From Pseudomonadota bacterium (GTDB taxonomy: Bacteria; Pseudomonadota; Alphaproteobacteria; Dongiales; Dongiaceae): a DNA stretch of 64,000 bases. Made by a program: the position numbers and the translations under genes. The notes beneath the pieces are model-generated. The model did not search any database. It was not told the DNA's origin and worked only from the letters and a program-made list of their open reading frames with translations. Below, one piece after another: positions 1 to 64,000 of this stretch. The first letter of the stretch is position 1. Each line of letters begins with the position of its first letter. The DNA lies in the NCBI GenBank assembly GCA_021792365.1, contig JAJYUT010000004.1, forward strand, positions 434,001 to 498,000, in the 5' to 3' direction.

Positions 1-1460
1 ACGCCGAGCGGAATGCCGATCAGGCACGAGATCGCCGCCGAGATCGCGCAGAGATAGACCGTCGTCATCGCCTTGTCCCACATGCCGACCGCGGCGATGA
101 AGGCGATCAGCGTGCCGCACAGCAAAGCGAGGTTGCGGTCCCGCAGCCGCCAGCCGGCATAGGCCACGATCAGCACCGCGCCCACCCAGGGCAGCGCGAG
201 CAGGGCGGCCTTGACCGGGTTCAGCACGTGCAGGAGCAGCACCGTGCGCACCGCGTCGAAATAGTCGAAGAAGTTGATGTTGATCCACCTGACCAGCGCG
301 TCCCACATCGGCGCGGTGGTGACGGTCATCGTCTCCGGCACGCCTGCAAAGAACGGCAGGACGCGGCCGAGCAGCGTGGTCGCAACCAGCACGGCAATGC
401 CGGTCACCAGATAGGGATGCCGCCGGTGGAACGGCAGGCCCGGCCGGTAATGATCGACCTTGGATTCGGCAGCCGCCTGGCTGAGGCGGTCGAGCGCGAT
501 GGCGAGCGCGGTGATCGCAAGGCCCGCTTCCAGCCCTTCGCCGATTTTCTGGCCGCGCAGGGCAAACAACACGTCGTAGCCCAGCCCGTCCGCTCCGACC
601 ATCGAGGCGATGATCACCATGTTGAGGGTCAGCATGATGACCTGGTTGACGCCGACCATCAGGGTGGGCTTGGCGCTGGGCAGCAGGATGCGCCAGAGCA
701 TCTGCGGCCGGGTGCAGCCGGTCATCCGGCCCAGCTCCTGGATCTCCGTCGGCACGCGATGCAGCGCGAGAGTCGTCGCGCGCACCATCGGCGGCATGGC
801 GAAGGCGACGGTGGCGATCAGCGGTGTCACCGGCGTGAAGCCGAACAGAAACAGTGTCGGGATGATGTAGGCAAAGGCCGGGATCGTCTGCATCAGGTCC
901 AGCAGAGGCCGCACGACATAGATGTCGAACTTCAGGTTGCGATAGGCGGCGATCCCGATGACGAGACCCAGCACGACGCCCACCGGCACGCAGACCGCGA
1001 CCAGCGCAAGCGTCAGCATCGCACGGTCCCATTGCCCGAACAGGGCCAGGTAGAAGAAGCAGAAGAAGGCAACCAGCGCCGTGCGCCGCCCGCCGAGAGC
1101 GTGGCCCATCAGCGTGACCGCGGCCAGGATGCCGACCCAGGACAGGCGCGGCAGGCTGACCGCGCCTTCCCCGCTGCCGATCGCGAAGCCCTTGGCGAAC
1201 AGGCCGATCGCGAAATCGAGCGGCACCTGCAGGGCGGCCGAGAGGGCGCGCGTCACCGGCGAGATGTACTTGATGATGGCCTTCGAGAAGGCGGTGATCT
1301 CCTGCGCCACCGGCAGTACCCAGGATTTCGGGTATTCGGCCGCCCAGGACAGCAGGTGGTGGTTCATTCCGAGCGCGAGCGTGCCGAGCAGCAGCGCCGC
1401 CCACAGGATGACCGGCCAGGCGGTGCGCCGCGGCGCAGCGCCGAGCGCGACGTCAGTCAC
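1..1460 (-). CDS. proW: Glycine betaine/proline-type ABC transporter permease, double-domain ProW-like (3' end outside window)
   Basis: Inner-membrane permease of an osmolyte (glycine betaine/proline/choline-type) importer. The frame is open from a GTG at 1460 to the window edge, about 486 codons, so the C-terminus is missing. The translation is rich in membrane segments. It has a typical binding-protein-dependent permease core (QTIPAFAYIIPTLFLFGF, then MVRATTLALHRVP, then NMVIIASMVGADGLGYDVL). After that a second hydrophobic block begins that resembles a repeat of the domain, suggesting the tandem-fused ProW form of roughly 650 residues rather than the single-domain one. The GTG overlaps the TGA of the upstream ATPase gene in a GTGA junction, so translation is probably coupled. 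The family is clear; the exact substrate is inferred from neighbours. Confidence 0.88.
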   Translation of the reverse strand, partial: MTDVALGAAPRRTAWPVILWAALLLGTLALGMNHHLLSWAAEYPKSWVLPVAQEITAFSKAIIKYISPVTRALSAALQVPLDFAIGLFAKGFAIGSGEGAVSLPRLSWVGILAAVTLMGHALGGRRTALVAFFCFFYLALFGQWDRAMLTLALVAVCVPVGVVLGLVIGIAAYRNLKFDIYVVRPLLDLMQTIPAFAYIIPTLFLFGFTPVTPLIATVAFAMPPMVRATTLALHRVPTEIQELGRMTGCTRPQMLWRILLPSAKPTLMVGVNQVIMLTLNMVIIASMVGADGLGYDVLFALRGQKIGEGLEAGLAITALAIALDRLSQAAAESKVDHYRPGLPFHRRHPYLVTGIAVLVATTLLGRVLPFFAGVPETMTVTTAPMWDALVRWININFFDYFDAVRTVLLLHVLNPVKAALLALPWVGAVLIVAYAGWRLRDRNLALLCGTLIAFIAAVGMWDKAMTTVYLCAISAAISCLIGIPLG

Positions 1461-2542
1461 GACGCCGCTCCGTTGCCGCGGCCAAGCAGCATGTCGAGGA
1501 TCGGCCCCGGCGCGATCTCGCCCACCAGGCGGCCCTCGTCATCGATCACGGCGAAGGGCTTGCCGGTCTCGATGATGCGGCCGGCGACCGCGCCGATCTT
1601 GTCGGTGTCGCGCACCTGGCCGATGAGGGTGTGCGCGCTGTCGAGCGGCTGCATCATGCTGCGCACGGACATGACCTTGCTGCGCTGCACATCCCGTGTG
1701 AACTCCGCCACGTAATCCGTCGCGGGATGCAGCACCAGCTCTTCCGGCGTGCCGATCTGGATGACCGCGCCGTCCTTCATGATCGCGATGCGGTCGGCGA
1801 GGCGGATGGCCTCGTCGAAATCATGCGTGATGAAGATGATGGTCTTTTTCAGGACGCCCTGGAGGCGCTGCAGTTCGGTCTGCATCTCGCGCCGGATCAA
1901 GGGATCGAGGGCGGAGAAGGGCTCGTCCAGGAACCACAGCTCCGGCCCGACCGCGAGGGAGCGCGCGATGCCGACACGCTGCTGCTGTCCGCCGGAGAGC
2001 TGGCGCGGGAAGGAGAGCTCCCGGCCCTTGAGCCCCACCAGCTCGATCACTTCGTGCGCACGGGCAAGGCGCTTGGCCTTCGGGATGCCCTGGATGGCGA
2101 GCGGGAAGGCAACGTTGTCGAGCACGCTGAGATGCGGCAGCAGGGCGAAGTTCTGGAACACCATGCCCATCTTGTGCCGGCGGATGTCGATCATCTCGCG
2201 CTCGCCGGCCTTCAGCAGATCGCGTCCCTCGAACACCACTTCGCCGGCGGTCGGTTCAATCAGGCGCGACAGGCATCGCAGCAGGGTGGACTTGCCCGAG
2301 CCGCTAAGGCCCATGACAATGAAGATCTCGCCCTCCGCCACGTCGATGCTGACATCGCGCACCGCGCCAACCAGGCCCGCTGCGGCCAGCGCCTCGGCAT
2401 CGGGCGGCGTGCCGCGGCCGTCCAGGAACGTCTCGGCATTGGGACCGAAGAGCTTCCAGACATGGCGGCAGGACAGTTTCACCGGATGACCGGTGCCGCC
2501 GCGCAAAGTCGATTGTGCCACTGCCATGTCCACCGGCCCCAC
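1457..2542 (-). CDS. proV: Glycine betaine/proline-type ABC transporter ATP-binding protein
   Basis: ATPase that powers the importer formed with the flanking permease and binding protein. In the 361-residue product a Walker A motif (GLSGSGKST) lies near residues 78-86, followed by the Q-loop region, an LSGGQQQRVGIARSL signature, and Walker B with the LDEPFSALDP block. The C-terminal third reads like the CBS-type regulatory tail usual in ProV/OpuAA proteins. A roughly 60-residue stretch before the Walker A motif, with the usual ProV N-terminal extension (KLFGPNAE...), supports ProV over generic ATPases. The start is taken as GTG at 2542 because AGGGG lies about 8 nt upstream; an in-frame ATG at 2527 is the alternative. 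Gene order is binding protein, ATPase, permease. Confidence 0.93.
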   Translation of the reverse strand: MGPVDMAVAQSTLRGGTGHPVKLSCRHVWKLFGPNAETFLDGRGTPPDAEALAAAGLVGAVRDVSIDVAEGEIFIVMGLSGSGKSTLLRCLSRLIEPTAGEVVFEGRDLLKAGEREMIDIRRHKMGMVFQNFALLPHLSVLDNVAFPLAIQGIPKAKRLARAHEVIELVGLKGRELSFPRQLSGGQQQRVGIARSLAVGPELWFLDEPFSALDPLIRREMQTELQRLQGVLKKTIIFITHDFDEAIRLADRIAIMKDGAVIQIGTPEELVLHPATDYVAEFTRDVQRSKVMSVRSMMQPLDSAHTLIGQVRDTDKIGAVAGRIIETGKPFAVIDDEGRLVGEIAPGPILDMLLGRGNGAAS

Positions 2543-2578
2543 CGCCTTTTCCCCTGGCCAGTTTGTCTTTAATGAAAC

Positions 2579-2607
2579 GGGCCGGCAAGCGCTGCACTTG
2601 CCGGCCC
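2579..2607 (-). terminator. Intercistronic hairpin between proX and proV
   Basis: A perfect 11-bp stem (GGGCCGGCAAG pairing with CTTGCCGGCCC) encloses a 7-nt loop. It lies 28 nt after the stop of the binding-protein gene and 36 nt before the ATPase start. In the direction of transcription it is followed by GTTTCATT, not a proper uridine run. It is therefore better read as an mRNA-stabilising or partial-termination element, which would keep binding-protein levels above those of the membrane subunits, than as a full terminator. The stem is seen directly; the role is inferred. Confidence 0.65.
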
Positions 2608-2635
2608 TTCGCGTGCCGCTATCGGCTGGGCGTTG

Positions 2636-3604
2636 CTATTCGCTCGCCCACTTCTTGATCTTCTCCTGGTTGGCCGCAACCCATGCGTTCGCCACCTCTT
2701 CCAGGCTCTTGCCATCCAGGTCGACCTGCGAGATCAGCGCATTCATCTCTGCCGCTTCGAACTGGTAATTCTTTGCGATCCGATGGGCCGTCGGCCACTT
2801 GTCCTTCATGCCGGCCCAGGCGTATTTCCAGATCTCTCCGAACGGCTTTCCACAATCATAAGCCATATCGGGATTGCCGCCCCATTTCGGGTCGTTGTAG
2901 CAGTCGGAGGTATATTCCGGGAATTCGACCCACTCGCCCTCGTATTTGGCGACCGCCCAATGCGGCGAATAGATCCACAACAGGATCGGCGCCTTGCGCT
3001 GATAGGCGGATTCCAGCTCGGCGAACATGTTGGCATCGGTGCCGGCATGCACGACTTCGTAGTTGAGACCCAGCGCTTCGACCCGCTCATCGTCATAGCC
3101 GCCCCAGGTCACGGGCCCGCCGAGATACCGGCCTTTCGGCGCGGTTTCCGGCGTCGAGAACGCTTCCGCACAATCGTTGAGCGCCTTCCAGTCGGGCAGG
3201 CCGGGGCACTTCTCCTTCATGTAGAGCGGATACCACCATTCCTCCTTGGCCTTGGGGCCAAGCGGTCCGAGGCGCTCGACGGTGCCGGTCTTGTCGGCCT
3301 CCGCCATAGCTTCGTTGGCGGTGGTGTCCCAGTATTCCAGGCCCAAGGTCAGGTCGCCGGTCGGAATGCCGGCTGTCACGCTCGCAAGATAGTCGGCGTT
3401 CACGATCTCGACGTTGTAGCCCTGCTGCTTGAGGATGGTCTCCATGATCTTGGTGTTGAGGACCGCGCTGGTCCAATCGAAGTTCGCGATCTTGATCGGG
3501 TCGGTGCTTTCGGGAACCTGCGCGACGGCGGGAGCCGCCATCGCAATCAGGGCCAGCGAGGCCAAGCCCGCCAGCTTGCCGCCTCCCAGGTACGCTTTGC
3601 GCAT
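2636..3604 (-). CDS. proX: Glycine betaine/proline-type ABC transporter substrate-binding protein
   Basis: Periplasmic binding protein of the OpuAC/ProX family, 322 residues. Residues 1-28 form a signal peptide with a hydrophobic core (LASLALIAMA) and an Ala-x-Ala-type end (APAVAQ). The mature part has the family pattern IKIANFDWTSA, ILKQQGYNVEIV, and a C-terminal helix region (LISQVDLDGKSLEEVANAWVA). Many Trp and Tyr residues (EEWWYPLY, WIYSPHW, PKWGG) fit an aromatic cage for a quaternary or methylated amine, as known for this family. The start is ATG at 3604 with GGAGG about 5 nt upstream. It is the first gene of the minus-strand transporter unit and diverges from the demethylase genes, which suggests that uptake and breakdown of the same compound are linked. 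Confidence 0.92.
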   Translation of the reverse strand: MRKAYLGGGKLAGLASLALIAMAAPAVAQVPESTDPIKIANFDWTSAVLNTKIMETILKQQGYNVEIVNADYLASVTAGIPTGDLTLGLEYWDTTANEAMAEADKTGTVERLGPLGPKAKEEWWYPLYMKEKCPGLPDWKALNDCAEAFSTPETAPKGRYLGGPVTWGGYDDERVEALGLNYEVVHAGTDANMFAELESAYQRKAPILLWIYSPHWAVAKYEGEWVEFPEYTSDCYNDPKWGGNPDMAYDCGKPFGEIWKYAWAGMKDKWPTAHRIAKNYQFEAAEMNALISQVDLDGKSLEEVANAWVAANQEKIKKWASE

Positions 3605-3687
3605 CTATGCCTCCACTGTCTTCGGGCCGAGCTTCGCCCTTTGCTGATTGATCGCTCGACCCGAAGTCCAACATGGAAAACGGGGTG

Positions 3688-3699
3688 TTCGCAAGCGAA
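3688..3699. promoter_or_regulatory. Inverted repeat in the divergent promoter region (possible operator)
   Basis: TTCGC-AA-GCGAA, a perfect dyad with 5-bp arms and a 2-nt spacer. It sits in the 202-nt space between the divergent binding-protein gene (starting at 3604) and the first demethylase gene (starting at 3807). The position suits an operator that controls both directions, but the dyad is short and no regulator gene is next to it. I could not pick out convincing -35/-10 pairs here. Confidence 0.3.
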
Positions 3700-3806
3700 A
3701 TGTTAATATCTTGTGGCTGCTCTTGGCAGCTTGTTGGCTTTGGTGCTGGAATTTTTCTGAGTCGTGTGGTTTCGTGACGCCAAAAGTGCCCAGGGAGCCA
3801 TTTGAA

Positions 3807-6239
3807 GTGTCAGACGCGACGATCGCCACACGCCATGCCGAGATCCTGATCCTGGGCGGGGGCATTCTCGGCTGCTCCATCGCGTATCACCTGACGGGCG
3901 CCGGCAAGCGCGACGTCGTCATCCTGGAAAAGAGCGGCCTGACGCACGGCGCGACCTGGCACGCCGCCGGCCTCGTCGGGCAGTTGCGCTCCTCGCGCAA
4001 CACGACGCGCATGCTGAGATTCTCGGTCGAGCTCTATGACCGGCTGGAAGCGGAAACCGCCCAGGCGATCGACTGGAAGAAATATGGCTCGCTGCGCCTC
4101 GCCTGCTCCGAGCAGCGCGAGATGGAGAACCGCCGCCTCATGACCATGGCGAAGAGCTTCGGTCTCGACATGCAGTGGCTCTCGCCCCAGCAGTCACAGG
4201 AGCTGTTTCCGCTGATGAGCACGGAGGACGTGCGCTCCGCGATCTACATTCCGAGCGACGGCTATATCGATCCCGCGAGCGTTGCGCAGGCGCTGGCGAA
4301 AGGCGCGAAGGACCGCGGCGCAAAGATCGTCGTCGGCGAGCGAGCGCTTGGCTTCAAGGTCGATAATGATCGTGTGACGCGGGTCGAGACCGACAAGGGC
4401 GCCTGGACTTGCGACCTGCTGGTCAATGCCTGCGGCATGTGGGGGCACGAGGTGGGCAAGCTCGCCGGCGTGCGCGTGCCGTCCTTCGCGGTGGAGCATC
4501 AATATCTCATCACCGACCCCATCCCTGATGCGCCCAAACGCATGCCGACCATGCGCGACCCCGACCATCTGGTCTATTACAAGCCGGAGGTGCGCGGGCT
4601 GGTGGTCGGCGGGTACGAGCCGGACACGCTGCCCTTCGCGCCCGACGGCATTCCGCGCGAGTTCGCGCAGGAGCTGCTGCCCGGCAACTTCGATCGCTTC
4701 GAGCAACTGGCGAAGCTCGCGGCCAAGCGCACGCCCGTCATCAATCAGGTCGGCGTGCGGCAATTGCTGAACGGCCCGATTCCCTATTCGGCGGACGGCG
4801 ATTTCGTCATGGGCAAGGCGCCGGAACTCGCCAACTATTTCGTCTGCGCGGGCTTTCTCTACGGCATCGCGGCGGGCGGCGGCGCCGGGCGGATGATGGC
4901 CGAGTGGATCCTGGATGGCCGGCCCAGCCTCAATCTTTGGCCGCTGGACATCCGGCGCTTCTCCTTCCACCACGCGACGCGGCACTTCATGTATGCACGC
5001 GCGGTGGAGCTCTACGGCGGCCACTACAAGTTCGCCTTTCCCGCCAAGGAGCACGAGACCCAGCGCGGCATCCGCCGCTCGCCGCTCTATGAAGCGCTGA
5101 AGGCGCGGGGCGGCGTGTTCGGCTCGCGCGGCGGCTGGGAGCGGCCGAACTGGTTCGCGCCGCAGGGCATGGAGCCGAAGGACAAGCCGGACTTCGACCG
5201 CGCCAGGACCAACTGGTTCAATCATGTCGGCGAGGAGCACAAGGCGGTTCGCGAGCGCGTGGCGCTCATCGACCAGAGCTCCTTCTCCAAATTCGAGCTG
5301 ATCGGGCCGGGCGTGGTTCCTTTCCTGCAGCGCATCGCCGTTTCCAACATGGATAGACCGGTCGGCAGCGTCATCTATACCCAGCTATGCAACGAGCGCG
5401 GCGGCATCGAATGCGACCTCACCTTCACGCGCCTGGCGGAAGATCGCTACTATTTCGTGACCGGCGCGGCCTTCGGCAGGCATGATGCGCACTGGATCGA
5501 AAGCCAGATGCGCAAGGACGGCTCGGTGCAACTGGTCGACGTGACCTCAGCGCGCGCGGTGATCAATCTCTGCGGCCCGAAGGCGCGCGCGGTCCTTGAG
5601 CAGGTTGCGGAGGAGGATGTCTCCAACGCTGCCTTCCCGTTCGCAACCATGCGCGAGATCACGGTCGGCGCGGCGCCGGTGCGGGCCATCCGCATCGGCT
5701 ATGTCGGGGAGCTTGGTTGGGAGCTGCACGTGCCGACGGAATACGCCGCGCATGTGTACGAAATGCTGCGCGAGGCGGGGGCACCGCACGGCATCGCCGA
5801 TGCCGGCTATCGCGCAATTGATTCCCTGCGCATGGAAAAGAACTACCTCTATTGGTCCAGCGACATCACGCCGGATTACACGCCGCTGGAGGCCGGGCTC
5901 GGCTTCCGCGTCAATTTCAACAAAGGCGATTTCATCGGCCGCGCCGCGCTGCTGAAGCAGCGGGACGAGGGCGTGAAGCAGCGCCTGGTCACCTTCCTGC
6001 TCGACGAATACCTGCCGCTCTACGGCAGCGAGGCGGTCATGGTGGAGGGCAAGGTCGTCGGTGTGACCACCGGCGGCAATTTCGGCTACACCTTGGGCAA
6101 GGCCATCGGCTACGGCTACCTGCCGGTGGACCTGGTCGCCCGCGGCGAGGTGGAGATCGAGGCATTCGGGCGGGTTGCCAAGGCGCGGATCGCGACCAGG
6201 GCCGCCTATGACCCCGAGAATCTGCGGCTGAAAGCGTGA
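3807..6239 (+). CDS. FAD-dependent demethylase, dimethylglycine/sarcosine dehydrogenase type (FAD domain plus GcvT domain), paralogue 1
   Basis: Predicted to oxidise an N-methyl group of a methylated glycine-like substrate and pass the one-carbon unit to tetrahydrofolate. The 810-residue product starts with a dinucleotide-binding GGGILG (17-22). The ATWHAAGL motif follows, whose His52 corresponds to the histidine that binds FAD covalently in dimethylglycine dehydrogenase. The C-terminal half is a GcvT aminomethyltransferase fold, seen from NERGGIECDLTFTRL, YVGELGWELHVP and GYRAIDSLRMEKNYLYWSSD. The open frame extends back to 3648, but that extension is unlike the family. GTG 3807 has AGGGAG 9 nt upstream and gives the usual length of about 810. 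It is the first of three such paralogues; the exact substrate is unknown. Confidence 0.88.
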   Translation: MSDATIATRHAEILILGGGILGCSIAYHLTGAGKRDVVILEKSGLTHGATWHAAGLVGQLRSSRNTTRMLRFSVELYDRLEAETAQAIDWKKYGSLRLACSEQREMENRRLMTMAKSFGLDMQWLSPQQSQELFPLMSTEDVRSAIYIPSDGYIDPASVAQALAKGAKDRGAKIVVGERALGFKVDNDRVTRVETDKGAWTCDLLVNACGMWGHEVGKLAGVRVPSFAVEHQYLITDPIPDAPKRMPTMRDPDHLVYYKPEVRGLVVGGYEPDTLPFAPDGIPREFAQELLPGNFDRFEQLAKLAAKRTPVINQVGVRQLLNGPIPYSADGDFVMGKAPELANYFVCAGFLYGIAAGGGAGRMMAEWILDGRPSLNLWPLDIRRFSFHHATRHFMYARAVELYGGHYKFAFPAKEHETQRGIRRSPLYEALKARGGVFGSRGGWERPNWFAPQGMEPKDKPDFDRARTNWFNHVGEEHKAVRERVALIDQSSFSKFELIGPGVVPFLQRIAVSNMDRPVGSVIYTQLCNERGGIECDLTFTRLAEDRYYFVTGAAFGRHDAHWIESQMRKDGSVQLVDVTSARAVINLCGPKARAVLEQVAEEDVSNAAFPFATMREITVGAAPVRAIRIGYVGELGWELHVPTEYAAHVYEMLREAGAPHGIADAGYRAIDSLRMEKNYLYWSSDITPDYTPLEAGLGFRVNFNKGDFIGRAALLKQRDEGVKQRLVTFLLDEYLPLYGSEAVMVEGKVVGVTTGGNFGYTLGKAIGYGYLPVDLVARGEVEIEAFGRVAKARIATRAAYDPENLRLKA

Positions 6240-6249
6240 GGCGGGCGAC

Positions 6250-7182
6250 ATGAGCGCAGACATCGATCGCATTGACGTGTTGACCGCGATGCGCGGCTTC
6301 GATCTGTTCAGGGACGTGCCGGAGAACGCGATCAAGCTGGAGCGGCTGGGCGGACTGACCAACCGCAATTTCCGCATCGACTCGCCGCTCGGCCGCCACG
6401 TCCTGCGAATCCCCGGCGCCGGGACCAGCGAATATATCAGCCGCAGCAACGAGGCCCACGCCGCCAGATCGGCCGCGCAGGTGGGCGTGAATGCGCAGGT
6501 CATGCATTTCGACGAGGCGACCGGCGTGATGCTGTGCCGCTTCATCGACGGCGGACTCACCATGAGCGCCGAGCGCTTCAAGGATATCGGCTCCGTTCAA
6601 CGCTCCGCTTTGGCGCTGCGGCGCGTGCATGAGCAGGCGGCGCCGTTCCTCAACCGGTTCGATCTGTTCCAGATGATCGACGAGTATCTGGACGTGCTCG
6701 CCAGGAAGGGCGCGCCGCTGCCTGACGGCTACCATGACGTGAAGCGCGAGGCCGAAGCGGTGCGCGCGGCCCTCGGCGCGCGGCCCTTGCCGATCAAGCC
6801 CTGCCACTGCGATCCGCTGGCGGAGAACTTCCTCGATACCGGCGATCGGGTCTATGTCATCGACTGGGAATATGCCGGCAACAACGATCCGATGTGGGAT
6901 CTGGGCGATGTTTCGGTCGAGGCCGCATTCGGCCCTGAGCAGGATGAGGCGCTGCTGGAGGCCTATTTCGGCGGCAAGCCTCCGCCGGCGGATCTTGGCC
7001 GGATGGTTCTCTACAAGGCGATGTGCGACCTGCTCTGGACGCTCTGGGGCATCATCCAGCATGTGAACCAGAATCCCGCCGACGATTTCTGGGCCTATGC
7101 CATCAACCGCTTCGAACGCTGCAAGACGCTGATGGGCAGCGCCGAATTCGGCAAGCATCTGCAGGCCGTCAGGAACGGCTAG
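6250..7182 (+). CDS. Choline/ethanolamine kinase-like phosphotransferase (APH family)
   Basis: A 310-residue kinase of the aminoglycoside phosphotransferase/choline kinase fold. The N-lobe begins with LGGLTNRNFRID, the usual glycine-rich loop of LicA/choline kinases. The catalytic loop is CHCDPLAENFL, with His186, Asp188 and Asn193 as the Brenner-type HxDxxxxN residues. The metal-binding aspartate is Asp205 in VIDWEYAGNNDPMWDLGD. The N-N-D-P-M-W-D-L pattern after it is characteristic of choline kinases rather than antibiotic resistance enzymes. It begins 10 nt after the first demethylase gene and precedes the second by about 30 nt, so it is probably co-transcribed with both. Likely role: phosphorylation of choline, ethanolamine or a related amino-alcohol; the substrate is inferred. 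Confidence 0.82.
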   Translation: MSADIDRIDVLTAMRGFDLFRDVPENAIKLERLGGLTNRNFRIDSPLGRHVLRIPGAGTSEYISRSNEAHAARSAAQVGVNAQVMHFDEATGVMLCRFIDGGLTMSAERFKDIGSVQRSALALRRVHEQAAPFLNRFDLFQMIDEYLDVLARKGAPLPDGYHDVKREAEAVRAALGARPLPIKPCHCDPLAENFLDTGDRVYVIDWEYAGNNDPMWDLGDVSVEAAFGPEQDEALLEAYFGGKPPPADLGRMVLYKAMCDLLWTLWGIIQHVNQNPADDFWAYAINRFERCKTLMGSAEFGKHLQAVRNG

Positions 7183-7212
7183 ACCTTTCATCGGAAAGAT
7201 CAGGTTCCATCC

Positions 7213-9660
7213 ATGTCCACACTCCCAAATCAGGCGCGCGCTGTCATCATCGGCGGTGGCATCATCGGCTGCTCGACGGCCTATCATTTGGCCAAGCTCG
7301 GCTGGAAGGATGTCGTGCTGATCGAGCGGCACAAGCTGACCTCCGGCAGCACCTGGCACGCGGCCGGCCTGGTCGGGCAGTTGCGCACCTCCGCGAACAT
7401 CACGCAGCTTCTGAAATACTCCGTGGAGCTCTATGACACGCTGGAGCAGGACACCGGCCTCGCCACCGGCTGGAAGCGCAATGGCGGATTGCGCCTTGCC
7501 TGCAATGCGGAGCGCATGACCGAGATCAAGCGCCAGGCGACGACCGCGCATTCCTTCGGGCTGGAGATGCATCTGCTCTCGCCGCAGGAGGCGCAGACGC
7601 TTTGGCCTGTCATGGACATTTCCGACGTGGTCGGCGCGGCATTCCTGCCGACCGACGGCCAGGTGAATCCCGCCGATCTCACACAATCCCTGGCCAAGGG
7701 CGCGCGCCAGGGCGGCGTGAGGATCATCGAGGATGTGGTCGTCACCGGCATCTTGGTCGAGCAGGGCCGGGCGGTCGGGGTCGAAACCAGCCGGGGAAGC
7801 ATCAAGGCCGACATCGTGGTGAATTGCGCCGGACAATGGGCGCGGCGCGTTGGCGCCATGGCGGGAGTCAGCGTGCCGCTGACCTCCGTGCAGCACCAGT
7901 ATCTGGTGACGGAGCCGATCGCCGGCGTGCCGAAGAACCTGCCGACCCTGCGCGATCCGGACCGCCTGATCTATTTCAAGGAGGAGGTCGGCGGGCTGGT
8001 GATGGGCGGCTATGAGCACAACCCGAAGCCCTGGCAGTCGCATCCACTGCCCGAGGATTTCGCGTTCCAGCTTCTGCAGAACGACACCGATCATTTCGAG
8101 CCGCTGATGGAGCAGGCGCTGGCGCGCGTGCCCGCGTTGGCGAATGCCGGCATCAAGCAGATGATCAACGGCCCCGAGAGCTTCACGCCCGATGGCAACT
8201 TCATCCTGGGCGAAGCGCCGGAGCTGAAGAACTTCTATGTCGGCGCGGGCTTCAACGCCTTCGGCATCGCCTCGGGCGGCGGCGCCGGCCGCGCGCTGGC
8301 GGAATGGCTGGCGGCCGGCGAGGCGCCGATGGATCTCTGGCCGGTCGATATCCGCCGCTTCGGCCAGGTGCACCGCGACCGCAATTGGGTCATCACCCGC
8401 ACGCTCGAGGCCTATGCGCATCACTATTCGATGGCTTGGCCGCACGAGGAGCTGGAAAGCGCGCGCCCCGTCCGCACCTCGCCGCTCTATGGCAGGCTCA
8501 AGGAGCAGGGTGCCGTATTCGGCTGGAAGCTGGGCTGGGAGCGGCCGAACTGGTTCGCTCCCAGCGGCGTCGAACCGAAGGATGTCTACACCTATGGCCG
8601 GCAGAACTGGTTCCAGCATGTCGGCGCGGAGCACAAGGCTTGCCGCGAGAGCGTGGTGGTGATTGACCAGACTTCCTTCGCCAAGTTCCTGATGATCGGC
8701 AAGGATGCGGAGGCGGCGCTGTCCTGGATCTGTGCCAATGACGTGGCGGTGCAGCCCGGCCGCCTGGTCTACACCCAGATGCTGAACGAGCGCGGCGGCA
8801 TCGAATGCGACCTCACTGTCTCGAGGCTCGACGAGGATTGCTACTACATCGTCACCGGCACCGGCTACGCAACCCACGATTTCCACTGGATCCGCCGCCA
8901 TATCCCGGACGGCCTCGACGCGCGGCTGATCGATGTCACCTCCTCCAATGGCGTGCTGAGCCTGATGGGGCCGAAGGCGCGCGATGTCCTGTCCAGCGTG
9001 ACCGAGGCCGATGTCGGCAACGCAGCTTTCCCGTTCGGCCAGCATCGCGAGATCATGATCGCCGGCACGCCGGTGCGCGCGCTGCGCGTCACCTATGTGG
9101 GCGAGCTGGGCTGGGAACTGCACATGCCGCTCGACTCGCTCGCCAGTGTCTACGACACGCTGATGAGGGCCGGCGCGCCGCACGGCATCCGCAACGCCGG
9201 CTACCGCGCGATCGAGAGCCTGCGGCTCGAGAAGTTCTATCGCGCCTGGTCGAGCGACATCACGCCGGACCATTCGCCGCTGGAAGCCGGCATGGGCTGG
9301 GCGGTGAAGCTGAAGAAGAACGTGCCGTTCCTGGGCCGCGAGGCGCTGACCAGGCAGGCGATGAAAAGGCTGCCGAAGCTGCTCGCCTGCTTCACGGTCG
9401 ATGATCCCTCCATCGTCCTGCTCGGCCGCGAAACCATCTTCCGCAATGGCAAGCAGGTCGGCTGGCTTGCCTCAGGCGGATACGGCTATACGCTGAAGAC
9501 CAATATCGGTATCGGCTACGTGCGCGACAAGGAGAACGGCGTCACGCCCGAGGACGTGCTCTCCGGCACCTACGAGCTGGAGATCGCCTGCGAACGCTAT
9601 CCTGCCAAGGTCAGCCTGGAGCCGCTCTACGACCCGAAGATGGCGCGAGTGAAGGCATAA
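7213..9660 (+). CDS. FAD-dependent demethylase, dimethylglycine/sarcosine dehydrogenase type, paralogue 2
   Basis: An 815-residue flavoprotein with the same architecture as the gene at 3807. It has a GGGIIG dinucleotide motif (residues 14-19), STWHAAGL with the candidate FAD-linking His49, then the FAD-binding and substrate domain. A GcvT-type C-terminal half follows with NERGGIECDLTVSRL, YVGELGWELHMP and GYRAIESLRLEKFYRAWSSD. It is clearly a close paralogue of the first, sharing nearly all motif residues including the long RPNWFAP segment that joins the two halves. The start is ATG 7213, 30 nt after the kinase gene. Two near-identical enzymes flanking a kinase suggest sequential demethylation steps or two related substrates; I cannot tell which from sequence. 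Confidence 0.88.
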   Translation: MSTLPNQARAVIIGGGIIGCSTAYHLAKLGWKDVVLIERHKLTSGSTWHAAGLVGQLRTSANITQLLKYSVELYDTLEQDTGLATGWKRNGGLRLACNAERMTEIKRQATTAHSFGLEMHLLSPQEAQTLWPVMDISDVVGAAFLPTDGQVNPADLTQSLAKGARQGGVRIIEDVVVTGILVEQGRAVGVETSRGSIKADIVVNCAGQWARRVGAMAGVSVPLTSVQHQYLVTEPIAGVPKNLPTLRDPDRLIYFKEEVGGLVMGGYEHNPKPWQSHPLPEDFAFQLLQNDTDHFEPLMEQALARVPALANAGIKQMINGPESFTPDGNFILGEAPELKNFYVGAGFNAFGIASGGGAGRALAEWLAAGEAPMDLWPVDIRRFGQVHRDRNWVITRTLEAYAHHYSMAWPHEELESARPVRTSPLYGRLKEQGAVFGWKLGWERPNWFAPSGVEPKDVYTYGRQNWFQHVGAEHKACRESVVVIDQTSFAKFLMIGKDAEAALSWICANDVAVQPGRLVYTQMLNERGGIECDLTVSRLDEDCYYIVTGTGYATHDFHWIRRHIPDGLDARLIDVTSSNGVLSLMGPKARDVLSSVTEADVGNAAFPFGQHREIMIAGTPVRALRVTYVGELGWELHMPLDSLASVYDTLMRAGAPHGIRNAGYRAIESLRLEKFYRAWSSDITPDHSPLEAGMGWAVKLKKNVPFLGREALTRQAMKRLPKLLACFTVDDPSIVLLGRETIFRNGKQVGWLASGGYGYTLKTNIGIGYVRDKENGVTPEDVLSGTYELEIACERYPAKVSLEPLYDPKMARVKA

Positions 9661-9703
9661 TACCCTCTGGTCAAACAGCCGGCTCCTGGGGTGTGATGAG
9701 GGC

Positions 9704-10471
9704 ATGGCCGACCAGATCTCCCACGATTACGACACCACCATGCTCGACATGCTCCAGATCATCTGGGGCGAGGGCTATCTGTCGCCGGGCGGGCCGCAGG
9801 CGGTGCGCGAGATCGTGGCCGGCATCGATTTGGCCGGCAAGCGCGTGCTGGATATCGGCTGCGGCATCGGCGGCCTGGATGAAATGCTAGTCGAGCTGGG
9901 CGCGTCGCATGTGACGGCGGTGGATGTGGCGGCGCCGTTGATCGCGCTGGCGCGGCGCCGCGTTGCCGATCCGCGTATCGCGTTCGAGGTGATCGAGCCG
10001 GAGCAGGCGCTGCCCTTCGCCAATGCCAGCTTCGACGTGGTCTTCACAAAGGACGCCTGGCTGCACGTGATCGACAAGCGCGCCCTGCTGGGCGAGGTGC
10101 ATCGCGTGCTGAAGCCGGGCGGCCGCCTTGCGGGCGGCGACTGGATGAAGGGGCCGGAGCCGTTCAGCGCCGACATGCTCTATTTCATCGAGCTGGAGGG
10201 CATTCCTTATCACCCCACGACGCTCGCGGAATACGGACTGATGCTGCACCAACTGGGCTTCGAGGATGTGAAGCTGGTGGACATCAACGCCTGGTATCGC
10301 GACCTCGCCAGGCAGGAGCTGGCGCGGCTCAAAGGCGAGCTGTTCGGGGTGATGACGGAAAAGCTGGGCGCCGAAGCGCGCGATCACTTCGTCGAGGATT
10401 GGCGCATGCTGACCGTGGTGCTCGACAAGGGCGAGCTGCGCCCCGCGCGATTGTGGGCCCGCAAGCCGTGA
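9704..10471 (+). CDS. SAM-dependent methyltransferase resembling phosphoethanolamine N-methyltransferase
   Basis: A 255-residue class I methyltransferase. The SAM site is VLDIGCGIGGLDEML, followed by an acidic strand end (VTAVDVA). The N-terminal WGEGYLSPGG and the post-core FTKDAWLHVIDKRALLGEV resemble two signature regions of phosphoethanolamine/phosphocholine-pathway methyltransferases (G-x-G-F-V-S-T-G-G and S-R-D-x-I-L-H-I-x-D-K). That likeness is my recollection of the family and needs an alignment. It lies 43 nt after the second demethylase gene and overlaps the following acetyltransferase by 4 nt. Because it sits next to a choline-kinase-like gene, an N-methyl amino-alcohol or betaine substrate is plausible. 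A generic small-molecule methyltransferase is the alternative. Confidence 0.75.
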   Translation: MADQISHDYDTTMLDMLQIIWGEGYLSPGGPQAVREIVAGIDLAGKRVLDIGCGIGGLDEMLVELGASHVTAVDVAAPLIALARRRVADPRIAFEVIEPEQALPFANASFDVVFTKDAWLHVIDKRALLGEVHRVLKPGGRLAGGDWMKGPEPFSADMLYFIELEGIPYHPTTLAEYGLMLHQLGFEDVKLVDINAWYRDLARQELARLKGELFGVMTEKLGAEARDHFVEDWRMLTVVLDKGELRPARLWARKP

Positions 10472-11031
10472 ATACCCAGACGCCCATCGGGCCGTTCATC
10501 CGCCCGGCAATCCCCGACGACGCCGAGGGCATCGCGCGCGTGCATGTCCGCTCCTGGCAGGAGGCCTATGTCGGACTCCTGCCGCAGCCCGTGCTGGATC
10601 GGCAATCCGTTCCGGCGCGGCTGCGCTGGTGGTCCGGCGTGCTGCAGCAGGTGCGCGACGACCGCTGGACGTTTGTCGCCATCGACCCTGCCGCCGGGAT
10701 CGTGGGGTTCGCGGGCGGCGATCGCGCGCGGCGCAGGATGTTCGGCCCCGGCTACAGCGTGCCCGTGCTCTACGTCTTGCAGTCGCATGTGCGCCGCGGG
10801 CTGGGCAGGAAGCTGATGCATGCCTTGGGCCAGGCGATGGCGCGGGATGGATCCGGCGAGGTGGAGGTCTGGTCGCTGGCGAGCAACGCGCCGGCGCGCG
10901 CCTTCTATGCAGGGATCGGCGGAAAGCTGGCGGCGGCATCGACCGACCGCGACCACAACCGGGTGCCGCTGGCCGGCTATCGCTGGCGCAACGCGGCGGA
11001 GCTGGCGGAGAAATCGGCCGGCAGGACATGA
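10468..11031 (+). CDS. GNAT-family N-acetyltransferase
   Basis: A 187-residue acetyltransferase. It starts with the usual FIRPAIPDDAEGIARVHVRSWQ of GNAT proteins. The acetyl-CoA pyrophosphate loop is R-R-G-L-G-R-K-L, in LQSHVRRGLGRKLMHAL, and the C-terminal part has SLASNAPARAFYAGIGG. The start is GTG 10468, which overlaps the TGA of the methyltransferase gene (GTGA), so translation is probably coupled. The frame is open further upstream, but that part is the shadow of the methyltransferase gene. The substrate cannot be read from sequence; context suggests modification of an amine or amino acid in the methylamine pathway. Confidence 0.82.
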   Translation: MNTQTPIGPFIRPAIPDDAEGIARVHVRSWQEAYVGLLPQPVLDRQSVPARLRWWSGVLQQVRDDRWTFVAIDPAAGIVGFAGGDRARRRMFGPGYSVPVLYVLQSHVRRGLGRKLMHALGQAMARDGSGEVEVWSLASNAPARAFYAGIGGKLAAASTDRDHNRVPLAGYRWRNAAELAEKSAGRT

Positions 11032-11131
11032 CTAAATCTCACGGACTTTCTGACCATTTGGCGCGTTGCCCGGGCTCCGGCCGCTTGGCAGAGTCCGCGC
11101 GGCTTTCCGCATTCCCGAGGGGCTCGTTTCA

Positions 11132-13549
11132 ATGAAATCGCATGTGCGCGTGGCGGTGATCGGCGGTGGCGTGGTTGGCGTCAGCGTGCTCTACCACCTG
11201 ACCAGACTCGGCTGGAGCGACGTTGCGCTGATCGAGCGCTCGGAGCTGACATCGGGCTCGACCTGGCACGCGGCGGGCGGCATGCACACCATCAACGGCG
11301 ACACCAATATGTCGGTGCTGCAGGCCTATACCGTGCGGCTCTATGACGAGCTGGAGCGGGAATCCGGCCAGGCCTGCGGCATCCATCGCGTCGGCTGCCT
11401 CTATGTCGCGGCCAACGAGACCTGCATGGATTACTTCCGGATGGAGCGCGGGCGGGCGCGCCATCTCGGGCTCGATCTCGATTTCGTCTCGCTGGACGAG
11501 GTGAAGAAACTCAATCCGCTGATCGACACGTCGCGATTCATCGGGGCGCTGTTCGATCCGAATGACGGCCATGTCGATCCCTCGAGCGTGACCAACGCCT
11601 ACGCCAAGGCCGCAAAGGCGAAGGGCGCGGAGGTCTATCTGCGCAACCCGGTGATCGAGCTGAAGCAGACAGGCAAGGGTGGCTGGCTGGTCGTGACCAA
11701 GGACGGCACGATCGAGGCGGATTACGTCGTCAATGCCGGCGGCTTGTGGGCGCGCGAAGTCGGGCGCTTGGCCGGGGTCGATCTGCCCATCATTCCGATG
11801 GAGCATCAGTATATCGTCACCAACGACATACCGGCGGTGGCGGAGCTGGGGCGCGAGCTGCCGATGTCGATCGATTTCGACGGCGAATCCTACCTGCGGC
11901 AGGAGGGCAAGGGCCTGCTGATCGGCACCTACGAGCATGGCTGCAAGCACTGGGCGGTCGGCGGGACGCCGCGGGACTTCGCGCATGAGTTGCTGCCCAA
12001 CGACGTCGACCGGATCTGGAGCGCGCTCGAAGTGGCGATGGAGCGTTATCCATGCCTCGCCGATGGCGGGATCAAGCGCGTCATGAACGGCGGCATGGTG
12101 TTCTCGCCCGACGGCAACCCGATCATCGGGCCGGTGCGCGGGCTTCAGAACTACTTTCTCGCCTGCGGCGTGATGGCGGGCTTCAGCCAGGGCGGGGGCG
12201 TCGGCCTCGCCGTCGCGCAATGGATCGTCGATGGCGAACCCGGCATGGACGTGTTCGCCATGGATGTGGCGCGTTACGGCGATCACGTAAACACTGCGTA
12301 TGTGCTGGAGAAGACGACGGAGAACTACCGCCGCCGCTTCACCATCACCTGCCCGAACGAGGAATTGCTCGCCGCGCGGCCGCTCAAGACCACGCCGGCC
12401 TATGGCGCGTTCCAGCAGGCGGGCGCCGCTTTCGGCGCGCTCTATGGCTGGGAGTATCCGTTGTGGTTCGCGGGCGATGGCAAGCAAGCGAAGGAAGCGC
12501 CGACCTTCCGGCGCTCCGAGGCCTTCGCGCGCATCGGCGAAGAGGCGAAGGCGGTGCGCGAGGCGGTCGGTCTGTTCGAATCCTCCTGTTACGCAAAATT
12601 CGATGTCTCGGGCCCGGGCGCGACGGCGTTCCTTGATCGCCTGACCTGCAACAAGCTGCCGCAAGCGGATGGAAGAACAACGCTGGCGCCGCTGCTGACA
12701 CCGAAAGGGAGGGTGTTCGGCGACCTGACGGTTACGCGCCTTGCGGCAGACCACTACCTGATGATCGGATCGCCGACCGCGATCGTCTACTACCAGCGCT
12801 GGTTCGACCGTCATCGGGGCGCTGAGGACGTGACGATCCGCGACGCGACGGCGGATTGGACCGGCTTCTCGCTGACCGGCCCCAAGGCGCGCGACGTGCT
12901 GGCCGAGCTGGTGACGGACGACATCTCGCATCAAGCTTTTCCGTTCCTGTCGGCGCGACGGATGAAAGTGGGGTTGGCGGACGCGATCGTGATCCGCGTC
13001 AGCTTCACCGGCGAGCTCGGCTACGAGGTCTACACCGCGCCGGAATGCGAGCTTCACGTGCTGGAGCGCATCCGCGCGGCGGGCAAGGCGCACGGGCTCC
13101 GGCTGTGCGGCATGCGCGCGCTCAATGCGCTGCGCCTGGAGAAGGGCTACGGCTCCTGGGGCCGCGAGTTCAGCGTCGACTACACGCCGGCGGAGGCAGG
13201 CCTGGACCGGTTCGTGCGTATCGACAAGGGCGACTTCATCGGGCGTGACGCGGCGAAACGCATCCTGGGGGAACCGCCGAAGCGGCGGCTTGCGATCTTC
13301 GCCCTCGACGCGGGCGAGGTCGATCCGATGGGCAACGAGCCGATCCTCGCGGGCGGCGAGGTCGTGGGCCGGCTGACCTCCGGCGGCTACGGGTTCCACG
13401 TGGGCCAAGCGATCGGCCTCGGCTACATCCGCAGCGAGGTCCTCCACGCCGCGAGCAGTCTGGAGATCGAGATCCTGGGCGAGCGGCGCCCGGCGCGCAT
13501 CCTGCCGGAGCCACCTTACGATCCCGCCGGCAAGCGTCTGCGGATATAA
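11132..13549 (+). CDS. FAD-dependent demethylase, dimethylglycine/sarcosine dehydrogenase type, divergent paralogue 3
   Basis: An 805-residue protein with the same FAD plus GcvT layout. It has GGGVVG at residues 11-16 and STWHAAGG with His46 as the possible covalent FAD site. It departs from the other two. The segment after the histidine is GGMHTING instead of GLVGQLR, the RPNWFAP linker is replaced by EYPLWFAGDG, and the folate-domain NERGGIECD is replaced by LTPKGRVFGDLTVTRL. The C-terminal half still keeps SFTGELGYEVYTAP and ALRLEKGYGSWGREFSVDYTPAEAGL. The start is ATG 11132 with GAGGGG 9 nt upstream, not the earlier in-frame codon at 11066. The differences suggest another methylated substrate. 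It ends 3 nt from the convergent sensor kinase gene. Confidence 0.87.
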   Translation: MKSHVRVAVIGGGVVGVSVLYHLTRLGWSDVALIERSELTSGSTWHAAGGMHTINGDTNMSVLQAYTVRLYDELERESGQACGIHRVGCLYVAANETCMDYFRMERGRARHLGLDLDFVSLDEVKKLNPLIDTSRFIGALFDPNDGHVDPSSVTNAYAKAAKAKGAEVYLRNPVIELKQTGKGGWLVVTKDGTIEADYVVNAGGLWAREVGRLAGVDLPIIPMEHQYIVTNDIPAVAELGRELPMSIDFDGESYLRQEGKGLLIGTYEHGCKHWAVGGTPRDFAHELLPNDVDRIWSALEVAMERYPCLADGGIKRVMNGGMVFSPDGNPIIGPVRGLQNYFLACGVMAGFSQGGGVGLAVAQWIVDGEPGMDVFAMDVARYGDHVNTAYVLEKTTENYRRRFTITCPNEELLAARPLKTTPAYGAFQQAGAAFGALYGWEYPLWFAGDGKQAKEAPTFRRSEAFARIGEEAKAVREAVGLFESSCYAKFDVSGPGATAFLDRLTCNKLPQADGRTTLAPLLTPKGRVFGDLTVTRLAADHYLMIGSPTAIVYYQRWFDRHRGAEDVTIRDATADWTGFSLTGPKARDVLAELVTDDISHQAFPFLSARRMKVGLADAIVIRVSFTGELGYEVYTAPECELHVLERIRAAGKAHGLRLCGMRALNALRLEKGYGSWGREFSVDYTPAEAGLDRFVRIDKGDFIGRDAAKRILGEPPKRRLAIFALDAGEVDPMGNEPILAGGEVVGRLTSGGYGFHVGQAIGLGYIRSEVLHAASSLEIEILGERRPARILPEPPYDPAGKRLRI

Positions 13550-13552
13550 CGG

Positions 13553-15586
13553 CTACAGCGACCCGAGCAGCCGCCTCAGGTCCTCGTCTTCCTCGATCGT
13601 CTCGGGCGCTTGTTCCGGCGCGGCCCGCAGATCGGCGCCGCGGATCGGTGCGGCGTCGGTGGCGATCGAGCGCCGCAGCGCCAGGGTCAGGCGGTCCGGG
13701 TCGATGGGCTTCGGTACATAATCGTTCATGCCGAGGCCGAGATAGCGTTCCTCGTCGCCCGCCATAGCGTTGGCGGTGAGGGCGATGATCGGCAGCTTCG
13801 CATACTCATCGCCGAGCTTGCGAATGGTCTGGGCCGCTTCGACGCCGTCCATCACCGGCATATGGATATCCATCAGCACGCCGTCATAGCGGCTCTTCTG
13901 CAGGGCCGCGATCGCCTTGGCGCCGTCCTCCGCGATCACGCATTCATGGCCGGCCGTGCGCAGCATGGAGGCGATCACCACCTGGTTCACCTGGTTGTCC
14001 TCGGCGACCAGCAGCGTAAGCCTGCGTTCGCCGGGCAGGGTGAGCAGCCGCGAACGCGCGTCCGCCTCCGGCATGGGCTGGATCGTGTCCTCGGCGACGC
14101 TGCAATCGGCCGCGAACCAGAAGGTCGAGCCTCTGCCCGGCGCGCTGTCGACGCCGACCTCGCCGCCCATGAGCTGCGCCAGCTCGCGGCAGATGGCGAG
14201 ACCCAGCCCCGTGCCGCCGAACCGGCGGGTGGTGGAGGTGTCGGCCTGGCTGAATTTCTGGAACAGGCGCGGAATGGTATCGGCGGCGATCCCGATGCCG
14301 GTGTCGATCACGGTCACGCGCAGCCGGTAGACGCTCTTGCCGAGCATTTCGCCCGACAGGCGCACGGTCACGCCGCCCCGTTCGGTGAACTTGATGGCAT
14401 TGCCCAGGTAGTTGGCGACGATCTGCCCGATGCGGTTGGCATCTCCCACGAGCACCGAGGGCACGCCCGGGTCGACCTGGGCCTTGAACGCAAGCCCCTT
14501 GTTGAGCGCCGAGGGGCGCCACAGGGCCATCATGTCGTCGAGCACGCGCCGCGGCAGGAAGGGTGCGACCTCCAGCTCGAGGCGACCGGCTTCGATCTTC
14601 GAGATATCGAGAATATCGTTGAGGATGTTGAGCAGGGTGGAGGCGGCATTGGCCAGGGTGCTCAGCTTGTCGCGCTGGTCGGGCTGCAGCGGCGTCGCCA
14701 TCAGCACATGCACCATGCCGACGATGCCGTTCATCGGCGTGCGGATCTCGTGGCTCATCGCGGCCAGGAACTCGGACTTGATGCGGTTCGCGGATTCCGC
14801 CGCGTCACGTGCCTTCAGCAGATCCTTGTTGAGCGCGCCCAGCTCTTCGCTGCGGCGCTGCAGTGCCAGTTCGGCATTGCGCCGCTCGATCGCGTGGTCG
14901 CGGAACACGGCGAGCGCCTGCGCCATGCGGCCGACCTCGTCATTGCGCGCGACGAAGGGAATCCGGCCGGCGAGCTGGCCGGTGGCGAAGCGCTGCATCA
15001 GGTCTGTCATGCGGTCGAGCGGCCGGGTCAGGAAATGCAGCGCCGCGAACACGCTGCCGAGCAGGGCGACCGCCAGGGCACCGACCGTATAGAGGATCTG
15101 CTCGAGGTGCCGCTCTTCCGCCGCTGTCATCACGGTCCGTGACAGCCGCACCAGAATCCAGGCGATCTCATTTCCGTTCGCGAAGATCTTGGCTTTGCCC
15201 TCGACATGCGGGCCGTCGGCGATGCGGTTGAACACGGCGATGAATTCGGGGCCGTTGGTCTCCCAGATGACGGCCCGCTGGAAGCCATCAACCACTTTGA
15301 GGGCCTCGAGCTGCGCGCGCGTGTTGTCCCGGTCGAATTCCCAGACCGAGTTGGCGACTGCGCCGGAATAGAGGTTGGCCAGATTCTGCGCGGTGGCGCG
15401 CAGCTCGCCCAGCCGCTCCACCCGGAACCGCTCCATCTGATAGGAAATGAATGCGGCCAGGATGACCAGCACTGCGATCGACAGCGCAACGACCACCTTA
15501 ACTTTCAGTCCCACAGCCGGCAGGCGCAGATCCATAGCCGCTTGTAACGCGGGTGTGGTTAAGAACGCCATAATGGAGGTGCTCAT
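13553..15586 (-). CDS. Hybrid sensor histidine kinase with receiver domain
   Basis: A membrane-bound sensor kinase of 677 residues. A first membrane helix lies near residues 28-48. A periplasmic sensor region of about 120 residues follows, then a second helix (about 167-188) and a HAMP-type linker with a short coiled coil. Next come HisKA with the phospho-acceptor His279 in [10 protein letters not shown], the ATPase domain ([30 protein letters not shown]), and a receiver domain with phospho-acceptor Asp573 in [11 protein letters not shown]. No HPt domain follows and no response regulator gene is adjacent, so the phosphorelay partner is elsewhere. The start is ATG 15586 with AAGGA 6-7 nt upstream. 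The signal is unknown. It is convergent with the demethylase gene and divergent from the sulfate-uptake regulator. Confidence 0.92.
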
Positions 15587-15688
15587 GCGTTATCCTTGCG
15601 GGACCGCGATGCCGCCGGATCTCAAGTCAGATCAACGAGTTGATGTGCATTCAGGCTCAGGTCAAGTTTAACGGGAGATTGCAGCGGC

Positions 15689-15716
15689 TTGACAGACCGC
15701 ATCAAATCCGTAATCT
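15689..15716 (+). promoter_or_regulatory. Near-consensus sigma-70 promoter of the Rrf2 regulator gene
   Basis: TTGACA at 15689-15694 and TAATCT at 15711-15716, separated by 16 nt. The -35 matches consensus exactly and the -10 nearly so. The coding start at 15740 lies 24 nt after the -10, so the leader would be short. This is the clearest promoter in the window. Confidence 0.7.
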
Positions 15717-15726
15717 CTATCGAGAT
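15713..15726. promoter_or_regulatory. Inverted repeat overlapping the -10 (candidate Rrf2 operator)
   Basis: ATCTC-TATC-GAGAT, a perfect dyad with 5-bp arms and a 4-nt spacer. It overlaps the -10 element and lies immediately upstream of the Rrf2-family gene. Rrf2 regulators are dimers that bind dyads near their own promoters, so negative autoregulation is a reasonable inference. Binding would be relieved or strengthened by the effector of the regulator. Confidence 0.5.
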
Positions 15727-15739
15727 AGTGGAGTAAACG

Positions 15740-16186
15740 ATGCTCTCGCAGAAGGCCAAATATGCGCTGCACGCCTTGCTGTACCTGGCCGACCGGCCGG
15801 CGAGCGAGCCGACGCAAATTGCGGAAATCGCCGAGAGCCAGCATATGCCCCGCAAGTTCCTTGAACTGATTCTCTTGGAACTCAAACGTCACGGGCTCGT
15901 TCGGAGCACCAGGGGCAAGCATGGCGGTTACACGCTCGCCAAGCCGCCTGAGAGCATCACATTCGGCCAGGTCGTGCGGTACATCGACGGGCCGTTGGCG
16001 CTGGTGCCATGCGCAAGCAAGACGGCGTATCGACGATGCGAGGATTGCCTGAGCGAGGTGGAGTGCCCGATCCGGGACACGATGCGCAAGACTCGCGATG
16101 CGGCCGCGCGCGTCCTGGACAATTCCACCCTGGCCGAGGCGATCCGTCGGCCACATCACAGAATCGACATTGGCGCGGGAATCTAG
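15740..16186 (+). CDS. Rrf2-family transcriptional regulator, probable regulator of sulfate uptake
   Basis: A 148-residue regulator with the family N-terminus MLSQKAKYALHALLYLA, then a winged helix (IAEIAESQHMPRKFLELILLELKRHGLV). The typical RSTRGKHGGYTLAKPP wing and ITFGQVVRYIDGPLALVPC follow. It has four cysteines in a C-x11-C-x2-C-x5-C arrangement near residues 92-113. This resembles the cysteine segment of Fe-S-binding or cysteine-responsive Rrf2 members (IscR, CymR types), though spacing differs from the IscR cluster as I recall it. It lies 89 nt upstream of a complete sulfate importer on the same strand, so control of sulfur assimilation by cysteine or Fe-S status is the best inference. 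Confidence 0.88.
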   Translation: MLSQKAKYALHALLYLADRPASEPTQIAEIAESQHMPRKFLELILLELKRHGLVRSTRGKHGGYTLAKPPESITFGQVVRYIDGPLALVPCASKTAYRRCEDCLSEVECPIRDTMRKTRDAAARVLDNSTLAEAIRRPHHRIDIGAGI

Positions 16187-16275
16187 GGAGGTGTCAGGCT
16201 TCGTGATCGGCCGAGGCTCGTCAGTGCGAAGTTCATAAATCAAACGGGAAGTGCTGAAACCAAGGGAGAGCAACG

Positions 16276-17295
16276 ATGTCGGACCGACTGAGCCGCGCAA
16301 TCCGCGGCGCTGCCTTTGCGATTGGAATCGTTGCCGGCATGAGCGCTGCTCACGCCGATACCACAATGCTCAACGTCAGCTATGACCCCACGCGGGAATT
16401 GTACAAGGCGATCAACGAAAGCTTCGCCGCGAAGTGGCTGGCCGAAACCGGCGAAGTCGTCACCGTCGGACAGTCTCATGGCGGCTCCGGCAAGCAAGCC
16501 CGCGCCGTGATCGACGGGCTCGAGGCCGACGTGGTGACCCTGGCCCTGGCCTACGACATCGACGCCATCGCGCGGAACTCGGACCTCCTCGGCAAGGACT
16601 GGCAGGAGCGCCTGCCGAACAATTCCTCACCCTACACCTCGATCATCGTCTTCTTGGTGCGCAAGGGCAATCCCAAGGGCATCAAGGACTGGCCGGATCT
16701 CCTGAAGCCAGACGTGCAGGTGATCACGCCGAACCCCAAGACCTCGGGCGGCGCGCGGTGGAATTATCTCGCCGCCTGGGCCTATGCCCTGGAGCAATCC
16801 GGCGGCGACGAGGCCGAGGCCAAGCGGTTCGTGGGCGATCTCTACAGCCGCGTGCCCGTGCTCGACGCCGGCGCGCGGGGCAGCACCACGACCTTCGCGC
16901 AACGCGAGCTCGGCGACGTGCTGCTGACCTGGGAGAACGAGGCTCATCTCGCGGTCAAACACCTCGGCGCCGACAAGCTCGAGATCGTGGTGCCGAGCAC
17001 GAGCATCCTGGCCGAGCCACCGGTCGCCCTGATCGACGGGAACGTGGACGATCACGGGACGCGCCGGGTGGCGGAGGCATATCTGCGCTATCTCTATTCG
17101 CCCGATGCCCAGGAGATCGCCGCGCAGAACTTCTACCGCCCGACGGATCAGACGGTCGCCGCGCGATACGCGGATCAGTTTCCTCAGATACCGCTGGTGA
17201 CGATAGACCAGGCCTTCGGCGGCTGGCAGGAGGCGCAGAAGAAGCATTTCGCCGACGGCGGCATCTTCGACCAGATCTACCGGCCCGGTCAGTGA
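16276..17295 (+). CDS. Sulfate/thiosulfate ABC transporter periplasmic binding protein
   Basis: A 339-residue periplasmic protein. Residues 1-27 form a signal peptide with cleavage after AAHA. The mature part starts with the family hallmark [21 protein letters not shown]. It also has [48 protein letters not shown] and [15 protein letters not shown], all typical of Sbp/CysP proteins, which bind the anion through backbone amides and Ser/Gly residues. The start is ATG 16276 with AGGGAG 7-9 nt upstream. The permease gene follows after 14 nt. Sulfate (Sbp) versus thiosulfate (CysP) preference cannot be decided by eye, so no symbol is given. Confidence 0.92.
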
Positions 17296-17309
17296 GCGCA
17301 GGCCGATAG

Positions 17310-18164
17310 ATGACGACACGCGCCTATTCCTTGGGCGGCGGCTTCAAGCGGCCGAGCGTTCTGCCGGGGTTCGGCCTCACGCTCGGCTTCGCCGTCGCCT
17401 ATCTCAGCATCATCGTGCTGCTGCCGCTCTCGGCCCTCGTGCTGCGGCCGGCAACGCTCGGCCTTTCCGGCTTCCTCGACGTCCTGTTCGACAGCCGCGT
17501 GCTGGCGGCGCTCCGGCTCAGCTTCGGCGCGGCTTTCATTGCGGCGCTGGTCAACGCCTTCTTCGGGCTGATCGTCGCCTGGATCCTGGTGCGCTACGAT
17601 TTCCCGCTCAAGCGGGTGGTGGATGCGCTGGTCGATCTGCCATTCGCGCTGCCGACGGCGGTGGCGGGCATCGCGCTCGCCACCATCTACGCGCCCAACG
17701 GCTGGGTCGGCCGCCTGTTCGACCCGCTCGGAATCCAGATCGCGTTCACCCCGCTCGGCGTGCTGGTGGCCTTGATCTTCATCGGGCTGCCCTTCGTGGT
17801 ACGCAGCCTGCAGCCGGTGCTGCAGGATCTCGACAAGGAAGTCGAGGAAGCGGCGGTCAGCCTGGGCGCCAACCGCCGGCAGACGTTCCGGCTCGTCATC
17901 CTGCCCGCGATCATGCCGGCGCTGCTGACCGGCTTCGCGCTCGCTCTCGCCCGCGCGGTCGGCGAATACGGCTCGGTCATCTTCATCGCCGGCAACATGC
18001 CGATGGTATCGGAGATCGCGCCGCTTCTGATCGTCATCAAGCTGGAGCAGTTCGACTATGCGGGCGCGGCCGCCATCGGCGTCATCATGCTGGCGTTGTC
18101 GTTCCTGATCCTCCTCGTCATCAATCTGGTGCAGAGATGGTCGCGCAGGCACGAAGAGCATTGA
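17310..18164 (+). CDS. cysT: Sulfate ABC transporter permease CysT
   Basis: A 284-residue inner-membrane permease with about six membrane helices. The N-terminal part ([30 protein letters not shown]) and the conserved [19 protein letters not shown] are typical of CysT/CysU. The EAA loop is [21 protein letters not shown], which contacts the ATPase, and [18 protein letters not shown] is a further family segment. The start ATG 17310 has AGG 7 nt upstream. It overlaps the next permease gene by up to 28 nt, consistent with a co-translated CysT-CysW pair. Confidence 0.93.
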
Positions 18165-19045
18165 GCATAGCCGGAGAAACGGTCGAGCCGGCGGGGGCCG
18201 CGCAAGCCCGCCGCGCGACCACCGAGCCGCCGCTGGTGCGCTGGGCGCTGATCGCGGCGGGTGTGGTGTTCATTCTGCTGGTCTTGGTATTGCCGCTGAT
18301 CTCGGTGTTCATGGAGGCGCTGCGCGGCGGCGCCGCCACTTTCCTTCATGCGGTGGGCGACGGCGACACATGGCAGGCGGTGCGCCTGACGCTGCTCGTC
18401 GCGGGAATCGCCGTGCCGCTCAACGTGGTGTTCGGCCTGGCGGCCGCCTGGGCGATCGCGAAGTTCGACTTCCGCGGCAAGAGCCTGCTGATCACGCTAA
18501 TCGACCTGCCGTTCTCCGTATCGCCGGTGATCTCCGGCCTCATCTACGTGCTGCTTTACGGGGCGAACGGCTGGTTCGGGCCGGCGCTGAAGGAGCTCGA
18601 TATCAAGATCATCTTCAATGTCACCGGCCTTGTCCTGGCGACCATTTTCGTCACCTTCCCGTTCGTGGCGCGCGAGTTGATCCCGCTGATGCAGGAGCAG
18701 GGCAGGGACGAGGAGGAAGCGGCGATTTCGCTCGGCGCGAGCGGCTGGCGCACGTTCTGGCACGTGACCCTGCCGAACGTCGCCTGGGGCCTGCTCTACG
18801 GCGTGCTGCTGTGCAATGCCCGCGCGATGGGCGAGTTCGGCGCGGTGTCGGTCGTGTCGGGCCACATCCGCGGCCTCACCAACACCATGCCGCTGCATGT
18901 GGAGATCCTCTACAACGAGTACGATTTTGTCGGCGCCTTCGCGGTGGCCTCGCTGCTGGCGGGCCTGGCCATCGTGACCCTGGTGGCGAAATCGCTGCTG
19001 GAATGGCGCTATGGCGACCGGCTGGCGGCCGGACGAAAGCACTAG
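18137..19045 (+). CDS. cysW: Sulfate ABC transporter permease CysW
   Basis: The second membrane subunit of the sulfate importer, 302 residues. It has the conserved [27 protein letters not shown] region, the EAA loop [22 protein letters not shown], and a C-terminal [28 protein letters not shown], a strong CysW hallmark. The first start is ATG 18137, inside the 3' end of cysT. A TTG at 18161 that overlaps the cysT stop (TTGA) would remove eight residues and cannot be excluded. The N-terminal 35 residues before the first helix are Ala- and Arg-rich and poorly conserved in the family. Confidence 0.92.
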
Positions 19046-19074
19046 TTCGCGGAACAAGCTACGAGGAGCAAGAG

Positions 19075-20139
19075 ATGACCATCACGGCCGAGGGCATCTA
19101 CAAGAGCTTCAACGGGTTCCCCGCTTTGCGCGGCGTCAATCTGGCGGCCTCGCGCGGCGAGTTCGTCGCGCTGCTCGGGCCATCGGGGTCCGGCAAGACC
19201 ACGCTGTTGCGCATCCTGGCGGGGCTGGAATTCGCCGATAGCGGCCGCCTGCTGTTCAATGGCGAGGACGTCGCGGCGCAGGGTGCGGGCGAGCGCAATG
19301 TCGGCTTCGTGTTCCAGCACTACGCCTTGTTCAAGCACATGACGGTGGCGGAGAATGTCAGCTTCGGCATGCGCGTGAAGCCGCGCGACAAGCGCCCGAG
19401 CAAGGCCGTGATCGACAGCCAGGTAAACGAGCTGCTGCGTCTGGTCCAGCTCGACCGCCTGGGCGACCGCTATCCCAGCCAGTTGTCTGGCGGCCAGCGG
19501 CAGCGCGTCGCATTGGCCCGCGCCCTCGCGATCCAGCCGGGGGTGCTGCTGCTGGACGAGCCGTTCGGCGCCCTCGATGCCAAGGTGCGCAAGGAATTGC
19601 GGCGCTGGCTGCGACGGCTGCATGACGACATGCAGTTAACCTCGCTGTTCGTCACGCACGACCAGGAAGAAGCGCTGGAGCTGGCCGACCGCATTGCCGT
19701 CATGAATGACGGGCGGATCGAGCAGATCGGCACCCCTGCCGATGTCTATCACCATCCGGCGACGGCCTTCGTCTACGAGTTCCTAGGCAACGCCAACCGC
19801 CTGCGGTGCCGCATCGACCGCGGCCGGGCCATGGTCGGGCCGCTGATCCTGCCGGCGCCGGAGCATCTGGAGCTGCGCGACGCGGCGGGCGTCGCCTTCG
19901 TGCGGCCGCACGACCTCATCATCGGCGATGCGCGCGCAGGAGGGCTGGAAGCCCGCGTGCGGCAGATCTTCGTGGCCGGTCCGGCGATCCGCGTCGAGCT
20001 GGCGCTGCTGGCCGATGGCGAGATGCTGGAAGCGGAGGTGCCACACGGCTCGCCGGCCGGCGAGCTGATCGCGCCCAACAAGCTGGTGACGCTGACGATG
20101 GCGAAGATCCGCGCCTTCCCGGACGCGGTCGCGGCATAG
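19075..20139 (+). CDS. cysA: Sulfate/thiosulfate ABC transporter ATP-binding protein CysA
   Basis: The ATPase of the sulfate importer, 354 residues. Walker A is GPSGSGKTT (about 34-42), the signature is [15 protein letters not shown], and Walker B is [26 protein letters not shown]. The last motif, with [10 protein letters not shown], is typical of CysA. The C-terminal part holds the TOBE-like regulatory domain. The frame is open far upstream, but the real start is ATG 19075 with GAGGAGCAAGAG just before it. It ends 3 nt from the stop of the convergent metalloprotease gene, leaving no room for a separate terminator. Confidence 0.95.
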
Positions 20140-20142
20140 CGC

Positions 20143-21084
20143 CTACAGGTTGTTCGCGCTGAAGGTATCGCAGTCGGTCGCTTTGCCGCTGCGATAGCCG
20201 ATCTCGAACCAGCGGGTGCGCTGCTCCGCGGAGCCATGGGTGAAGCTGTCGGGCACCACACGCCCGCCCGCCTGCTTCTGCAGCGTGTCGTCGCCTACCG
20301 CACTGGCGGCGCCGAGCGCCTCCTCGATGTCGCCGGGCTCCAGCAATCCGCGCTCCTGATGCGCGCGGTTGGCCCATACGCCGGCGAAGCAATCGGCCTG
20401 CAACTCGACGCGCACGGACAGCGCGTTGGATTCGCCCTGGCTCATGCCGGAACGGGCTTGGCGCACCTGCTCCTCGATGCCGAGAACGGTCTGCACGTGG
20501 TGGCCGACTTCGTGCGCGATCACATAGGCCTGGGCGAAATCGCCCGGCGCGCCGAAGCGCTGCGACAGCTCATCGAAGAACGTCAGGTCGATATAGACCT
20601 TCTCGTCCGCCGGGCAATAGAACGGCCCGACCGCCGATTGCGCGAAGCCGCAACCGGATTGTGCGCCGCCGGAGAACAGGACCAGCCTGGGCTCGCGGTA
20701 TTGCGCGCCGATCTCCGGCAGGAGCCGGTTCCACGTGTCCTCGGTGTCGGCGAGCACGACGGCGACGAATTCCTTGAGCTCCTCTTCCTGGGGGCTGGAG
20801 AATGTGGCGCCGCCGACGGCCTGCTCCTCGACATAGGAACCGGTGCCGCCCGGACTTGTCATCGAGCCGAGATCGCCCGATAGCAACGCGAGCGGGTTGA
20901 TGCCGAAGATCCAGGCGACAATCAGCAGGATGACGATGCCGCCGATGCCGAGCCCGCCGCCGCGCATCCGGCCGCGACCGCCCAGGCCGCCGAGACCACC
21001 CATCCCTCCGGGCAGGCGCATGCCGCCGCCCGTCCCGCGGCGATCCTCGATGTTGCTGCTTTGCCTGCGCCCCTTCCACCGCAT
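20143..21084 (-). CDS. YpfJ-type neutral zinc metallopeptidase
   Basis: A 313-residue membrane-anchored putative metalloprotease. The N-terminus is basic and extremely glycine-rich (MGGLGGLGGRGRMRGGG, about 28-44). A single membrane helix (IGGIVILLIVAWIFGI) follows, so the catalytic part is probably periplasmic. Conserved segments are SGCGFAQSAVGPFYCPADEKVYIDL and the zinc motif HEVGHH in YVIAHEVGHHVQTVLG. A downstream VELQADCFAGVWA supplies the likely third ligand glutamate. Length and layout match the YpfJ family, whose substrates are unknown. The start is ATG 21084 with AAGGA about 8 nt upstream. Four cysteines fit an oxidising compartment. Confidence 0.87.
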   Translation of the reverse strand: MRWKGRRQSSNIEDRRGTGGGMRLPGGMGGLGGLGGRGRMRGGGLGIGGIVILLIVAWIFGINPLALLSGDLGSMTSPGGTGSYVEEQAVGGATFSSPQEEELKEFVAVVLADTEDTWNRLLPEIGAQYREPRLVLFSGGAQSGCGFAQSAVGPFYCPADEKVYIDLTFFDELSQRFGAPGDFAQAYVIAHEVGHHVQTVLGIEEQVRQARSGMSQGESNALSVRVELQADCFAGVWANRAHQERGLLEPGDIEEALGAASAVGDDTLQKQAGGRVVPDSFTHGSAEQRTRWFEIGYRSGKATDCDTFSANNL

Positions 21085-21198
21085 GCCGGTTTCCTTTCGT
21101 CCTGGCCGCGATCTATGACCTTATGCCTTCGCAAACAAAAAGGCAGCCAAAACCGCTGGCGTCTACCGCGCTCCAATCAAAAGAACGTACAGGGGATG

Positions 21199-22113
21199 CT
21201 AGCTGTGCGGGCCGTGCTCGGTGATCTCGCGCGTGCGCTGGCTGATCCGGCGGATGATTTCCGCGACCGGGGAACCGGAATTGGCCGCGCCACCGAGCGC
21301 CTCGGCCTCGATCAGCTTGCGCTCGGCATCGAGCAGGGCGTTCACGATCTCCTGCTCTTGCGGGCTCGCTTCGGCCTTGGCCGGTGCCGCATCGGGCTCG
21401 GCGACGATCGCGCTGGCTCCGGTCATGGCGAGATCGGAGAGTGCTTCGGGCTCATTGTCGGCCGCGGCACCCGGCTCCGGGGCCGGCTCCTCGTGCTGCG
21501 CTTCCGGTGTCTCTTGGATTGCCGGCGCTTCTTCGGCGGCGGGCTGCTGGGCGAGGGCGAGCTGGCCGGTGGTCTCTTTCGCCTTGCCGACCGTCGCGAC
21601 CACGGTCAAACGGCCGCGCGCGACGACCGGCGTGGACGAGGCGCGCGCAGGGGCGGGTTCCGGTGCAGAGGCCGCGATTTCGGATTCCTGCGCGCTCTCC
21701 TGCTTGATCAGGGTCTGGATGCCGCCTTCAAGCCGGCGGACCACGTCCTGAACCGCATTGGCCTGGCGGCCTTCGACCGCCGCCAGCAATTCCATCAGCA
21801 TGCGCCGCAACTGCTCGTTCTGCATCTCGCGCTGGCCCAGGCGCGCCTGGACGGCGCTCAATGCTGTGTGGGCCTGGATGAGGGCGCCTTTCGCTTCGTC
21901 GCGTTCGCTGCTGACCTTGCCTAGCGTCGTGCGCAGCTCGGTCACTTCGTCTCTCAGCTTGTCGACCTCATCGCGCTGACGGGACAGCGAGCCTTCGACG
22001 ATCGAGACGATGTCATTGAGACGCAGGCCATAGCGGCGCTCTTCCTCAGCGCTTTGCTGCAGGCGCTCCTGGGCTGCGGCCACTCGCGACTGGAGTTCCG
22101 TCAGATCATCCAT
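21199..22113 (-). CDS. Coiled-coil protein of unknown function
   Basis: I do not recognise a named family. The 304-residue product has a long heptad-rich coiled coil over residues 1-110, with many Glu, Arg, Gln and Leu and almost no Pro or Gly. Residues 145-245 are a low-complexity linker rich in Ala, Pro and Glu. A compact conserved-looking helix pair closes the protein (QEQEIVNALLDAERKLIEAEAL and SPVAEIIRRISQRTREI). There is no signal peptide or membrane helix. The coiled coil plus Pro-Ala linker plus C-terminal helix layout resembles scaffold or polarity proteins, but this is shape only. A perfect dyad lies about 30 nt upstream of its start. Confidence 0.7.
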   Translation of the reverse strand: MDDLTELQSRVAAAQERLQQSAEEERRYGLRLNDIVSIVEGSLSRQRDEVDKLRDEVTELRTTLGKVSSERDEAKGALIQAHTALSAVQARLGQREMQNEQLRRMLMELLAAVEGRQANAVQDVVRRLEGGIQTLIKQESAQESEIAASAPEPAPARASSTPVVARGRLTVVATVGKAKETTGQLALAQQPAAEEAPAIQETPEAQHEEPAPEPGAAADNEPEALSDLAMTGASAIVAEPDAAPAKAEASPQEQEIVNALLDAERKLIEAEALGGAANSGSPVAEIIRRISQRTREITEHGPHS

Positions 22114-22141
22114 GGACCAAACCTTGCCTCTGAAAATACTG

Positions 22142-22157
22142 GATTCCCAGGGGAATC
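22142..22157. promoter_or_regulatory. Perfect 16-nt dyad upstream of the coiled-coil protein gene
   Basis: GATTCCC-AG-GGGAATC: 7-bp arms with a 2-nt centre, ending 29 nt before the start of the minus-strand coiled-coil gene. The centre is too short for an RNA hairpin, so a dimeric protein site is likelier. No regulator is adjacent. Confidence 0.4.
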
Positions 22158-22261
22158 ATGACAGGGTATGGTGAAAAGATGGTTAAGCCCGCGCCCCCGG
22201 CGAGAACAGCTGGGAAAATCAATCCATTACGGGGCGACTGCCACCGCAATCGGCGCTGCGA

Positions 22262-22858
22262 TCACCACTGCCGGACGCGGCCGGTGTCGACGTGGATGAA
22301 ATCGGATTTCTTGTAATAGCCGACGCCGCCCGCCTTCATGCCGAGGGCGGCCTGGCGCAGGTCGCCCAGGGCCACGTCATGCAGCCGGATGTCGATTGCC
22401 TTGCCGTCCATGTGCAGGCTTCGCTTGGCGACGCCGCCGCTGGCGGAGGCCAGCATGGCGTTGGTCTTGGGCGAGCGATAGCCCGAGATGACCTGGAAGG
22501 CCTGGCGGCTGCCGGCGCGGCGATGCAGCTCGGCCAGCAGATCGAGAAGGCTGGTGTCGATCGGCGCGACCTCGCCGGTGCGGAAATCGCGCAGCACGTA
22601 ATTGATGTCCTGCAGCGCGCCCTTGTCGTACACGCCATCCCGCCAATAGGCGGCCGTGAGCTTTTCGTTGGTGTGGGTGCTGACCAGGGCAAGGCTGCGC
22701 GTGCCGCTCTGCGGGAGCGCCGCGAGCGCGGCCTTCAGCGGACTTGCCACGGCCAGCGTCGCGGCGCCGAGACCAAGGGACAACATGCGCCGGCGGCCCA
22801 GCAATGTCCTGAAAAGGGTGGAATCCTCGGAATCGGGGATCAGGTCGCGGTCGGTCAT
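22262..22858 (-). CDS. DUF882 / YcbK-like M15-type peptidoglycan hydrolase, Tat-type export signal
   Basis: A 198-residue exported protein related to D,D-carboxypeptidase-like/MepK-type murein hydrolases. The N-terminal region has GRRRMLSLGLGAATLAVASPLKA, a twin-arginine-like signal. The catalytic region has SGYRSPKTNAMLA, then SLHMDGKAIDIRL (His and Asp zinc ligands of the M15 fold) and FIHVDTGRVRQW, which supplies the last His. The start is taken as ATG 22858, because AGGAG lies about 10 nt upstream; the in-frame ATG at 22867 abuts the same AGGAG and would be too close. A free-standing export plus a zinc site suggest peptide crosslink trimming in the cell wall. Confidence 0.85.
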   Translation of the reverse strand: MTDRDLIPDSEDSTLFRTLLGRRRMLSLGLGAATLAVASPLKAALAALPQSGTRSLALVSTHTNEKLTAAYWRDGVYDKGALQDINYVLRDFRTGEVAPIDTSLLDLLAELHRRAGSRQAFQVISGYRSPKTNAMLASASGGVAKRSLHMDGKAIDIRLHDVALGDLRQAALGMKAGGVGYYKKSDFIHVDTGRVRQW

Positions 22859-23103
22859 ACGTGCCATTCTCCTGGAGCCCCGGCGCCCGGTTCCCCCGGC
22901 TCCAGAGCGGTTTGCGAAGATCGGACGGCCCGGCCGCAAGTCATCCCCGGCTTTGCGGCCCCGGCTCCAGCCCGATTTCCGGATTGGAGCCTAACCTTTT
23001 GGTTACGCTGGAGAATGCCCCCATCGGCGCTCTCCTTCGAACGGTGCCATAGGCCCGGCTCCATTACAATCCAAAAAAGCCTAGAGAGTGGTTAACGAAG
23101 TGT

Positions 23104-23132
23104 GCCCGGGTTCATGGACAACCGACCCGGGC
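23104..23132 (-). terminator. Hairpin just downstream of the gamma-glutamyltransferase-like gene
   Basis: Stem GCCCGGGT/ACCCGGGC (8 bp, perfect) with a 13-nt loop, 14 nt after the stop codon in the direction of transcription. No uridine run follows, so termination may be Rho-dependent or weak. Confidence 0.45.
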
Positions 23133-23146
23133 GTCAGGATCGGGTG

Positions 23147-24832
23147 TCAGTAGCCGAGGGCCGCGCCGTCCTTGCGCGGTTCGGAGCCGGCGATGAGGAT
23201 GCCGCGCTTCCAGTCGATCGCGATGGCCTGCCCGCCGCCCAGGGGATCGTCAGGCTCGGCCGGCACGATCCGGTGGCCGCGATCCGCCAACTCCCGGCGC
23301 ACGCTGTCGGGAATGCCGGATTCGACGGTGACGCCGCCCTCCTCGAAGAAGAGGCGCGGGCAGTCCAGCGCGGCCTGCGGATCCATGGCGAAATCCAGCA
23401 TGTTGCCGAGGACGTGCGCCTGGCCAACCGGCTGGTAGTGGCCGCCCATGACGCCGAAGGCGATGACAGCGCGGCCGCCCTTGGTCGCCATCGCAGGGAT
23501 GATCGTGTGCATGGGCCGCTTGCCGGGGCCGATGCAATTGGGATGGCCGGGCTGGATCAGGAAGCAGGCGCCGCGGTTCTGCAGGACGACACCGCTCTTG
23601 GGCGCGACGCGCGCGCTGCCGAACGAGTAATAGACCGAGTTGATGAAGCTGACGGCGGTGCGATCCTTGTCCACCACGGTGAGATACGTGGTGTCCGGAT
23701 GCAGCAGGAGATCGGAGGGGACCGCCGGCATCGCGCGCGCTGGATCGATCGCGGCGGCAAGGCGCTTGGCATGGGCGCGCGACAGCAGACGCTTCACCGG
23801 CACTTCGACATGCTGCGGATCGGCGAGGTGGCGGTCGCGCTCGGCATAGGCGAGCTTGCTCGCCTCGATCTGCGTGTGGAGCCGCGCGACGGAAAGCGGG
23901 TCCGCGGTCTGCGGGCATTCGGCGAGGATGTTGAGCAGCATCAGCGTCGTCAGGCCCTGACCCGGTGGTGGGCATTCCCAAACGCGCGTGCCGCGGTAAC
24001 TGGTCGAGATCGGGTCGGCATAGTCGCCGCGATGACGCGCGAAGTCCTCGCGCGTGTGAAGCCCGCCCTCGGCCCTCAGCCTGCGCACGATGTCGTCGGC
24101 GATCCAGCCGCGATAGAACGCATCCGCGCCGTTCTTCGCGATCGCCTTCAACGCGCGCGCAAGGGCCGGGAAGGCGACCCGGTCGCCGGCGCCCGGCGCC
24201 TTGCCCTTGGGCAGCAGCACGGCGCGCGCGATCGGATCGGCGCGCAGCCGGTCGGCGCTGCGGCGCCAGTCGGACGCCACCTTGGGCGCGACGATGAAGC
24301 CCTTCGCGGCAAGCTCAATCGCGGGCTGCAGCAGCCGGTCGATGCCGAGCTTGCCGTGGTCATCCGACAGCCGGCACCAGGCCTCGACGGCGCCCGGCAC
24401 TGTGACGGAATGCACGCTGTCGGGTGCGATCGCGGAGATGCCGCGCTCCAGGAACCAATCGGCGCTGGCAGCGGCCGGCGCGCGCCCCGCACCGTTATAG
24501 GCGATGACCTTGTCGCCGCCCTTGGGCGCGATCAGCACGAAGCAATCGCCGCCGATCCCGGTCATGGCGGGCTCGATGACGGCGAGCGCGGCGGCGGCGG
24601 CAATCGCGGCATCCACCGCATTGCCGCCCGCGCGCAACGTGTCGATGGCGATCAGGCTGGCCAGAGGATGTGCGGTGGCGGCGGCGCCGCGCTCCGCGAT
24701 CACCGCGGAACGGCGCGGTTGGCTGTAGTCGCGATCGAAGTGGAACAGGATGAAACTCCGTGCGTGGACTAGGCACCGTCGGTGCGGACGGCGAGGTGTG
24801 AAAGTTGAGCCATGAAACGCCGTTGCGTGCAA
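23147..24832 (-). CDS. Gamma-glutamyltransferase family protein
   Basis: An Ntn-type hydrolase made as a self-cleaving precursor. The first part has the family N-terminus (VIAERGAAATAHPLASLIAIDTLRAGGNAVDAAIA, about 43-78) and GIGGDCFVLI. The cleavage and nucleophile site is HPDTTYLTVVD, so Thr381 would become the N-terminal nucleophile of the small subunit. FGVMGGHYQPVGQAHVLGNM and GGGQAIAID follow near the end. No signal peptide is evident and the protein resembles the cytoplasmic YwrD-like branch more than classical periplasmic GGT. The start is uncertain: ATG 24832 adds about 35 unusual residues before the conserved part and no better ATG or GTG lies downstream. It diverges from a secreted peptidase-like gene. 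Confidence 0.88.
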   Translation of the reverse strand: MHATAFHGSTFTPRRPHRRCLVHARSFILFHFDRDYSQPRRSAVIAERGAAATAHPLASLIAIDTLRAGGNAVDAAIAAAAALAVIEPAMTGIGGDCFVLIAPKGGDKVIAYNGAGRAPAAASADWFLERGISAIAPDSVHSVTVPGAVEAWCRLSDDHGKLGIDRLLQPAIELAAKGFIVAPKVASDWRRSADRLRADPIARAVLLPKGKAPGAGDRVAFPALARALKAIAKNGADAFYRGWIADDIVRRLRAEGGLHTREDFARHRGDYADPISTSYRGTRVWECPPPGQGLTTLMLLNILAECPQTADPLSVARLHTQIEASKLAYAERDRHLADPQHVEVPVKRLLSRAHAKRLAAAIDPARAMPAVPSDLLLHPDTTYLTVVDKDRTAVSFINSVYYSFGSARVAPKSGVVLQNRGACFLIQPGHPNCIGPGKRPMHTIIPAMATKGGRAVIAFGVMGGHYQPVGQAHVLGNMLDFAMDPQAALDCPRLFFEEGGVTVESGIPDSVRRELADRGHRIVPAEPDDPLGGGQAIAIDWKRGILIAGSEPRKDGAALGY

Positions 24833-24898
24833 GGCCGCGTTGCGAGTGCTCCGGTTGGGGGATAGGCTGCACCGGAAGCGGGTACGCGGGGGGATTCG

Positions 24899-26812
24899 AT
24901 GCGCGGTGCCGGACTCGCGATGCTGATCGCGGGGCTCATTTCATGGCTGTGCGCCGCTGACGCCGCGGCCGAGACGCTGCGGGACACCGTCGCGAAGCTG
25001 GGCGGCACGGCCTGCCGGACCGGCAGCCTGACATGCCTGTCGGTGAAGGTGCCGCTGGACCGTGGCGCAAATACCGGTCCCGAGGTCAGGATCGAATATG
25101 CCGTCAGCTTCGCCAGCGAGGAGAGCAGGGGCGTTCTGGTCTATGCCGTGGGCGGGCCTGGCGGCAGCGGCCTTGCCATCGCGGACGACTACCTCGCGGC
25201 TTTTGACGAGCGCCTCACCCGGAACATGGACATCGTGTTCTTCGACCAGCGCGGCGTCGGGCCGGATCACGGCATGGAATGCCCGGTCGCGCAGGGCGTG
25301 TTCGACCTGGCGGAGCTCAGTGTCGAGCGTCCCGACACGGCGATCGCGGCGGCCAAGGCGTTCGTGGCCGATTGCCTGAAGGAACTGAAGCCACGCGACC
25401 TCGTCGCCTTCGTCGATACCGAGCAGGCGGTCCGCGACCTCGAGATCTTCCGGCAAAGGATCGGCGCACCGAAGATATGGATCTACGGCGAGAGCTACGG
25501 CACGCAACTGGCGCAGCAATACGCAACGCTCTATCCGACCGCGATCAAAGGAATCGTCATAGACGGCGTGGTCGACTCGGCGCTGGATCTCGACGGCTAC
25601 TACGCGTCGTATACCGAGGCCGCGGAAAAGATCCTGGTGCGCGTTTTCGCGGCCTGCGCGGAGGTCGCCGCATGCCGGGAGGATATGCAGGGCGACGCCG
25701 CTGCGGCCTACGATGCGCTGGCGGCGAGGCTGCCGGTCGAGGTCGCATTCCCCCTGGGCGACGGCACGATCGCGCAACGGCGGCTCACATCCGCGATGCT
25801 GGAGGCCAATGCCTTCTACGCGCTCTACGGGCCGGACGATCGCGCCTCGTTCCTGCGCGCCCTGGCGGCCGCGACGCGCGGGCATCACCTGCCCATGCTG
25901 CGGCTGGCCTATTCGAATCTCGCGATCGATCCCGCGACTGAGCGGGGCGCACCCGATCCGGCCTGGTTCGGCGCGGCGTATTACGCCATCACCTGCGGCG
26001 ATTACGGGTCGGCGAGCGCGGAGGGCGAGGCAGAGGCGCGCGCCATCCTGGAGCGTGCAAAGGCTTTCGTGCCGCATGCCCCGCGCCTGATACGCGCCTA
26101 TTTCGCCGAGCGGCTGGCCTGCGCCTTCTGGCCCACGCACGGTCCGAAGGAGCGGCCGAAGCCTTACAAGGGAGGCGGCTTCCCGACCCTCATCCTCAAC
26201 AGCGATGCCGATCCCATCACGCCGATCACCATGGCCTACGCGGTGCTCGACAGCGCAGAGGACGCCTACATGGTCGCGATGAGGAACGGACCGCACGTCA
26301 TCTGGGGCCGGGGGCTGGCCTGCCCCGACGAGATCGTGTTCGGCCTGATGTTCGACGGCACCCTGCCGGAGGCGCGGGAGCAGGTCTGCACCCAGGACCT
26401 GATCGGGCCCTACGCGCCGCTCACCCTGACTATGTCCGCTGCTGCGAGGGATGCGCTCGCCCTCGCCCGGGCGGTGGAGGCGGAGATCGAGCGCTTGCCT
26501 GAGCTGGCAGGCTGGGACGGCAACGATCCGCTCGCGCTCGGCTGCGACTTTGGCGGCGTATTCGAGGCGAGCGCGGCCGAGGAGGGGACCGCCTACACGT
26601 TCAGCCAATGCGCCTGGTGGCCCGGCTTGGTCGTGGAGGGCACCGGCACGCAGATCGGCGATGGTGCCGAGAGTGTCGGCCTGACGCTCGACCTCGCGAT
26701 CAGCGGGGCGCATCACGGGCAGATCACCTATCGCCACGGCGCGACCGACGCGGTGACGCTCACCGGCACCTATGACGGCAGGGCCGTGACGACACCGCGT
26801 CTGTTGCCTTGA
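24899..26812 (+). CDS. Secreted alpha/beta-hydrolase, tripeptidyl aminopeptidase-like (TAP family)
   Basis: A 637-residue exported serine hydrolase. Residues 1-24 form a signal peptide ending in AADAAA. The hydrolase core shows the oxyanion-region motif GGPGGSGLA, then DIVFFDQRGVGPDHGM, the nucleophile elbow GESYGTQLAQQYA, and a C-terminal TAP-like segment (PTLILNSDADPITPITMAYAVL, with the acid residue). The probable catalytic His is in NGPHVIWGRG. This order matches clan S33 proline-imino- and tripeptidyl-peptidases. The last 120 residues form an extra beta-rich domain not needed for catalysis. The start is ATG 24899 with GGGGG 5 nt upstream. Peptide release of N-terminal residues is a family-based inference. 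Confidence 0.82.
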   Translation: MRGAGLAMLIAGLISWLCAADAAAETLRDTVAKLGGTACRTGSLTCLSVKVPLDRGANTGPEVRIEYAVSFASEESRGVLVYAVGGPGGSGLAIADDYLAAFDERLTRNMDIVFFDQRGVGPDHGMECPVAQGVFDLAELSVERPDTAIAAAKAFVADCLKELKPRDLVAFVDTEQAVRDLEIFRQRIGAPKIWIYGESYGTQLAQQYATLYPTAIKGIVIDGVVDSALDLDGYYASYTEAAEKILVRVFAACAEVAACREDMQGDAAAAYDALAARLPVEVAFPLGDGTIAQRRLTSAMLEANAFYALYGPDDRASFLRALAAATRGHHLPMLRLAYSNLAIDPATERGAPDPAWFGAAYYAITCGDYGSASAEGEAEARAILERAKAFVPHAPRLIRAYFAERLACAFWPTHGPKERPKPYKGGGFPTLILNSDADPITPITMAYAVLDSAEDAYMVAMRNGPHVIWGRGLACPDEIVFGLMFDGTLPEAREQVCTQDLIGPYAPLTLTMSAAARDALALARAVEAEIERLPELAGWDGNDPLALGCDFGGVFEASAAEEGTAYTFSQCAWWPGLVVEGTGTQIGDGAESVGLTLDLAISGAHHGQITYRHGATDAVTLTGTYDGRAVTTPRLLP

Positions 26813-27004
26813 GGCTCTGGCCAGCGCCACACGCGCGCCTGGCGCCACGTCATGCTCGGACAGCGGGCTTTCAGGGCTCTTGCGCGATTCAACCGGCGGC
26901 GCGGCGCTTTCAGGCAAGCACGCAATGGCCCGCCTCGGCCATGTTGCGCCGGCCTGGAAGCCGGATAGGAACCGGCGGAGGCTGGTGACTTCTCGGAGTG
27001 CGAC

Positions 27005-29032
27005 TTGCCAATATTGCTGGGGCTCGATACGGGCGGAACCTATACCGACGCGGTCCTGTTCGATCCCGCGCGCGCCGACGGCGGCGGGGCGGTGATGGCA
27101 AAGGCCAAGGCGCTCACCACCAAGCACGATCTCTCCATCGGCCTCACCGGCGCGGTCGAGGCGATCCTGCCGCACCTGCCGCGGGACCGCGGCGTAAGCG
27201 AGATCGCGATGGTCTCGATCTCCACCACGCTCGCGACCAACGCGATCGTGGAGAAGCACGGCGCGCCGATCTGCCTCATCCTCATGGGCTACGACGCGAA
27301 GGCGCTGGAGCGCGCCGGGTTGCGTCAGGCGATGGGCGGCGATCCCGTCGTCATGGTCGCCGGCGGCCACAAGCCGACCGGGGAGCCGCAGGGCGAACTG
27401 GACATGGCCGCCTTGCGTGCGGCGATCCTGGAGCACGCGCCCAAGGTCGCCGCCTTCGCGGTCAGCGGCTATTTCTCCGTCCGCAATCCCGCGCACGAGA
27501 TCGCCGCGCGCGCTCTGGTGCGCGAGTTGACGGGCAAACCCGTCACCTGCGGCCACGAACTCACGTCGAAGCTGGATGCGCCGCGGCGCGCGCTGACCGC
27601 CACGCTCAACGCCCGCCTCATTGCCCAATTGCAGCAGCTGATCCAGGCGGTCGAAGACCTGCTGGCGCGCAAGGGGATCAAGGCGCCGCTGATGGTGGTG
27701 AAGGGCGACGGCTCGCTGATCAAGTCGGACCTCGCGCTCACCTGCCCGGTCGAGACGATTCTCTCCGGCCCGGCCGCCAGCCTGGTCGGCGCGCGCCACC
27801 TCTCGCGCGAGGATGACATCCTGGTCTCGGACATGGGCGGCACCACCACCGACATCGCGATGCTGCGCGGCGGGCGCCCGGTGCTGAACAAGGAGGGCGC
27901 GACCGTCGGCGGCTGGAAAACCATGGTGGAAGCCGTGGCCGTCCATACCTACGGCCTCGGCGGCGACAGCGAGGTCCGGATCGACGATCATCACGGCTTC
28001 ATGGTCGGGCCGCGCCGCGCCGTCCCGCTCAGCCTGCTGGCGACGCAGTTCCCATCCATCCTGCCTGTGCTGAAGGCGCAGGATGCGAGCGAGGACATCG
28101 TGCCCTTTCGCGGACAATTTGCGTTGCGCCAGCGGCCGCTGGATGCCGGGCGCGGCAGCCTGAGCGCCGGGCAACTCGAGCTGTGGGACAAGCTGGAAGC
28201 CGGGCCGGTGGCGCTGGCGGATCTTCTCTACAGCCCTGCGATGCAGCGGCATCTGGGGCGGCTGGTGGATCGTGGCCTGGTCGCGGTCAGCAGCCTTACG
28301 CCGAGCGATGCGGCGCATGTCCTGGGCCTGCAAAGCCATTGGAACCGCGAAGCGGCGGAACTCGCCGCGCGGCAGTTCCTGCGCCGCCCTGCCAATCCGA
28401 TCTGGAAGCCGCCGGCTGATCACGAGCAGCTTTGCCGCGACGTGGTCGAGCAGGTGGTGCGCCAGTCCGGCGAGGTCATTCTTGATTCCGCGATCCGCGA
28501 GACCAGCGGCATCGATCCACATCACTGGGGTCAGTTGGGGCGCGACCTCGTTCGCCGGTCGCTGGCGGCCAGCCAGCCGAGGGAGGCGCTGATCGTGTCG
28601 GAGCTGAAGCTCGGCGCGCCGCTTGCGGCGATCGGCGCGCCGGTCGGGAGCTATTATCCGGAGATCGCGCAGCGGCTGCGCACGCGCCTCGTCATTCCGC
28701 CGCATGCCGATGTCTGCAACGCGGTGGGCGCGGTCGCGGGCGGCGTGCTGCAGCGCGCGACGGCGACCATCACGCAGCCGCAGGACGGGTTGTTCCGCGC
28801 GCATCTGGCGACCGGGATCAAGGACTTCCTCGATCTGGAGGCGGCGGCGCGCTACTGCTCCGAACTGGTCGAAGCGGAGGCCGCCTGCATGGCGAGCCGG
28901 GCCGGCGCGGTCGACATCCAGGTCAAGACCGAACGCGCGGACAAGGTGTTCGAGCAGCCGACCGGGCTCAGGATCTTCATCGAATCCACGATCGCGGCGA
29001 CTGCCTTTGGGCGACCGGGCCTGGCCGCATAG
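27005..29032 (+). CDS. Hydantoinase/5-oxoprolinase family protein (HyuA-like)
   Basis: A 675-residue ATP-dependent amidohydrolase of the N-methylhydantoinase A/oxoprolinase family. It opens with the actin-like phosphate loop LGLDTGGTYTDAVLF, then ISTTLATNAIVEKHG. The second phosphate motif is SDMGGTTTDIAML, preceded by the ILSGPAASLVGARHL block. The usual HyuA-C/HyuB partner is not adjacent, so it may act alone or with a distant partner. The start is TTG 27005 with GGAG 6 nt upstream, the only start that fits the family N-terminus. A gamma-glutamyltransferase-like gene lies about 2 kb away, which makes a role in gamma-glutamyl or oxoproline turnover possible but unproven. Confidence 0.87.
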   Translation: MPILLGLDTGGTYTDAVLFDPARADGGGAVMAKAKALTTKHDLSIGLTGAVEAILPHLPRDRGVSEIAMVSISTTLATNAIVEKHGAPICLILMGYDAKALERAGLRQAMGGDPVVMVAGGHKPTGEPQGELDMAALRAAILEHAPKVAAFAVSGYFSVRNPAHEIAARALVRELTGKPVTCGHELTSKLDAPRRALTATLNARLIAQLQQLIQAVEDLLARKGIKAPLMVVKGDGSLIKSDLALTCPVETILSGPAASLVGARHLSREDDILVSDMGGTTTDIAMLRGGRPVLNKEGATVGGWKTMVEAVAVHTYGLGGDSEVRIDDHHGFMVGPRRAVPLSLLATQFPSILPVLKAQDASEDIVPFRGQFALRQRPLDAGRGSLSAGQLELWDKLEAGPVALADLLYSPAMQRHLGRLVDRGLVAVSSLTPSDAAHVLGLQSHWNREAAELAARQFLRRPANPIWKPPADHEQLCRDVVEQVVRQSGEVILDSAIRETSGIDPHHWGQLGRDLVRRSLAASQPREALIVSELKLGAPLAAIGAPVGSYYPEIAQRLRTRLVIPPHADVCNAVGAVAGGVLQRATATITQPQDGLFRAHLATGIKDFLDLEAAARYCSELVEAEAACMASRAGAVDIQVKTERADKVFEQPTGLRIFIESTIAATAFGRPGLAA

Positions 29033-29194
29033 CCTCCCCGGTCGAGCCTGTGTGATGCGCAGCACAGGCATGCCCGATCACCGGATCACGTCCGGTGACA
29101 ATTCTGTAGCGCGCACCTATTATTTCCCAGAGCGGTCTGTTTACGGATTCGAGAGCCGAGGAAGTCGGCATCATTTCAACGCGTAGAGGGCTGA

Positions 29195-30901
29195 ATGTCG
29201 TTTTCACGCTGCGGCGGTGCGCTGGTCGCCGCCTGCTGCCTCATCCTGATGGTATCCGGTGTGCCCAACGCGGCGTTGGCGGAGAGAGATAGCCGGACCG
29301 ACCCGATTCCAGCGCAGAGGCAGACCACCGCGCCAACGATTGCGCCCGAGCCGGCGGTCGCCGGCATCGATGCCGCGATCGACCGGCTGCAGCGCAGTCA
29401 GAGACTCGCCACGCTGCCGGTCGATTGGGCGGGGTTGAAAGCCTTCTATGCCGGCGGCGGACAAGCCTTGTGGGTGACACCCTCGGGCTACAGCCTGCTG
29501 GGATCGCTGCTGATCCTGCAGGTGCCGAGGGCGGTCGGGGCGGGGATGCCGGTGCCGGTGGAACTGCAATCGGCGGTCGCCGAGATACCCCCGCAGCCGC
29601 TTCCCGGCACGATAGCGGATGTGGAAGCGCTCCTGAGCGCGGTCTATGTCGCGGGTGGCTACGACACCCTCAGCCCGGTCGGCGCGAAGAGCGGGTCCGC
29701 CGCTCTTCTGGAGGGCCTGCGCGATGCCAAGGACCAGCCGCGCATGGTCGCGACGCAGTTCCCGAGCTTCCACATGCTGTGGCGGCTGCATGCCACGCTG
29801 CCGACCTATGGCGGCTACTACGAGCGCGGCGGCTGGCCGACCGTGTCCGGCACGCAGAAGATGGAGCCCGGCGACAAGGAACCGCGCGTGCGCGAGGTGG
29901 CGGAGCGGCTGCTGGTGACCGGAGAGCTTCCCGTCATGGGCACCGATCCGGAGCTCTACGATCCGGCGCTGGAGATCGCCGTAAAGGCGTTCCAGAAGGC
30001 GCACGGCCTCAATGACGATGGCGTCATCGGCAAGCGCACCATTGAGGAGATGAACGTGTCGGCGGAGCAGCGGGTGAAGATGGTGCTGCTTAATCTTGAG
30101 CGCATGCGCGCGGAGAGCCCGGACATGCAGGACCGCTTCGTGTTCGTCAATATCCCGAGCACCGAACTGCGCGTGATCGAGAACGGCGTCACGACGTATC
30201 ACGCCAACGCGATCGTCGGGAAGGTGTCGCGCAAGACGCCGCTGCTGAAGAGCGTGATCTTCCAGGCCAAGCTCAATCCCGATTGGTCGGTCCCGGCCAA
30301 GATCGCCGCGATCGACATGCTGCGGCACGAGCTGGAGGAGCCGGGCTACTTCGTCAGCAAGAATGTCCGGGTCTACACCTCCGACGGCCGCCAGGTCGAT
30401 CCGCGCGCCGTGAACTGGCAGGAGGTGAAGCAGAGCGGCTACTTCCCTTATCGCCTCAAGCAGGATGCCGGACCGGAAAACGCGCTGGGCCCGATGAAGC
30501 TCGACTTCCAGAACGACCATTCGGTGTTCATCCACGGCACCTCGGCGCCCAAGCTGTTCGCGAAGCAGGATCGATTCTTTTCCTCCGGCTGCGTGCGGGT
30601 GGACGACCCGCTCGGGCTCGCCACGTTCCTGCTGCAGGACGACCCGAGCTGGACCCGCCAGCGCGTCGACGATGTCGTGAAGGGCGGCAAGACCACCTAT
30701 GCCAAGCTCGCCCGGCCCGTCCCGCTGCACATCGTCTACATGACCGCCTGGGTGGACGAGCAGGGCGTCGCGCATTTCCGCGACGACGTCTACAAGCGCG
30801 ATCCCAGCGTTCGCATTCCGGCCGGGCTGGTTGCACCGACTCTCGTCGCGCAGCAGCCCGCCGCCTCAGCACCGACAATCCGGCAGGGCAGCCACAAGTA
30901 G
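29195..30901 (+). CDS. L,D-transpeptidase (YcbB/LdtD-like) with peptidoglycan-binding domain
   Basis: A periplasmic enzyme that forms 3-3 crosslinks in peptidoglycan or attaches proteins to it. The 568-residue product has a signal peptide (1-29), an N-terminal scaffold domain of about 220 residues, and a PG_binding_1 repeat (LEIAVKAFQKAHGLNDDGVIGKRTIEEMN, about 252-280). The YkuD catalytic domain follows, with HGTSAPKLFAKQDRFFSSGC and catalytic Cys466 in SSGCVRVDDP. This order and length match the YcbB type. A Pro-Ala tail closes the protein. The start is ATG 29195, with GAGGG 4-5 nt upstream. Confidence 0.92.
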   Translation: MSFSRCGGALVAACCLILMVSGVPNAALAERDSRTDPIPAQRQTTAPTIAPEPAVAGIDAAIDRLQRSQRLATLPVDWAGLKAFYAGGGQALWVTPSGYSLLGSLLILQVPRAVGAGMPVPVELQSAVAEIPPQPLPGTIADVEALLSAVYVAGGYDTLSPVGAKSGSAALLEGLRDAKDQPRMVATQFPSFHMLWRLHATLPTYGGYYERGGWPTVSGTQKMEPGDKEPRVREVAERLLVTGELPVMGTDPELYDPALEIAVKAFQKAHGLNDDGVIGKRTIEEMNVSAEQRVKMVLLNLERMRAESPDMQDRFVFVNIPSTELRVIENGVTTYHANAIVGKVSRKTPLLKSVIFQAKLNPDWSVPAKIAAIDMLRHELEEPGYFVSKNVRVYTSDGRQVDPRAVNWQEVKQSGYFPYRLKQDAGPENALGPMKLDFQNDHSVFIHGTSAPKLFAKQDRFFSSGCVRVDDPLGLATFLLQDDPSWTRQRVDDVVKGGKTTYAKLARPVPLHIVYMTAWVDEQGVAHFRDDVYKRDPSVRIPAGLVAPTLVAQQPAASAPTIRQGSHK

Positions 30902-31020
30902 AATTCCCAAGAAGATCGCTCCCACGCGCCGGTTGCATCCATGGGCGCGGGCGCGCGATGATGTAAGGGGGCTCGCGCCGGGTGGCGCCGAGTCGCGCTT
31001 GCTGCATGAGGCGCGTGATC

Positions 31021-33669
31021 ATGGATTTGGAGGAGATCTTCTGGGGCCTGGTGGCGCTTGCCGGCGGCATCTTCTTCGTCTTCGTCGTGCCGGCGCTCAG
31101 CATCATTGCCTTCCGTTCGCTCCGGCGGCTCGAAGGCGAAGTGGTACTCCTGCGCCACGAATTGCGAGGCCTTCGCGAGCGGCAGGAGCCAGCCTCCTTC
31201 GTGCCGCATCCACCGTCCCGTCCGATGGAGGAACCGCCGGAGCCGGCCGCGCCGGCAGCCCCGCCGGCGCAGCCCGCGCCCCCTGAACCTTCGCCTGCCT
31301 TCGAGCAGCCGCCGGCGATCGCGCCAGTGCCGCCGCCATCGCCAGTCGCGCACGCGGTTCCATTGGCCGCGACGGCGGAGCCGACGCCGCGCGGGTTCGA
31401 GCAGCGCCTCGGCGCCCGCGGCTTCGTTTGGCTCGGCGGTGCCTGCATCGCGCTCGCCGGCGCATTCCTGGTGAAGTACTCGATCGACGAGGGATTGCTG
31501 GGACCGGGCATGCGGATCGTGCTCGGCATCCTGCTCGGCATCGCCCTGCTGGTCGCGGGCGATGTCCTGCGGCGCAGGTCCGGAACCATCGGCCAGGCAT
31601 TGACGGCAGCCGGCATTGCCGATCTCTATGCCAGCCTGTTCGCGGCGGTGGCGCTCTATCACCTGATCGCACCGGCAATCGCCTTCGTGATCCTTGCCGC
31701 GCTGACGTTCGTCGCGATCGCCTTGTCGCTGCGGCATGGGCCGTTCGTCGGGCTGGTCGGCCTCGCGGGCGGTTTCATCACACCGGCAGTGGTCTCGACC
31801 GGCGAGCCGCACCCTGCCATCCTGCTCAGCTATCTCTATCTGCTGCAACTCGGCGCGCTGTGGCTGGAGCGGCAGCGCGGCTGGTGGTACCTGCCGGCGA
31901 TCGCCAATGCCGGCGGGCTGGCCTGGGCCTTCCTGGTCATCTCCCTGCCCGAAGCGCGCGCGATGGGCGGGATCGATGGCGTGGCGGTGCCGATCTACCT
32001 GATCGTCGTCGCGGCGAGCGTGTTCTGGCTCTCGCCGCGCCTGTCCGCGGCAACAGACTGGCCGGAATCGCGGATCGTCGGGCTGGCGAGCGCGGCAGCC
32101 GTAGCCCTCCTGATGCTGCTCTGGCTGTCCGATGGCTACCAGACAGGCGACTGGGTATTCGCGATGCTGCTCGCTGCGATGGGCGCGGTGAGCGGACGGC
32201 TGCGCCCGGTGCATGAGATCGCCGCCTGCGCGCTGGCGGCGATGCCGGTTTTCGGTTTGTGGGCCTGGAGCGTGGACTACCAGCCGGATTTCGATCTCAG
32301 CCTTTACCTGTGGATCGCCGTCATTCTCGGAGCCGCGGGGACCGGCGGCGGCTTCGGCCTGCTGTGGGGCGCGCGCAACCCGGAGCGCTGGTCGCTGTTC
32401 TCCGCGCTCTACGGCGCTGCCGTGCTGGCGATCGCGTATTGGCGCCTGCGCGACGCCGATCTGCTGCTGCCCTGGTCGATCATCTGCCTTGCCCTGTCGG
32501 CGGCGCATCTGGCCTTCGCCGAGCGGCTGCGGCACTGGCGGTTCAGGGAGCCGCTCTATCGCCGCGCTTTCGGGGTCCATGTTCTGGCCTGCGCCGGATT
32601 CCTCGCCGCGGCCGTTCCGCTCTGGGTGGAGGAGGAGTGGCTGCCGGTCCTGTGGTCGCTGCTCATGCCGTTGATTGCCTGGGTCGCAAACCGGATCGAG
32701 GAGCCCTGGCTGCGCCGCGGCTTGTGGGTCGCGGCGCCGGCGGTCCTGGCCGCCGTTCTGCTTTCGGGATTTCCGGCCGGCGACCGGCCGATCTTCAACT
32801 GGCTGGCCTACGGTCTCGGCGTGCCGACGCTGTGCTTCGCCGCCACCGCCTGGCTGGTGCGGCGCGCCAGCGATCTGCGCCTGATGCTCATGCTGCAGGC
32901 CGGCGCGCTGGTGCTCGGCTTCCTGCTGGTGACGCTGGAAATCCGCCATCTGTTCCATGGCGTCGCATTCAAGAGCGCAGCCTTCGGATTCGGCGAGGCG
33001 GGCACGCTTATCCTGCTGTGGGGCGTGCTGGCAATCTGGACCTGGCGCATGGCGCAACGCCGGGGCGAGGCGCGGCTGCGGTGGATCGCCTATGGCCTGG
33101 CCGCATTGTGCGCCGCGCTGACGGTGTTCGTGGTGTGGGGTCTGGCCAACCCGCTGCTGAATCCCATCCCGGTGCGCGGCCTGCCCATCCTCAATACGGC
33201 GCTGTACGTGTTCGGCGGCGGCTTCGTACTCTTCATGGCGATGGCGGCGATGGTGGGCCGCTTCCCGCTTGATCCCGCGCGACGGAAGACCACGATGAGC
33301 GTGGCCGCCGCGATCGCCCTGATCGACGGCCTGATCGGTGTCAGCGCGCTCAACCGCCACCTGTTCCAGGGCGAAATGATCGACCTCGATCGCGGCTATC
33401 CTCTGTGGAGCGACGCCGAGTTCTACGGCTACTCGGTCGCCTGGCTGATCTATGGCGGGCTGCTCCTCGCGCTTGCCATCTGGCGGCGGCTGCCCGCCTT
33501 GCGCCACGCGGCGGCGGGGATCGTCCTGCTGGTCGTGTTCAAGGTCTTCCTGGGCGATGCCAGCGGCCTGACCGGGCTCTATCGCTTCGCGTCGTTCCTC
33601 GGGCTCGGCCTGACCCTCGTCGCGTTGGGCTATCTCTATCAGCGGATGTTGAAGCGCGCGGAGAGTTGA
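31021..33669 (+). CDS. DUF2339 family polytopic membrane protein
   Basis: A large integral membrane protein, 882 residues, function unknown. One N-terminal helix (LVALAGGIFFVFVVPALSIIAF) is followed by a short coiled region and a Pro-rich linker (about 60-120, with repeated P-E-P and P-A-P). Then come more than twenty hydrophobic helices to the end, with the family segment RGFVWLGGACIALAGAFLVKYSIDEGLLGP and the C-terminal KVFLGDASGLTGLYRFASFLGLGL. This layout is that of the DUF2339 family. The start is taken as ATG 31021 with GAGG 9 nt upstream; the frame is open to 30982. It stands alone between an L,D-transpeptidase and a glycosyltransferase, so an envelope role is possible. Confidence 0.85.
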   Translation: MDLEEIFWGLVALAGGIFFVFVVPALSIIAFRSLRRLEGEVVLLRHELRGLRERQEPASFVPHPPSRPMEEPPEPAAPAAPPAQPAPPEPSPAFEQPPAIAPVPPPSPVAHAVPLAATAEPTPRGFEQRLGARGFVWLGGACIALAGAFLVKYSIDEGLLGPGMRIVLGILLGIALLVAGDVLRRRSGTIGQALTAAGIADLYASLFAAVALYHLIAPAIAFVILAALTFVAIALSLRHGPFVGLVGLAGGFITPAVVSTGEPHPAILLSYLYLLQLGALWLERQRGWWYLPAIANAGGLAWAFLVISLPEARAMGGIDGVAVPIYLIVVAASVFWLSPRLSAATDWPESRIVGLASAAAVALLMLLWLSDGYQTGDWVFAMLLAAMGAVSGRLRPVHEIAACALAAMPVFGLWAWSVDYQPDFDLSLYLWIAVILGAAGTGGGFGLLWGARNPERWSLFSALYGAAVLAIAYWRLRDADLLLPWSIICLALSAAHLAFAERLRHWRFREPLYRRAFGVHVLACAGFLAAAVPLWVEEEWLPVLWSLLMPLIAWVANRIEEPWLRRGLWVAAPAVLAAVLLSGFPAGDRPIFNWLAYGLGVPTLCFAATAWLVRRASDLRLMLMLQAGALVLGFLLVTLEIRHLFHGVAFKSAAFGFGEAGTLILLWGVLAIWTWRMAQRRGEARLRWIAYGLAALCAALTVFVVWGLANPLLNPIPVRGLPILNTALYVFGGGFVLFMAMAAMVGRFPLDPARRKTTMSVAAAIALIDGLIGVSALNRHLFQGEMIDLDRGYPLWSDAEFYGYSVAWLIYGGLLLALAIWRRLPALRHAAAGIVLLVVFKVFLGDASGLTGLYRFASFLGLGLTLVALGYLYQRMLKRAES

Positions 33670-33765
33670 GGCATCACATGATGCCGGGCGGAAGGGGCAA
33701 TCGATGAAGGCATTTGCGCGTGGCGGGACGGCGTGGATCGCGCAATGTGACCGGGACGCGGGCAC

Positions 33766-34773
33766 ATGAGAGCCGCGGCCATTGCCATCGTCCGCAACGC
33801 AGTGGACCTCGCGCCGCTGACCGCGCTGCACCACTGGCTGATCGGCGTCGAGCGCGTATGGGTGGTCGATAACGGCTCCACCGACGGAACCTACGAGGCG
33901 CTCAAACGGCTGGCGGAGCGCCTGCCCGGCTTCCGTGTCGATCGCGACCCGGGGCCGTTCGACCAGGCGCGCATGACGAGCGACCTTGCCAACGCCCTGC
34001 TGCGCGAAGGGTTCCGGACGATCATCCCGTTCGATGCCGATGAATGCTGGAACATGTCGCTGCGGCATCTCGCGCGGGATCTCCGCAAGCACGATGCGAA
34101 CGTGCTGAGCTATCCGGCGGTGAACTACATCCAGTCGCGCGCGGTGCTGCAGGCCGTGCCGGGCGCATGGCGGCACGCGATCCGGCGCGTGGCTCGCACG
34201 TCCAAGGCGGAGATCGCGCAGGTGGCCGGCACGCAGAGCCTCTCGTTCATGGAGCGCGAGTTCGAGCGCAAGGTGCTGCTCCAGCCGCCGCCGGGGCGGG
34301 AAGTCGCGCTCGACAAGGGCAACCACGCCGTCACTTTCGAGGGGCAGAAGCGCGTCAACCTGCGAACCATCGCATGCCTGCATTTGCCGTTGCGCGCGGC
34401 GTCCGAGTTGGAGAAGCGTGTCGTCGACTACAAGGACCGGCATGCGCCGTTCCGTGCCAACCCGCGCAGCGGCTGGCGGCTCGATTACTGGCAGGAGCGC
34501 ATCGCGTCGGGCAACATTACGGCGGAATGGGCCGCCAATTCCTACGATTCCGACGGCATGCTCGACGTGTACGGCAGGCTGCAGCGGACCATCATCGACC
34601 GGCGCCTGGTTCGGCACCTGGCCCGGGCGGAGCGCTTTCGCAACATGATCGAGATGACCGTCGCGCGGGCCTGGGTCCTGCCGTTGCGCTTTGCTTTCAA
34701 GGTCCGGCCGTGGCGCTTCACCGTGCCGAAGAGCATCAGGACTCTGGACGGCACTCCGCCGGCGGCACGGTAA
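33766..34773 (+). CDS. Glycosyltransferase family 2-like protein
   Basis: A 335-residue predicted GT-A glycosyltransferase. The N-terminus (AAIAIVRNAVDLAPLTALHH, VWVVDNGSTDGTYEAL) is the nucleotide-sugar-binding half. PFDADECW supplies the metal-binding D-x-D. A His in CLHLPLR is a candidate second metal or catalytic ligand. The C-terminal part has a basic, amphipathic tail (ARAWVLPLRFAFKVRPWRF) that could attach to the membrane. Short glycosyltransferases of this form act on lipopolysaccharide or other surface sugars; acceptor and donor are unknown. It ends 9 nt before the stop of the convergent pyruvate kinase gene. Confidence 0.78.
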   Translation: MRAAAIAIVRNAVDLAPLTALHHWLIGVERVWVVDNGSTDGTYEALKRLAERLPGFRVDRDPGPFDQARMTSDLANALLREGFRTIIPFDADECWNMSLRHLARDLRKHDANVLSYPAVNYIQSRAVLQAVPGAWRHAIRRVARTSKAEIAQVAGTQSLSFMEREFERKVLLQPPPGREVALDKGNHAVTFEGQKRVNLRTIACLHLPLRAASELEKRVVDYKDRHAPFRANPRSGWRLDYWQERIASGNITAEWAANSYDSDGMLDVYGRLQRTIIDRRLVRHLARAERFRNMIEMTVARAWVLPLRFAFKVRPWRFTVPKSIRTLDGTPPAAR

Positions 34774-34782
34774 AGCCGGGCG

Positions 34783-36201
34783 TCATTCCTCTACCCAGGC
34801 GACGCGCAGGATGTTGGTGGAGCCGGGCGTGCCGAAGGGAACGCCCGCAGTGATGACCAGCCGGTCGCCCAGCTTCGCCATGTCCTGCTTCAGCGCGACG
34901 CGGCAGGCCTTTTCCACCATCTCGGAGAAGCGCTTGAGGTCGGAGGACAGCACGCAATGCGCGCCCCAGGCGAGGCTCAAGGCGCGCGCGGTTGAGAGTG
35001 AGGCGGTGAGGGCGAGGATCGGCACCTCGGGCCGCTCGCGCGCGACGCGCAGGACGGTCGAGCCGGAGGTCGTGTAGGTGACGACGGCGGCGACCGACAA
35101 GGTGTGCGCCACCTGCGCGGCCGCGGCGCTGATCGCGTCGTTGCCGGTGGCCTGCGGGTCCGGGTGCTGCGCGTCGAGGATGCGGCGATAGCTCGGGTCG
35201 CGCTCCACGCGCTCGATGATGCGGTTCATCATGGCGACCGCTTCGACCGGATACTGGCCCGACGCCGTTTCCGCCGACAGCATGACGGCATCCGCGCCGT
35301 CATAGACTGCCGTCGCCACGTCGGAAGCTTCTGCGCGGGTCGGCGCCGGCGAATGAACCATGGAATCCAGCATCTGGGTCGCCACTACCACCGGTTTGCC
35401 CGACTTGCGGCAGGCGGCGATGATGCGCTTCTGGATCGCGGGCACATCCTCGGGCGGCATTTCGACGCCGAGATCGCCGCGCGCGACCATCACCGCGTCG
35501 GAGAGATCGACGATCTCCTCCAGACGCTCGATGGCGGCAGGCTTCTCGAGCTTGGTGATCACCTTGGCGCGGCCTGCGAGCAGCTTGCGCAGCTCGGCCA
35601 CATCCTCCGGCCGCTGCACGAAGGACATGGCGACCCAGTCGCAGCCGAGGTCGATGCCGAAGCGCAGGTCCGCGCGATCCTTGACCGTCAGAGGAGACAG
35701 CGGCAGCACGACATCGGGCACATTGACGCCCTTGCGGTCGCTCAGCTTGCCGCCGACCACCACCTCGCATTCGGCGAAGTCGCTGCCGGCCTTCTTCACG
35801 CGCAGTCGGAGCTTCCCGTCATCCAGCAGCAGGTTGGTTCCCGATTGGACCGCTGCGAAGATCTCCGGATGCGGCAGTTGCGCGCGCTCGGCGGTGCCCT
35901 TCGCCTCGTCGAGGTCGAGCCGAAAGGTGGCGCCGGTCTTCAGCTCGACCGAGCCGCCGGCGAAAGTCCCGACCCGCAGCTTCGGGCCCTGCATGTCCAT
36001 CAGCACGCCGATCGGGCGGTTCGTTTCCTCTTCGATCTCCCGGATCATCTCGTAGCGTTTCTGATGATCCGCGTGTGTCCCGTGGCTGAAGTTGAGCCGG
36101 AACACGTCGGCCCCGGCGCCAAACAATGCGGAAATCTGCTCGCGCGTTGAGCTCGCCGGTCCCAGGGTCGCGACGATCTTGGCTTTGCGTTGTCGTCTCA
36201 T
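34783..36201 (-). CDS. pyk: Pyruvate kinase
   Basis: Catalyses phosphoenolpyruvate plus ADP to pyruvate plus ATP. The 472-residue product starts with KAKIVATLGPASSTREQI and has FRLNFSHGTHADH. The active-site block is VITKLEKPAAIERLEEIVDLSDAVMVARGDLGVEMP, with the catalytic Lys in TKLEKP and metal ligands in MVARGDLG. QKRIIAACRKSGKPVVVATQML and MLSAETASGQYP follow, then the C-terminal regulatory domain. Length is normal. It is 26 nt downstream of a glycerate kinase gene on the same strand, a natural pair: 2-phosphoglycerate made by the first enzyme feeds lower glycolysis. Confidence 0.97.
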   Translation of the reverse strand: MRRQRKAKIVATLGPASSTREQISALFGAGADVFRLNFSHGTHADHQKRYEMIREIEEETNRPIGVLMDMQGPKLRVGTFAGGSVELKTGATFRLDLDEAKGTAERAQLPHPEIFAAVQSGTNLLLDDGKLRLRVKKAGSDFAECEVVVGGKLSDRKGVNVPDVVLPLSPLTVKDRADLRFGIDLGCDWVAMSFVQRPEDVAELRKLLAGRAKVITKLEKPAAIERLEEIVDLSDAVMVARGDLGVEMPPEDVPAIQKRIIAACRKSGKPVVVATQMLDSMVHSPAPTRAEASDVATAVYDGADAVMLSAETASGQYPVEAVAMMNRIIERVERDPSYRRILDAQHPDPQATGNDAISAAAAQVAHTLSVAAVVTYTTSGSTVLRVARERPEVPILALTASLSTARALSLAWGAHCVLSSDLKRFSEMVEKACRVALKQDMAKLGDRLVITAGVPFGTPGSTNILRVAWVEE

Positions 36202-36227
36202 TGGATGATTGCCGCCCGCTGCTTGCC

Positions 36228-37484
36228 CTATTGCCGGACCAGGATGGCGCGGAAGTCGTTGACATTCGTCCGCGTCGGCCCAGTGACGATCAGGTCCCCC
36301 AAGCGAGAGAAGAACCCATAGCCATCGTTGTTGGCAAGCATTGCCTTTGCGTTAATGCCGATCGCCGCGGCACGCGCCAGGCTGTCGGGAGCCAGAAGAG
36401 CGCCGGCATTGTCTTCGGTCCCGTCGATCCCGTCGGTGTCGCCCGCCACTGCGGATATGCCGGGATGGCCATCGAGCGCGACCGCGAGCGCCAGCAGGAA
36501 CTCGGCATTGCGTCCGCCACGGCCCTGACCACGAACCGTCACAGTTGTTTCACCGCCGGAAAGGATCACAGCAGGCGACGGCGAGGGCTGGTCGTGACGT
36601 GCGACCTGCCGTGCAATGCCGGCGTGGACCAGGGCGACGTCGCGCGCCTCGCCTTCGAGATCACCGAGAACGATCGGCGTCAGGCCCTCCTTGCGGGCCA
36701 GATCGGCCGCGGCCTGGAGCGCTGCCTGCATGGTGCCCAGCATCCTAGATTCGCAGCCTGCGAGACGGGCATCGTGCGGCTTCGGCGTCTCGGAGGCGGG
36801 CGACGACAGAAGGCGCAACGCCGCCGCATTGTCGATGCCGTATTTCTGCATGATGGCGAGGGCGTCGAGGCGCGTCGACGGGTCGGCCACTGTCGGGCCG
36901 GACCCGATGACGGAGGGATCATCGCCCGGGACGTCGGAGATCAGCAGGCTGACGAGTTTCGCCGGATGCGCGGCTGCGGCGAGGCGCCCGCCCTTGATCG
37001 CGGAGAGGTGCTTCCGCACGCAATTCATCTCCGCGATGTTGGCGCCGGATTTGAGCAGCGCCTTGTTGACTGCCTGCTTGTCCGCCAGGGTCAGCCCCTC
37101 GCCCGGGATGGCGAGCAGGGCGGAGGCGCCGCCCGAGATGAGGCATAGGACGAGATCGTCTTCGGTCAGGCCTTGCGCCATCGCCAGGATGCGCCGCGCG
37201 GCTTCCTGGCCGGCGGCGTCGGGCACCGGGTGGGCGGCCTCCACCACCTCGATTTGCCGGCAGGGCAGGCCATGGCCGTAGCGCGTGACGACGAGGCCGG
37301 AGAGCGGTCCGGGCCAATGATCCTCCACCGCCTTGGCCATCGCCGCGGCGGCCTTGCCGGCGCCCAGCACGATGGTGCGGCCCCTGGGCGGCGGGGGCAG
37401 GTGCGGCGCCAGGATCTTGAGCGGATCGACGGCGCCAATGGCTGCCTGAAACAAACGCCGCAGAACGTCCCGATCGTCTGTCAC
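36228..37484 (-). CDS. Glycerate 2-kinase (GckA/TtuD, MOFRL family)
   Basis: Phosphorylates D-glycerate to 2-phosphoglycerate. The 418-residue protein has the N-terminal half of the DUF4147 type (TIVLGAGKAAAAMAKAVEDHW, LCLISGGASALL) and the C-terminal MOFRL domain (VILSGGETTVTVRGQGRGGRNAEFLLALAVAL, then AGDTDGIDGTEDNAGALL). The start is GTG 37484 with GGGGGAG 5 nt upstream. The gene order glycerate kinase then pyruvate kinase fits serine-cycle or tartronate-semialdehyde pathways, where glycerate enters central metabolism. In this genome it could also take up glycine or serine carbon from demethylation. Confidence 0.93.
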   Translation of the reverse strand: MTDDRDVLRRLFQAAIGAVDPLKILAPHLPPPPRGRTIVLGAGKAAAAMAKAVEDHWPGPLSGLVVTRYGHGLPCRQIEVVEAAHPVPDAAGQEAARRILAMAQGLTEDDLVLCLISGGASALLAIPGEGLTLADKQAVNKALLKSGANIAEMNCVRKHLSAIKGGRLAAAAHPAKLVSLLISDVPGDDPSVIGSGPTVADPSTRLDALAIMQKYGIDNAAALRLLSSPASETPKPHDARLAGCESRMLGTMQAALQAAADLARKEGLTPIVLGDLEGEARDVALVHAGIARQVARHDQPSPSPAVILSGGETTVTVRGQGRGGRNAEFLLALAVALDGHPGISAVAGDTDGIDGTEDNAGALLAPDSLARAAAIGINAKAMLANNDGYGFFSRLGDLIVTGPTRTNVNDFRAILVRQ

Positions 37485-37622
37485 AGCCGCTCCCCCTGTT
37501 TCATTCGGGGCACTCTATGGGCGTGCGTCATCCGGTCAAGTCGAAGGAGCGACAGGTTTGGGCGGTGCGGCGTCAGGCCGGCCGGGAAGGGGGTCTGATC
37601 GACAAGGCGGCGCGCTTCTTCT

Positions 37623-38486
37623 ATGCTTGAGTGCATCACGGTCAATCTTGCGGTCATGCAGGACGTTCAGCCCACATCGGTGGCTTCCAGGTTGCTGGGC
37701 CCGGAGGATCCGCCGCCTTTCTCCGTATTTCATCGCGAGGGGCGCGCGGAACTGGTGATGTTCTGCGACCATGCCGGCCGGGCGTTTCCAAGGTCGCTCG
37801 GGACGCTGGGGCTCACCCAGCGCGCGGTCGATCAGCACATCGCCTGGGACATCGGCATTGCGGGGCTGGGGCGGCGCCTGGCCCGTTCGCTCGACGCGCC
37901 GTTCTTCATGACGGCCTATTCGCGGCTGGTGATCGACTGCAACCGGCATCCGGACGATCCCACCTCAATCGCACAGGAGAGCGACGGCGTCGCGGTGTCC
38001 GGCAACCGCGGCCTCGGCGCGGCGGAACGGCGGCGCCGGCAGGAGGAGATCTTCCTGCCCTATCACGCGGCCTTGACCGCGGAGATCCGGGGCCGCGTGG
38101 CCGCCGGGCGCGTTCCAGTGGTCCTCTCGCTGCATTCCTTCACGCCGGTGATGAGCGGCTTTCAGAGGCCCTGGCATGTCGGCGTCCTGTGGAACAATGA
38201 CGCCCGGCTGCCGGTCCCGCTGATGCGCCGCCTGGCCGAGGAGCCTGGCCTGGTTGTCGGCGACAATGAGCCCTATTCGGGGCGCGACGGCCACGGTTAT
38301 TCCATCAGGGCGCATGCGGAGGCGCTCGGCCTCGCCCATGCCCTGCTCGAGATCCGCCAGGACCTGATCGCCGACGACGCTGGGCAGGAGAAATGGGCCG
38401 GCATCCTGCATCGCGTGCTCCAGGACGTGCTGGCCAATCCGGCATTGCATGAGGTCCGCCCGCAGCCCGAGGCGGCGGCGGGATGA
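37623..38486 (+). CDS. N-formylglutamate amidohydrolase family protein
   Basis: A 287-residue hydrolase of the PF05013 family. N-formylglutamate amidohydrolases release formate and glutamate. The first half has VFHREGRAELVMFCDHAGRAFP (the family glutamate and His-Ala-Gly) and SLGTLGLTQRAVDQHIAWDIG. VIDCNRHPDDPTSI and VPVVLSLHSFTPVM follow, then GDNEPYSGRDGHGYSIRAHAEALGL. The start is ATG 37623; an in-frame ATG at 37656 is possible. It overlaps the next gene by 4 nt. The neighbours (YbdK-type ligase, DUF1244, GapR) form a familiar alphaproteobacterial neighbourhood, as I recall. Without a hut cluster here, the true substrate may be another N-formyl or N-acyl amino acid. Confidence 0.9.
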   Translation: MLECITVNLAVMQDVQPTSVASRLLGPEDPPPFSVFHREGRAELVMFCDHAGRAFPRSLGTLGLTQRAVDQHIAWDIGIAGLGRRLARSLDAPFFMTAYSRLVIDCNRHPDDPTSIAQESDGVAVSGNRGLGAAERRRRQEEIFLPYHAALTAEIRGRVAAGRVPVVLSLHSFTPVMSGFQRPWHVGVLWNNDARLPVPLMRRLAEEPGLVVGDNEPYSGRDGHGYSIRAHAEALGLAHALLEIRQDLIADDAGQEKWAGILHRVLQDVLANPALHEVRPQPEAAAG

Positions 38487-39613
38487 AGGAGCCAGCCTTC
38501 ACCCTCGGCATCGAGGAGGAGTACCTGCTGGTCGATCGCGAGACCCGCGACCTGGTCGTCAATCCGCCGCCGGAACTGTTCGAAGCCGCGAAGATCGCGC
38601 TCGGCGAGCGCGTGGCGCAGGAATTCCTGCGCTCGCAGATCGAGGTCGGAACGTCGGTCTGCACCACCCTGGATGAAGCGCGCGGCCAACTCCGCGCTTT
38701 CCGCGCGACCGTCGGCGAGCTTGCCGGCCGCCACGGCCTGGCGCCAATCGCGGCCTCGACCCACCCGTTCGCGGAATGGGCGCGGCAGTTGCACACCGAC
38801 AAGGAGCGCTACAACATGCTGGCGCGCGATCTGCAGGCGCTCGGGCGGCGCCTGCTGATCTGCGGCATGCACGTGCATGTCGGGCTCGATGACCCGGAGC
38901 TGCGCATCGACCTGATGAGCCAGGCATCGTATTTTCTGCCGCATCTGCTGGCGCTTTCCACCTCCTCGCCGTTCTGGCAGGGCGAGGATACCGGCCTGAA
39001 GAGCTTCCGCCTGGCGGTGTTCGACGAACTGCCGCGCACGGGGCTGCCGGAGATCTTCGATTCCTGGGGCGAATACCAGCGGCATCTCAAGGTGCTGATC
39101 AAGGCCGGGCTGATCGAGGACGGCAGCAAGCTTTGGTGGGACCTGCGGCCGAGCGCGCGATTCCCCACCTTGGAGCTGCGCATCACCGACTCCTGCACGC
39201 TGCTGGAGGATACGCTCTGCGTCGCGGCGCTCTATCGCTGCATCCTGCGCATGCTCTACCGTCTGCGCCGCTCCAACCAGCGCTGGCGGCGCTACGCCGC
39301 GATGCTGATCAACGAGAACCGCTGGCGTGCGCAACGCTATGGTATCGACGAAGGGCTGGTGGATTTCGGCAAGGGCGAGATCACGCCCGTTCCCGGCCTG
39401 GTCGAGGAGATGATTGACCTGGTCGCGCCGGATGCCCAATTCTTCGGATGTGAAAAGGAAGTGCTGCATGCGCGCACGATCATCGCACGCGGCACCTCCG
39501 CCCATCGGCAGGTCGCGCTCTACCGCCGGGCAATCGACGATGGGATGGAGCGCGAGCAGGCCCTGCGCATGGTCGTGGACCAGCTGATCGCGGAAACCCA
39601 GAGTTTCGAATGA
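38483..39613 (+). CDS. Carboxylate-amine ligase, YbdK type (glutamate-cysteine ligase family 2)
   Basis: An ATP-grasp-like ligase of 376 residues related to glutamate-cysteine ligase. It has FTLGIEEEYLLVDRETRDL at the N-terminus (the metal-binding Glu cluster), then ICGMHVHVGL, FDSWGEYQRHLKVLIKAG, WWDLRPSARFPTLELRITDSC and ENRWRAQRYG. These are the GCS2 hallmarks. Weak glutamate-cysteine ligase activity is known for E. coli YbdK, but the physiological product is often unknown. It starts in an ATGA overlap with the upstream amidohydrolase and ends in an ATGA overlap with DUF1244, so the three proteins are made together. Confidence 0.92.
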   Translation: MKEPAFTLGIEEEYLLVDRETRDLVVNPPPELFEAAKIALGERVAQEFLRSQIEVGTSVCTTLDEARGQLRAFRATVGELAGRHGLAPIAASTHPFAEWARQLHTDKERYNMLARDLQALGRRLLICGMHVHVGLDDPELRIDLMSQASYFLPHLLALSTSSPFWQGEDTGLKSFRLAVFDELPRTGLPEIFDSWGEYQRHLKVLIKAGLIEDGSKLWWDLRPSARFPTLELRITDSCTLLEDTLCVAALYRCILRMLYRLRRSNQRWRRYAAMLINENRWRAQRYGIDEGLVDFGKGEITPVPGLVEEMIDLVAPDAQFFGCEKEVLHARTIIARGTSAHRQVALYRRAIDDGMEREQALRMVVDQLIAETQSFE

Positions 39614-39915
39614 GGCATGACATGGACGACAAGACACGCACCGAGCTGGAGGCCGCCGCGTTCCGGCGGCTGGTCCAGCACCTGCGCGAGCGCACCGACG
39701 TGCAGAACATCGACCTGATGAACCTGGCCGGCTTCTGCCGCAACTGCCTGTCCAAGTGGTACCGCGCCGCCGCCGAGGAGAGGGGCGTTGCGCTGAGCGA
39801 CCCCGAGGCGCGCGAGATCGTCTATGGCATGCCGTACGAGGCGTGGAAGTCGAAGCACCAGACAGAAGCAAACGGCGAGCAGAAGAAGGCGTTCTCGGAA
39901 ACGCACAAGCATTAG
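39610..39915 (+). CDS. DUF1244 family protein
   Basis: A small cytoplasmic protein of 101 residues. It is recognised by FRRLVQHLRERTDVQNIDLMNLAGFCRNCLSKWY and the following MPYEAWKSKHQ, which define DUF1244. Two cysteines (C-R-N-C) in the core could bind a metal or react with thiols. The function is unknown. The start is ATG 39610, which overlaps the stop of the ligase gene; an ATG at 39619 is also possible. The family is found mainly in proteobacteria. Confidence 0.92.
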   Translation: MRHDMDDKTRTELEAAAFRRLVQHLRERTDVQNIDLMNLAGFCRNCLSKWYRAAAEERGVALSDPEAREIVYGMPYEAWKSKHQTEANGEQKKAFSETHKH

Positions 39916-39992
39916 GACGGTCTCCAGCATCGCATCTGCCTAGCCGCCATGGCGGAGGCTGGCGCTCCGGCCGTGGCGAAGAGAGGGGCTCA

Positions 39993-40655
39993 GTGTCATC
40001 CACGCTCGTCGATCCCACGCTGCTCCTGCCGGCGTTGCTGGCGGCCGCGGCCTATACCCTGACGCCCGGCCCGGCCTTCCTCGCCTTGCTCGGCATCGGA
40101 GCGACGCAGGGCAGGCGCGCGGGTATTGGGTTCCTTGCCGGGCATCTGGCGGGCGACGTGGTGTGGGCTTCCCTGGCGCTGGTTGCCATCATCGGCGCCC
40201 AATCCATCGGCACCACGGTGTTCGACCTGCTGGGGCTGGCCTGTGGCCTCTATCTCTGCTGGCTGGGCTGGAAGGCGGCAAGCGTGCGGCGTGACGCCGA
40301 TCCGCAATTGACCATCGGCGCGCGCCGGCCGGTGCTGCGCGGGCTGGCTTTCGGCCTCATGAATCCAAAGGGCTATCCCGTGGCGGTGGCCACCTTTACC
40401 TCGCTGCTCGCCGGCCGGTCGCAGGACCTCAGCTGGGAGCGCATGCCGCTGCTGCTGCTGGCGGCCTTCGCTGGCTTCATCCTCGCTGACGGCGTGCTCG
40501 CCTATGTGGTGGGCGCGGGGCTGGTGCGGCGCTTCTACCGCCGGCATCAGCTATGGGTGACCCGCGCGTCGGGCCTGCTGTTCATCGGCTTCGGGCTGAA
40601 CGCCCTCTGGCATTCCGGCCATTCCCTGTGGGCGAGCTTTCGACGCGCGGCGTGA
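39993..40655 (+). CDS. LysE/RhtB-family amino acid exporter
   Basis: A 220-residue inner-membrane exporter with about six helices. The N-terminus (LLPALLAAAAYTLTPGPAFLALLGIGATQGRRAGIGFLAGHLAGD) carries the family T-P-G-P motif and the G-x(4)-G-x(5)-G-x(3)-G helix. GLACGLYLCWLGWKA and AFGLMNPKGYPVAVATFTSLL follow. The open frame extends upstream through DUF1244, but GTG 39993 has GAGAGGGG 4 nt upstream and fits the family N-terminus. Its last 105 nt overlap the 3' end of the convergent EamA-type gene. The substrate is unknown; family members export lysine, homoserine or threonine. Confidence 0.88.
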   Translation: MSSTLVDPTLLLPALLAAAAYTLTPGPAFLALLGIGATQGRRAGIGFLAGHLAGDVVWASLALVAIIGAQSIGTTVFDLLGLACGLYLCWLGWKAASVRRDADPQLTIGARRPVLRGLAFGLMNPKGYPVAVATFTSLLAGRSQDLSWERMPLLLLAAFAGFILADGVLAYVVGAGLVRRFYRRHQLWVTRASGLLFIGFGLNALWHSGHSLWASFRRAA

Positions 40656-41492
40656 CGGCCAGACGATCACCGCCAGTCCGCTGAGAATCACGCCGCCGCC
40701 CAGGAGCAGCGCGGCGCGCAGCGGCTCGTGAAGGGCGAGCGCGCCGGTCGCCACCCCGACCGGCGGCATGAGCAGCGAAAAGGGCAGCAGCTGGTCGATG
40801 CGGTTGCGCACCAGGAGCTTGTACCAGAGCATGTATCCGCCGGCGAAGCCGAGGAGGGCGATCGCGACCAGCCCGAGCCAGTCCTGTGCGGTGGCCCGCG
40901 TCAGCGATCCGAGGTGATCCTGTTCCAGGAGGAGGCTGGCGAATAGCGCCTGGGGCCAGGCATGGCGCGCCATGGCGGCGTAGAACGCGCCGCCGCTGTC
41001 CTTGCAGCGCAGCCGAACGAGGATCTGGGCGGTGGCCCACGACAATGCGCCGAGCGTGATGGCCATGATCCCGAGCACGGAGTCGCTTGCCTCCGGCGCG
41101 CCGATGACGATCGCCACGCCGCCGAGCGCGACCGCCGAGCCGAGGCCGTTGCGCAGGCTGGGCTTGTCGATGCCGACCGCCCAGGACATCAGGATCGCGA
41201 ACGGCACGGTCAACTGGAGCAGCAGATTGGATGTCGTCGCGGGAAGCAGATTGAGCCCGAACGCCAGCAGGCAGCTTTGCGCGCTGCCGCCAAGAGCCGC
41301 GATCAGCATCATCCAGCCGAACGGCGTGCGGCTGCGCCCGGCAACGGGCGTCACCGCCAGCGCGATCACGGCATAGACCAGCGCGATGAACAGCAGCGGC
41401 GGAAACGCGCCCATGGCCGGCTTCATCAGCGTGAACCCGACGCCCCAGATCACCTGGACCAGGACGGCGAGGCCGATATCTTTCATTGACAT
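40551..41492 (-). CDS. EamA/DMT-superfamily transporter
   Basis: A 313-residue polytopic transporter with ten helices in two EamA repeats. The first begins LAVLVQVIWGVGFTLMKPAMGAFPPLLF, with LLLQLTVPFAILMSW. The second has IMAITLGALSWATAQILV and ends LLLGGGVILSGLAVIVW. Substrate and direction are unknown; the superfamily includes metabolite exporters. The start is ATG 41492 with weak upstream spacing. The last 35 residues (RRASKARPQGM to AGHP) form a hydrophilic tail encoded opposite the end of the LysE gene. This tail is unlike the family and arises from the tail-to-tail overlap. Confidence 0.85.
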   Translation of the reverse strand: MSMKDIGLAVLVQVIWGVGFTLMKPAMGAFPPLLFIALVYAVIALAVTPVAGRSRTPFGWMMLIAALGGSAQSCLLAFGLNLLPATTSNLLLQLTVPFAILMSWAVGIDKPSLRNGLGSAVALGGVAIVIGAPEASDSVLGIMAITLGALSWATAQILVRLRCKDSGGAFYAAMARHAWPQALFASLLLEQDHLGSLTRATAQDWLGLVAIALLGFAGGYMLWYKLLVRNRIDQLLPFSLLMPPVGVATGALALHEPLRAALLLGGGVILSGLAVIVWPSRRASKARPQGMAGMPEGVQPEADEQQARRAGHP

Positions 41493-41561
41493 GGAATGCT
41501 CAAGGCGGGGAAAGCCGTGGCGACAATGCCGCGCCCGCCGCAGCCGCGCAAGCAGCCCACG

Positions 41562-41579
41562 TTATCCACGCTATCCACA
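41562..41579. promoter_or_regulatory. Two adjacent DnaA-box-like 9-mers upstream of gapR
   Basis: TTATCCACG (41562-41570) is directly followed by CTATCCACA (41571-41579). Each differs by one base from the DnaA box TTATCCACA. They lie 93 nt upstream of the GapR start and 70 nt upstream of the divergent EamA start. Binding by DnaA is possible but unproven; single near-matches are expected by chance, a head-to-tail pair less so. Confidence 0.4.
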
Positions 41580-41671
41580 GCCGTTCGGCGCTTGTTCGGG
41601 GCTGTCCCGGAGGACTAGAGTCGCGGCCGTTCCGATTCGGGGCGGGTGTTCAGGACATTGCGGAGTAAGTC

Positions 41672-41920
41672 ATGGCGGATGCTGGTGGCATAGCGGCGGA
41701 CCGACTGAAATCCTTCATCGAGCGCATCGAGCGCCTCGAGGAGGAGAAGGCGGCAATCGCCGGGGATATCCGCGAAGTCTACTCCGAAGCCAAGTCGACC
41801 GGCTTCGAGACCAAGATCATGCGGCAGGTTGTGCGCCTCAGGAAGATGGAGGCGCATGACCGAGAGGAGCAGGAGCAACTTCTGGATCTCTATAAGCGTG
41901 CCGTCGGCATGGTCGGTTGA
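41672..41920 (+). CDS. gapR: GapR-like nucleoid-associated protein (DUF2312)
   Basis: A small basic-acidic helical protein of 82 residues. It matches GapR/DUF2312 in LKSFIERIERLEEEKAAIAGDIREVYSEAKSTGFETKIMRQVVRLRKMEAHDREEQEQLLDLYKRAV, read as segments along the length. In Caulobacter, GapR forms tetramers around AT-rich, overtwisted DNA and is needed for replication and transcription fork progress. The start is ATG 41672 with GGAG 6 nt upstream. The gene is a lineage marker for Alphaproteobacteria. The upstream DnaA-box-like pair hints at control by the replication initiator. Confidence 0.95.
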   Translation: MADAGGIAADRLKSFIERIERLEEEKAAIAGDIREVYSEAKSTGFETKIMRQVVRLRKMEAHDREEQEQLLDLYKRAVGMVG

Positions 41921-41975
41921 GCCGGGCCGGCTGATTAGAATCCTTGAGTTGCGTCGCCTGGTCAGGGCGGGATGA

Positions 41976-42189
41976 TATGATGCCCTGCTGGCGGGGCTGG
42001 ATGGCATCACCCTCATCGCCGAGTCGGAACTGAAGTCCGAGATCGTCCGCACCGTTGTGAAACACTGGGTCCAAGCGTGACGACCATGCCGCGCCGCGCC
42101 GTGAATCCTTCGACCCGCCGGAGGTGCCTTACCTCCTCCCTTGACGGCGAAGGCCTGGTCGACCGCATCCTGATCGCCGTGGATTTCAT
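41976..42189 (+). pseudogene. Possible decayed coding remnants between gapR and the Opp genes
   Basis: The 287-nt space between GapR and the oligopeptide transporter holds two protein-like snippets without usable starts. The first is a stop-bounded stretch at 41976-42080 that reads LLAGLDGITLIAESELKS, then EIVRTVVKHWVQA. The second is a later frame that ends ...LDGEGLVDRILIAVDFMTT at about 42189. Both have a plausible amino-acid mix but neither is a full gene. They may be what remains of a lost gene, or chance open frames in GC-rich DNA. I do not recognise the family. Confidence 0.25.
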
Positions 42190-42207
42190 GACCACGTAGC
42201 GTTCCCG

Positions 42208-44165
<1,958 letters not shown>

Positions 44166-44173
44166 GCGCGTCC

Positions 44174-45067
44174 TCAACGATCCCTGGGGTCGAGGGCGTC
44201 GCGCAGTCCGTCCCCGATGAAGTTGAGCGAGAGCAGCGTGATCGCCAGCATCGACCCGGTGCCGATGATGGCCCAGGGTGCGATCTCCATGACGACGGCC
44301 GCCTCGCTCACCAGCGTGCCCCAGCTCGAATCCGGCTCCTGCACGCCCATACCGAGGAAGCTGATGAAGCTCTCGATCAGGATGACGTTCGGCACGGTGA
44401 GCGTCACATAGACCACCACGGGCCCCAGGCAATTGGGGATGATGTGGCGCGTGATGATGCGCCATCTGGAGACGCCGCTCGCCTCCGCCGCTTCGATGAA
44501 TTCGCGCCTGCGGATGGAGATGGTCTGCCCGCGCACGATGCGCGCCATGTCGAGCCAGCTGACCGCGCCGATCGCAATGTAGATGAGGGTGATGTGACGC
44601 CCGAACACGACCGTCAGCATGATGACGAAGAAGATGAACGGGATCGAATAGAGGATGTCCACGATCCGCATCATGAAGCCGTCGACCCGCCCGCCGAGGA
44701 AGCCGGCGGTCGCGCCCCAGATCACGCCTATGACCAGGCTGACCATGGTGGCGGTGAAGCCGACCAGCAGTGAGACCTGTCCGCCATAAAGCAGGCGGAC
44801 GAAGAGGTCGCGGTTGTTCCCGTCCGTCCCCAGCCAATAACCAAGCTCAAGGTTGGGCGGACCCCAGCTCTCCAGCTCCCAATTGATGTCGTCGGGAGCT
44901 CGAAGCCCGAAATACGGGGCGCCGAAACAGGCGATGACGATGATGCAGAAGATCACCAGGCTGGAGACGGCGGCCTTGTTGCGCAGGAAGCGGTGGCGCG
45001 CATCGGCCCAGAGGCTGCGCCCCTTGACCTCGGGCTGGCTGGCGAGCGTGATATCGGCGACGGACAT
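44174..45067 (-). CDS. Oligopeptide/dipeptide ABC transporter permease (OppC/DppC type)
   Basis: A 297-residue inner-membrane permease. It starts with a cytoplasmic segment and a first helix (VSSLVIFCIIVIACFGAPYF). A loop with GTDGNNRDLFVRLLYGGQVSLLVGF is typical of OppC. The EAA loop (EAAEASGVSRWRIITRHIIPNCLGPVVVY) contacts the ATPases, and LNFIGDGLRDALDPRDR is the classical C-terminus of the subunit. It lies 7 nt after the OppB gene. The start is ATG 45067 with AGGTCGCC just upstream. Confidence 0.93.
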   Translation of the reverse strand: MSVADITLASQPEVKGRSLWADARHRFLRNKAAVSSLVIFCIIVIACFGAPYFGLRAPDDINWELESWGPPNLELGYWLGTDGNNRDLFVRLLYGGQVSLLVGFTATMVSLVIGVIWGATAGFLGGRVDGFMMRIVDILYSIPFIFFVIMLTVVFGRHITLIYIAIGAVSWLDMARIVRGQTISIRRREFIEAAEASGVSRWRIITRHIIPNCLGPVVVYVTLTVPNVILIESFISFLGMGVQEPDSSWGTLVSEAAVVMEIAPWAIIGTGSMLAITLLSLNFIGDGLRDALDPRDR

Positions 45068-45074
45068 GGCGACC

Positions 45075-45992
45075 TCAATCGTACCGGACCTTGGGGTCCA
45101 GGACGCCGTACAGCAGATCGGCGATTAGGTTGCAGAGGATGACGAGCGCGCCGTAGAACACCGTCACGCCCATCACGAGCGTGTAGTCGCGGTTGAGCGA
45201 GCCCTGCACGAAATAGCGGCCGATTCCCGGGATCGAGAAGATCTGCTCCACCACCACCGAGCCGGTGATGATGTTGGCGATCGCCGGCCCCAGATAGGAG
45301 ACGACCGGCAGGATCGCGGCGCGGATGGCGTGGCGGCTGATGGTCAGGCGGGCGGGCAGGCCCTTGGCGCGCGCCGTTCGCACGTAGTTGCTGCTCAGCA
45401 CCTCGATCATGCTGGCGCGCGTCAGCCGCGCGATGGCGGCGATCTGCGGCAGGCACAGGGCGATGACCGGGAGCACGTAATGGCCCGGCTGGCCCCAGCC
45501 GCCCACGGGCAGCAATTGCAGTTGCAGGCCGATCACGAGCGTGAGGATCGGCGCCACCACGAAATTGGGCACCGCGATGCCGACCATCGAGACCGACATG
45601 CTCGCATAATCGACCCAGGTGTTCTGCCGCAGGGCGGCCCAGATGCCGAGCGAAATGCCGATCACCAGGGCGAGCAGGATCGCCATGCCGCCAAGCTGCA
45701 GGGAGACGGGGAACCCGCCGAAGATCAGGTCGGCGACGGAGAAGTCCTTGTATTTGAACGAGGGGCCGAAATCGCCATGCAGCAGGCCGTTCAGGTAGCG
45801 GAGGAACTGCTGCCACAGAGGCTCGTCGAGGTGGTAGGCCTTCAGCAGGTTGGCCTCGACCTCGGGCGGCACCCGGCGTTCGCGCGCAAAGGGCCCGCCC
45901 GGCGCCAGCCGCATCATGAAGAAGGCGCCGGCGATGATGATGAGAAGCGTTGGGATGGCGCCGCCGAGGCGTCGCATCACGTAATGCAGCAC
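45075..45992 (-). CDS. Oligopeptide/dipeptide ABC transporter permease (OppB/DppB type)
   Basis: A 305-residue inner-membrane permease with about six helices. The N-terminus (MLHYVMRRLGGAIPTLLIIIAGAFFMMRLAPGGPF) is the family hallmark. The EAA loop is RTARAKGLPARLTISRHAIRAAILPVVSYLGP, and it ends with NLIADLLYGVLDPKVRYD. The start is GTG 45992 with GGAGG 8 nt upstream. It is separated from the binding-protein gene by 123 nt that contain a strong hairpin, as is usual where the binding protein is made in excess. Confidence 0.93.
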   Translation of the reverse strand: MLHYVMRRLGGAIPTLLIIIAGAFFMMRLAPGGPFARERRVPPEVEANLLKAYHLDEPLWQQFLRYLNGLLHGDFGPSFKYKDFSVADLIFGGFPVSLQLGGMAILLALVIGISLGIWAALRQNTWVDYASMSVSMVGIAVPNFVVAPILTLVIGLQLQLLPVGGWGQPGHYVLPVIALCLPQIAAIARLTRASMIEVLSSNYVRTARAKGLPARLTISRHAIRAAILPVVSYLGPAIANIITGSVVVEQIFSIPGIGRYFVQGSLNRDYTLVMGVTVFYGALVILCNLIADLLYGVLDPKVRYD

Positions 45993-46063
45993 TGCTCGAT
46001 CCTCCGAAGCCAGGCCGGCCCGTGCTGGAGGGCTGTCCGGGCCGATGTCATGCCCTGAACGGA

Positions 46064-46100
46064 CAACGACCGGCAGCGCAAGCCACGCTGCCGGTCGTTG
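46064..46100 (-). terminator. Strong intercistronic hairpin between oppA and oppB
   Basis: A perfect 15-bp stem (CAACGACCGGCAGCG with CGCTGCCGGTCGTTG) and a 7-nt loop, 15 nt after the oppA stop. There is no uridine run after it in the direction of transcription. It probably stabilises the oppA message or partly stops transcription, giving more binding protein than permease. It resembles in form and position the hairpin behind the osmolyte binding-protein gene. Confidence 0.75.
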
Positions 46101-46115
46101 ATCTCGCCATGCCGG

Positions 46116-47708
46116 TTACTGGACCGACATGTAGCGGCCGAGGTGGAAGTCCAGGTTGTTGTACGCCCAGCCCTGCACCTGCGGCGAAACCATGTGCTTG
46201 GTCTTGTAGTGCAGGATCGGGATGATCGGCAGATCGGCGAGGAAGATCTGCTCCGACTTCTCCAGCATCGCCATGCGTTCCTTCGGGTCGGCGACGTTGA
46301 AGGACTCCTTCACGAGCTTGTCGAACTCGGCGTTGTTGTAGCCCGCGTCGTTGCGCACGCCCGCATCCGAGAGGAACAGGTCCAGGAAGGTGACCGGGTC
46401 GGCATAGTCGCCGATCCAGGCGGCACGCGCGACATCGAACTGCTTGTTGTCGCGAGTGTCGAGATAGACCTGCCATTCCTGGTTATTAAGCGTCGCGTTG
46501 ACGCCGATCGCCTTCCACATGCTCTGGACCGCGATCGCGATCTTCTTGTGGTTCTCGCTGGTGTTGTAGAGGATCTCGATGTTGAGCGGATTGTCCGGGC
46601 CGTAACCGGCCGCCGTCATCAGCTCCTTGGCCTTCGCGAGGCGCGCTTCCTTCGGCATGTCCTTGAACGACACGTACTGCGTGTTGTAGTCCGGCGTTCC
46701 CGGCGGGACCCAGGAATAGGCCGGCAGGAAGCTGCCTTGGGTCACCTTGTCGGCGATGATCTCGCGGTCGATGGCCAGGGCCAGCGCCTCGCGCAGTTCC
46801 TTCTTCGCGCCCGCCTCGCGCGTGGTGTTGACGACGTAATAGTAGGTGCCGAGATAGGGCTTCGCCTCGTATTCGTCCTTCAGATTTGCCTCGATGAAGC
46901 CGATCTGATCGGACGGAACTTCATAAGTGATATGAAGCTCGCCGGCGCGGTAGCGCTTGAACTCCTCCGAGATGTCCTCGGTCGGATAGTAGACGATCTT
47001 CTCTAGCTTGACGTTCGCCGCGTCGTAGTAGTTCGGGTTCTTCACCAGCGTCATGGACGCCTGCGGGGTCCATTCCTGCATCGTAAAGGCGCCGTTGCCG
47101 ATGATGTTGCCCGGCTTGGTCCAGTCCTGGCCGAACTTCTCCACCGTCGCCTTGTGGACAGGCAGGAAGGTGTTGTGCCGGATGAGGCCGAGGAAGTACG
47201 GCGCCGGCTTGGCGAGCGTGACCTGGAAGGTCTTGTCGTCCACCGCCTTGACGCCCAGCTTGCTCAGGTCCTTCTCCTCGCCCTTGCGGATCTGCTCGGC
47301 ATTGAGAATGGGATCGGCGATCGCCGCGTAGTCTGCCGCGATCGCGGGATCGACCAGGCGTTGGAAGGAATAGGCGAAATCGGCGGCAGTCACGGGATCG
47401 CCGTTCGACCATTTCGCGTCGCGCAGATGGAAGGTGTAGGTCTTGCCATCATCGCTCACGTCCCAGCTTTCCGCCATGCCGGGCACGACCTGGCCGTCGG
47501 GCGAATAGGTGGTAAGGCCTTCGAAGATCTCGTACTGGATGTTGGCTTCGATCACTCCGGTCGACTTCTGCGGGTCCATCGTCTCCGGTTCGGCGCCGTT
47601 GCCGCGATGCAGAACCATTTCCGCCTGGGCTACGGTCGACGCCGCGATAAGCGTCGCTGCCGTCAGCGCAGACAACAGAACGTTGCGCTTGATCAGTGAC
47701 ATTTGCAT
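46116..47708 (-). CDS. Peptide ABC transporter substrate-binding protein (OppA-like)
   Basis: A 530-residue periplasmic protein of the SBP_bac_5 family. Residues 1-29 form a signal peptide (LLSALTAATLIAASTVAQAE). The mature part begins LHRGNGAEPETMDPQKSTGVIEANIQYEIFEGLTTY, the family lead. It continues AESWDVSDDGKTYTFHLRDAKWSNGDPVTAADFAYSFQRLVDP, as in OppA/MppA-type receptors. The first ATG at 47708 is very close to GGAGG; the ATG two codons later (47702) has better spacing (8 nt) and may be the real start. Peptide specificity cannot be read by eye. It heads the transporter unit. Confidence 0.93.
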   Translation of the reverse strand: MQMSLIKRNVLLSALTAATLIAASTVAQAEMVLHRGNGAEPETMDPQKSTGVIEANIQYEIFEGLTTYSPDGQVVPGMAESWDVSDDGKTYTFHLRDAKWSNGDPVTAADFAYSFQRLVDPAIAADYAAIADPILNAEQIRKGEEKDLSKLGVKAVDDKTFQVTLAKPAPYFLGLIRHNTFLPVHKATVEKFGQDWTKPGNIIGNGAFTMQEWTPQASMTLVKNPNYYDAANVKLEKIVYYPTEDISEEFKRYRAGELHITYEVPSDQIGFIEANLKDEYEAKPYLGTYYYVVNTTREAGAKKELREALALAIDREIIADKVTQGSFLPAYSWVPPGTPDYNTQYVSFKDMPKEARLAKAKELMTAAGYGPDNPLNIEILYNTSENHKKIAIAVQSMWKAIGVNATLNNQEWQVYLDTRDNKQFDVARAAWIGDYADPVTFLDLFLSDAGVRNDAGYNNAEFDKLVKESFNVADPKERMAMLEKSEQIFLADLPIIPILHYKTKHMVSPQVQGWAYNNLDFHLGRYMSVQ

Positions 47709-48028
47709 GTCCTCCCTAGTGAATGTGCGTCCCGGGCGAGGGCGTTTGTCTAGTCTTCATTGGCCTCCAGCCTCGCTCGGACTTGGGGCGATATTCCCCG
47801 ATTGGTACGATTGTTTCAACGACATTAAGGCAGGAAAGCTCAACAAATCCGGGTTCTTCCGGGAATTGGGTGGCGTTCGCCTTTCGTATCGTGGGCATCG
47901 TTTGAAGCCAGGCAGTTCGCCGGAGGAGGCCATGCTCCAGCTTGCGCTTCGCCGGACCGGTGTCGAAGTGACGGAGTGCGGCGTCACAACTGACCAGCGA
48001 ACATCGCGGCGCCGTCGTGCTGGTTCGC
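47709..48028. other. Intergenic region upstream of oppA (320 nt)
   Basis: No gene supported. Short open frames on both strands here lack start signals and protein-like composition. The region should hold the oppA promoter (a candidate at 47791-47819) and the 3' end of the ferredoxin oxidoreductase transcript. No clear terminator hairpin was seen. Confidence 0.6.
47791..47819 (-). promoter_or_regulatory. Candidate promoter of the oppA operon
   Basis: On the minus strand TTGAAA (47814-47819) and GAATAT (47791-47796) are separated by 17 nt. They lie about 85 nt upstream of the oppA start. Both hexamers are one or more bases from consensus. Confidence 0.35.
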
Positions 48029-51000
48029 CTATTCGGCGGCGCGCCGGGTGCTGGGCGGACTGTTGAACCTGGCCAGAAGCTCATCGCGGCGCTTCTTCCC
48101 AGCTTCGACATTGGCTTCCTTGACGTGGCCGTAGCCGCGGATCTGCTCCGGCAGGGAGGCGAGCGCGACCGCCGTGGCGTGGTTCTCCGGCGAGAGGCTG
48201 GCGAGAACCTCCTCGATCAGGGTTTCGTATTCAGCGATCAAGCGACGCTCCAGCTTGCGGTCCGCCGACCGTCCGAACGGATCGAGCGCGGTGCCGCGCA
48301 GCCATTTCAGCCGCGCCAGGATACCGAAGGCGCGCATCATCCACGGCCCGAACTGCTTCTTCTTGATCCGGCCGGTCGCAGGATCGGGCTGCGACAGGGC
48401 CGGCGGCGCCAGATGGAAGCGCAGCGTGTAGTCGCCCTCGAACTGGGCTGCGATGCGCTCGCGGAACACCGGGTCCGCATGCAGCCGGGCGACCTCGTAT
48501 TCATCCTTGTAGGCGAGCAGCTTCGCGTAGTTCTTGGCGACAGCGAGGGAGAGCGCCTGCGCGCCGGGCATGCTGGCGCGCTCGGCCGCGATCACCCGGT
48601 CGACCAGGTTGCGGTAGCGCGCTGCATAGGCGTCATTCTGATAGCGCGTCAGGTGGCCCATGCGATGCGCGATGATCTCGTCCAGCGTCTCGGGAATGCG
48701 GCGCGCCTCGATGCGGGTCCTGGCGGCGGCCTTTTCGACGCCGGCCAGGTCCAAGGCGGCGCGGCGGCCCCACAGGAAGGCCAGCTTGTTCTCCTTCTCG
48801 GCGGTGCGGTTGAGCTCGATCGCCCGCTCGATGGCGGCGGCCGACACGGGGATCAGGCCGCGCTGATAGGCAAGGCCCAGCATGAAAAGATTGGTGGCGA
48901 TGGAATCGCCGACCAGCGCGGTGGCGAGCGCCGTCGCGTCCATGAACTCCGCCGCGCCCGGCCCGACCGCCGCCTCGATGGCGGATCTCAGCGTCTGGCC
49001 CGGAAAGCGATAGTCGGGATCGCGGGTGAAATCGGCGGTGATGGTCTCGTGACTGTTGATGATCGCGCGGCTGTGGCCGAGGCGGCCTTTGGCGAGCGCG
49101 TCATAAGTGGCGGCGACCACGATGTCGCAGCCGAGCATCAGGTCGGCGTTGCCTGCGGCGACCCGCACGGCGTGGATCTCCTCCGGACGGCCCGCAATGC
49201 GCACATGGGAGAAGACCGCGCCGCCTTTCTGGGCGAGGCCGGTCATGTCCATGATGGAGCAGCCCTTGCCCTCCAGGTGCGCGGCCATGCCGAGCAGCGC
49301 GCCGATGGTGACGACGCCGGTGCCACCGATGCCGGTCACGAGGATATTGAAGGGGTCCTTCAACGCCGGCAGATCGGGCTCCGGCAGCACCTCGCCCACC
49401 GGCATGGTGGGTTGCGGCTTCTTCAGCTTGCCTCCTTCGATCGTCACGAAGCTGGGGCAGAAGCCGTTGAGGCAGGAATAGTCCTTGTTGCAGCTCGACT
49501 GGTCGATGGCGCGCTTGCGTCCCATCGCCGTTTCGAGCGGGATGACGGAGAGGCAGTTGCTGGCCTTCGAGCAATCGCCGCAGCCCTCGCAGACCTCCTC
49601 GTTGATGAAGACGCGCCTGGCGGGATCGGGCATCAGGCCGCGCTTGCGCCGGCGGCGCTTCTCCGCCGCGCAGGTCTGGTCGTAGATGATGGTGCTGACG
49701 CCCTTGACCTCGCGCATCTCGCGCTGAATCGCTTCGAGCTCGTCGCGGTGATGAACCGTCACGCCGGCCGGCAGGGAAACGCCGTGATACTTCTCCGGCT
49801 GCTCGGCGACGATGGTGATCTTTGTGAGCGCCTCGGCGGTCAGTTGCTGGGCGATCATCGGCACGCTCAGCGGCCCGTCCACCGGCTGCCCGCCGGTCAT
49901 CGCCACCGCGTCGTTGAACAGGATCTTGTAGGTGATGTTGGCGCCGGAGGCGACGGCCGCGCGGATCGCCAGCAGGCCGGAATGGTAATAGGTGCCGTCG
50001 CCGAGATTCTGGAACACGTGCCCGGTCTTGGAGAACGGTGCCTGACCGATCCAGGTGGCGCCTTCGCCACCCATCTGGGTGAAGGTCTCGGTGCGCCGGT
50101 CCATCCAGTTCGCCATGATGTGGCAGCCGATGCCGGCGAGGGCGCGCGAGCCTTCCGGCACCCGCGTCGAGGTGTTGTGGGGGCAGCCGGAGCAGAAATA
50201 GGCGACGCGCCGGATGGCCGGTTTGTAGCCGGTCAGCGCCTTCTCCTTCGCCTCCAGGAACTTCAGGCGATCCTCGATCGCGGGGCTGGTGTGGAAGCGC
50301 GCGATGCGCTTTGCGATCACCCGCGCGATGCGCGCCGGGGTCAGCTCATCGGCGGAGGGCAGGATCCATTCGCCGGTCTCGTCGAACTTGCCGACGACCT
50401 TGGGCCGCACGCTCTCCTTCCAGTTATAGAGCTGCTCCTTGAGCTGGTTCTCCATCAAGGCGCGCTTCTCTTCGACGACCAGAATCTCCTCCAGCCCTTC
50501 GGCGAAGCGGCGCATGCCTTCGCGCTCCAGTGGCCAGGTCATGCCGACCTTGTAGAGCGAGAGGCCGATGCGCCGCGCGTAGTCGTCGTCGATCCCGAGA
50601 TCGTCCAGTGCCTGGCGCACGTCCATGTAGGTCTTGCCGCAGGTCACGATGCCGAAGCGCCGGTTCGGCCCGTCGATGATCACCTTGTTGAGCTTGTTCA
50701 CCCGGCAGAAGGCGAGGGCGGCATAGAGCTTGTATTTGTGGAGCAGGTACTCCTGCTCGAGCGCCGCGACCGTGATGAACGGCGTGGAGGCCGGGCGGAT
50801 GTTGAGGCCGTCCTGGGGCAGCTCGAAATCCTCCGGGATGCGGATGTCGATCCGCGACGGGTCGACATAGACCGAGGCGGATGAATCGCAATTGTCCGCC
50901 ACCACCTTCATCGCGATCCAGCAGCCGGAATAGCGGGAAGCGGCCCAGCCATAGAGGCCGTAATCGAGGAACTCCTGGATGTTGGCCGGATTGAGGACCG

Positions 51001-51532
51001 GAATGCCGTAATCCATGAAGGCATATTCGGTCTGGTGCGCCGTGGTCGAGGACTTGCAGGTGTGATCGTCGCCCGCGAGCACCAGGACGCCGCCGTGTCT
51101 CGCGGTGCCGGAGAGATTGGCATGACGGAACACGTCGCCGCAGCGGTCGACGCCCGGCCCCTTGCCGTACCACATGCCGAAGACGCCGTCGTATTTGCTG
51201 TCGCCGAACAGGTCGAGCTGTTGCGTGCCCCAAAGCGCGGTGGCGGCGAGATCCTCGTTCACGCCCGGCTGGAACCTGATGTGGTGCTCATCGAGATGCT
51301 TGCGGGCGGCCATCATCGCCTGGTCGAGCCCGCCGAGCGGCGAGCCGCGATAGCCGGTGACATAGCCGGCCGTGTTCAGGCCGGCGGCCATGTCGCGCTG
51401 GCGCTGCATGATGGTGAGGCGCGTCAGCGCCTGCATCCCGTTCAGGTAAACCCGGCCCTCTGTTGCCTTGTACTTGTCGTCCAGGGTCACGGACGCCAAG
51501 CGCGCTGTCTGCGCCAATGCTGCTTCTCCCAT
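48029..51532 (-). CDS. Indolepyruvate ferredoxin oxidoreductase, fused alpha-gamma form
   Basis: A 1167-residue thiamine-diphosphate enzyme that oxidatively decarboxylates aryl- or branched-chain 2-oxo acids to acyl-CoA. The N-terminal two thirds match the IorA-like half (TEGRVYLNGMQALTRLTIMQ, VTGYRGSPLGGLD, GYLTGYRG-type start). A cysteine-rich segment near 645-690 (VCEGCGDCSKASNCLSV and SSCNKDYSCLNGFC) could hold Fe-S clusters. The 2-oxoacid oxidoreductase gamma domain follows (NILVTGIGGTGVVTIGALLGMAA, about 725-910), and a DUF6537-type C-terminal domain ends it. This single-chain form is common in aerobic proteobacteria. The start is ATG 51532. Aromatic amino acid breakdown after peptide uptake by the neighbouring importer is a plausible link. 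Confidence 0.92.
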   Translation of the reverse strand: MGEAALAQTARLASVTLDDKYKATEGRVYLNGMQALTRLTIMQRQRDMAAGLNTAGYVTGYRGSPLGGLDQAMMAARKHLDEHHIRFQPGVNEDLAATALWGTQQLDLFGDSKYDGVFGMWYGKGPGVDRCGDVFRHANLSGTARHGGVLVLAGDDHTCKSSTTAHQTEYAFMDYGIPVLNPANIQEFLDYGLYGWAASRYSGCWIAMKVVADNCDSSASVYVDPSRIDIRIPEDFELPQDGLNIRPASTPFITVAALEQEYLLHKYKLYAALAFCRVNKLNKVIIDGPNRRFGIVTCGKTYMDVRQALDDLGIDDDYARRIGLSLYKVGMTWPLEREGMRRFAEGLEEILVVEEKRALMENQLKEQLYNWKESVRPKVVGKFDETGEWILPSADELTPARIARVIAKRIARFHTSPAIEDRLKFLEAKEKALTGYKPAIRRVAYFCSGCPHNTSTRVPEGSRALAGIGCHIMANWMDRRTETFTQMGGEGATWIGQAPFSKTGHVFQNLGDGTYYHSGLLAIRAAVASGANITYKILFNDAVAMTGGQPVDGPLSVPMIAQQLTAEALTKITIVAEQPEKYHGVSLPAGVTVHHRDELEAIQREMREVKGVSTIIYDQTCAAEKRRRRKRGLMPDPARRVFINEEVCEGCGDCSKASNCLSVIPLETAMGRKRAIDQSSCNKDYSCLNGFCPSFVTIEGGKLKKPQPTMPVGEVLPEPDLPALKDPFNILVTGIGGTGVVTIGALLGMAAHLEGKGCSIMDMTGLAQKGGAVFSHVRIAGRPEEIHAVRVAAGNADLMLGCDIVVAATYDALAKGRLGHSRAIINSHETITADFTRDPDYRFPGQTLRSAIEAAVGPGAAEFMDATALATALVGDSIATNLFMLGLAYQRGLIPVSAAAIERAIELNRTAEKENKLAFLWGRRAALDLAGVEKAAARTRIEARRIPETLDEIIAHRMGHLTRYQNDAYAARYRNLVDRVIAAERASMPGAQALSLAVAKNYAKLLAYKDEYEVARLHADPVFRERIAAQFEGDYTLRFHLAPPALSQPDPATGRIKKKQFGPWMMRAFGILARLKWLRGTALDPFGRSADRKLERRLIAEYETLIEEVLASLSPENHATAVALASLPEQIRGYGHVKEANVEAGKKRRDELLARFNSPPSTRRAAE

Positions 51533-51611
51533 TGCGGCCCATCTCGCCGGTTTTCCGGCTCTTCCGCAGCCCGTTGCTATTGAAAATGGGCCGGTTTCAC
51601 GGCCTTGTCCA

Positions 51612-51725
51612 GGGTTCGCGAATCGAGTTCGATTAGGTCGTTCTGGCGAGGTAAGGTAACGTTTGATTTCGTCTCGAAGGATGGTAGCGCAAGGAGCGTT
51701 CCTGTTGGCGGTGGGTTCGCGAATC
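51612..51725. repeat. Direct repeat GGGTTCGCGAATC (two copies)
   Basis: The 13-nt sequence occurs at 51612-51624 and again at 51713-51725, with 101 nt from start to start. Each copy contains the palindrome TTCGCGAA. They lie between the oxidoreductase gene and the frameshifted membrane protein gene, so they may be paired operators or the trace of a duplication. Confidence 0.5.
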
Positions 51726-51770
51726 TTGACATTGAACCGGCGAGGTTCGGAAATCGACGAATAGCAGCAG

Positions 51771-52414
51771 TTGGACGGTGCCTTGGCATTGTTGGGGATC
51801 AGTCAGCTGGCCGAAGAGCTTCGCCTGCCTTTCCGCATCCTGCCCAGTGGCAACACGGGCCTGGAAAGACGCATCATCCTGATCGTCTGCGCTTTCCTGA
51901 GTTGCGCAGGCTGGGTGTTTGCGGCGTCTCTGCACCGGCCTGTGGCGGTGCCTGAGCTTGTCAACGTCTCACTGATCTTCGGTCTAGTGCTGGTCGTCTT
52001 TGGCTATCTGCTGATCTGGCGGCATCAACGGCACTTTGGTTCGCAGGGCCAGTATTGGCTGGTAGTCGAGCGCTACACGCTGACCATCGTCAATCCGGAT
52101 GAACAGCAGAGCGCCGAGTGGCGCAACCTGACGCGCTTCGTGGTGAAGAAGATGTCCGCTCATCGATCGATTACGAGAAGCACATCAAGCAATGCGTCAC
52201 GGTCTACGTGGCTGCAATTGACACCGGGCCGGGAGGCGGCCCGATCAAGATTGTCGCGGATGACTTCGCCGCGAAGCTGCCAGGCAATCGCATGGAGCGA
52301 GCACAGAAGTTCTGCGGAATCCTGAATGACATCCGGCGGTGGGCTATGGATTCCACGGAGACCAGCGCGTTGTCGCGGCGTACAGTGAGCGGCCTTGCGC
52401 TGGCGTCCACATGA
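51771..52414 (+). pseudogene. Small two-helix membrane protein gene with an internal frameshift
   Basis: The first frame (from TTG 51771) encodes two membrane helices (RIILIVCAFLSCAGWVFAASL and VSLIFGLVLVVFGYLLIW) and then WLVVERYTLTIVNPDEQQSAEWRNLTRFVVKK. Beyond about 52150 it turns into Ser/Arg-rich shadow residues. Another frame takes over with SSIDYEKHIKQCVTVYVAAIDTGPGGGPIKIVADDFAAKL and ends at 52414. Joined, the two make a coherent protein of about 213 residues. So either a one-base loss or gain lies between about 52135 and 52170 or the sequence has an error. No slippery heptamer is seen, so programmed frameshifting is unlikely. Family unknown. Confidence 0.6.
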
Positions 52415-52429
52415 GACATCGAATCGGCT

Positions 52430-53506
52430 CTATCCGTTGACCGCAAATCTGACGGCATGCACCGGCGGCAGGTGGTGCGTCACGGCGTGCCAGTGGTCGC
52501 CCTGGTCTTCGGTGACGTAGAGGTTGCCGGTGGTGGAGCCGAAGGCGAGGGTGTCGCCAGTCTCGGCGATATCGAGGGCGTGGCGCAGGATGAGGTCGTA
52601 GCCGAAGCCGGTGGGCAGGCCGTTCGACAGGCTCTCGAAGGTCTTGCCGCCGTCGCGGGTGCGGGCCGCGACGAACTTGCCGTCCTGCGGCACGCGGAGC
52701 TCGTCCTTGATCGCGGGGACGAACCATGCCCTCGCGGGATCGCTCGGATGGACCGCGACGCCGAAGCCGAAACGCGGCCCGGCGAACTGCCAGGTCTCCA
52801 GATCGTTGGTGCTGTAGAAGATGCCGTTGTGGTGCTGGCACCAGAAGTGATCCGGCTTGTTCCGGCACTGCACGATGCGGTGCGGGTCCTGGATCGCCGG
52901 ATCCTCACGCCGGTCGGGCGGCATGTATTCGGCGAACAGCCCCCTGGAGCGGCAGGCCCAGGTGGCGCCGGCATCCTCGCTGCGCCACACCCCGCCGCAG
53001 GAGATCGCGATGACTATGCGGCTGGACTTGCGCGGGTCGACGCAGATCGTATGCAGCGCCGTGTCGTCCGTGCCGCCGCCGAACCACTTGGCGCGGTCCG
53101 GCAGGTTCCACAGGCCTTCGACCAATTGCCACGCGCCGTCGCCATTCCGGTCGTTACGGAACAGCGCGGCGGGCAATGAGCCGGCCCAGACCAGCCCAGG
53201 CTGGTCGGCGCCGCCGGCTTCCAGCGCCCAGATCTGGTTGAGGCTCGGCGCGTCCTTGTCATCGGATTTCGGCAGCGTGGGCATGGCGAGCTCGTCCCAG
53301 GTTGCACCCTGGTTGGTGGAGCGGTGCAGCTTGGCACCGAAATGGCCGAGATTGAGCGCGGCGTACCAGTTGCCGCTGCGCGGATCGGCGAGGAACGCCG
53401 TGACCGGCTGGCCGAGGAACGCCACATAGGTCTGCTGCCATTTGCCGCCGATGCGCTGGAAACGGAACAGGCCCTTGCGCGTCGAGACGAACAGATCCTG
53501 CGTCAT
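52430..53506 (-). CDS. BNR/sialidase-like beta-propeller protein
   Basis: A 358-residue protein with repeated Asp-box-like motifs (for example STNQGATWDE, SEDAGATWAC, STNDLETWQF, RTRDGGKTFESL, TEDQGDHWHA), the sign of a BNR-type beta-propeller like sialidases or Vps10-like proteins. There is no signal peptide, so it appears cytoplasmic, and I see no clear sialidase arginine triad. The frame is open to 53731, but ATG 53506 has GGGGG 9 nt upstream and gives the clean N-terminus MTQDLFVSTRKGLFRF. It follows a MoaD/ThiS-like gene by 19 nt and is surely co-transcribed. The function is unknown; an Asp-box propeller may bind a partner rather than cut sugars. Confidence 0.85.
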   Translation of the reverse strand: MTQDLFVSTRKGLFRFQRIGGKWQQTYVAFLGQPVTAFLADPRSGNWYAALNLGHFGAKLHRSTNQGATWDELAMPTLPKSDDKDAPSLNQIWALEAGGADQPGLVWAGSLPAALFRNDRNGDGAWQLVEGLWNLPDRAKWFGGGTDDTALHTICVDPRKSSRIVIAISCGGVWRSEDAGATWACRSRGLFAEYMPPDRREDPAIQDPHRIVQCRNKPDHFWCQHHNGIFYSTNDLETWQFAGPRFGFGVAVHPSDPARAWFVPAIKDELRVPQDGKFVAARTRDGGKTFESLSNGLPTGFGYDLILRHALDIAETGDTLAFGSTTGNLYVTEDQGDHWHAVTHHLPPVHAVRFAVNG

Positions 53507-53525
53507 ATCGATCAGCCCCCTTTGG

Positions 53526-53795
53526 TCATCCGCCTGACAATGCCTGCATGACATAGATCTCGGAATTCGGTGCGACCCGCCGGCCGAGATCCTTCTTGTC
53601 GAGCAGCAATTCGCCGTCGATGAAGACCGCCACGTGCCGGCGCAGCCGCCCCTGGTCGTCGAGAATGTAGGACCGCACCCTGGGCGCGGTCGCGAAATAG
53701 GCGTCCAGCGCCCCGCCCAGCGTGGCCGCATCGACCGGCATCGGCCCCGCCGGCGCCACGTGGCGCAGATGGGAGGTTACATGGATTGTCGGCAC
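53526..53795 (-). CDS. MoaD/ThiS-like ubiquitin-fold protein ending in Gly-Gly
   Basis: An 89-residue beta-grasp protein. It begins PTIHVTSHLRHVAP, has ATLGGALDAYFATAP and RHVAVFIDGELLLDKKDL, and ends EIYVMQALSGG. The terminal Gly-Gly is the feature used for adenylation and thiocarboxylate or isopeptide formation in MoaD, ThiS and ubiquitin-like proteins. No MoaE, ThiG or MoeB gene is next to it, so molybdopterin or thiazole synthesis is not indicated. The start is GTG 53795, with GGAGA upstream; a longer frame to 53852 is less likely. It is the first gene of a two-gene unit with a BNR propeller protein. Confidence 0.85.
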   Translation of the reverse strand: MPTIHVTSHLRHVAPAGPMPVDAATLGGALDAYFATAPRVRSYILDDQGRLRRHVAVFIDGELLLDKKDLGRRVAPNSEIYVMQALSGG

Positions 53796-53981
53796 CAGGC
53801 TTCTCCCCAGCCTTCCGAGGCTGAGAAAGCTATCCCAGGGAACTGTCCACATTCAATCGCCGAAGGCTGGCAATCGCCGAAGGCTGGGCATTAGAGGGGC
53901 GCCGATGCCCTTGCGACTCAGCGTCAATCCGTGTCGAATCCGCGGCACCATGCCGGGTGCGGCAGCCACAGACTGAGAGCC

Positions 53982-54824
53982 ATGAACCAAGCCAGCCCAC
54001 TGACCGAGGAACACAAGCGCCGGTTCGAGGCGGACGGGTTCCTGATCCTCGAGAAGTTTATCGACTCCGAGACCGTGGAACGGCTGCGCGCGCGCTTCGA
54101 GCCGCTGTTCAAGGGCGAGTTCGAGACCGGCCTCTACCCCGACGAATGGAACTGGCAAGAGGGGCGGGACAGGCCCGACCGCACCCGCCAGATCTGCAAC
54201 GCCTGGAAGTCCGACCGCGCCGTCGCGAGCGTGGTCCTGAGCGCGAAAGTCGGGCGCTGCGTGGCGGAGCTGAGCGGCTGGGATGGAGCGCGTATCTGCC
54301 AGGACAACGTGATCTGGAAGCCGGCGGGGGCGAAGGCGCTCGGTTATCACCAGGATGATTCCTACGCCAAGTGGTTCACGCCCCCGCACATGGCGACCTG
54401 CTGGATCGCACTGGACGACACCAGCGCGGCGGGCGGCACCATCGAATATGCGCGCGGGTCGCACAAATGGGGCATCTCCCCGCCGATCGAGAAGTTCCAC
54501 GCGCCGGAGGACTACCAGAAGGAGTTCCGCGCCGCAGCGGAGCGCGCCGGCGTGACGGCCGATATCGTGCCGATCGAGGTGCCGGCCGGCGGCTGCGCCT
54601 TCCATCACGGCGCCACCTGGCACGGGTCGGACATGAACCGCGCCAGCCGGCCGCGCCGTTCGGTGGTGGCGCACTGCATCGCCTCGGATGCGCAGTTCCA
54701 TCCGACCAACGTCAGCTACATCTATAACCGCTACAAGCGCCACGGCGACCTCTCGATGGATGAGAGCTTCTTCCCCATCCTGTGGCGCAGGGACGGCTAC
54801 CGGACGGCGTGGCTGGATCGCTAG
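53982..54824 (+). CDS. Phytanoyl-CoA dioxygenase family protein (PhyH, Fe(II)/2-oxoglutarate dependent)
   Basis: A 280-residue oxygenase. Non-haem iron ligands are expected in GYHQDDSYAKWF (His and Asp) and AFHHGATWHGSDMNRASRPRRSVVAHCIA (distal His, with an Arg for 2-oxoglutarate). Other hallmarks are FLILEKFIDSETVERLRARF and ATCWIALDDTSAAGGTIEYARGSHKWG. The family hydroxylates many small molecules, including ectoine, amino acids and acyl chains, so the substrate is open. The open frame reaches back to 53931, but ATG 53982 fits the family N-terminus. The PaaK-like ligase gene follows after 115 nt on the same strand, which may give a hydroxy acid that is then activated. Confidence 0.88.
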   Translation: MNQASPLTEEHKRRFEADGFLILEKFIDSETVERLRARFEPLFKGEFETGLYPDEWNWQEGRDRPDRTRQICNAWKSDRAVASVVLSAKVGRCVAELSGWDGARICQDNVIWKPAGAKALGYHQDDSYAKWFTPPHMATCWIALDDTSAAGGTIEYARGSHKWGISPPIEKFHAPEDYQKEFRAAAERAGVTADIVPIEVPAGGCAFHHGATWHGSDMNRASRPRRSVVAHCIASDAQFHPTNVSYIYNRYKRHGDLSMDESFFPILWRRDGYRTAWLDR

Positions 54825-54939
54825 ATCCGCATGACATATCGGGAATCGGCCACGAATCAGTGGATGCAATGCCGTTGCCGTTGCAACCTTCCGGTCCCAT
54901 CTGTCGTAATTGAGTAGGTTCCATTGTCAGGTCAGGATC

Positions 54940-56436
54940 ATGGCGCGTGACCCGCGTTCCGCATTCGACCGTTTCCTGAATACCGGCCTGGACGATCTGC
55001 TGGCGCCCGGCGAGACCGGCGACGGCCTGGCCGAGGTGCTGGCTCTGCTGCGCCGAGCCGCCGATCGTGTGCCGGCCTATGGCGAGATGCTGAAGGGGGC
55101 CGGCATCAATCCGGCCGACATCCACGACGCGGCCGACTTCGCCAGGCTGCCGCTCCTCAACAAGGAAAACTATGTCCGCCGGTTCCCCCTGGAAGCATCG
55201 GTGGAAGGCGGCGATCTCGCGGCGTGCGATTTCTTTGCCGTGTCTTCGGGCTCGACGGGAGAGCCGACGCTGTGGCCGCGCGGGCTTCATCACGAGCTTC
55301 CGGTCGCGGTGCGGTTCGAGCAGGTGCTGCGTGACAATTTCCGCGCCCATGAGCGGCGCACGCTGGCGGTGGTGTGCTTCGCGCTTGGCTCCTGGGTCGG
55401 TGGCATGTACACCACCTCGTGCCTGCGCTGGATCGCGGCGAAGAACTACCCGCTGCTGATCGTGACGCCCGGCAACAAGATCGACGAGATCCTGCGCGTG
55501 GTGAAGCGCCTCGCGCCGGATTTCGAGCAGACGGTCCTGTTCGGCTATCCGCCGTTTCTCAAGGAAGTCGTCGATGCGGGCCGCAGCGAGAAGATCGCGT
55601 GGGGCAAGTTCAATGTGCGCCTGGTCACCGCGGGCGAAGTCTTCAGCGAGACCTGGCGCGACTTGGTGCTCGAGCGGCTGGAGCAGGATGAGGGGCTCAA
55701 CAGCATCGCGTCGGTCTATGGCACGGCCGATGCCGGCGTCCTCGGCAACGAGACGCCGTTCTCGGTGGCGATCCGCCGTTTCCTCAGCGAGAGGCCGGAG
55801 GCAGCCAAGGCCATGTTCGGCGAGGAGCGGCTGCCGACGCTCTGCCAATACGATCCCACATCGCGCTATTTCGAGGTGGTCGAGGGCGGGACGCTCGCCT
55901 TCAGCGGCGACAATGGCGCGCCGCTGATCCGCTATCACATTGCCGACCAGGGAGGCATCTACAGCTTCGAAGCGATGCGCGCCAGGCTCGCGGAGTTCCA
56001 GTTCGATCCGGAGACCGCCTTGATGCAGGCCGGGCTCGGCCGCGCGCGCCGGCTGCCTTTCGTCTACGTGTTCGGGCGGGCCAATTTCACCGTGTCGTTC
56101 TTCGGAGCGAACATCTTCCCGGAGACCATCAGTCTCGCGCTCGAGAAGCCGAGCCTCAGCCGCTGGACGACCGGCAAGTTCGTGATGGAGGTGAAGGAGG
56201 GCCTGGCCGAGCGGCCGCGCTTCACCGTCGCGATCGAGCTGGCCGACAAGGAAGCCGCCGATCCCACCCGCATCGAGCTGGCCGAGCGCGAGATTCTTGA
56301 CACGCTGCTCGCGCATAACAGCGAATACGCGAACTACGTGTCGAAAGAGGATCAGCAGCCGATAGTGTCGCTGTGGTCGAAGGGGCACCCGGACTATTTC
56401 CCCGTCGGCGTTAAGCATCGCTACAGCAGGCGCTGA
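54940..56436 (+). CDS. PaaK-like adenylate-forming ligase (phenylacetate-CoA ligase family)
   Basis: A 498-residue AMP-forming ligase. The N-terminal half has RVPAYGEMLKGAGINPADIHDAADFARLPLLNKENY, typical of PaaK. The phosphate-binding loop is VSSGSTGEPTLWPRG, then ITAGEVFSETW-like VTAGEVFSETW and SVYGTADAGVLGNET, with the R-x-x-D-like YHIADQGGIYSF. The C-terminal part (FVYVFGRANFTVSFFGANIFPETI) differs from standard PaaK, which suggests another acid substrate or partner. The frame is open to 54910, but ATG 54940 follows an AGG-rich site. There is no acyl carrier or thioesterase nearby. CoA versus other acceptors cannot be decided. Confidence 0.82.
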   Translation: MARDPRSAFDRFLNTGLDDLLAPGETGDGLAEVLALLRRAADRVPAYGEMLKGAGINPADIHDAADFARLPLLNKENYVRRFPLEASVEGGDLAACDFFAVSSGSTGEPTLWPRGLHHELPVAVRFEQVLRDNFRAHERRTLAVVCFALGSWVGGMYTTSCLRWIAAKNYPLLIVTPGNKIDEILRVVKRLAPDFEQTVLFGYPPFLKEVVDAGRSEKIAWGKFNVRLVTAGEVFSETWRDLVLERLEQDEGLNSIASVYGTADAGVLGNETPFSVAIRRFLSERPEAAKAMFGEERLPTLCQYDPTSRYFEVVEGGTLAFSGDNGAPLIRYHIADQGGIYSFEAMRARLAEFQFDPETALMQAGLGRARRLPFVYVFGRANFTVSFFGANIFPETISLALEKPSLSRWTTGKFVMEVKEGLAERPRFTVAIELADKEAADPTRIELAEREILDTLLAHNSEYANYVSKEDQQPIVSLWSKGHPDYFPVGVKHRYSRR

Positions 56437-56581
56437 CGTAGCTGGGCGCTGAAACATACTCTGTGTCACCCGGGCCTTGAGCCGAGGCCTATGCGGTCTC
56501 GATACATGCGCCAGTGCGGCCACGGGTCCAGCTCGTGCCGCGCTTGGCCGGGATGGCAGCGCGAGAGGTTGCGTGAGGCGC

Positions 56582-58378
56582 TTACCCTCGCTCGTACAGC
56601 TTCGAAAGAACGTCGCCCCAGCGTTCGCGGATCTTGTGGCGCCTGATCTTCAATGACGGCGTCAGCATCGCATTGTCGATGGTGAAGCCCTCCGGCAGGA
56701 CCGCGAAGCGGCGGATGCGCTCGAGGGGCGCGAGCGTGCCGTTCACGCGCTCCACCGCCGCGCCCACCGCGCGATTGAAGGCGGGGTTCTCAGCCAATGC
56801 CGCGAGATCGCTCGACACGTCGTTGCGCCTGGTCCAATCCTTCGCGAAATCGGCGTCCGGAACGATCAGTGCCACCAGATGCGGGTGGCGGTCGCCATGC
56901 ACCATGGCCTGGGCGACCTCCGGCTGCAGGACCAGGAAACCCTCCACCCGCGCCGGCGAGACATTGTCTCCGCCCGAGAGGACGATAATGTCCTTCTTGC
57001 GGTCGGTGATCCTGAGATAGCCCTCGGCATCGAACTCGCCGATATCCCCGGTATAGAGCCAGCCGTCGCCGATGGCGCGCGCCGTCGCCTCGGGATCGCG
57101 CCAATAACCCTTCATGATGGCCTCGCCCTTCACCAGGATCTCGCCGTCATCGGCGATCCGCGCCTCCAGCCCGTCGAAGATGGGGCCGACGGTGTCGATC
57201 TTGATCTTCTTCGGACGGTTGGCGCTGATGACCGGAGAGGCCTCGGTCTGGCCGTAGCCCTGCAGCAGCGGAACGCCGAGCGCCAGGAAGAACACGCCGA
57301 TCTCGTAGTTGAGGGCGGCACCGCCGGAAACGAACGCCTTCAGGCGTCCGCCGAAGCGCTTGCGCACCTTGCGCCGCACCAGCAACTCGCAGGCCAGGTT
57401 CTGGACGCGCTCCTTGAAAGTCAGGCTGCCCGGCTGCTCGTAGTTCTTGCGCCCCAGGCGGTAGGCAAGATCGAACATCCTGCGCTGGAACGGCGTCGCC
57501 TTGGCGAGGCCGCGCTGGATGCGCTGGTGCATCGCTTCATAGAGCCGCGGCACGGCCGTCATGATGGTCGGCTTGGCTTCCGCCATGTTCTCGGTGAGCT
57601 TGTCGATGCTCTCGGCGTAGTAGATCTGAGCGCCGATGGAGATCGGCAGGAACTGGCCGGCCGTATGCTCATAGGAGTGCGACAGAGGCAGGAAGGACAG
57701 GAATACGTCGTTGCCCATGCCGACTTCCTGCAGCAGGCGGTAGGCGCCCTTGATGTTGCACAGGATCGAGCCGTGGGTCAGCATCACGCCCTTCGGCACG
57801 CCGCCGGTGCCGGAGGTGTAGATGATGCAGCAGGTTTCGTCGCGCGCCAGGGCGCCGATGCGCTCCTCGATCTCGGAATCGAGCTTGGCGTCGCCGAGGC
57901 TCATGGCCTCGCCCCAGCTCAGGAACCGGAGGGGAAGCTGCTGCGTCTGGTTCAGACTCTCCATCGCGATGAGGAAGTTCAGCTCCGGCGCCAGCATGGC
58001 GGCAGGCAAGGTGCGCTTCGCGATGGACGTGTTCGATATGATGACACCGCGCGCGCCGCTATGGGTCAGGACGTGCCGGTTGTCATCCACGGTGTTGGTT
58101 GCGAAGGCCGGCACCGTGATCGCCCCGACCGACATGATGGCAAGGTCTGAGATCAGCCATTCGGGCCGGTTCTCCGCGATCAGCGCCACGCGGTCGCCCG
58201 GCTTGACGCCCAGTGCGATCAGGCCGCGCGCCAGGGCCCGCACGTCCGCAGCGACGCGCGACCAGCGCATCGGATGGAACGCACCATCCTCCTTGCGCCA
58301 GAGGAACGACTTGTCGGCGAGCTTCTGCGCCTGGTCGAAGAACAGCCGCGGCAGGCTGGAGATTGCATCGTAGTTCAT
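56582..58378 (-). CDS. Long-chain acyl-CoA synthetase (AMP-binding, FadD/FAA1 type)
   Basis: Activates long-chain fatty acids to acyl-CoA. The 598-residue protein has the AMP motif CIIYTSGTGGVPKGVMLTHG, the conserved LSFLPLSHSYEHTAGQFLPI and VSGGAALNYEIGVFFLALGVPLLQGYGQTEASPVIS. It also has GWLYTGDIGEFDAEGYLRITDRKKDIIVLSGGDNVSPARVE, which is the fatty-acid signature region with the catalytic Lys near the end. This matches the FAA1-like long-chain group. The start is ATG 58378, with GAGGAG 5 nt upstream; the ATG overlaps the TGA of the upstream acetyltransferase gene. The frame open to 58423 is not used. Confidence 0.92.
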   Translation of the reverse strand: MNYDAISSLPRLFFDQAQKLADKSFLWRKEDGAFHPMRWSRVAADVRALARGLIALGVKPGDRVALIAENRPEWLISDLAIMSVGAITVPAFATNTVDDNRHVLTHSGARGVIISNTSIAKRTLPAAMLAPELNFLIAMESLNQTQQLPLRFLSWGEAMSLGDAKLDSEIEERIGALARDETCCIIYTSGTGGVPKGVMLTHGSILCNIKGAYRLLQEVGMGNDVFLSFLPLSHSYEHTAGQFLPISIGAQIYYAESIDKLTENMAEAKPTIMTAVPRLYEAMHQRIQRGLAKATPFQRRMFDLAYRLGRKNYEQPGSLTFKERVQNLACELLVRRKVRKRFGGRLKAFVSGGAALNYEIGVFFLALGVPLLQGYGQTEASPVISANRPKKIKIDTVGPIFDGLEARIADDGEILVKGEAIMKGYWRDPEATARAIGDGWLYTGDIGEFDAEGYLRITDRKKDIIVLSGGDNVSPARVEGFLVLQPEVAQAMVHGDRHPHLVALIVPDADFAKDWTRRNDVSSDLAALAENPAFNRAVGAAVERVNGTLAPLERIRRFAVLPEGFTIDNAMLTPSLKIRRHKIRERWGDVLSKLYERG

Positions 58379-58908
58379 GGATGCTCCTCGACCGGAACGG
58401 CGCCGAACGCGGCGGGGTAGCAAACGGTTCCCTTGGCGCGCAGAGCCCCGGGTTTCAGTTCCAGGGCCATGAAGGCGTTGCCGGGATAGGGCGAGCGCAG
58501 GCCCCGCGCGACGGCGGCGGAGAAGCCGAAGCGCTGATAGAACTTTGGGTCGCCGACCACGATGATGGCGGCCAGGCCGCGGGCCGTACAGGCCTTGATC
58601 CCCGCTTTGGCTAGGGCCGTGCCAATGCCCATTCCCTGACGCTCGGGCCGGACGGCGAGGGGCGCGAGCGCGGCGGCTTCGGTCACCCGGCCCATGCTGC
58701 CCGCGATGGGGAGGCGGCTGAACAGGATCTGCCCGACCAGCTCCCCGCCTTCCGCGACGGCGACCAGCGAGACGAGGGCATCGCCATCCGCCCGCAAGCG
58801 ATCGACCAGGTCGGCCTCTGCCCGTTGGCCAAAGGCATGCGCCACGATATCCCGGATATGCGGGACATCGCCCGGCTGCTCGACACGGACCACGACCGGC
58901 GCGCTCAT
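58375..58908 (-). CDS. GNAT-family N-acetyltransferase
   Basis: A 177-residue acetyltransferase. It begins VVVRVEQPGDVPHIRDIVAHAFGQ and has the acetyl-CoA loop ALAPLAVRPERQGMGIGTALAKAGI. Then IIVVGDPKFYQRFGFSAAVARGLRSPYPGNAFMALEL follows, which is typical of the YhbS-type group of GNAT proteins. The start is ATG 58908. It overlaps the acyl-CoA synthetase gene by 4 nt (ATGA), so the two are translationally coupled. The true substrate is unknown; lysine acetylation of the synthetase would be a testable idea, since AMP-forming ligases are known acetylation targets. Confidence 0.88.
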   Translation of the reverse strand: MSAPVVVRVEQPGDVPHIRDIVAHAFGQRAEADLVDRLRADGDALVSLVAVAEGGELVGQILFSRLPIAGSMGRVTEAAALAPLAVRPERQGMGIGTALAKAGIKACTARGLAAIIVVGDPKFYQRFGFSAAVARGLRSPYPGNAFMALELKPGALRAKGTVCYPAAFGAVPVEEHP

Positions 58909-59073
58909 GTCGCGGGCTCTGCGCGGAACTGGCGATGAAAATGGCGGGATGAAGTCATTGCGGTACTGTTTTGTGACAGTTGGCTCACTTGGCGCGGCGG
59001 CGGGTGTTCCCATATAAATCAGGTCAAGCCAAATGCCAAAGCCCCTGCTCAGGACATCATCAGGATCCCAGCC

Positions 59074-60864
59074 ATGACCCCCGACCAAGGCGCCACCGCG
59101 CAAGCCCTCCCGACCTGGAACCTCGGCGATCTCTATGCCGGCCCGGAAGCACCGGAAGTGGAGCGCGACCTGAAGGAGGCCGGCACCAAGGCGGCCGCGT
59201 TCCGGCGGCAATACGAAGGCAACCTGGCAGGCCTCGGCGGCGCGGATTTCCTGGCGGCGATCCTGGCCTATGAAGGTATCCAGGAGACGCTCGGCCGGGT
59301 GATGAGCTACGCTCAGTTGCTTTATGCGGGCGACATGTCCAATCCCGAATACGGGCGGTTCCAGCAGAACATCAACGAGCGCGCCACGCAGATCTCGCTC
59401 GAGATCTTGTTCTTCACGCTGGAAATCAACAAGCTCTCCGATCCGGACATGGGTGCGAAGCTGGAACATGAGCCGCTGCGGCGCTACCAGCCCTGGCTGG
59501 ACAATGTGCGCGCGTTCCGCCCGCACCAGCTTCCCGACGACCTGGAGAAGATGCTGCACGAGCGGGACGTGGTCGGGCGGCAGGCCTGGATGCGCCTGTT
59601 CGACGAGACCATGGCGGACTTGCGCTTCGAGGTCGAGGGCAAGAAGCTGACCAGCAACGAGGCGCTCAATCTGCTCTACGAGCGGGACGGGGCCAAGCGC
59701 AAGGCCGCAGCCGATGCGGTCGCCAAGGGCCTGACGGAGAACAAGCGCATTTTCGCGCTGGTGACCAACACCCTCGCCAAGGAGAAGGAGATCGACGACA
59801 AGTGGCGCAAGTTCGCCCGCCCGGTCTCCTCGCGCAACCTCGCCAACCAGGTCGAGGACGAGGTGGTGGACGCGCTGGTCGCGGCGGTGAAAACGGCGTA
59901 TCCCAAGCTCTCGCACCGCTATTACAAGCTCAAGGCCAGGTGGCTGGGCCTGCCGAAGCTCAACTACTGGGACCGCAACGCGCCGCTGCCGGATGACGAC
60001 GACCAGCCGATCGCGTGGAATGAGGCGCGGTCGCTGGTGCTGAACGCTTATGATGCCTTCTCGCCCAAGCTGGCGGAGGTCGGCCGGGCCTTCTTCGACA
60101 AGGGCTGGATCGACGTGCCGCCGCGGCCGGGCAAGGCGCCCGGCGCTTTCGCGCATCCGACGGTGCCCAGCGCGCATCCCTATCTGCTGCTGAACTATCA
60201 CGGCCGCACGCGCGACGTGATGACCCTGGCGCATGAGCTTGGGCATGGCGTGCACCAGGTGCTGGCCGCGCCGCAAGGGGCGCTGCTGTGCGACACGCCC
60301 CTGACGCTGGCGGAGACGGCTTCGGTGTTCGGCGAAATGCTGACCTTCCAGGCGCTGCTGAAGCGTGAGACCGATCCCGAGGAGCGCAAGGTCCTGCTCT
60401 CCGGCAAGGTCGAGGACATGCTGAACACCGTGGTGCGCCAGGTCGCGATGCACGAGTTCGAGCGGCGGCTGCATGACGCGCGGCGTGACGGCGAGCTGAC
60501 GCCGGAGCAGGTCTCGGAGATCTGGCTCGCCACGCAGCGCGAGGCGCTGGGTGACGGCGTCGACCTGCCGGACGGCACCGGATATGCCATCTATTGGGCC
60601 TACATCCCGCATTTCATCCACGTGCCGTTCTATGTCTATGCCTATGCGTTCGGCGACTGCCTGGTGAACTCGCTGTATGCGGCCTATCAGCAGGCCGAGA
60701 CGGGGTTCGCGGAGAAGTACCTCGACATGCTGAAGGCGGGCGGCACCAAGCGGCACAAGGAACTGCTGGCGCCATTCGGACTCAATGCGGCCGATCCGGC
60801 ATTCTGGTCCAAGGGCCTCGGCGTGATCTCCGGCTTCATCGACGAGCTGGAGACGATGGAGTGA
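59074..60864 (+). CDS. pepF: Oligoendopeptidase F-like M3 metallopeptidase
   Basis: A 596-residue cytoplasmic zinc peptidase. It has the N-terminal WNLGDLYAGPEAPEVERDL and long helical part of the M3B group. The zinc site is LAHELGHGVHQ (His387, Glu388, His391), and the downstream TPLTLAETASVFGEM supplies the third ligand. The C-terminal part has YAFGDCLVNSLYAAYQ. No signal peptide is seen. It cleaves short peptides, so it would fit after peptide uptake by an Opp-type importer. The start is ATG 59074 with AGGA about 8 nt upstream. It begins a three-gene plus-strand run with UbiB-like and GST genes. Confidence 0.93.
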   Translation: MTPDQGATAQALPTWNLGDLYAGPEAPEVERDLKEAGTKAAAFRRQYEGNLAGLGGADFLAAILAYEGIQETLGRVMSYAQLLYAGDMSNPEYGRFQQNINERATQISLEILFFTLEINKLSDPDMGAKLEHEPLRRYQPWLDNVRAFRPHQLPDDLEKMLHERDVVGRQAWMRLFDETMADLRFEVEGKKLTSNEALNLLYERDGAKRKAAADAVAKGLTENKRIFALVTNTLAKEKEIDDKWRKFARPVSSRNLANQVEDEVVDALVAAVKTAYPKLSHRYYKLKARWLGLPKLNYWDRNAPLPDDDDQPIAWNEARSLVLNAYDAFSPKLAEVGRAFFDKGWIDVPPRPGKAPGAFAHPTVPSAHPYLLLNYHGRTRDVMTLAHELGHGVHQVLAAPQGALLCDTPLTLAETASVFGEMLTFQALLKRETDPEERKVLLSGKVEDMLNTVVRQVAMHEFERRLHDARRDGELTPEQVSEIWLATQREALGDGVDLPDGTGYAIYWAYIPHFIHVPFYVYAYAFGDCLVNSLYAAYQQAETGFAEKYLDMLKAGGTKRHKELLAPFGLNAADPAFWSKGLGVISGFIDELETME

Positions 60865-60880
60865 AGGCCAGGGCTTCGTC

Positions 60881-62230
60881 ATGACCGACGAGCGCAATTC
60901 CCTCGGCGGGCGCGTCATGCGCTATGCCCGCGTCGGCCGCGCGGTCGGCGGGCTGGCGGCGCGCGTGGCTGGCCAGCGCTATCTTGGATTCAAGGTCGAC
61001 CGCGCCGAGAATGCCGCGGATCTGAAGTCCGCGCTCGGCGGGCTCAAGGGGCCGCTGATGAAGGTGGCGCAGATCATGGCCACCATCCCCGATGCCCTGC
61101 CCAAGGAATATGTGGAGGAACTGCAACAGCTCCAGTCCAACGCGCCGGCGATGGGCTGGCCGTTCGTGAAGCGCCGCATGGCGGCGGAGCTCGGCCCGAG
61201 CTGGCAAAGCAAGTTCAAGAGCTTCGAGCATAAGGCAGCGGCGGCGGCCTCGCTCGGGCAGGTGCATCGCGCGACCTCCCATGACGGGCAGGCACTGGCG
61301 TGCAAGCTGCAATATCCCGACATGGCGTCAGCGGTCGAGGCCGATCTTGCGCAGCTCAGCATCATCTTCTCGATCTACGAGCGATACGACCGGGCGATCC
61401 ACACCAAGGAAATCCATGGGGAGATTGGCGACCGCCTTCGCGAGGAGCTGGATTACGAGCTGGAAGGGCGGAACATGGCGCTCTACCGCCGTATGCTGGC
61501 AGGCGAGAAGCATGTGCATCTGCCGGAGCCTGTGCTGGAACTTTCGACCAAGCGCCTGCTGACCATGAGCTGGATCGAGGGCAAGCCGCTCATGCAGGTG
61601 CTGGCAAGCAAGCCCTCGCTCGAGCTCAGGAACCAAATCGCCTACAACATGTTCCGCGCCTGGTACGTGCCGTTCTACGAATACGGCGTCATCCACGGCG
61701 ACCCGCACCTGGGCAATTACACGGTGCGGCCGAACGGCGATGTGAACCTGCTGGATTTCGGCTGCATCCGGATTTTCGAGCCGAAGTTCGTGCAGGGCGT
61801 GATCGATCTCTACTATGCACTGCTCAACGACGACCGCGACCTCGCGGTGTCTGCGTATGAGGGCTGGGGCTTCAAGGGCCTCTCGCGCGAGGTGATCGAC
61901 GTCCTCAACCGCTGGGCTCATTTCGTCTACGGCCCCCTGCTGGAGGACAAGGAGCGCAAGATCCAGGACGCCGAGACCGGCGTCTATGGCCGGGAGGTGG
62001 CGGAAGGCGTGCACGCGGAGCTGCGCCGCCTCGGCCCGGTCACGCCGCCGAAGGAGTTCGTCTTCATGGACCGCGCCGCCATTGGTCTCGGGTCGGTGTT
62101 CATGCACCTGAAGGCCGAGATCAACTGGTATCGCCTGTTCCACGACCTCATCACCGGCTTCGACGTCAAGGCGCTGGAGAAGCGCCAGAGGGCCGCGCTC
62201 AAGGACGCCGGCATCAGGAAGCAACGTTAG
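60881..62230 (+). CDS. ABC1/UbiB-family protein kinase-like protein
   Basis: A 449-residue atypical kinase-like protein of the ABC1/ADCK/UbiB family. The N-terminal extension has the KxGQ-like LKGPLMKVAQIMATIPDALPKEY. The Ala-rich loop AAAAASLGQVHRATSHDGQALACKLQYPDM carries the family lysine. The catalytic-type HGDPHLGNY and the metal-binding DFG-like LLDFGC follow. No membrane helix is evident at the C-terminus, unlike classical UbiB. The family supports ubiquinone synthesis, but the role of this subgroup is unclear. The start is ATG 60881, 16 nt after the peptidase gene, with AGGG 7 nt upstream. Confidence 0.9.
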   Translation: MTDERNSLGGRVMRYARVGRAVGGLAARVAGQRYLGFKVDRAENAADLKSALGGLKGPLMKVAQIMATIPDALPKEYVEELQQLQSNAPAMGWPFVKRRMAAELGPSWQSKFKSFEHKAAAAASLGQVHRATSHDGQALACKLQYPDMASAVEADLAQLSIIFSIYERYDRAIHTKEIHGEIGDRLREELDYELEGRNMALYRRMLAGEKHVHLPEPVLELSTKRLLTMSWIEGKPLMQVLASKPSLELRNQIAYNMFRAWYVPFYEYGVIHGDPHLGNYTVRPNGDVNLLDFGCIRIFEPKFVQGVIDLYYALLNDDRDLAVSAYEGWGFKGLSREVIDVLNRWAHFVYGPLLEDKERKIQDAETGVYGREVAEGVHAELRRLGPVTPPKEFVFMDRAAIGLGSVFMHLKAEINWYRLFHDLITGFDVKALEKRQRAALKDAGIRKQR

Positions 62231-62252
62231 ACATCATCTGGGAATCACGATC

Positions 62253-62897
62253 ATGGCACTGACATTCTATTTCGGCTCCGGCTCGCCCTTTGCCTGGAAG
62301 GTGTGGCTGGTCCTGGAGCACAAGGAAATTCCATATACGGCGAAGCGGCTGTCCTTCGACCAGGAGGAGCACAGATCGCCGGAATTCCTGAAGATCAATC
62401 CGCGCGGCAAGGTCCCCGCGATCGTGGATGACGGCTTCGCGCTGTACGAGTCGAATGCCATCTGCGAATATCTGGAGGAGAAGTATCCGCAGAATCCGCT
62501 GCTGCCGAAAGATGCGCAGGACCGCGCGTTGGTGCGGCGGCTGGTCGGTGAAGCGGATGACAGCCTCTACAAGGTGGGCAGCACGCTGATGGACAAGGTG
62601 CTGTACGTGCCGGCCGAGGAGCGCGACCAGCAGCAGATCGCGGAAGCAAAGGAAGCGGTGCTGGCCGAGCTCGCATACTGGAACGGCTACCTGAATGGCG
62701 ACTTCCTTGCCGGCCCGCTCACCCTGGCCGACTTCGCCGTCTATCCCTATCTGCGCATGCCGGTGCGGGTGGACGAACGCGTGCCCGGGCTGGGTGTCAA
62801 GACCGTGGACATGCCGGTTGCGGTCGCCGCCTGGATGGAGCGCATTGAGGCGCTGCCCTATTTCGGCAAGACCATTCCGCCGCACTGGAAGGAGTAG
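62253..62897 (+). CDS. Glutathione S-transferase family protein
   Basis: A 214-residue soluble protein. The N-terminal thioredoxin-like domain has FGSGSPFAWKVWLVLEHKEIPYTAKRLSFDQEEHRSPEFLKINPRGKVPAIVDDG, with the Ser-rich start and the cis-Pro in KVPAI. FALYESNAICEYLEEKYP gives the glutathione gamma-glutamyl-binding E-S motif. The C-terminal helical domain includes FLAGPLTLADFAVYPYLRM, the usual N-capping and substrate region. The start is ATG 62253, 22 nt after the UbiB-like gene. The substrate cannot be read; some GST-like proteins act as isomerases or reductases. Confidence 0.92.
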   Translation: MALTFYFGSGSPFAWKVWLVLEHKEIPYTAKRLSFDQEEHRSPEFLKINPRGKVPAIVDDGFALYESNAICEYLEEKYPQNPLLPKDAQDRALVRRLVGEADDSLYKVGSTLMDKVLYVPAEERDQQQIAEAKEAVLAELAYWNGYLNGDFLAGPLTLADFAVYPYLRMPVRVDERVPGLGVKTVDMPVAVAAWMERIEALPYFGKTIPPHWKE

Positions 62898-63134
62898 GAG
62901 CGAGGCGGGCAGGGAGCCGTTTCACACTAACCCGTTGTTTCGCCCGCCTTGTTCGCCTTGGCCAAACTGTGCAATATGCGCGCGCCTGCGGATGGGTGAG
63001 TAGATTCGACGCGGGCCGGTGGTCGAGAATCCGCCAATCGATGGGGAGAATCGCACATTCAGGCGGGATGAAGGCGCTAACCTGGAGGTCTGACTTCGGG
63101 GGAAACACCAGATGTGCGAACCGGGGGAGAGAGC

Positions 63135-64000
63135 ATGAAAATCGGCGTGGCGAAAGAGCGGCGGCCTAGCGAAAAGCGCTGCGCGGTTTCTCCCGATACG
63201 ATCAAGAAATACGTGGGTCTGGGCGCGGAAGTGCTGGTGGAAACCGGCGCCGGCGAGGGCTGCTCCATTCCGGACAGCGCCTTCGAGGCGGCGGGCGCCA
63301 GGATCGCGCCGGATGCGCGAGCGGCGCTTTCCGACGCCGAGGTGGTGCTGAAGGTCCAGCGGCCCCTGACGGCGGCCGAGGGCGGGCCGGACGAGCTTTC
63401 CTTCATGAAACGGGGTGCGATGCTGGTCGCCAGTCTCAATCCCTATGGCGCGAAAGACCAGATCGGCACCTATGCCCAGGCCGGCATCATCGCCTGCGCC
63501 ATGGAACTGATGCCGCGCATCAGCCGCGCCCAGAACATGGACGTGCTCTCGTCGCAGTCCAACCTCGCCGGCTACAAGGCGGTGCTCGACGCGGCGGCGG
63601 AGTTCGGGCGCGCCTTCCCGATGATGATGACGGCGGCCGGCACCATCGCGCCGGCCCGCGTGTTCGTGATGGGCGTTGGCGTCGCGGGCCTGCAGGCGAT
63701 CGCGACCGCGCGGCGCCTGGGCGCCATCGTCTCGGCGACCGACGTGCGGCCGGCCACCAAGGAGCAGGTGGAAAGCCTCGGCGCTACTTTCGTCGCGGTG
63801 GAGGACGAGGAGTTCAAGCAGGCCGAGACGGCCGGCGGCTACGCCAAGGAGATGAGCGACGCTTACAAGGCGAAGCAGGCGGCCCTGGTTTCCGAGCACA
63901 TCAAGAAGCAGGACGTCATTATCACCACCGCCCTGATCCCCGGCCGCAAGGCACCGGTGCTGGTCACCGAGGACATGGTGAAGAGCATGAAGCCGGGCTC
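63135..64000 (+). CDS. pntAA: NAD(P) transhydrogenase alpha subunit, NAD(H)-binding part (3' end outside window)
   Basis: Part of the proton-pumping transhydrogenase that makes NADPH from NADH. The frame is open from ATG 63135 to the edge (288 codons). It starts MKIGVAKERRPSEKRCAVSPDTIKKYVGLGAEVLVETGAGEGCSIPD and has AMELMPRISRAQNMDVLSSQSNLAGYKAVL. The NAD-binding fold is FVMGVGVAGLQAIATARRLGAIVSATDVRPATKEQ. VIITTALIPGRKAPVLVTEDMVKSM follows. This is the alphaproteobacterial split form (PntAA), and the next genes should be pntAB and pntB. The RBS is the GGGGGAGAGAGC before ATG. Confidence 0.95.
   Translation, partial: MKIGVAKERRPSEKRCAVSPDTIKKYVGLGAEVLVETGAGEGCSIPDSAFEAAGARIAPDARAALSDAEVVLKVQRPLTAAEGGPDELSFMKRGAMLVASLNPYGAKDQIGTYAQAGIIACAMELMPRISRAQNMDVLSSQSNLAGYKAVLDAAAEFGRAFPMMMTAAGTIAPARVFVMGVGVAGLQAIATARRLGAIVSATDVRPATKEQVESLGATFVAVEDEEFKQAETAGGYAKEMSDAYKAKQAALVSEHIKKQDVIITTALIPGRKAPVLVTEDMVKSMKPG

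Follow-up and report, generated by a model that had tools for sequence, protein, structure and literature searches.

A conserved bacterial gene pair encoding a Gly-Gly-tailed ubiquitin-like protein and an Asp-box propeller

Why does a bacterium encode a ubiquitin-like protein (Ubl) with a Gly-Gly end directly beside an Asp-box (BNR) propeller? The question is raised by a window of 64,000 nt (i.e., the whole stretch of DNA analysed here) from a member of the Dongiaceae, contig JAJYUT010000004.1, positions 434,001–498,000. A first-pass annotation, made from the sequence alone, had described such a pair with 19 nt between the genes and proposed that it may serve sulfur transfer or protein modification, its purpose being unknown. 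Both genes and the exact gap were confirmed, and the sections below ask whether the two belong together and what they might do.

The two genes of the window

The Ubl gene lies at 53526..53795 on the reverse strand, as do all elements of the pair, and encodes 89 aa from a GTG start that is preceded by a Shine-Dalgarno-like GGGGAG (53803..53808). An ATG at 53852 is an alternative upstream start which could give a longer product, and in the Dongia deserti homologue (L002, 89% identical) the frame does not stay open as far upstream as this ATG. The protein ends in IYVMQALSGG immediately before the stop codon; the QALSGG codons occupy 53529..53546, and A85, S87, G88 and G89 are invariant in the alignment. 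The propeller gene comes next in the order of transcription (52430..53506, 358 aa, intact), separated by an intergenic stretch (53507..53525) with a Shine-Dalgarno-like AAAGGGGG ahead of the propeller ATG. Because of this 19-nt gap and the AAAGGGGG motif, co-transcription is likely. No signal peptide is evident from the propeller sequence, and the genome contains a single match to the propeller family at E 1e-20.

The Ubl had been called MoaD/ThiS-like. It shares the Ubl superfamily and the Gly-Gly tail with MoaD and ThiS, but it is closer to CysO and SAMP1 than to these housekeeping proteins. It scores below all MoaD/ThiS equivalog cut-offs, and indeed below every curated cut-off (e.g., 17 bits against Pfam ThiS, sub-threshold), and it lies outside a cofactor operon. 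The absence of a nearby cofactor-synthesis gene, already remarked in the first pass, holds up, as the genome's own MoaD (TIGR01682 over cut-off), its ThiS-like protein and its sole full-length E1 (MoeB-like) are all on other contigs. The best NCBIfam match is SAMP1 (NF041918, 38.2 bits, cut-off 60), SAMP1 is also the best single-sequence match in the PDB (E 3.6e-4), and the nearest solved relatives in a profile search are CysO (3dwg_C, E 5e-8), SAMP1 and 4n6e_B, a ThiS/MoaD family protein. In an AF2 model of a natural Ubl-propeller fusion, the Ubl domain adopts the beta-beta-alpha-beta order of a beta-grasp fold with pLDDT above 90. Whether the paired Ubls share a single origin relative to CysO is only weakly supported by the tree (42/53, from 90 columns only).

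The tail is strongly conserved among homologues, a point on which the idea of a shared system had been made to depend. All 121 distinct paired Ubls (excluding one spurious second domain in L049) end in GG, 120 of them in [S/T]GG. A further 13 Ubls have a CysO-like PAVAGG tail, and in the DNA fetched for these no propeller is present. When 72 paired Ubls were classified by what follows the motif, 59 stop exactly at GG, four are fused to the propeller and nine are extended, six by 1–3 residues and three by more. The Ubl frames at L007:8631-8825, L044:1450-1500 and L050 continue for 17 or 65 residues past QALSGG, which may reflect processing or sequence error.

Conservation of the pair

We searched a sample of 241 genomes of Alphaproteobacteria, where the Ubl profile matches 39 genomes and the propeller profile (threshold E under 1e-50) matches 42. 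Both genes are present in 38 of the 43 genomes that have either, and they are adjacent in 37. One genome has the Ubl without the propeller (G066, tail ALAGG), and four have the propeller without the Ubl (G125, G129, G212, G236). This pairing is far beyond chance (Fisher p ~1.5e-38, with no correction for phylogeny). Samples from Actinomycetota, Planctomycetota and Gammaproteobacteria agree: in the fetched loci, the propeller is beside 28/30 planctomycete and 17/21 gammaproteobacterial Ubls. It also adjoins the Ubl in 35 of the first 36 homologous loci, the exception (L013) being at a contig end. The pair is found in Alpha-, Beta- and Gammaproteobacteria, Planctomycetota, Acidobacteriota and Actinomycetota, so the first-pass annotation's other worry, that the pairing might not be conserved, can be set aside. 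On plasmid or megaplasmid records, 10/10 Ubl matches adjoin a propeller, with pairs in Burkholderia, Paraburkholderia, Cupriavidus metallidurans, Mitsuaria and Pseudomonas aeruginosa (pZYPA1927).

Both gene orders occur. The clade that contains the window (40 rows, support 100/99) and one actinobacterial clade have the Ubl first, and others have the propeller first, so adjacency has outlived rearrangement. Four actinobacterial ORFs (L076, L089, L092, L094), which are stop-to-stop reading frames and hence predicted proteins, fuse the two in frame and keep the Gly-Gly at the junction as AISGG or AVSGG, with the Ubl ending ~8 residues ahead of the first propeller strand. The AF2 model of a natural fusion has a pTM of 0.83 and a low-confidence linker. 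The Ubl and propeller distance matrices are correlated (r 0.88, compared with a label-permutation maximum of 0.19). Because the genes stay together across phyla and sometimes fuse, we consider it very probable that they make up one two-part system, i.e., a dedicated functional pair.

Two further observations concern individual genomes. The P. aeruginosa pZYPA1927 pair (L184) sits in a chromosomal-looking stretch with PmpM and RhtA genes; gene order suggests that the corresponding PAO1 genes may lie around PA1355-PA1356. A role in adhesion and biofilm has been attributed to PA1356 in one paper; we give this no evidential weight for the propeller, with which PA1356 is only presumed to correspond. 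Five planctomycete genomes (G471, G480, G500, G529 and G558) have three matches each to the broader Ubl family.

No conserved third gene emerged from clustering ~3,560 ORFs around 56 pair loci and running Pfam on the 106 nearest neighbours, which returned nothing beyond widespread families and the propeller with its shadow ORFs. The same survey found no sulfur-metabolism gene consistently beside the pair and no conserved E2-, E3- or JAB-type gene near it. With no recurring third gene, the pair is therefore best described as a two-gene module relying on a general E1 and sulfur supply. The PhyH and PaaK-like genes of the window, which the first-pass annotation thought might be connected, adjoin the pair within the genus (L002, L003) but at none of the other loci examined, so this link is unsupported. 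We rejected these two, the indolepyruvate oxidoreductase and the acyl-CoA ligase as parts of the system, given that no loci except the two near Dongia ones hold close homologues (for the acyl-CoA ligase, two further loci give weak matches); for the PhyH, PaaK-like and oxidoreductase neighbours, the shared gene order does not reach beyond the genus. The PaaK-like protein itself (54910-56433, forward strand, 508 aa) has no Pfam match, and its NCBIfam matches to phenylacetate-CoA ligase are weak and far sub-threshold. Elsewhere, MarR-family regulators, matched in 7 of the neighbours surveyed, directly flank the pair in ~7 loci (including L144, L145, L146, L147, L150 and L159), mostly in an alphaproteobacterial clade with reversed gene order.

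The propeller and its invariant residues

The AF2 model of the window propeller (68 homologues, mean pLDDT 95.2) is seven-bladed, and its far best structural match is 3b7f (Foldseek E 1.7e-31, Z 48.5, rmsd 1.7 over 346 residues). This protein (Reut_B4987 of Cupriavidus JMP134, a putative BNR glycosyl hydrolase) belongs to the window propeller's family, and its crystal structure, released in 2007, came with no known function. The published description gives it seven blades and a pore measuring ~9 by 11 angstrom, and lists the function as "not known" (PMC2716378). The next neighbours are GH74, sortilin and YCF48 propellers at 11–20% identity, and they include the sortilin-neurotensin and YCF48-D1 peptide complexes. 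Conserved Asp residues at alignment positions 65, 120, 178, 234 and 285 identify the family as Asp-box propellers; the Pfam BNR match of the window protein is sub-threshold. Residue 120 of the window propeller (53147-53149) is Arg, whereas in 97% of homologues an Asp-box Asp occupies this position.

The Asp-box architecture is shared with GH33 sialidases (PMC2716378), GH74 xyloglucanases, sortilin and YCF48, but the catalytic acidic and Tyr residues of the glycosidases are not conserved in this family. No Glu or Tyr column reaches 80% across the 68 propellers, where a GH33 sialidase would have a catalytic Tyr/Glu pair. The first-pass view that sialidase catalysis is not evident is thereby supported, and for the same reason the annotation "exo-alpha-sialidase" is probably wrong. 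That RefSeq name, together with GH74 as a distant structural neighbour, would be the case for chance neighbours with no functional link, the propeller being an ordinary sialidase-like glycosidase. We regard this as extremely improbable: chance is refuted by the survey, in which adjacency persists across phyla through order flips and fusions, and the propeller lacks not only a conserved Glu or Tyr but also an evident signal peptide, and most of its conserved Asp residues are Asp-box positions.

The propeller alignment comprises 68 paired sequences and nine comparison sequences, i.e., propellers for which the fetched DNA contains no Ubl, plus 3b7f, whatever its gene neighbours. Seven polar residues are invariant in all of these: K11 (53474..53476), S169, H209, Q224, H226, R271 (52694..52696) and R308 (52583..52585), with H209, Q224 and H226 in one segment, HRIVQC...WCQHH (52829..52882). 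The Asp-box residue D178 is likewise invariant. Strand order suggests that the invariant residues are at the ends of strand 2 or the starts of strand 1, which would place them on the top face, the ligand-binding side in all known Asp-box glycosidases (PMC2716378). All seven polar residues are kept in 3b7f and in the Ubl-less propellers L132-L135, L186, L190 and L191. The set is therefore not merely a tail-binding site, and the propeller can act without the Ubl. Because the set persists in this way, its ligand is probably a common anionic one and not the Ubl tail alone. K11 was considered as a Ubl attachment site and rejected, as Ubl-less propellers also have it invariantly. Columns specific to paired propellers are few, mostly hydrophobic or Gly/Pro, and confounded by phylogeny, and there is no conserved Cys for a persulfide relay.

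Some Ubl-less propellers are worth describing in their own right. L133 is a lone propeller without a Ubl neighbour within the main clade. On a Rhodobacter sp. CZR27 plasmid (L186:2583-6110), a Ubl-less propeller of the same family is divergent to the ergothioneine genes egtB-egtD, an arrangement not found in the rhodobacterial records L190 and L191.

The peptide complexes of sortilin and YCF48 suggest by analogy that the Ubl could be a regulatory or folding subunit, its tail held in the propeller pore in a stable non-covalent complex with no activation chemistry. The size of the 3b7f pore and the ~8-residue spacing in the direct fusions would suit such an arrangement. However, the tail is not free in the fusions and carboxy-extended Ubls, and Ubl-less propellers retain the pocket residues. 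An invariant Gly-Gly is also the hallmark of E1 chemistry, so we think a purely non-covalent role unlikely.

A candidate sulfur carrier and its known relatives

The first-pass annotation had asked which E1-like enzyme accompanies the pair, and at the loci none does. The activating enzyme would have to be the shared MoeB-type E1. The window genome has one MoeB-like E1, with an open frame of 260 aa and no sign of a rhodanese domain, and an E1 is present in all 10 other tested genomes. No JAB peptidase in the window genome is over the cut-off, PF14464 giving at best a partial match of 23.1 bits (cut-off 25). With one MoeB-like E1 and no such peptidase, carrier chemistry is favoured over a reversible conjugation cycle.

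By analogy with CysO, our preferred reading, which we hold with a little under even confidence, is that the pair carries sulfur: the cell's single MoeB would charge the Ubl, and the propeller would be its dedicated acceptor. The two proteins would form a self-contained module working like CysO with its enzyme. First, a general MoeB-type E1 would adenylate the Ubl at its terminal Gly, which a general sulfurtransferase would convert to a thiocarboxylate. The Ubl would then dock on the propeller, which would pass the thiocarboxylate sulfur to a small anionic metabolite bound there.

The observed basis for this is the pairing, the [S/T]GG tail, the fusions, the propeller fold, the conserved residue set and the single MoeB. 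Counting for the sulfur carrier are the pairing across phyla in both orders, the fusions, the matrix correlation, CysO and SAMP1 as nearest relatives, and a CysO-CysM parallel (below). Counting against it are the equal invariance of the polar set in Ubl-less propellers, the lack of a conserved Cys or a sulfur gene neighbour, and the processing step that extensions and fusions beyond GG would need. The main tension concerns the E1: in M. tuberculosis it is MoeZR, not MoeBR, that loads CysO (PMC3227635), while the MoeB of the window genome gives no indication of a rhodanese domain. In sum, the first-pass proposal of a carrier or modifier pair stands as regards the pair and its Gly-Gly, both conserved across phyla, and needs correcting as regards the unsupported PhyH/PaaK link and the closeness to MoaD/ThiS.

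Alternatively, the Ubl could be a protein modifier, conjugated via its Gly-Gly to lysines of other proteins as SAMP1 is, and the propeller could be its substrate adaptor or receptor, adaptor being a common role of propeller folds. SAMPs form conjugates (PMC2948915), and SAMP1 is the top NCBIfam match of the Ubl; moreover, a few extra C-terminal residues, as seen in some homologues, are reminiscent of Ubl precursors. The SAMP1 match is nevertheless below the curated cut-off, and neither the missing JAB peptidase nor the lack of E2-, E3- or JAB-type neighbours fits, which makes the modifier role doubtful.

The Ubl might also be the substrate, its C-terminus being trimmed or released by the propeller, which would act as processing enzyme or deconjugase in place of the missing JAB peptidase. 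The fusions and the 1–3 residue extensions past GG need trimming, and the propeller has its invariant His/Gln/His/Arg/Lys set. But the gene already stops at GG in most paired Ubls (59/72), and we know of no Asp-box propeller acting as such a peptidase, so this is very unlikely. A defence system was rejected as well, with no PADLOC match to an anti-phage Ubl system at E 0.01 for the Ubl, the propeller or the fusion.

It is possible, though short of even, that the pair represents a bacterial Ubl pathway, widespread and as yet undescribed, with the propeller as the dedicated acceptor of a Ubl thiocarboxylate or the receptor of a Ubl conjugate. If so, the pathway would yield a sulfur-containing metabolite or a modification. 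The literature searched on prokaryotic Ubls (subscription journals were largely outside the search) makes no mention of propeller, BNR or sialidase partners, i.e., it does not report a propeller fold in the Ubl-partner role. The Ubl and the propeller carry separate annotations, the one "MoaD/ThiS family protein", the other "exo-alpha-sialidase" or "sialidase family", and in many genomes, among them those of Burkholderia, C. metallidurans CH34 and P. aeruginosa, the sialidase label obscures what is probably a Ubl partner. The conserved pair with its natural fusions provides an easily testable hypothesis, and it could reveal a new sulfur-transfer or Ubl pathway.

Two known systems frame the comparison. 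SAMP1 of Haloferax shares the beta-grasp fold, length and terminal GG with the window Ubl, but it is archaeal, the window Ubl scores below its equivalog cut-off, and the SAMP literature examined does not mention a propeller partner. CysO, of the M. tuberculosis CysO-CysM-Mec+ cysteine pathway, has an adjacent partner gene, as in our pair, and its thiocarboxylate, formed through MoeZR, feeds CysM (PMC3227635). The two systems differ in the tail (AGG in CysO, [S/T]GG in the paired Ubls), in the Mec+/JAB peptidase, for which the window genome has no counterpart over the cut-off, and in the partner, a PLP cysteine synthase there and a propeller here. A natural in-frame CysO-CysM fusion occurs in Actinomycetota (L080/L182), a 432-aa frame with AVAGG kept at the junction, and the internal GG of L080 parallels that of the Ubl-propeller fusion L094. 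A Ubl with a dedicated partner is an already known kind of system, and what appears new here, set against the papers searched, is the partner's fold.
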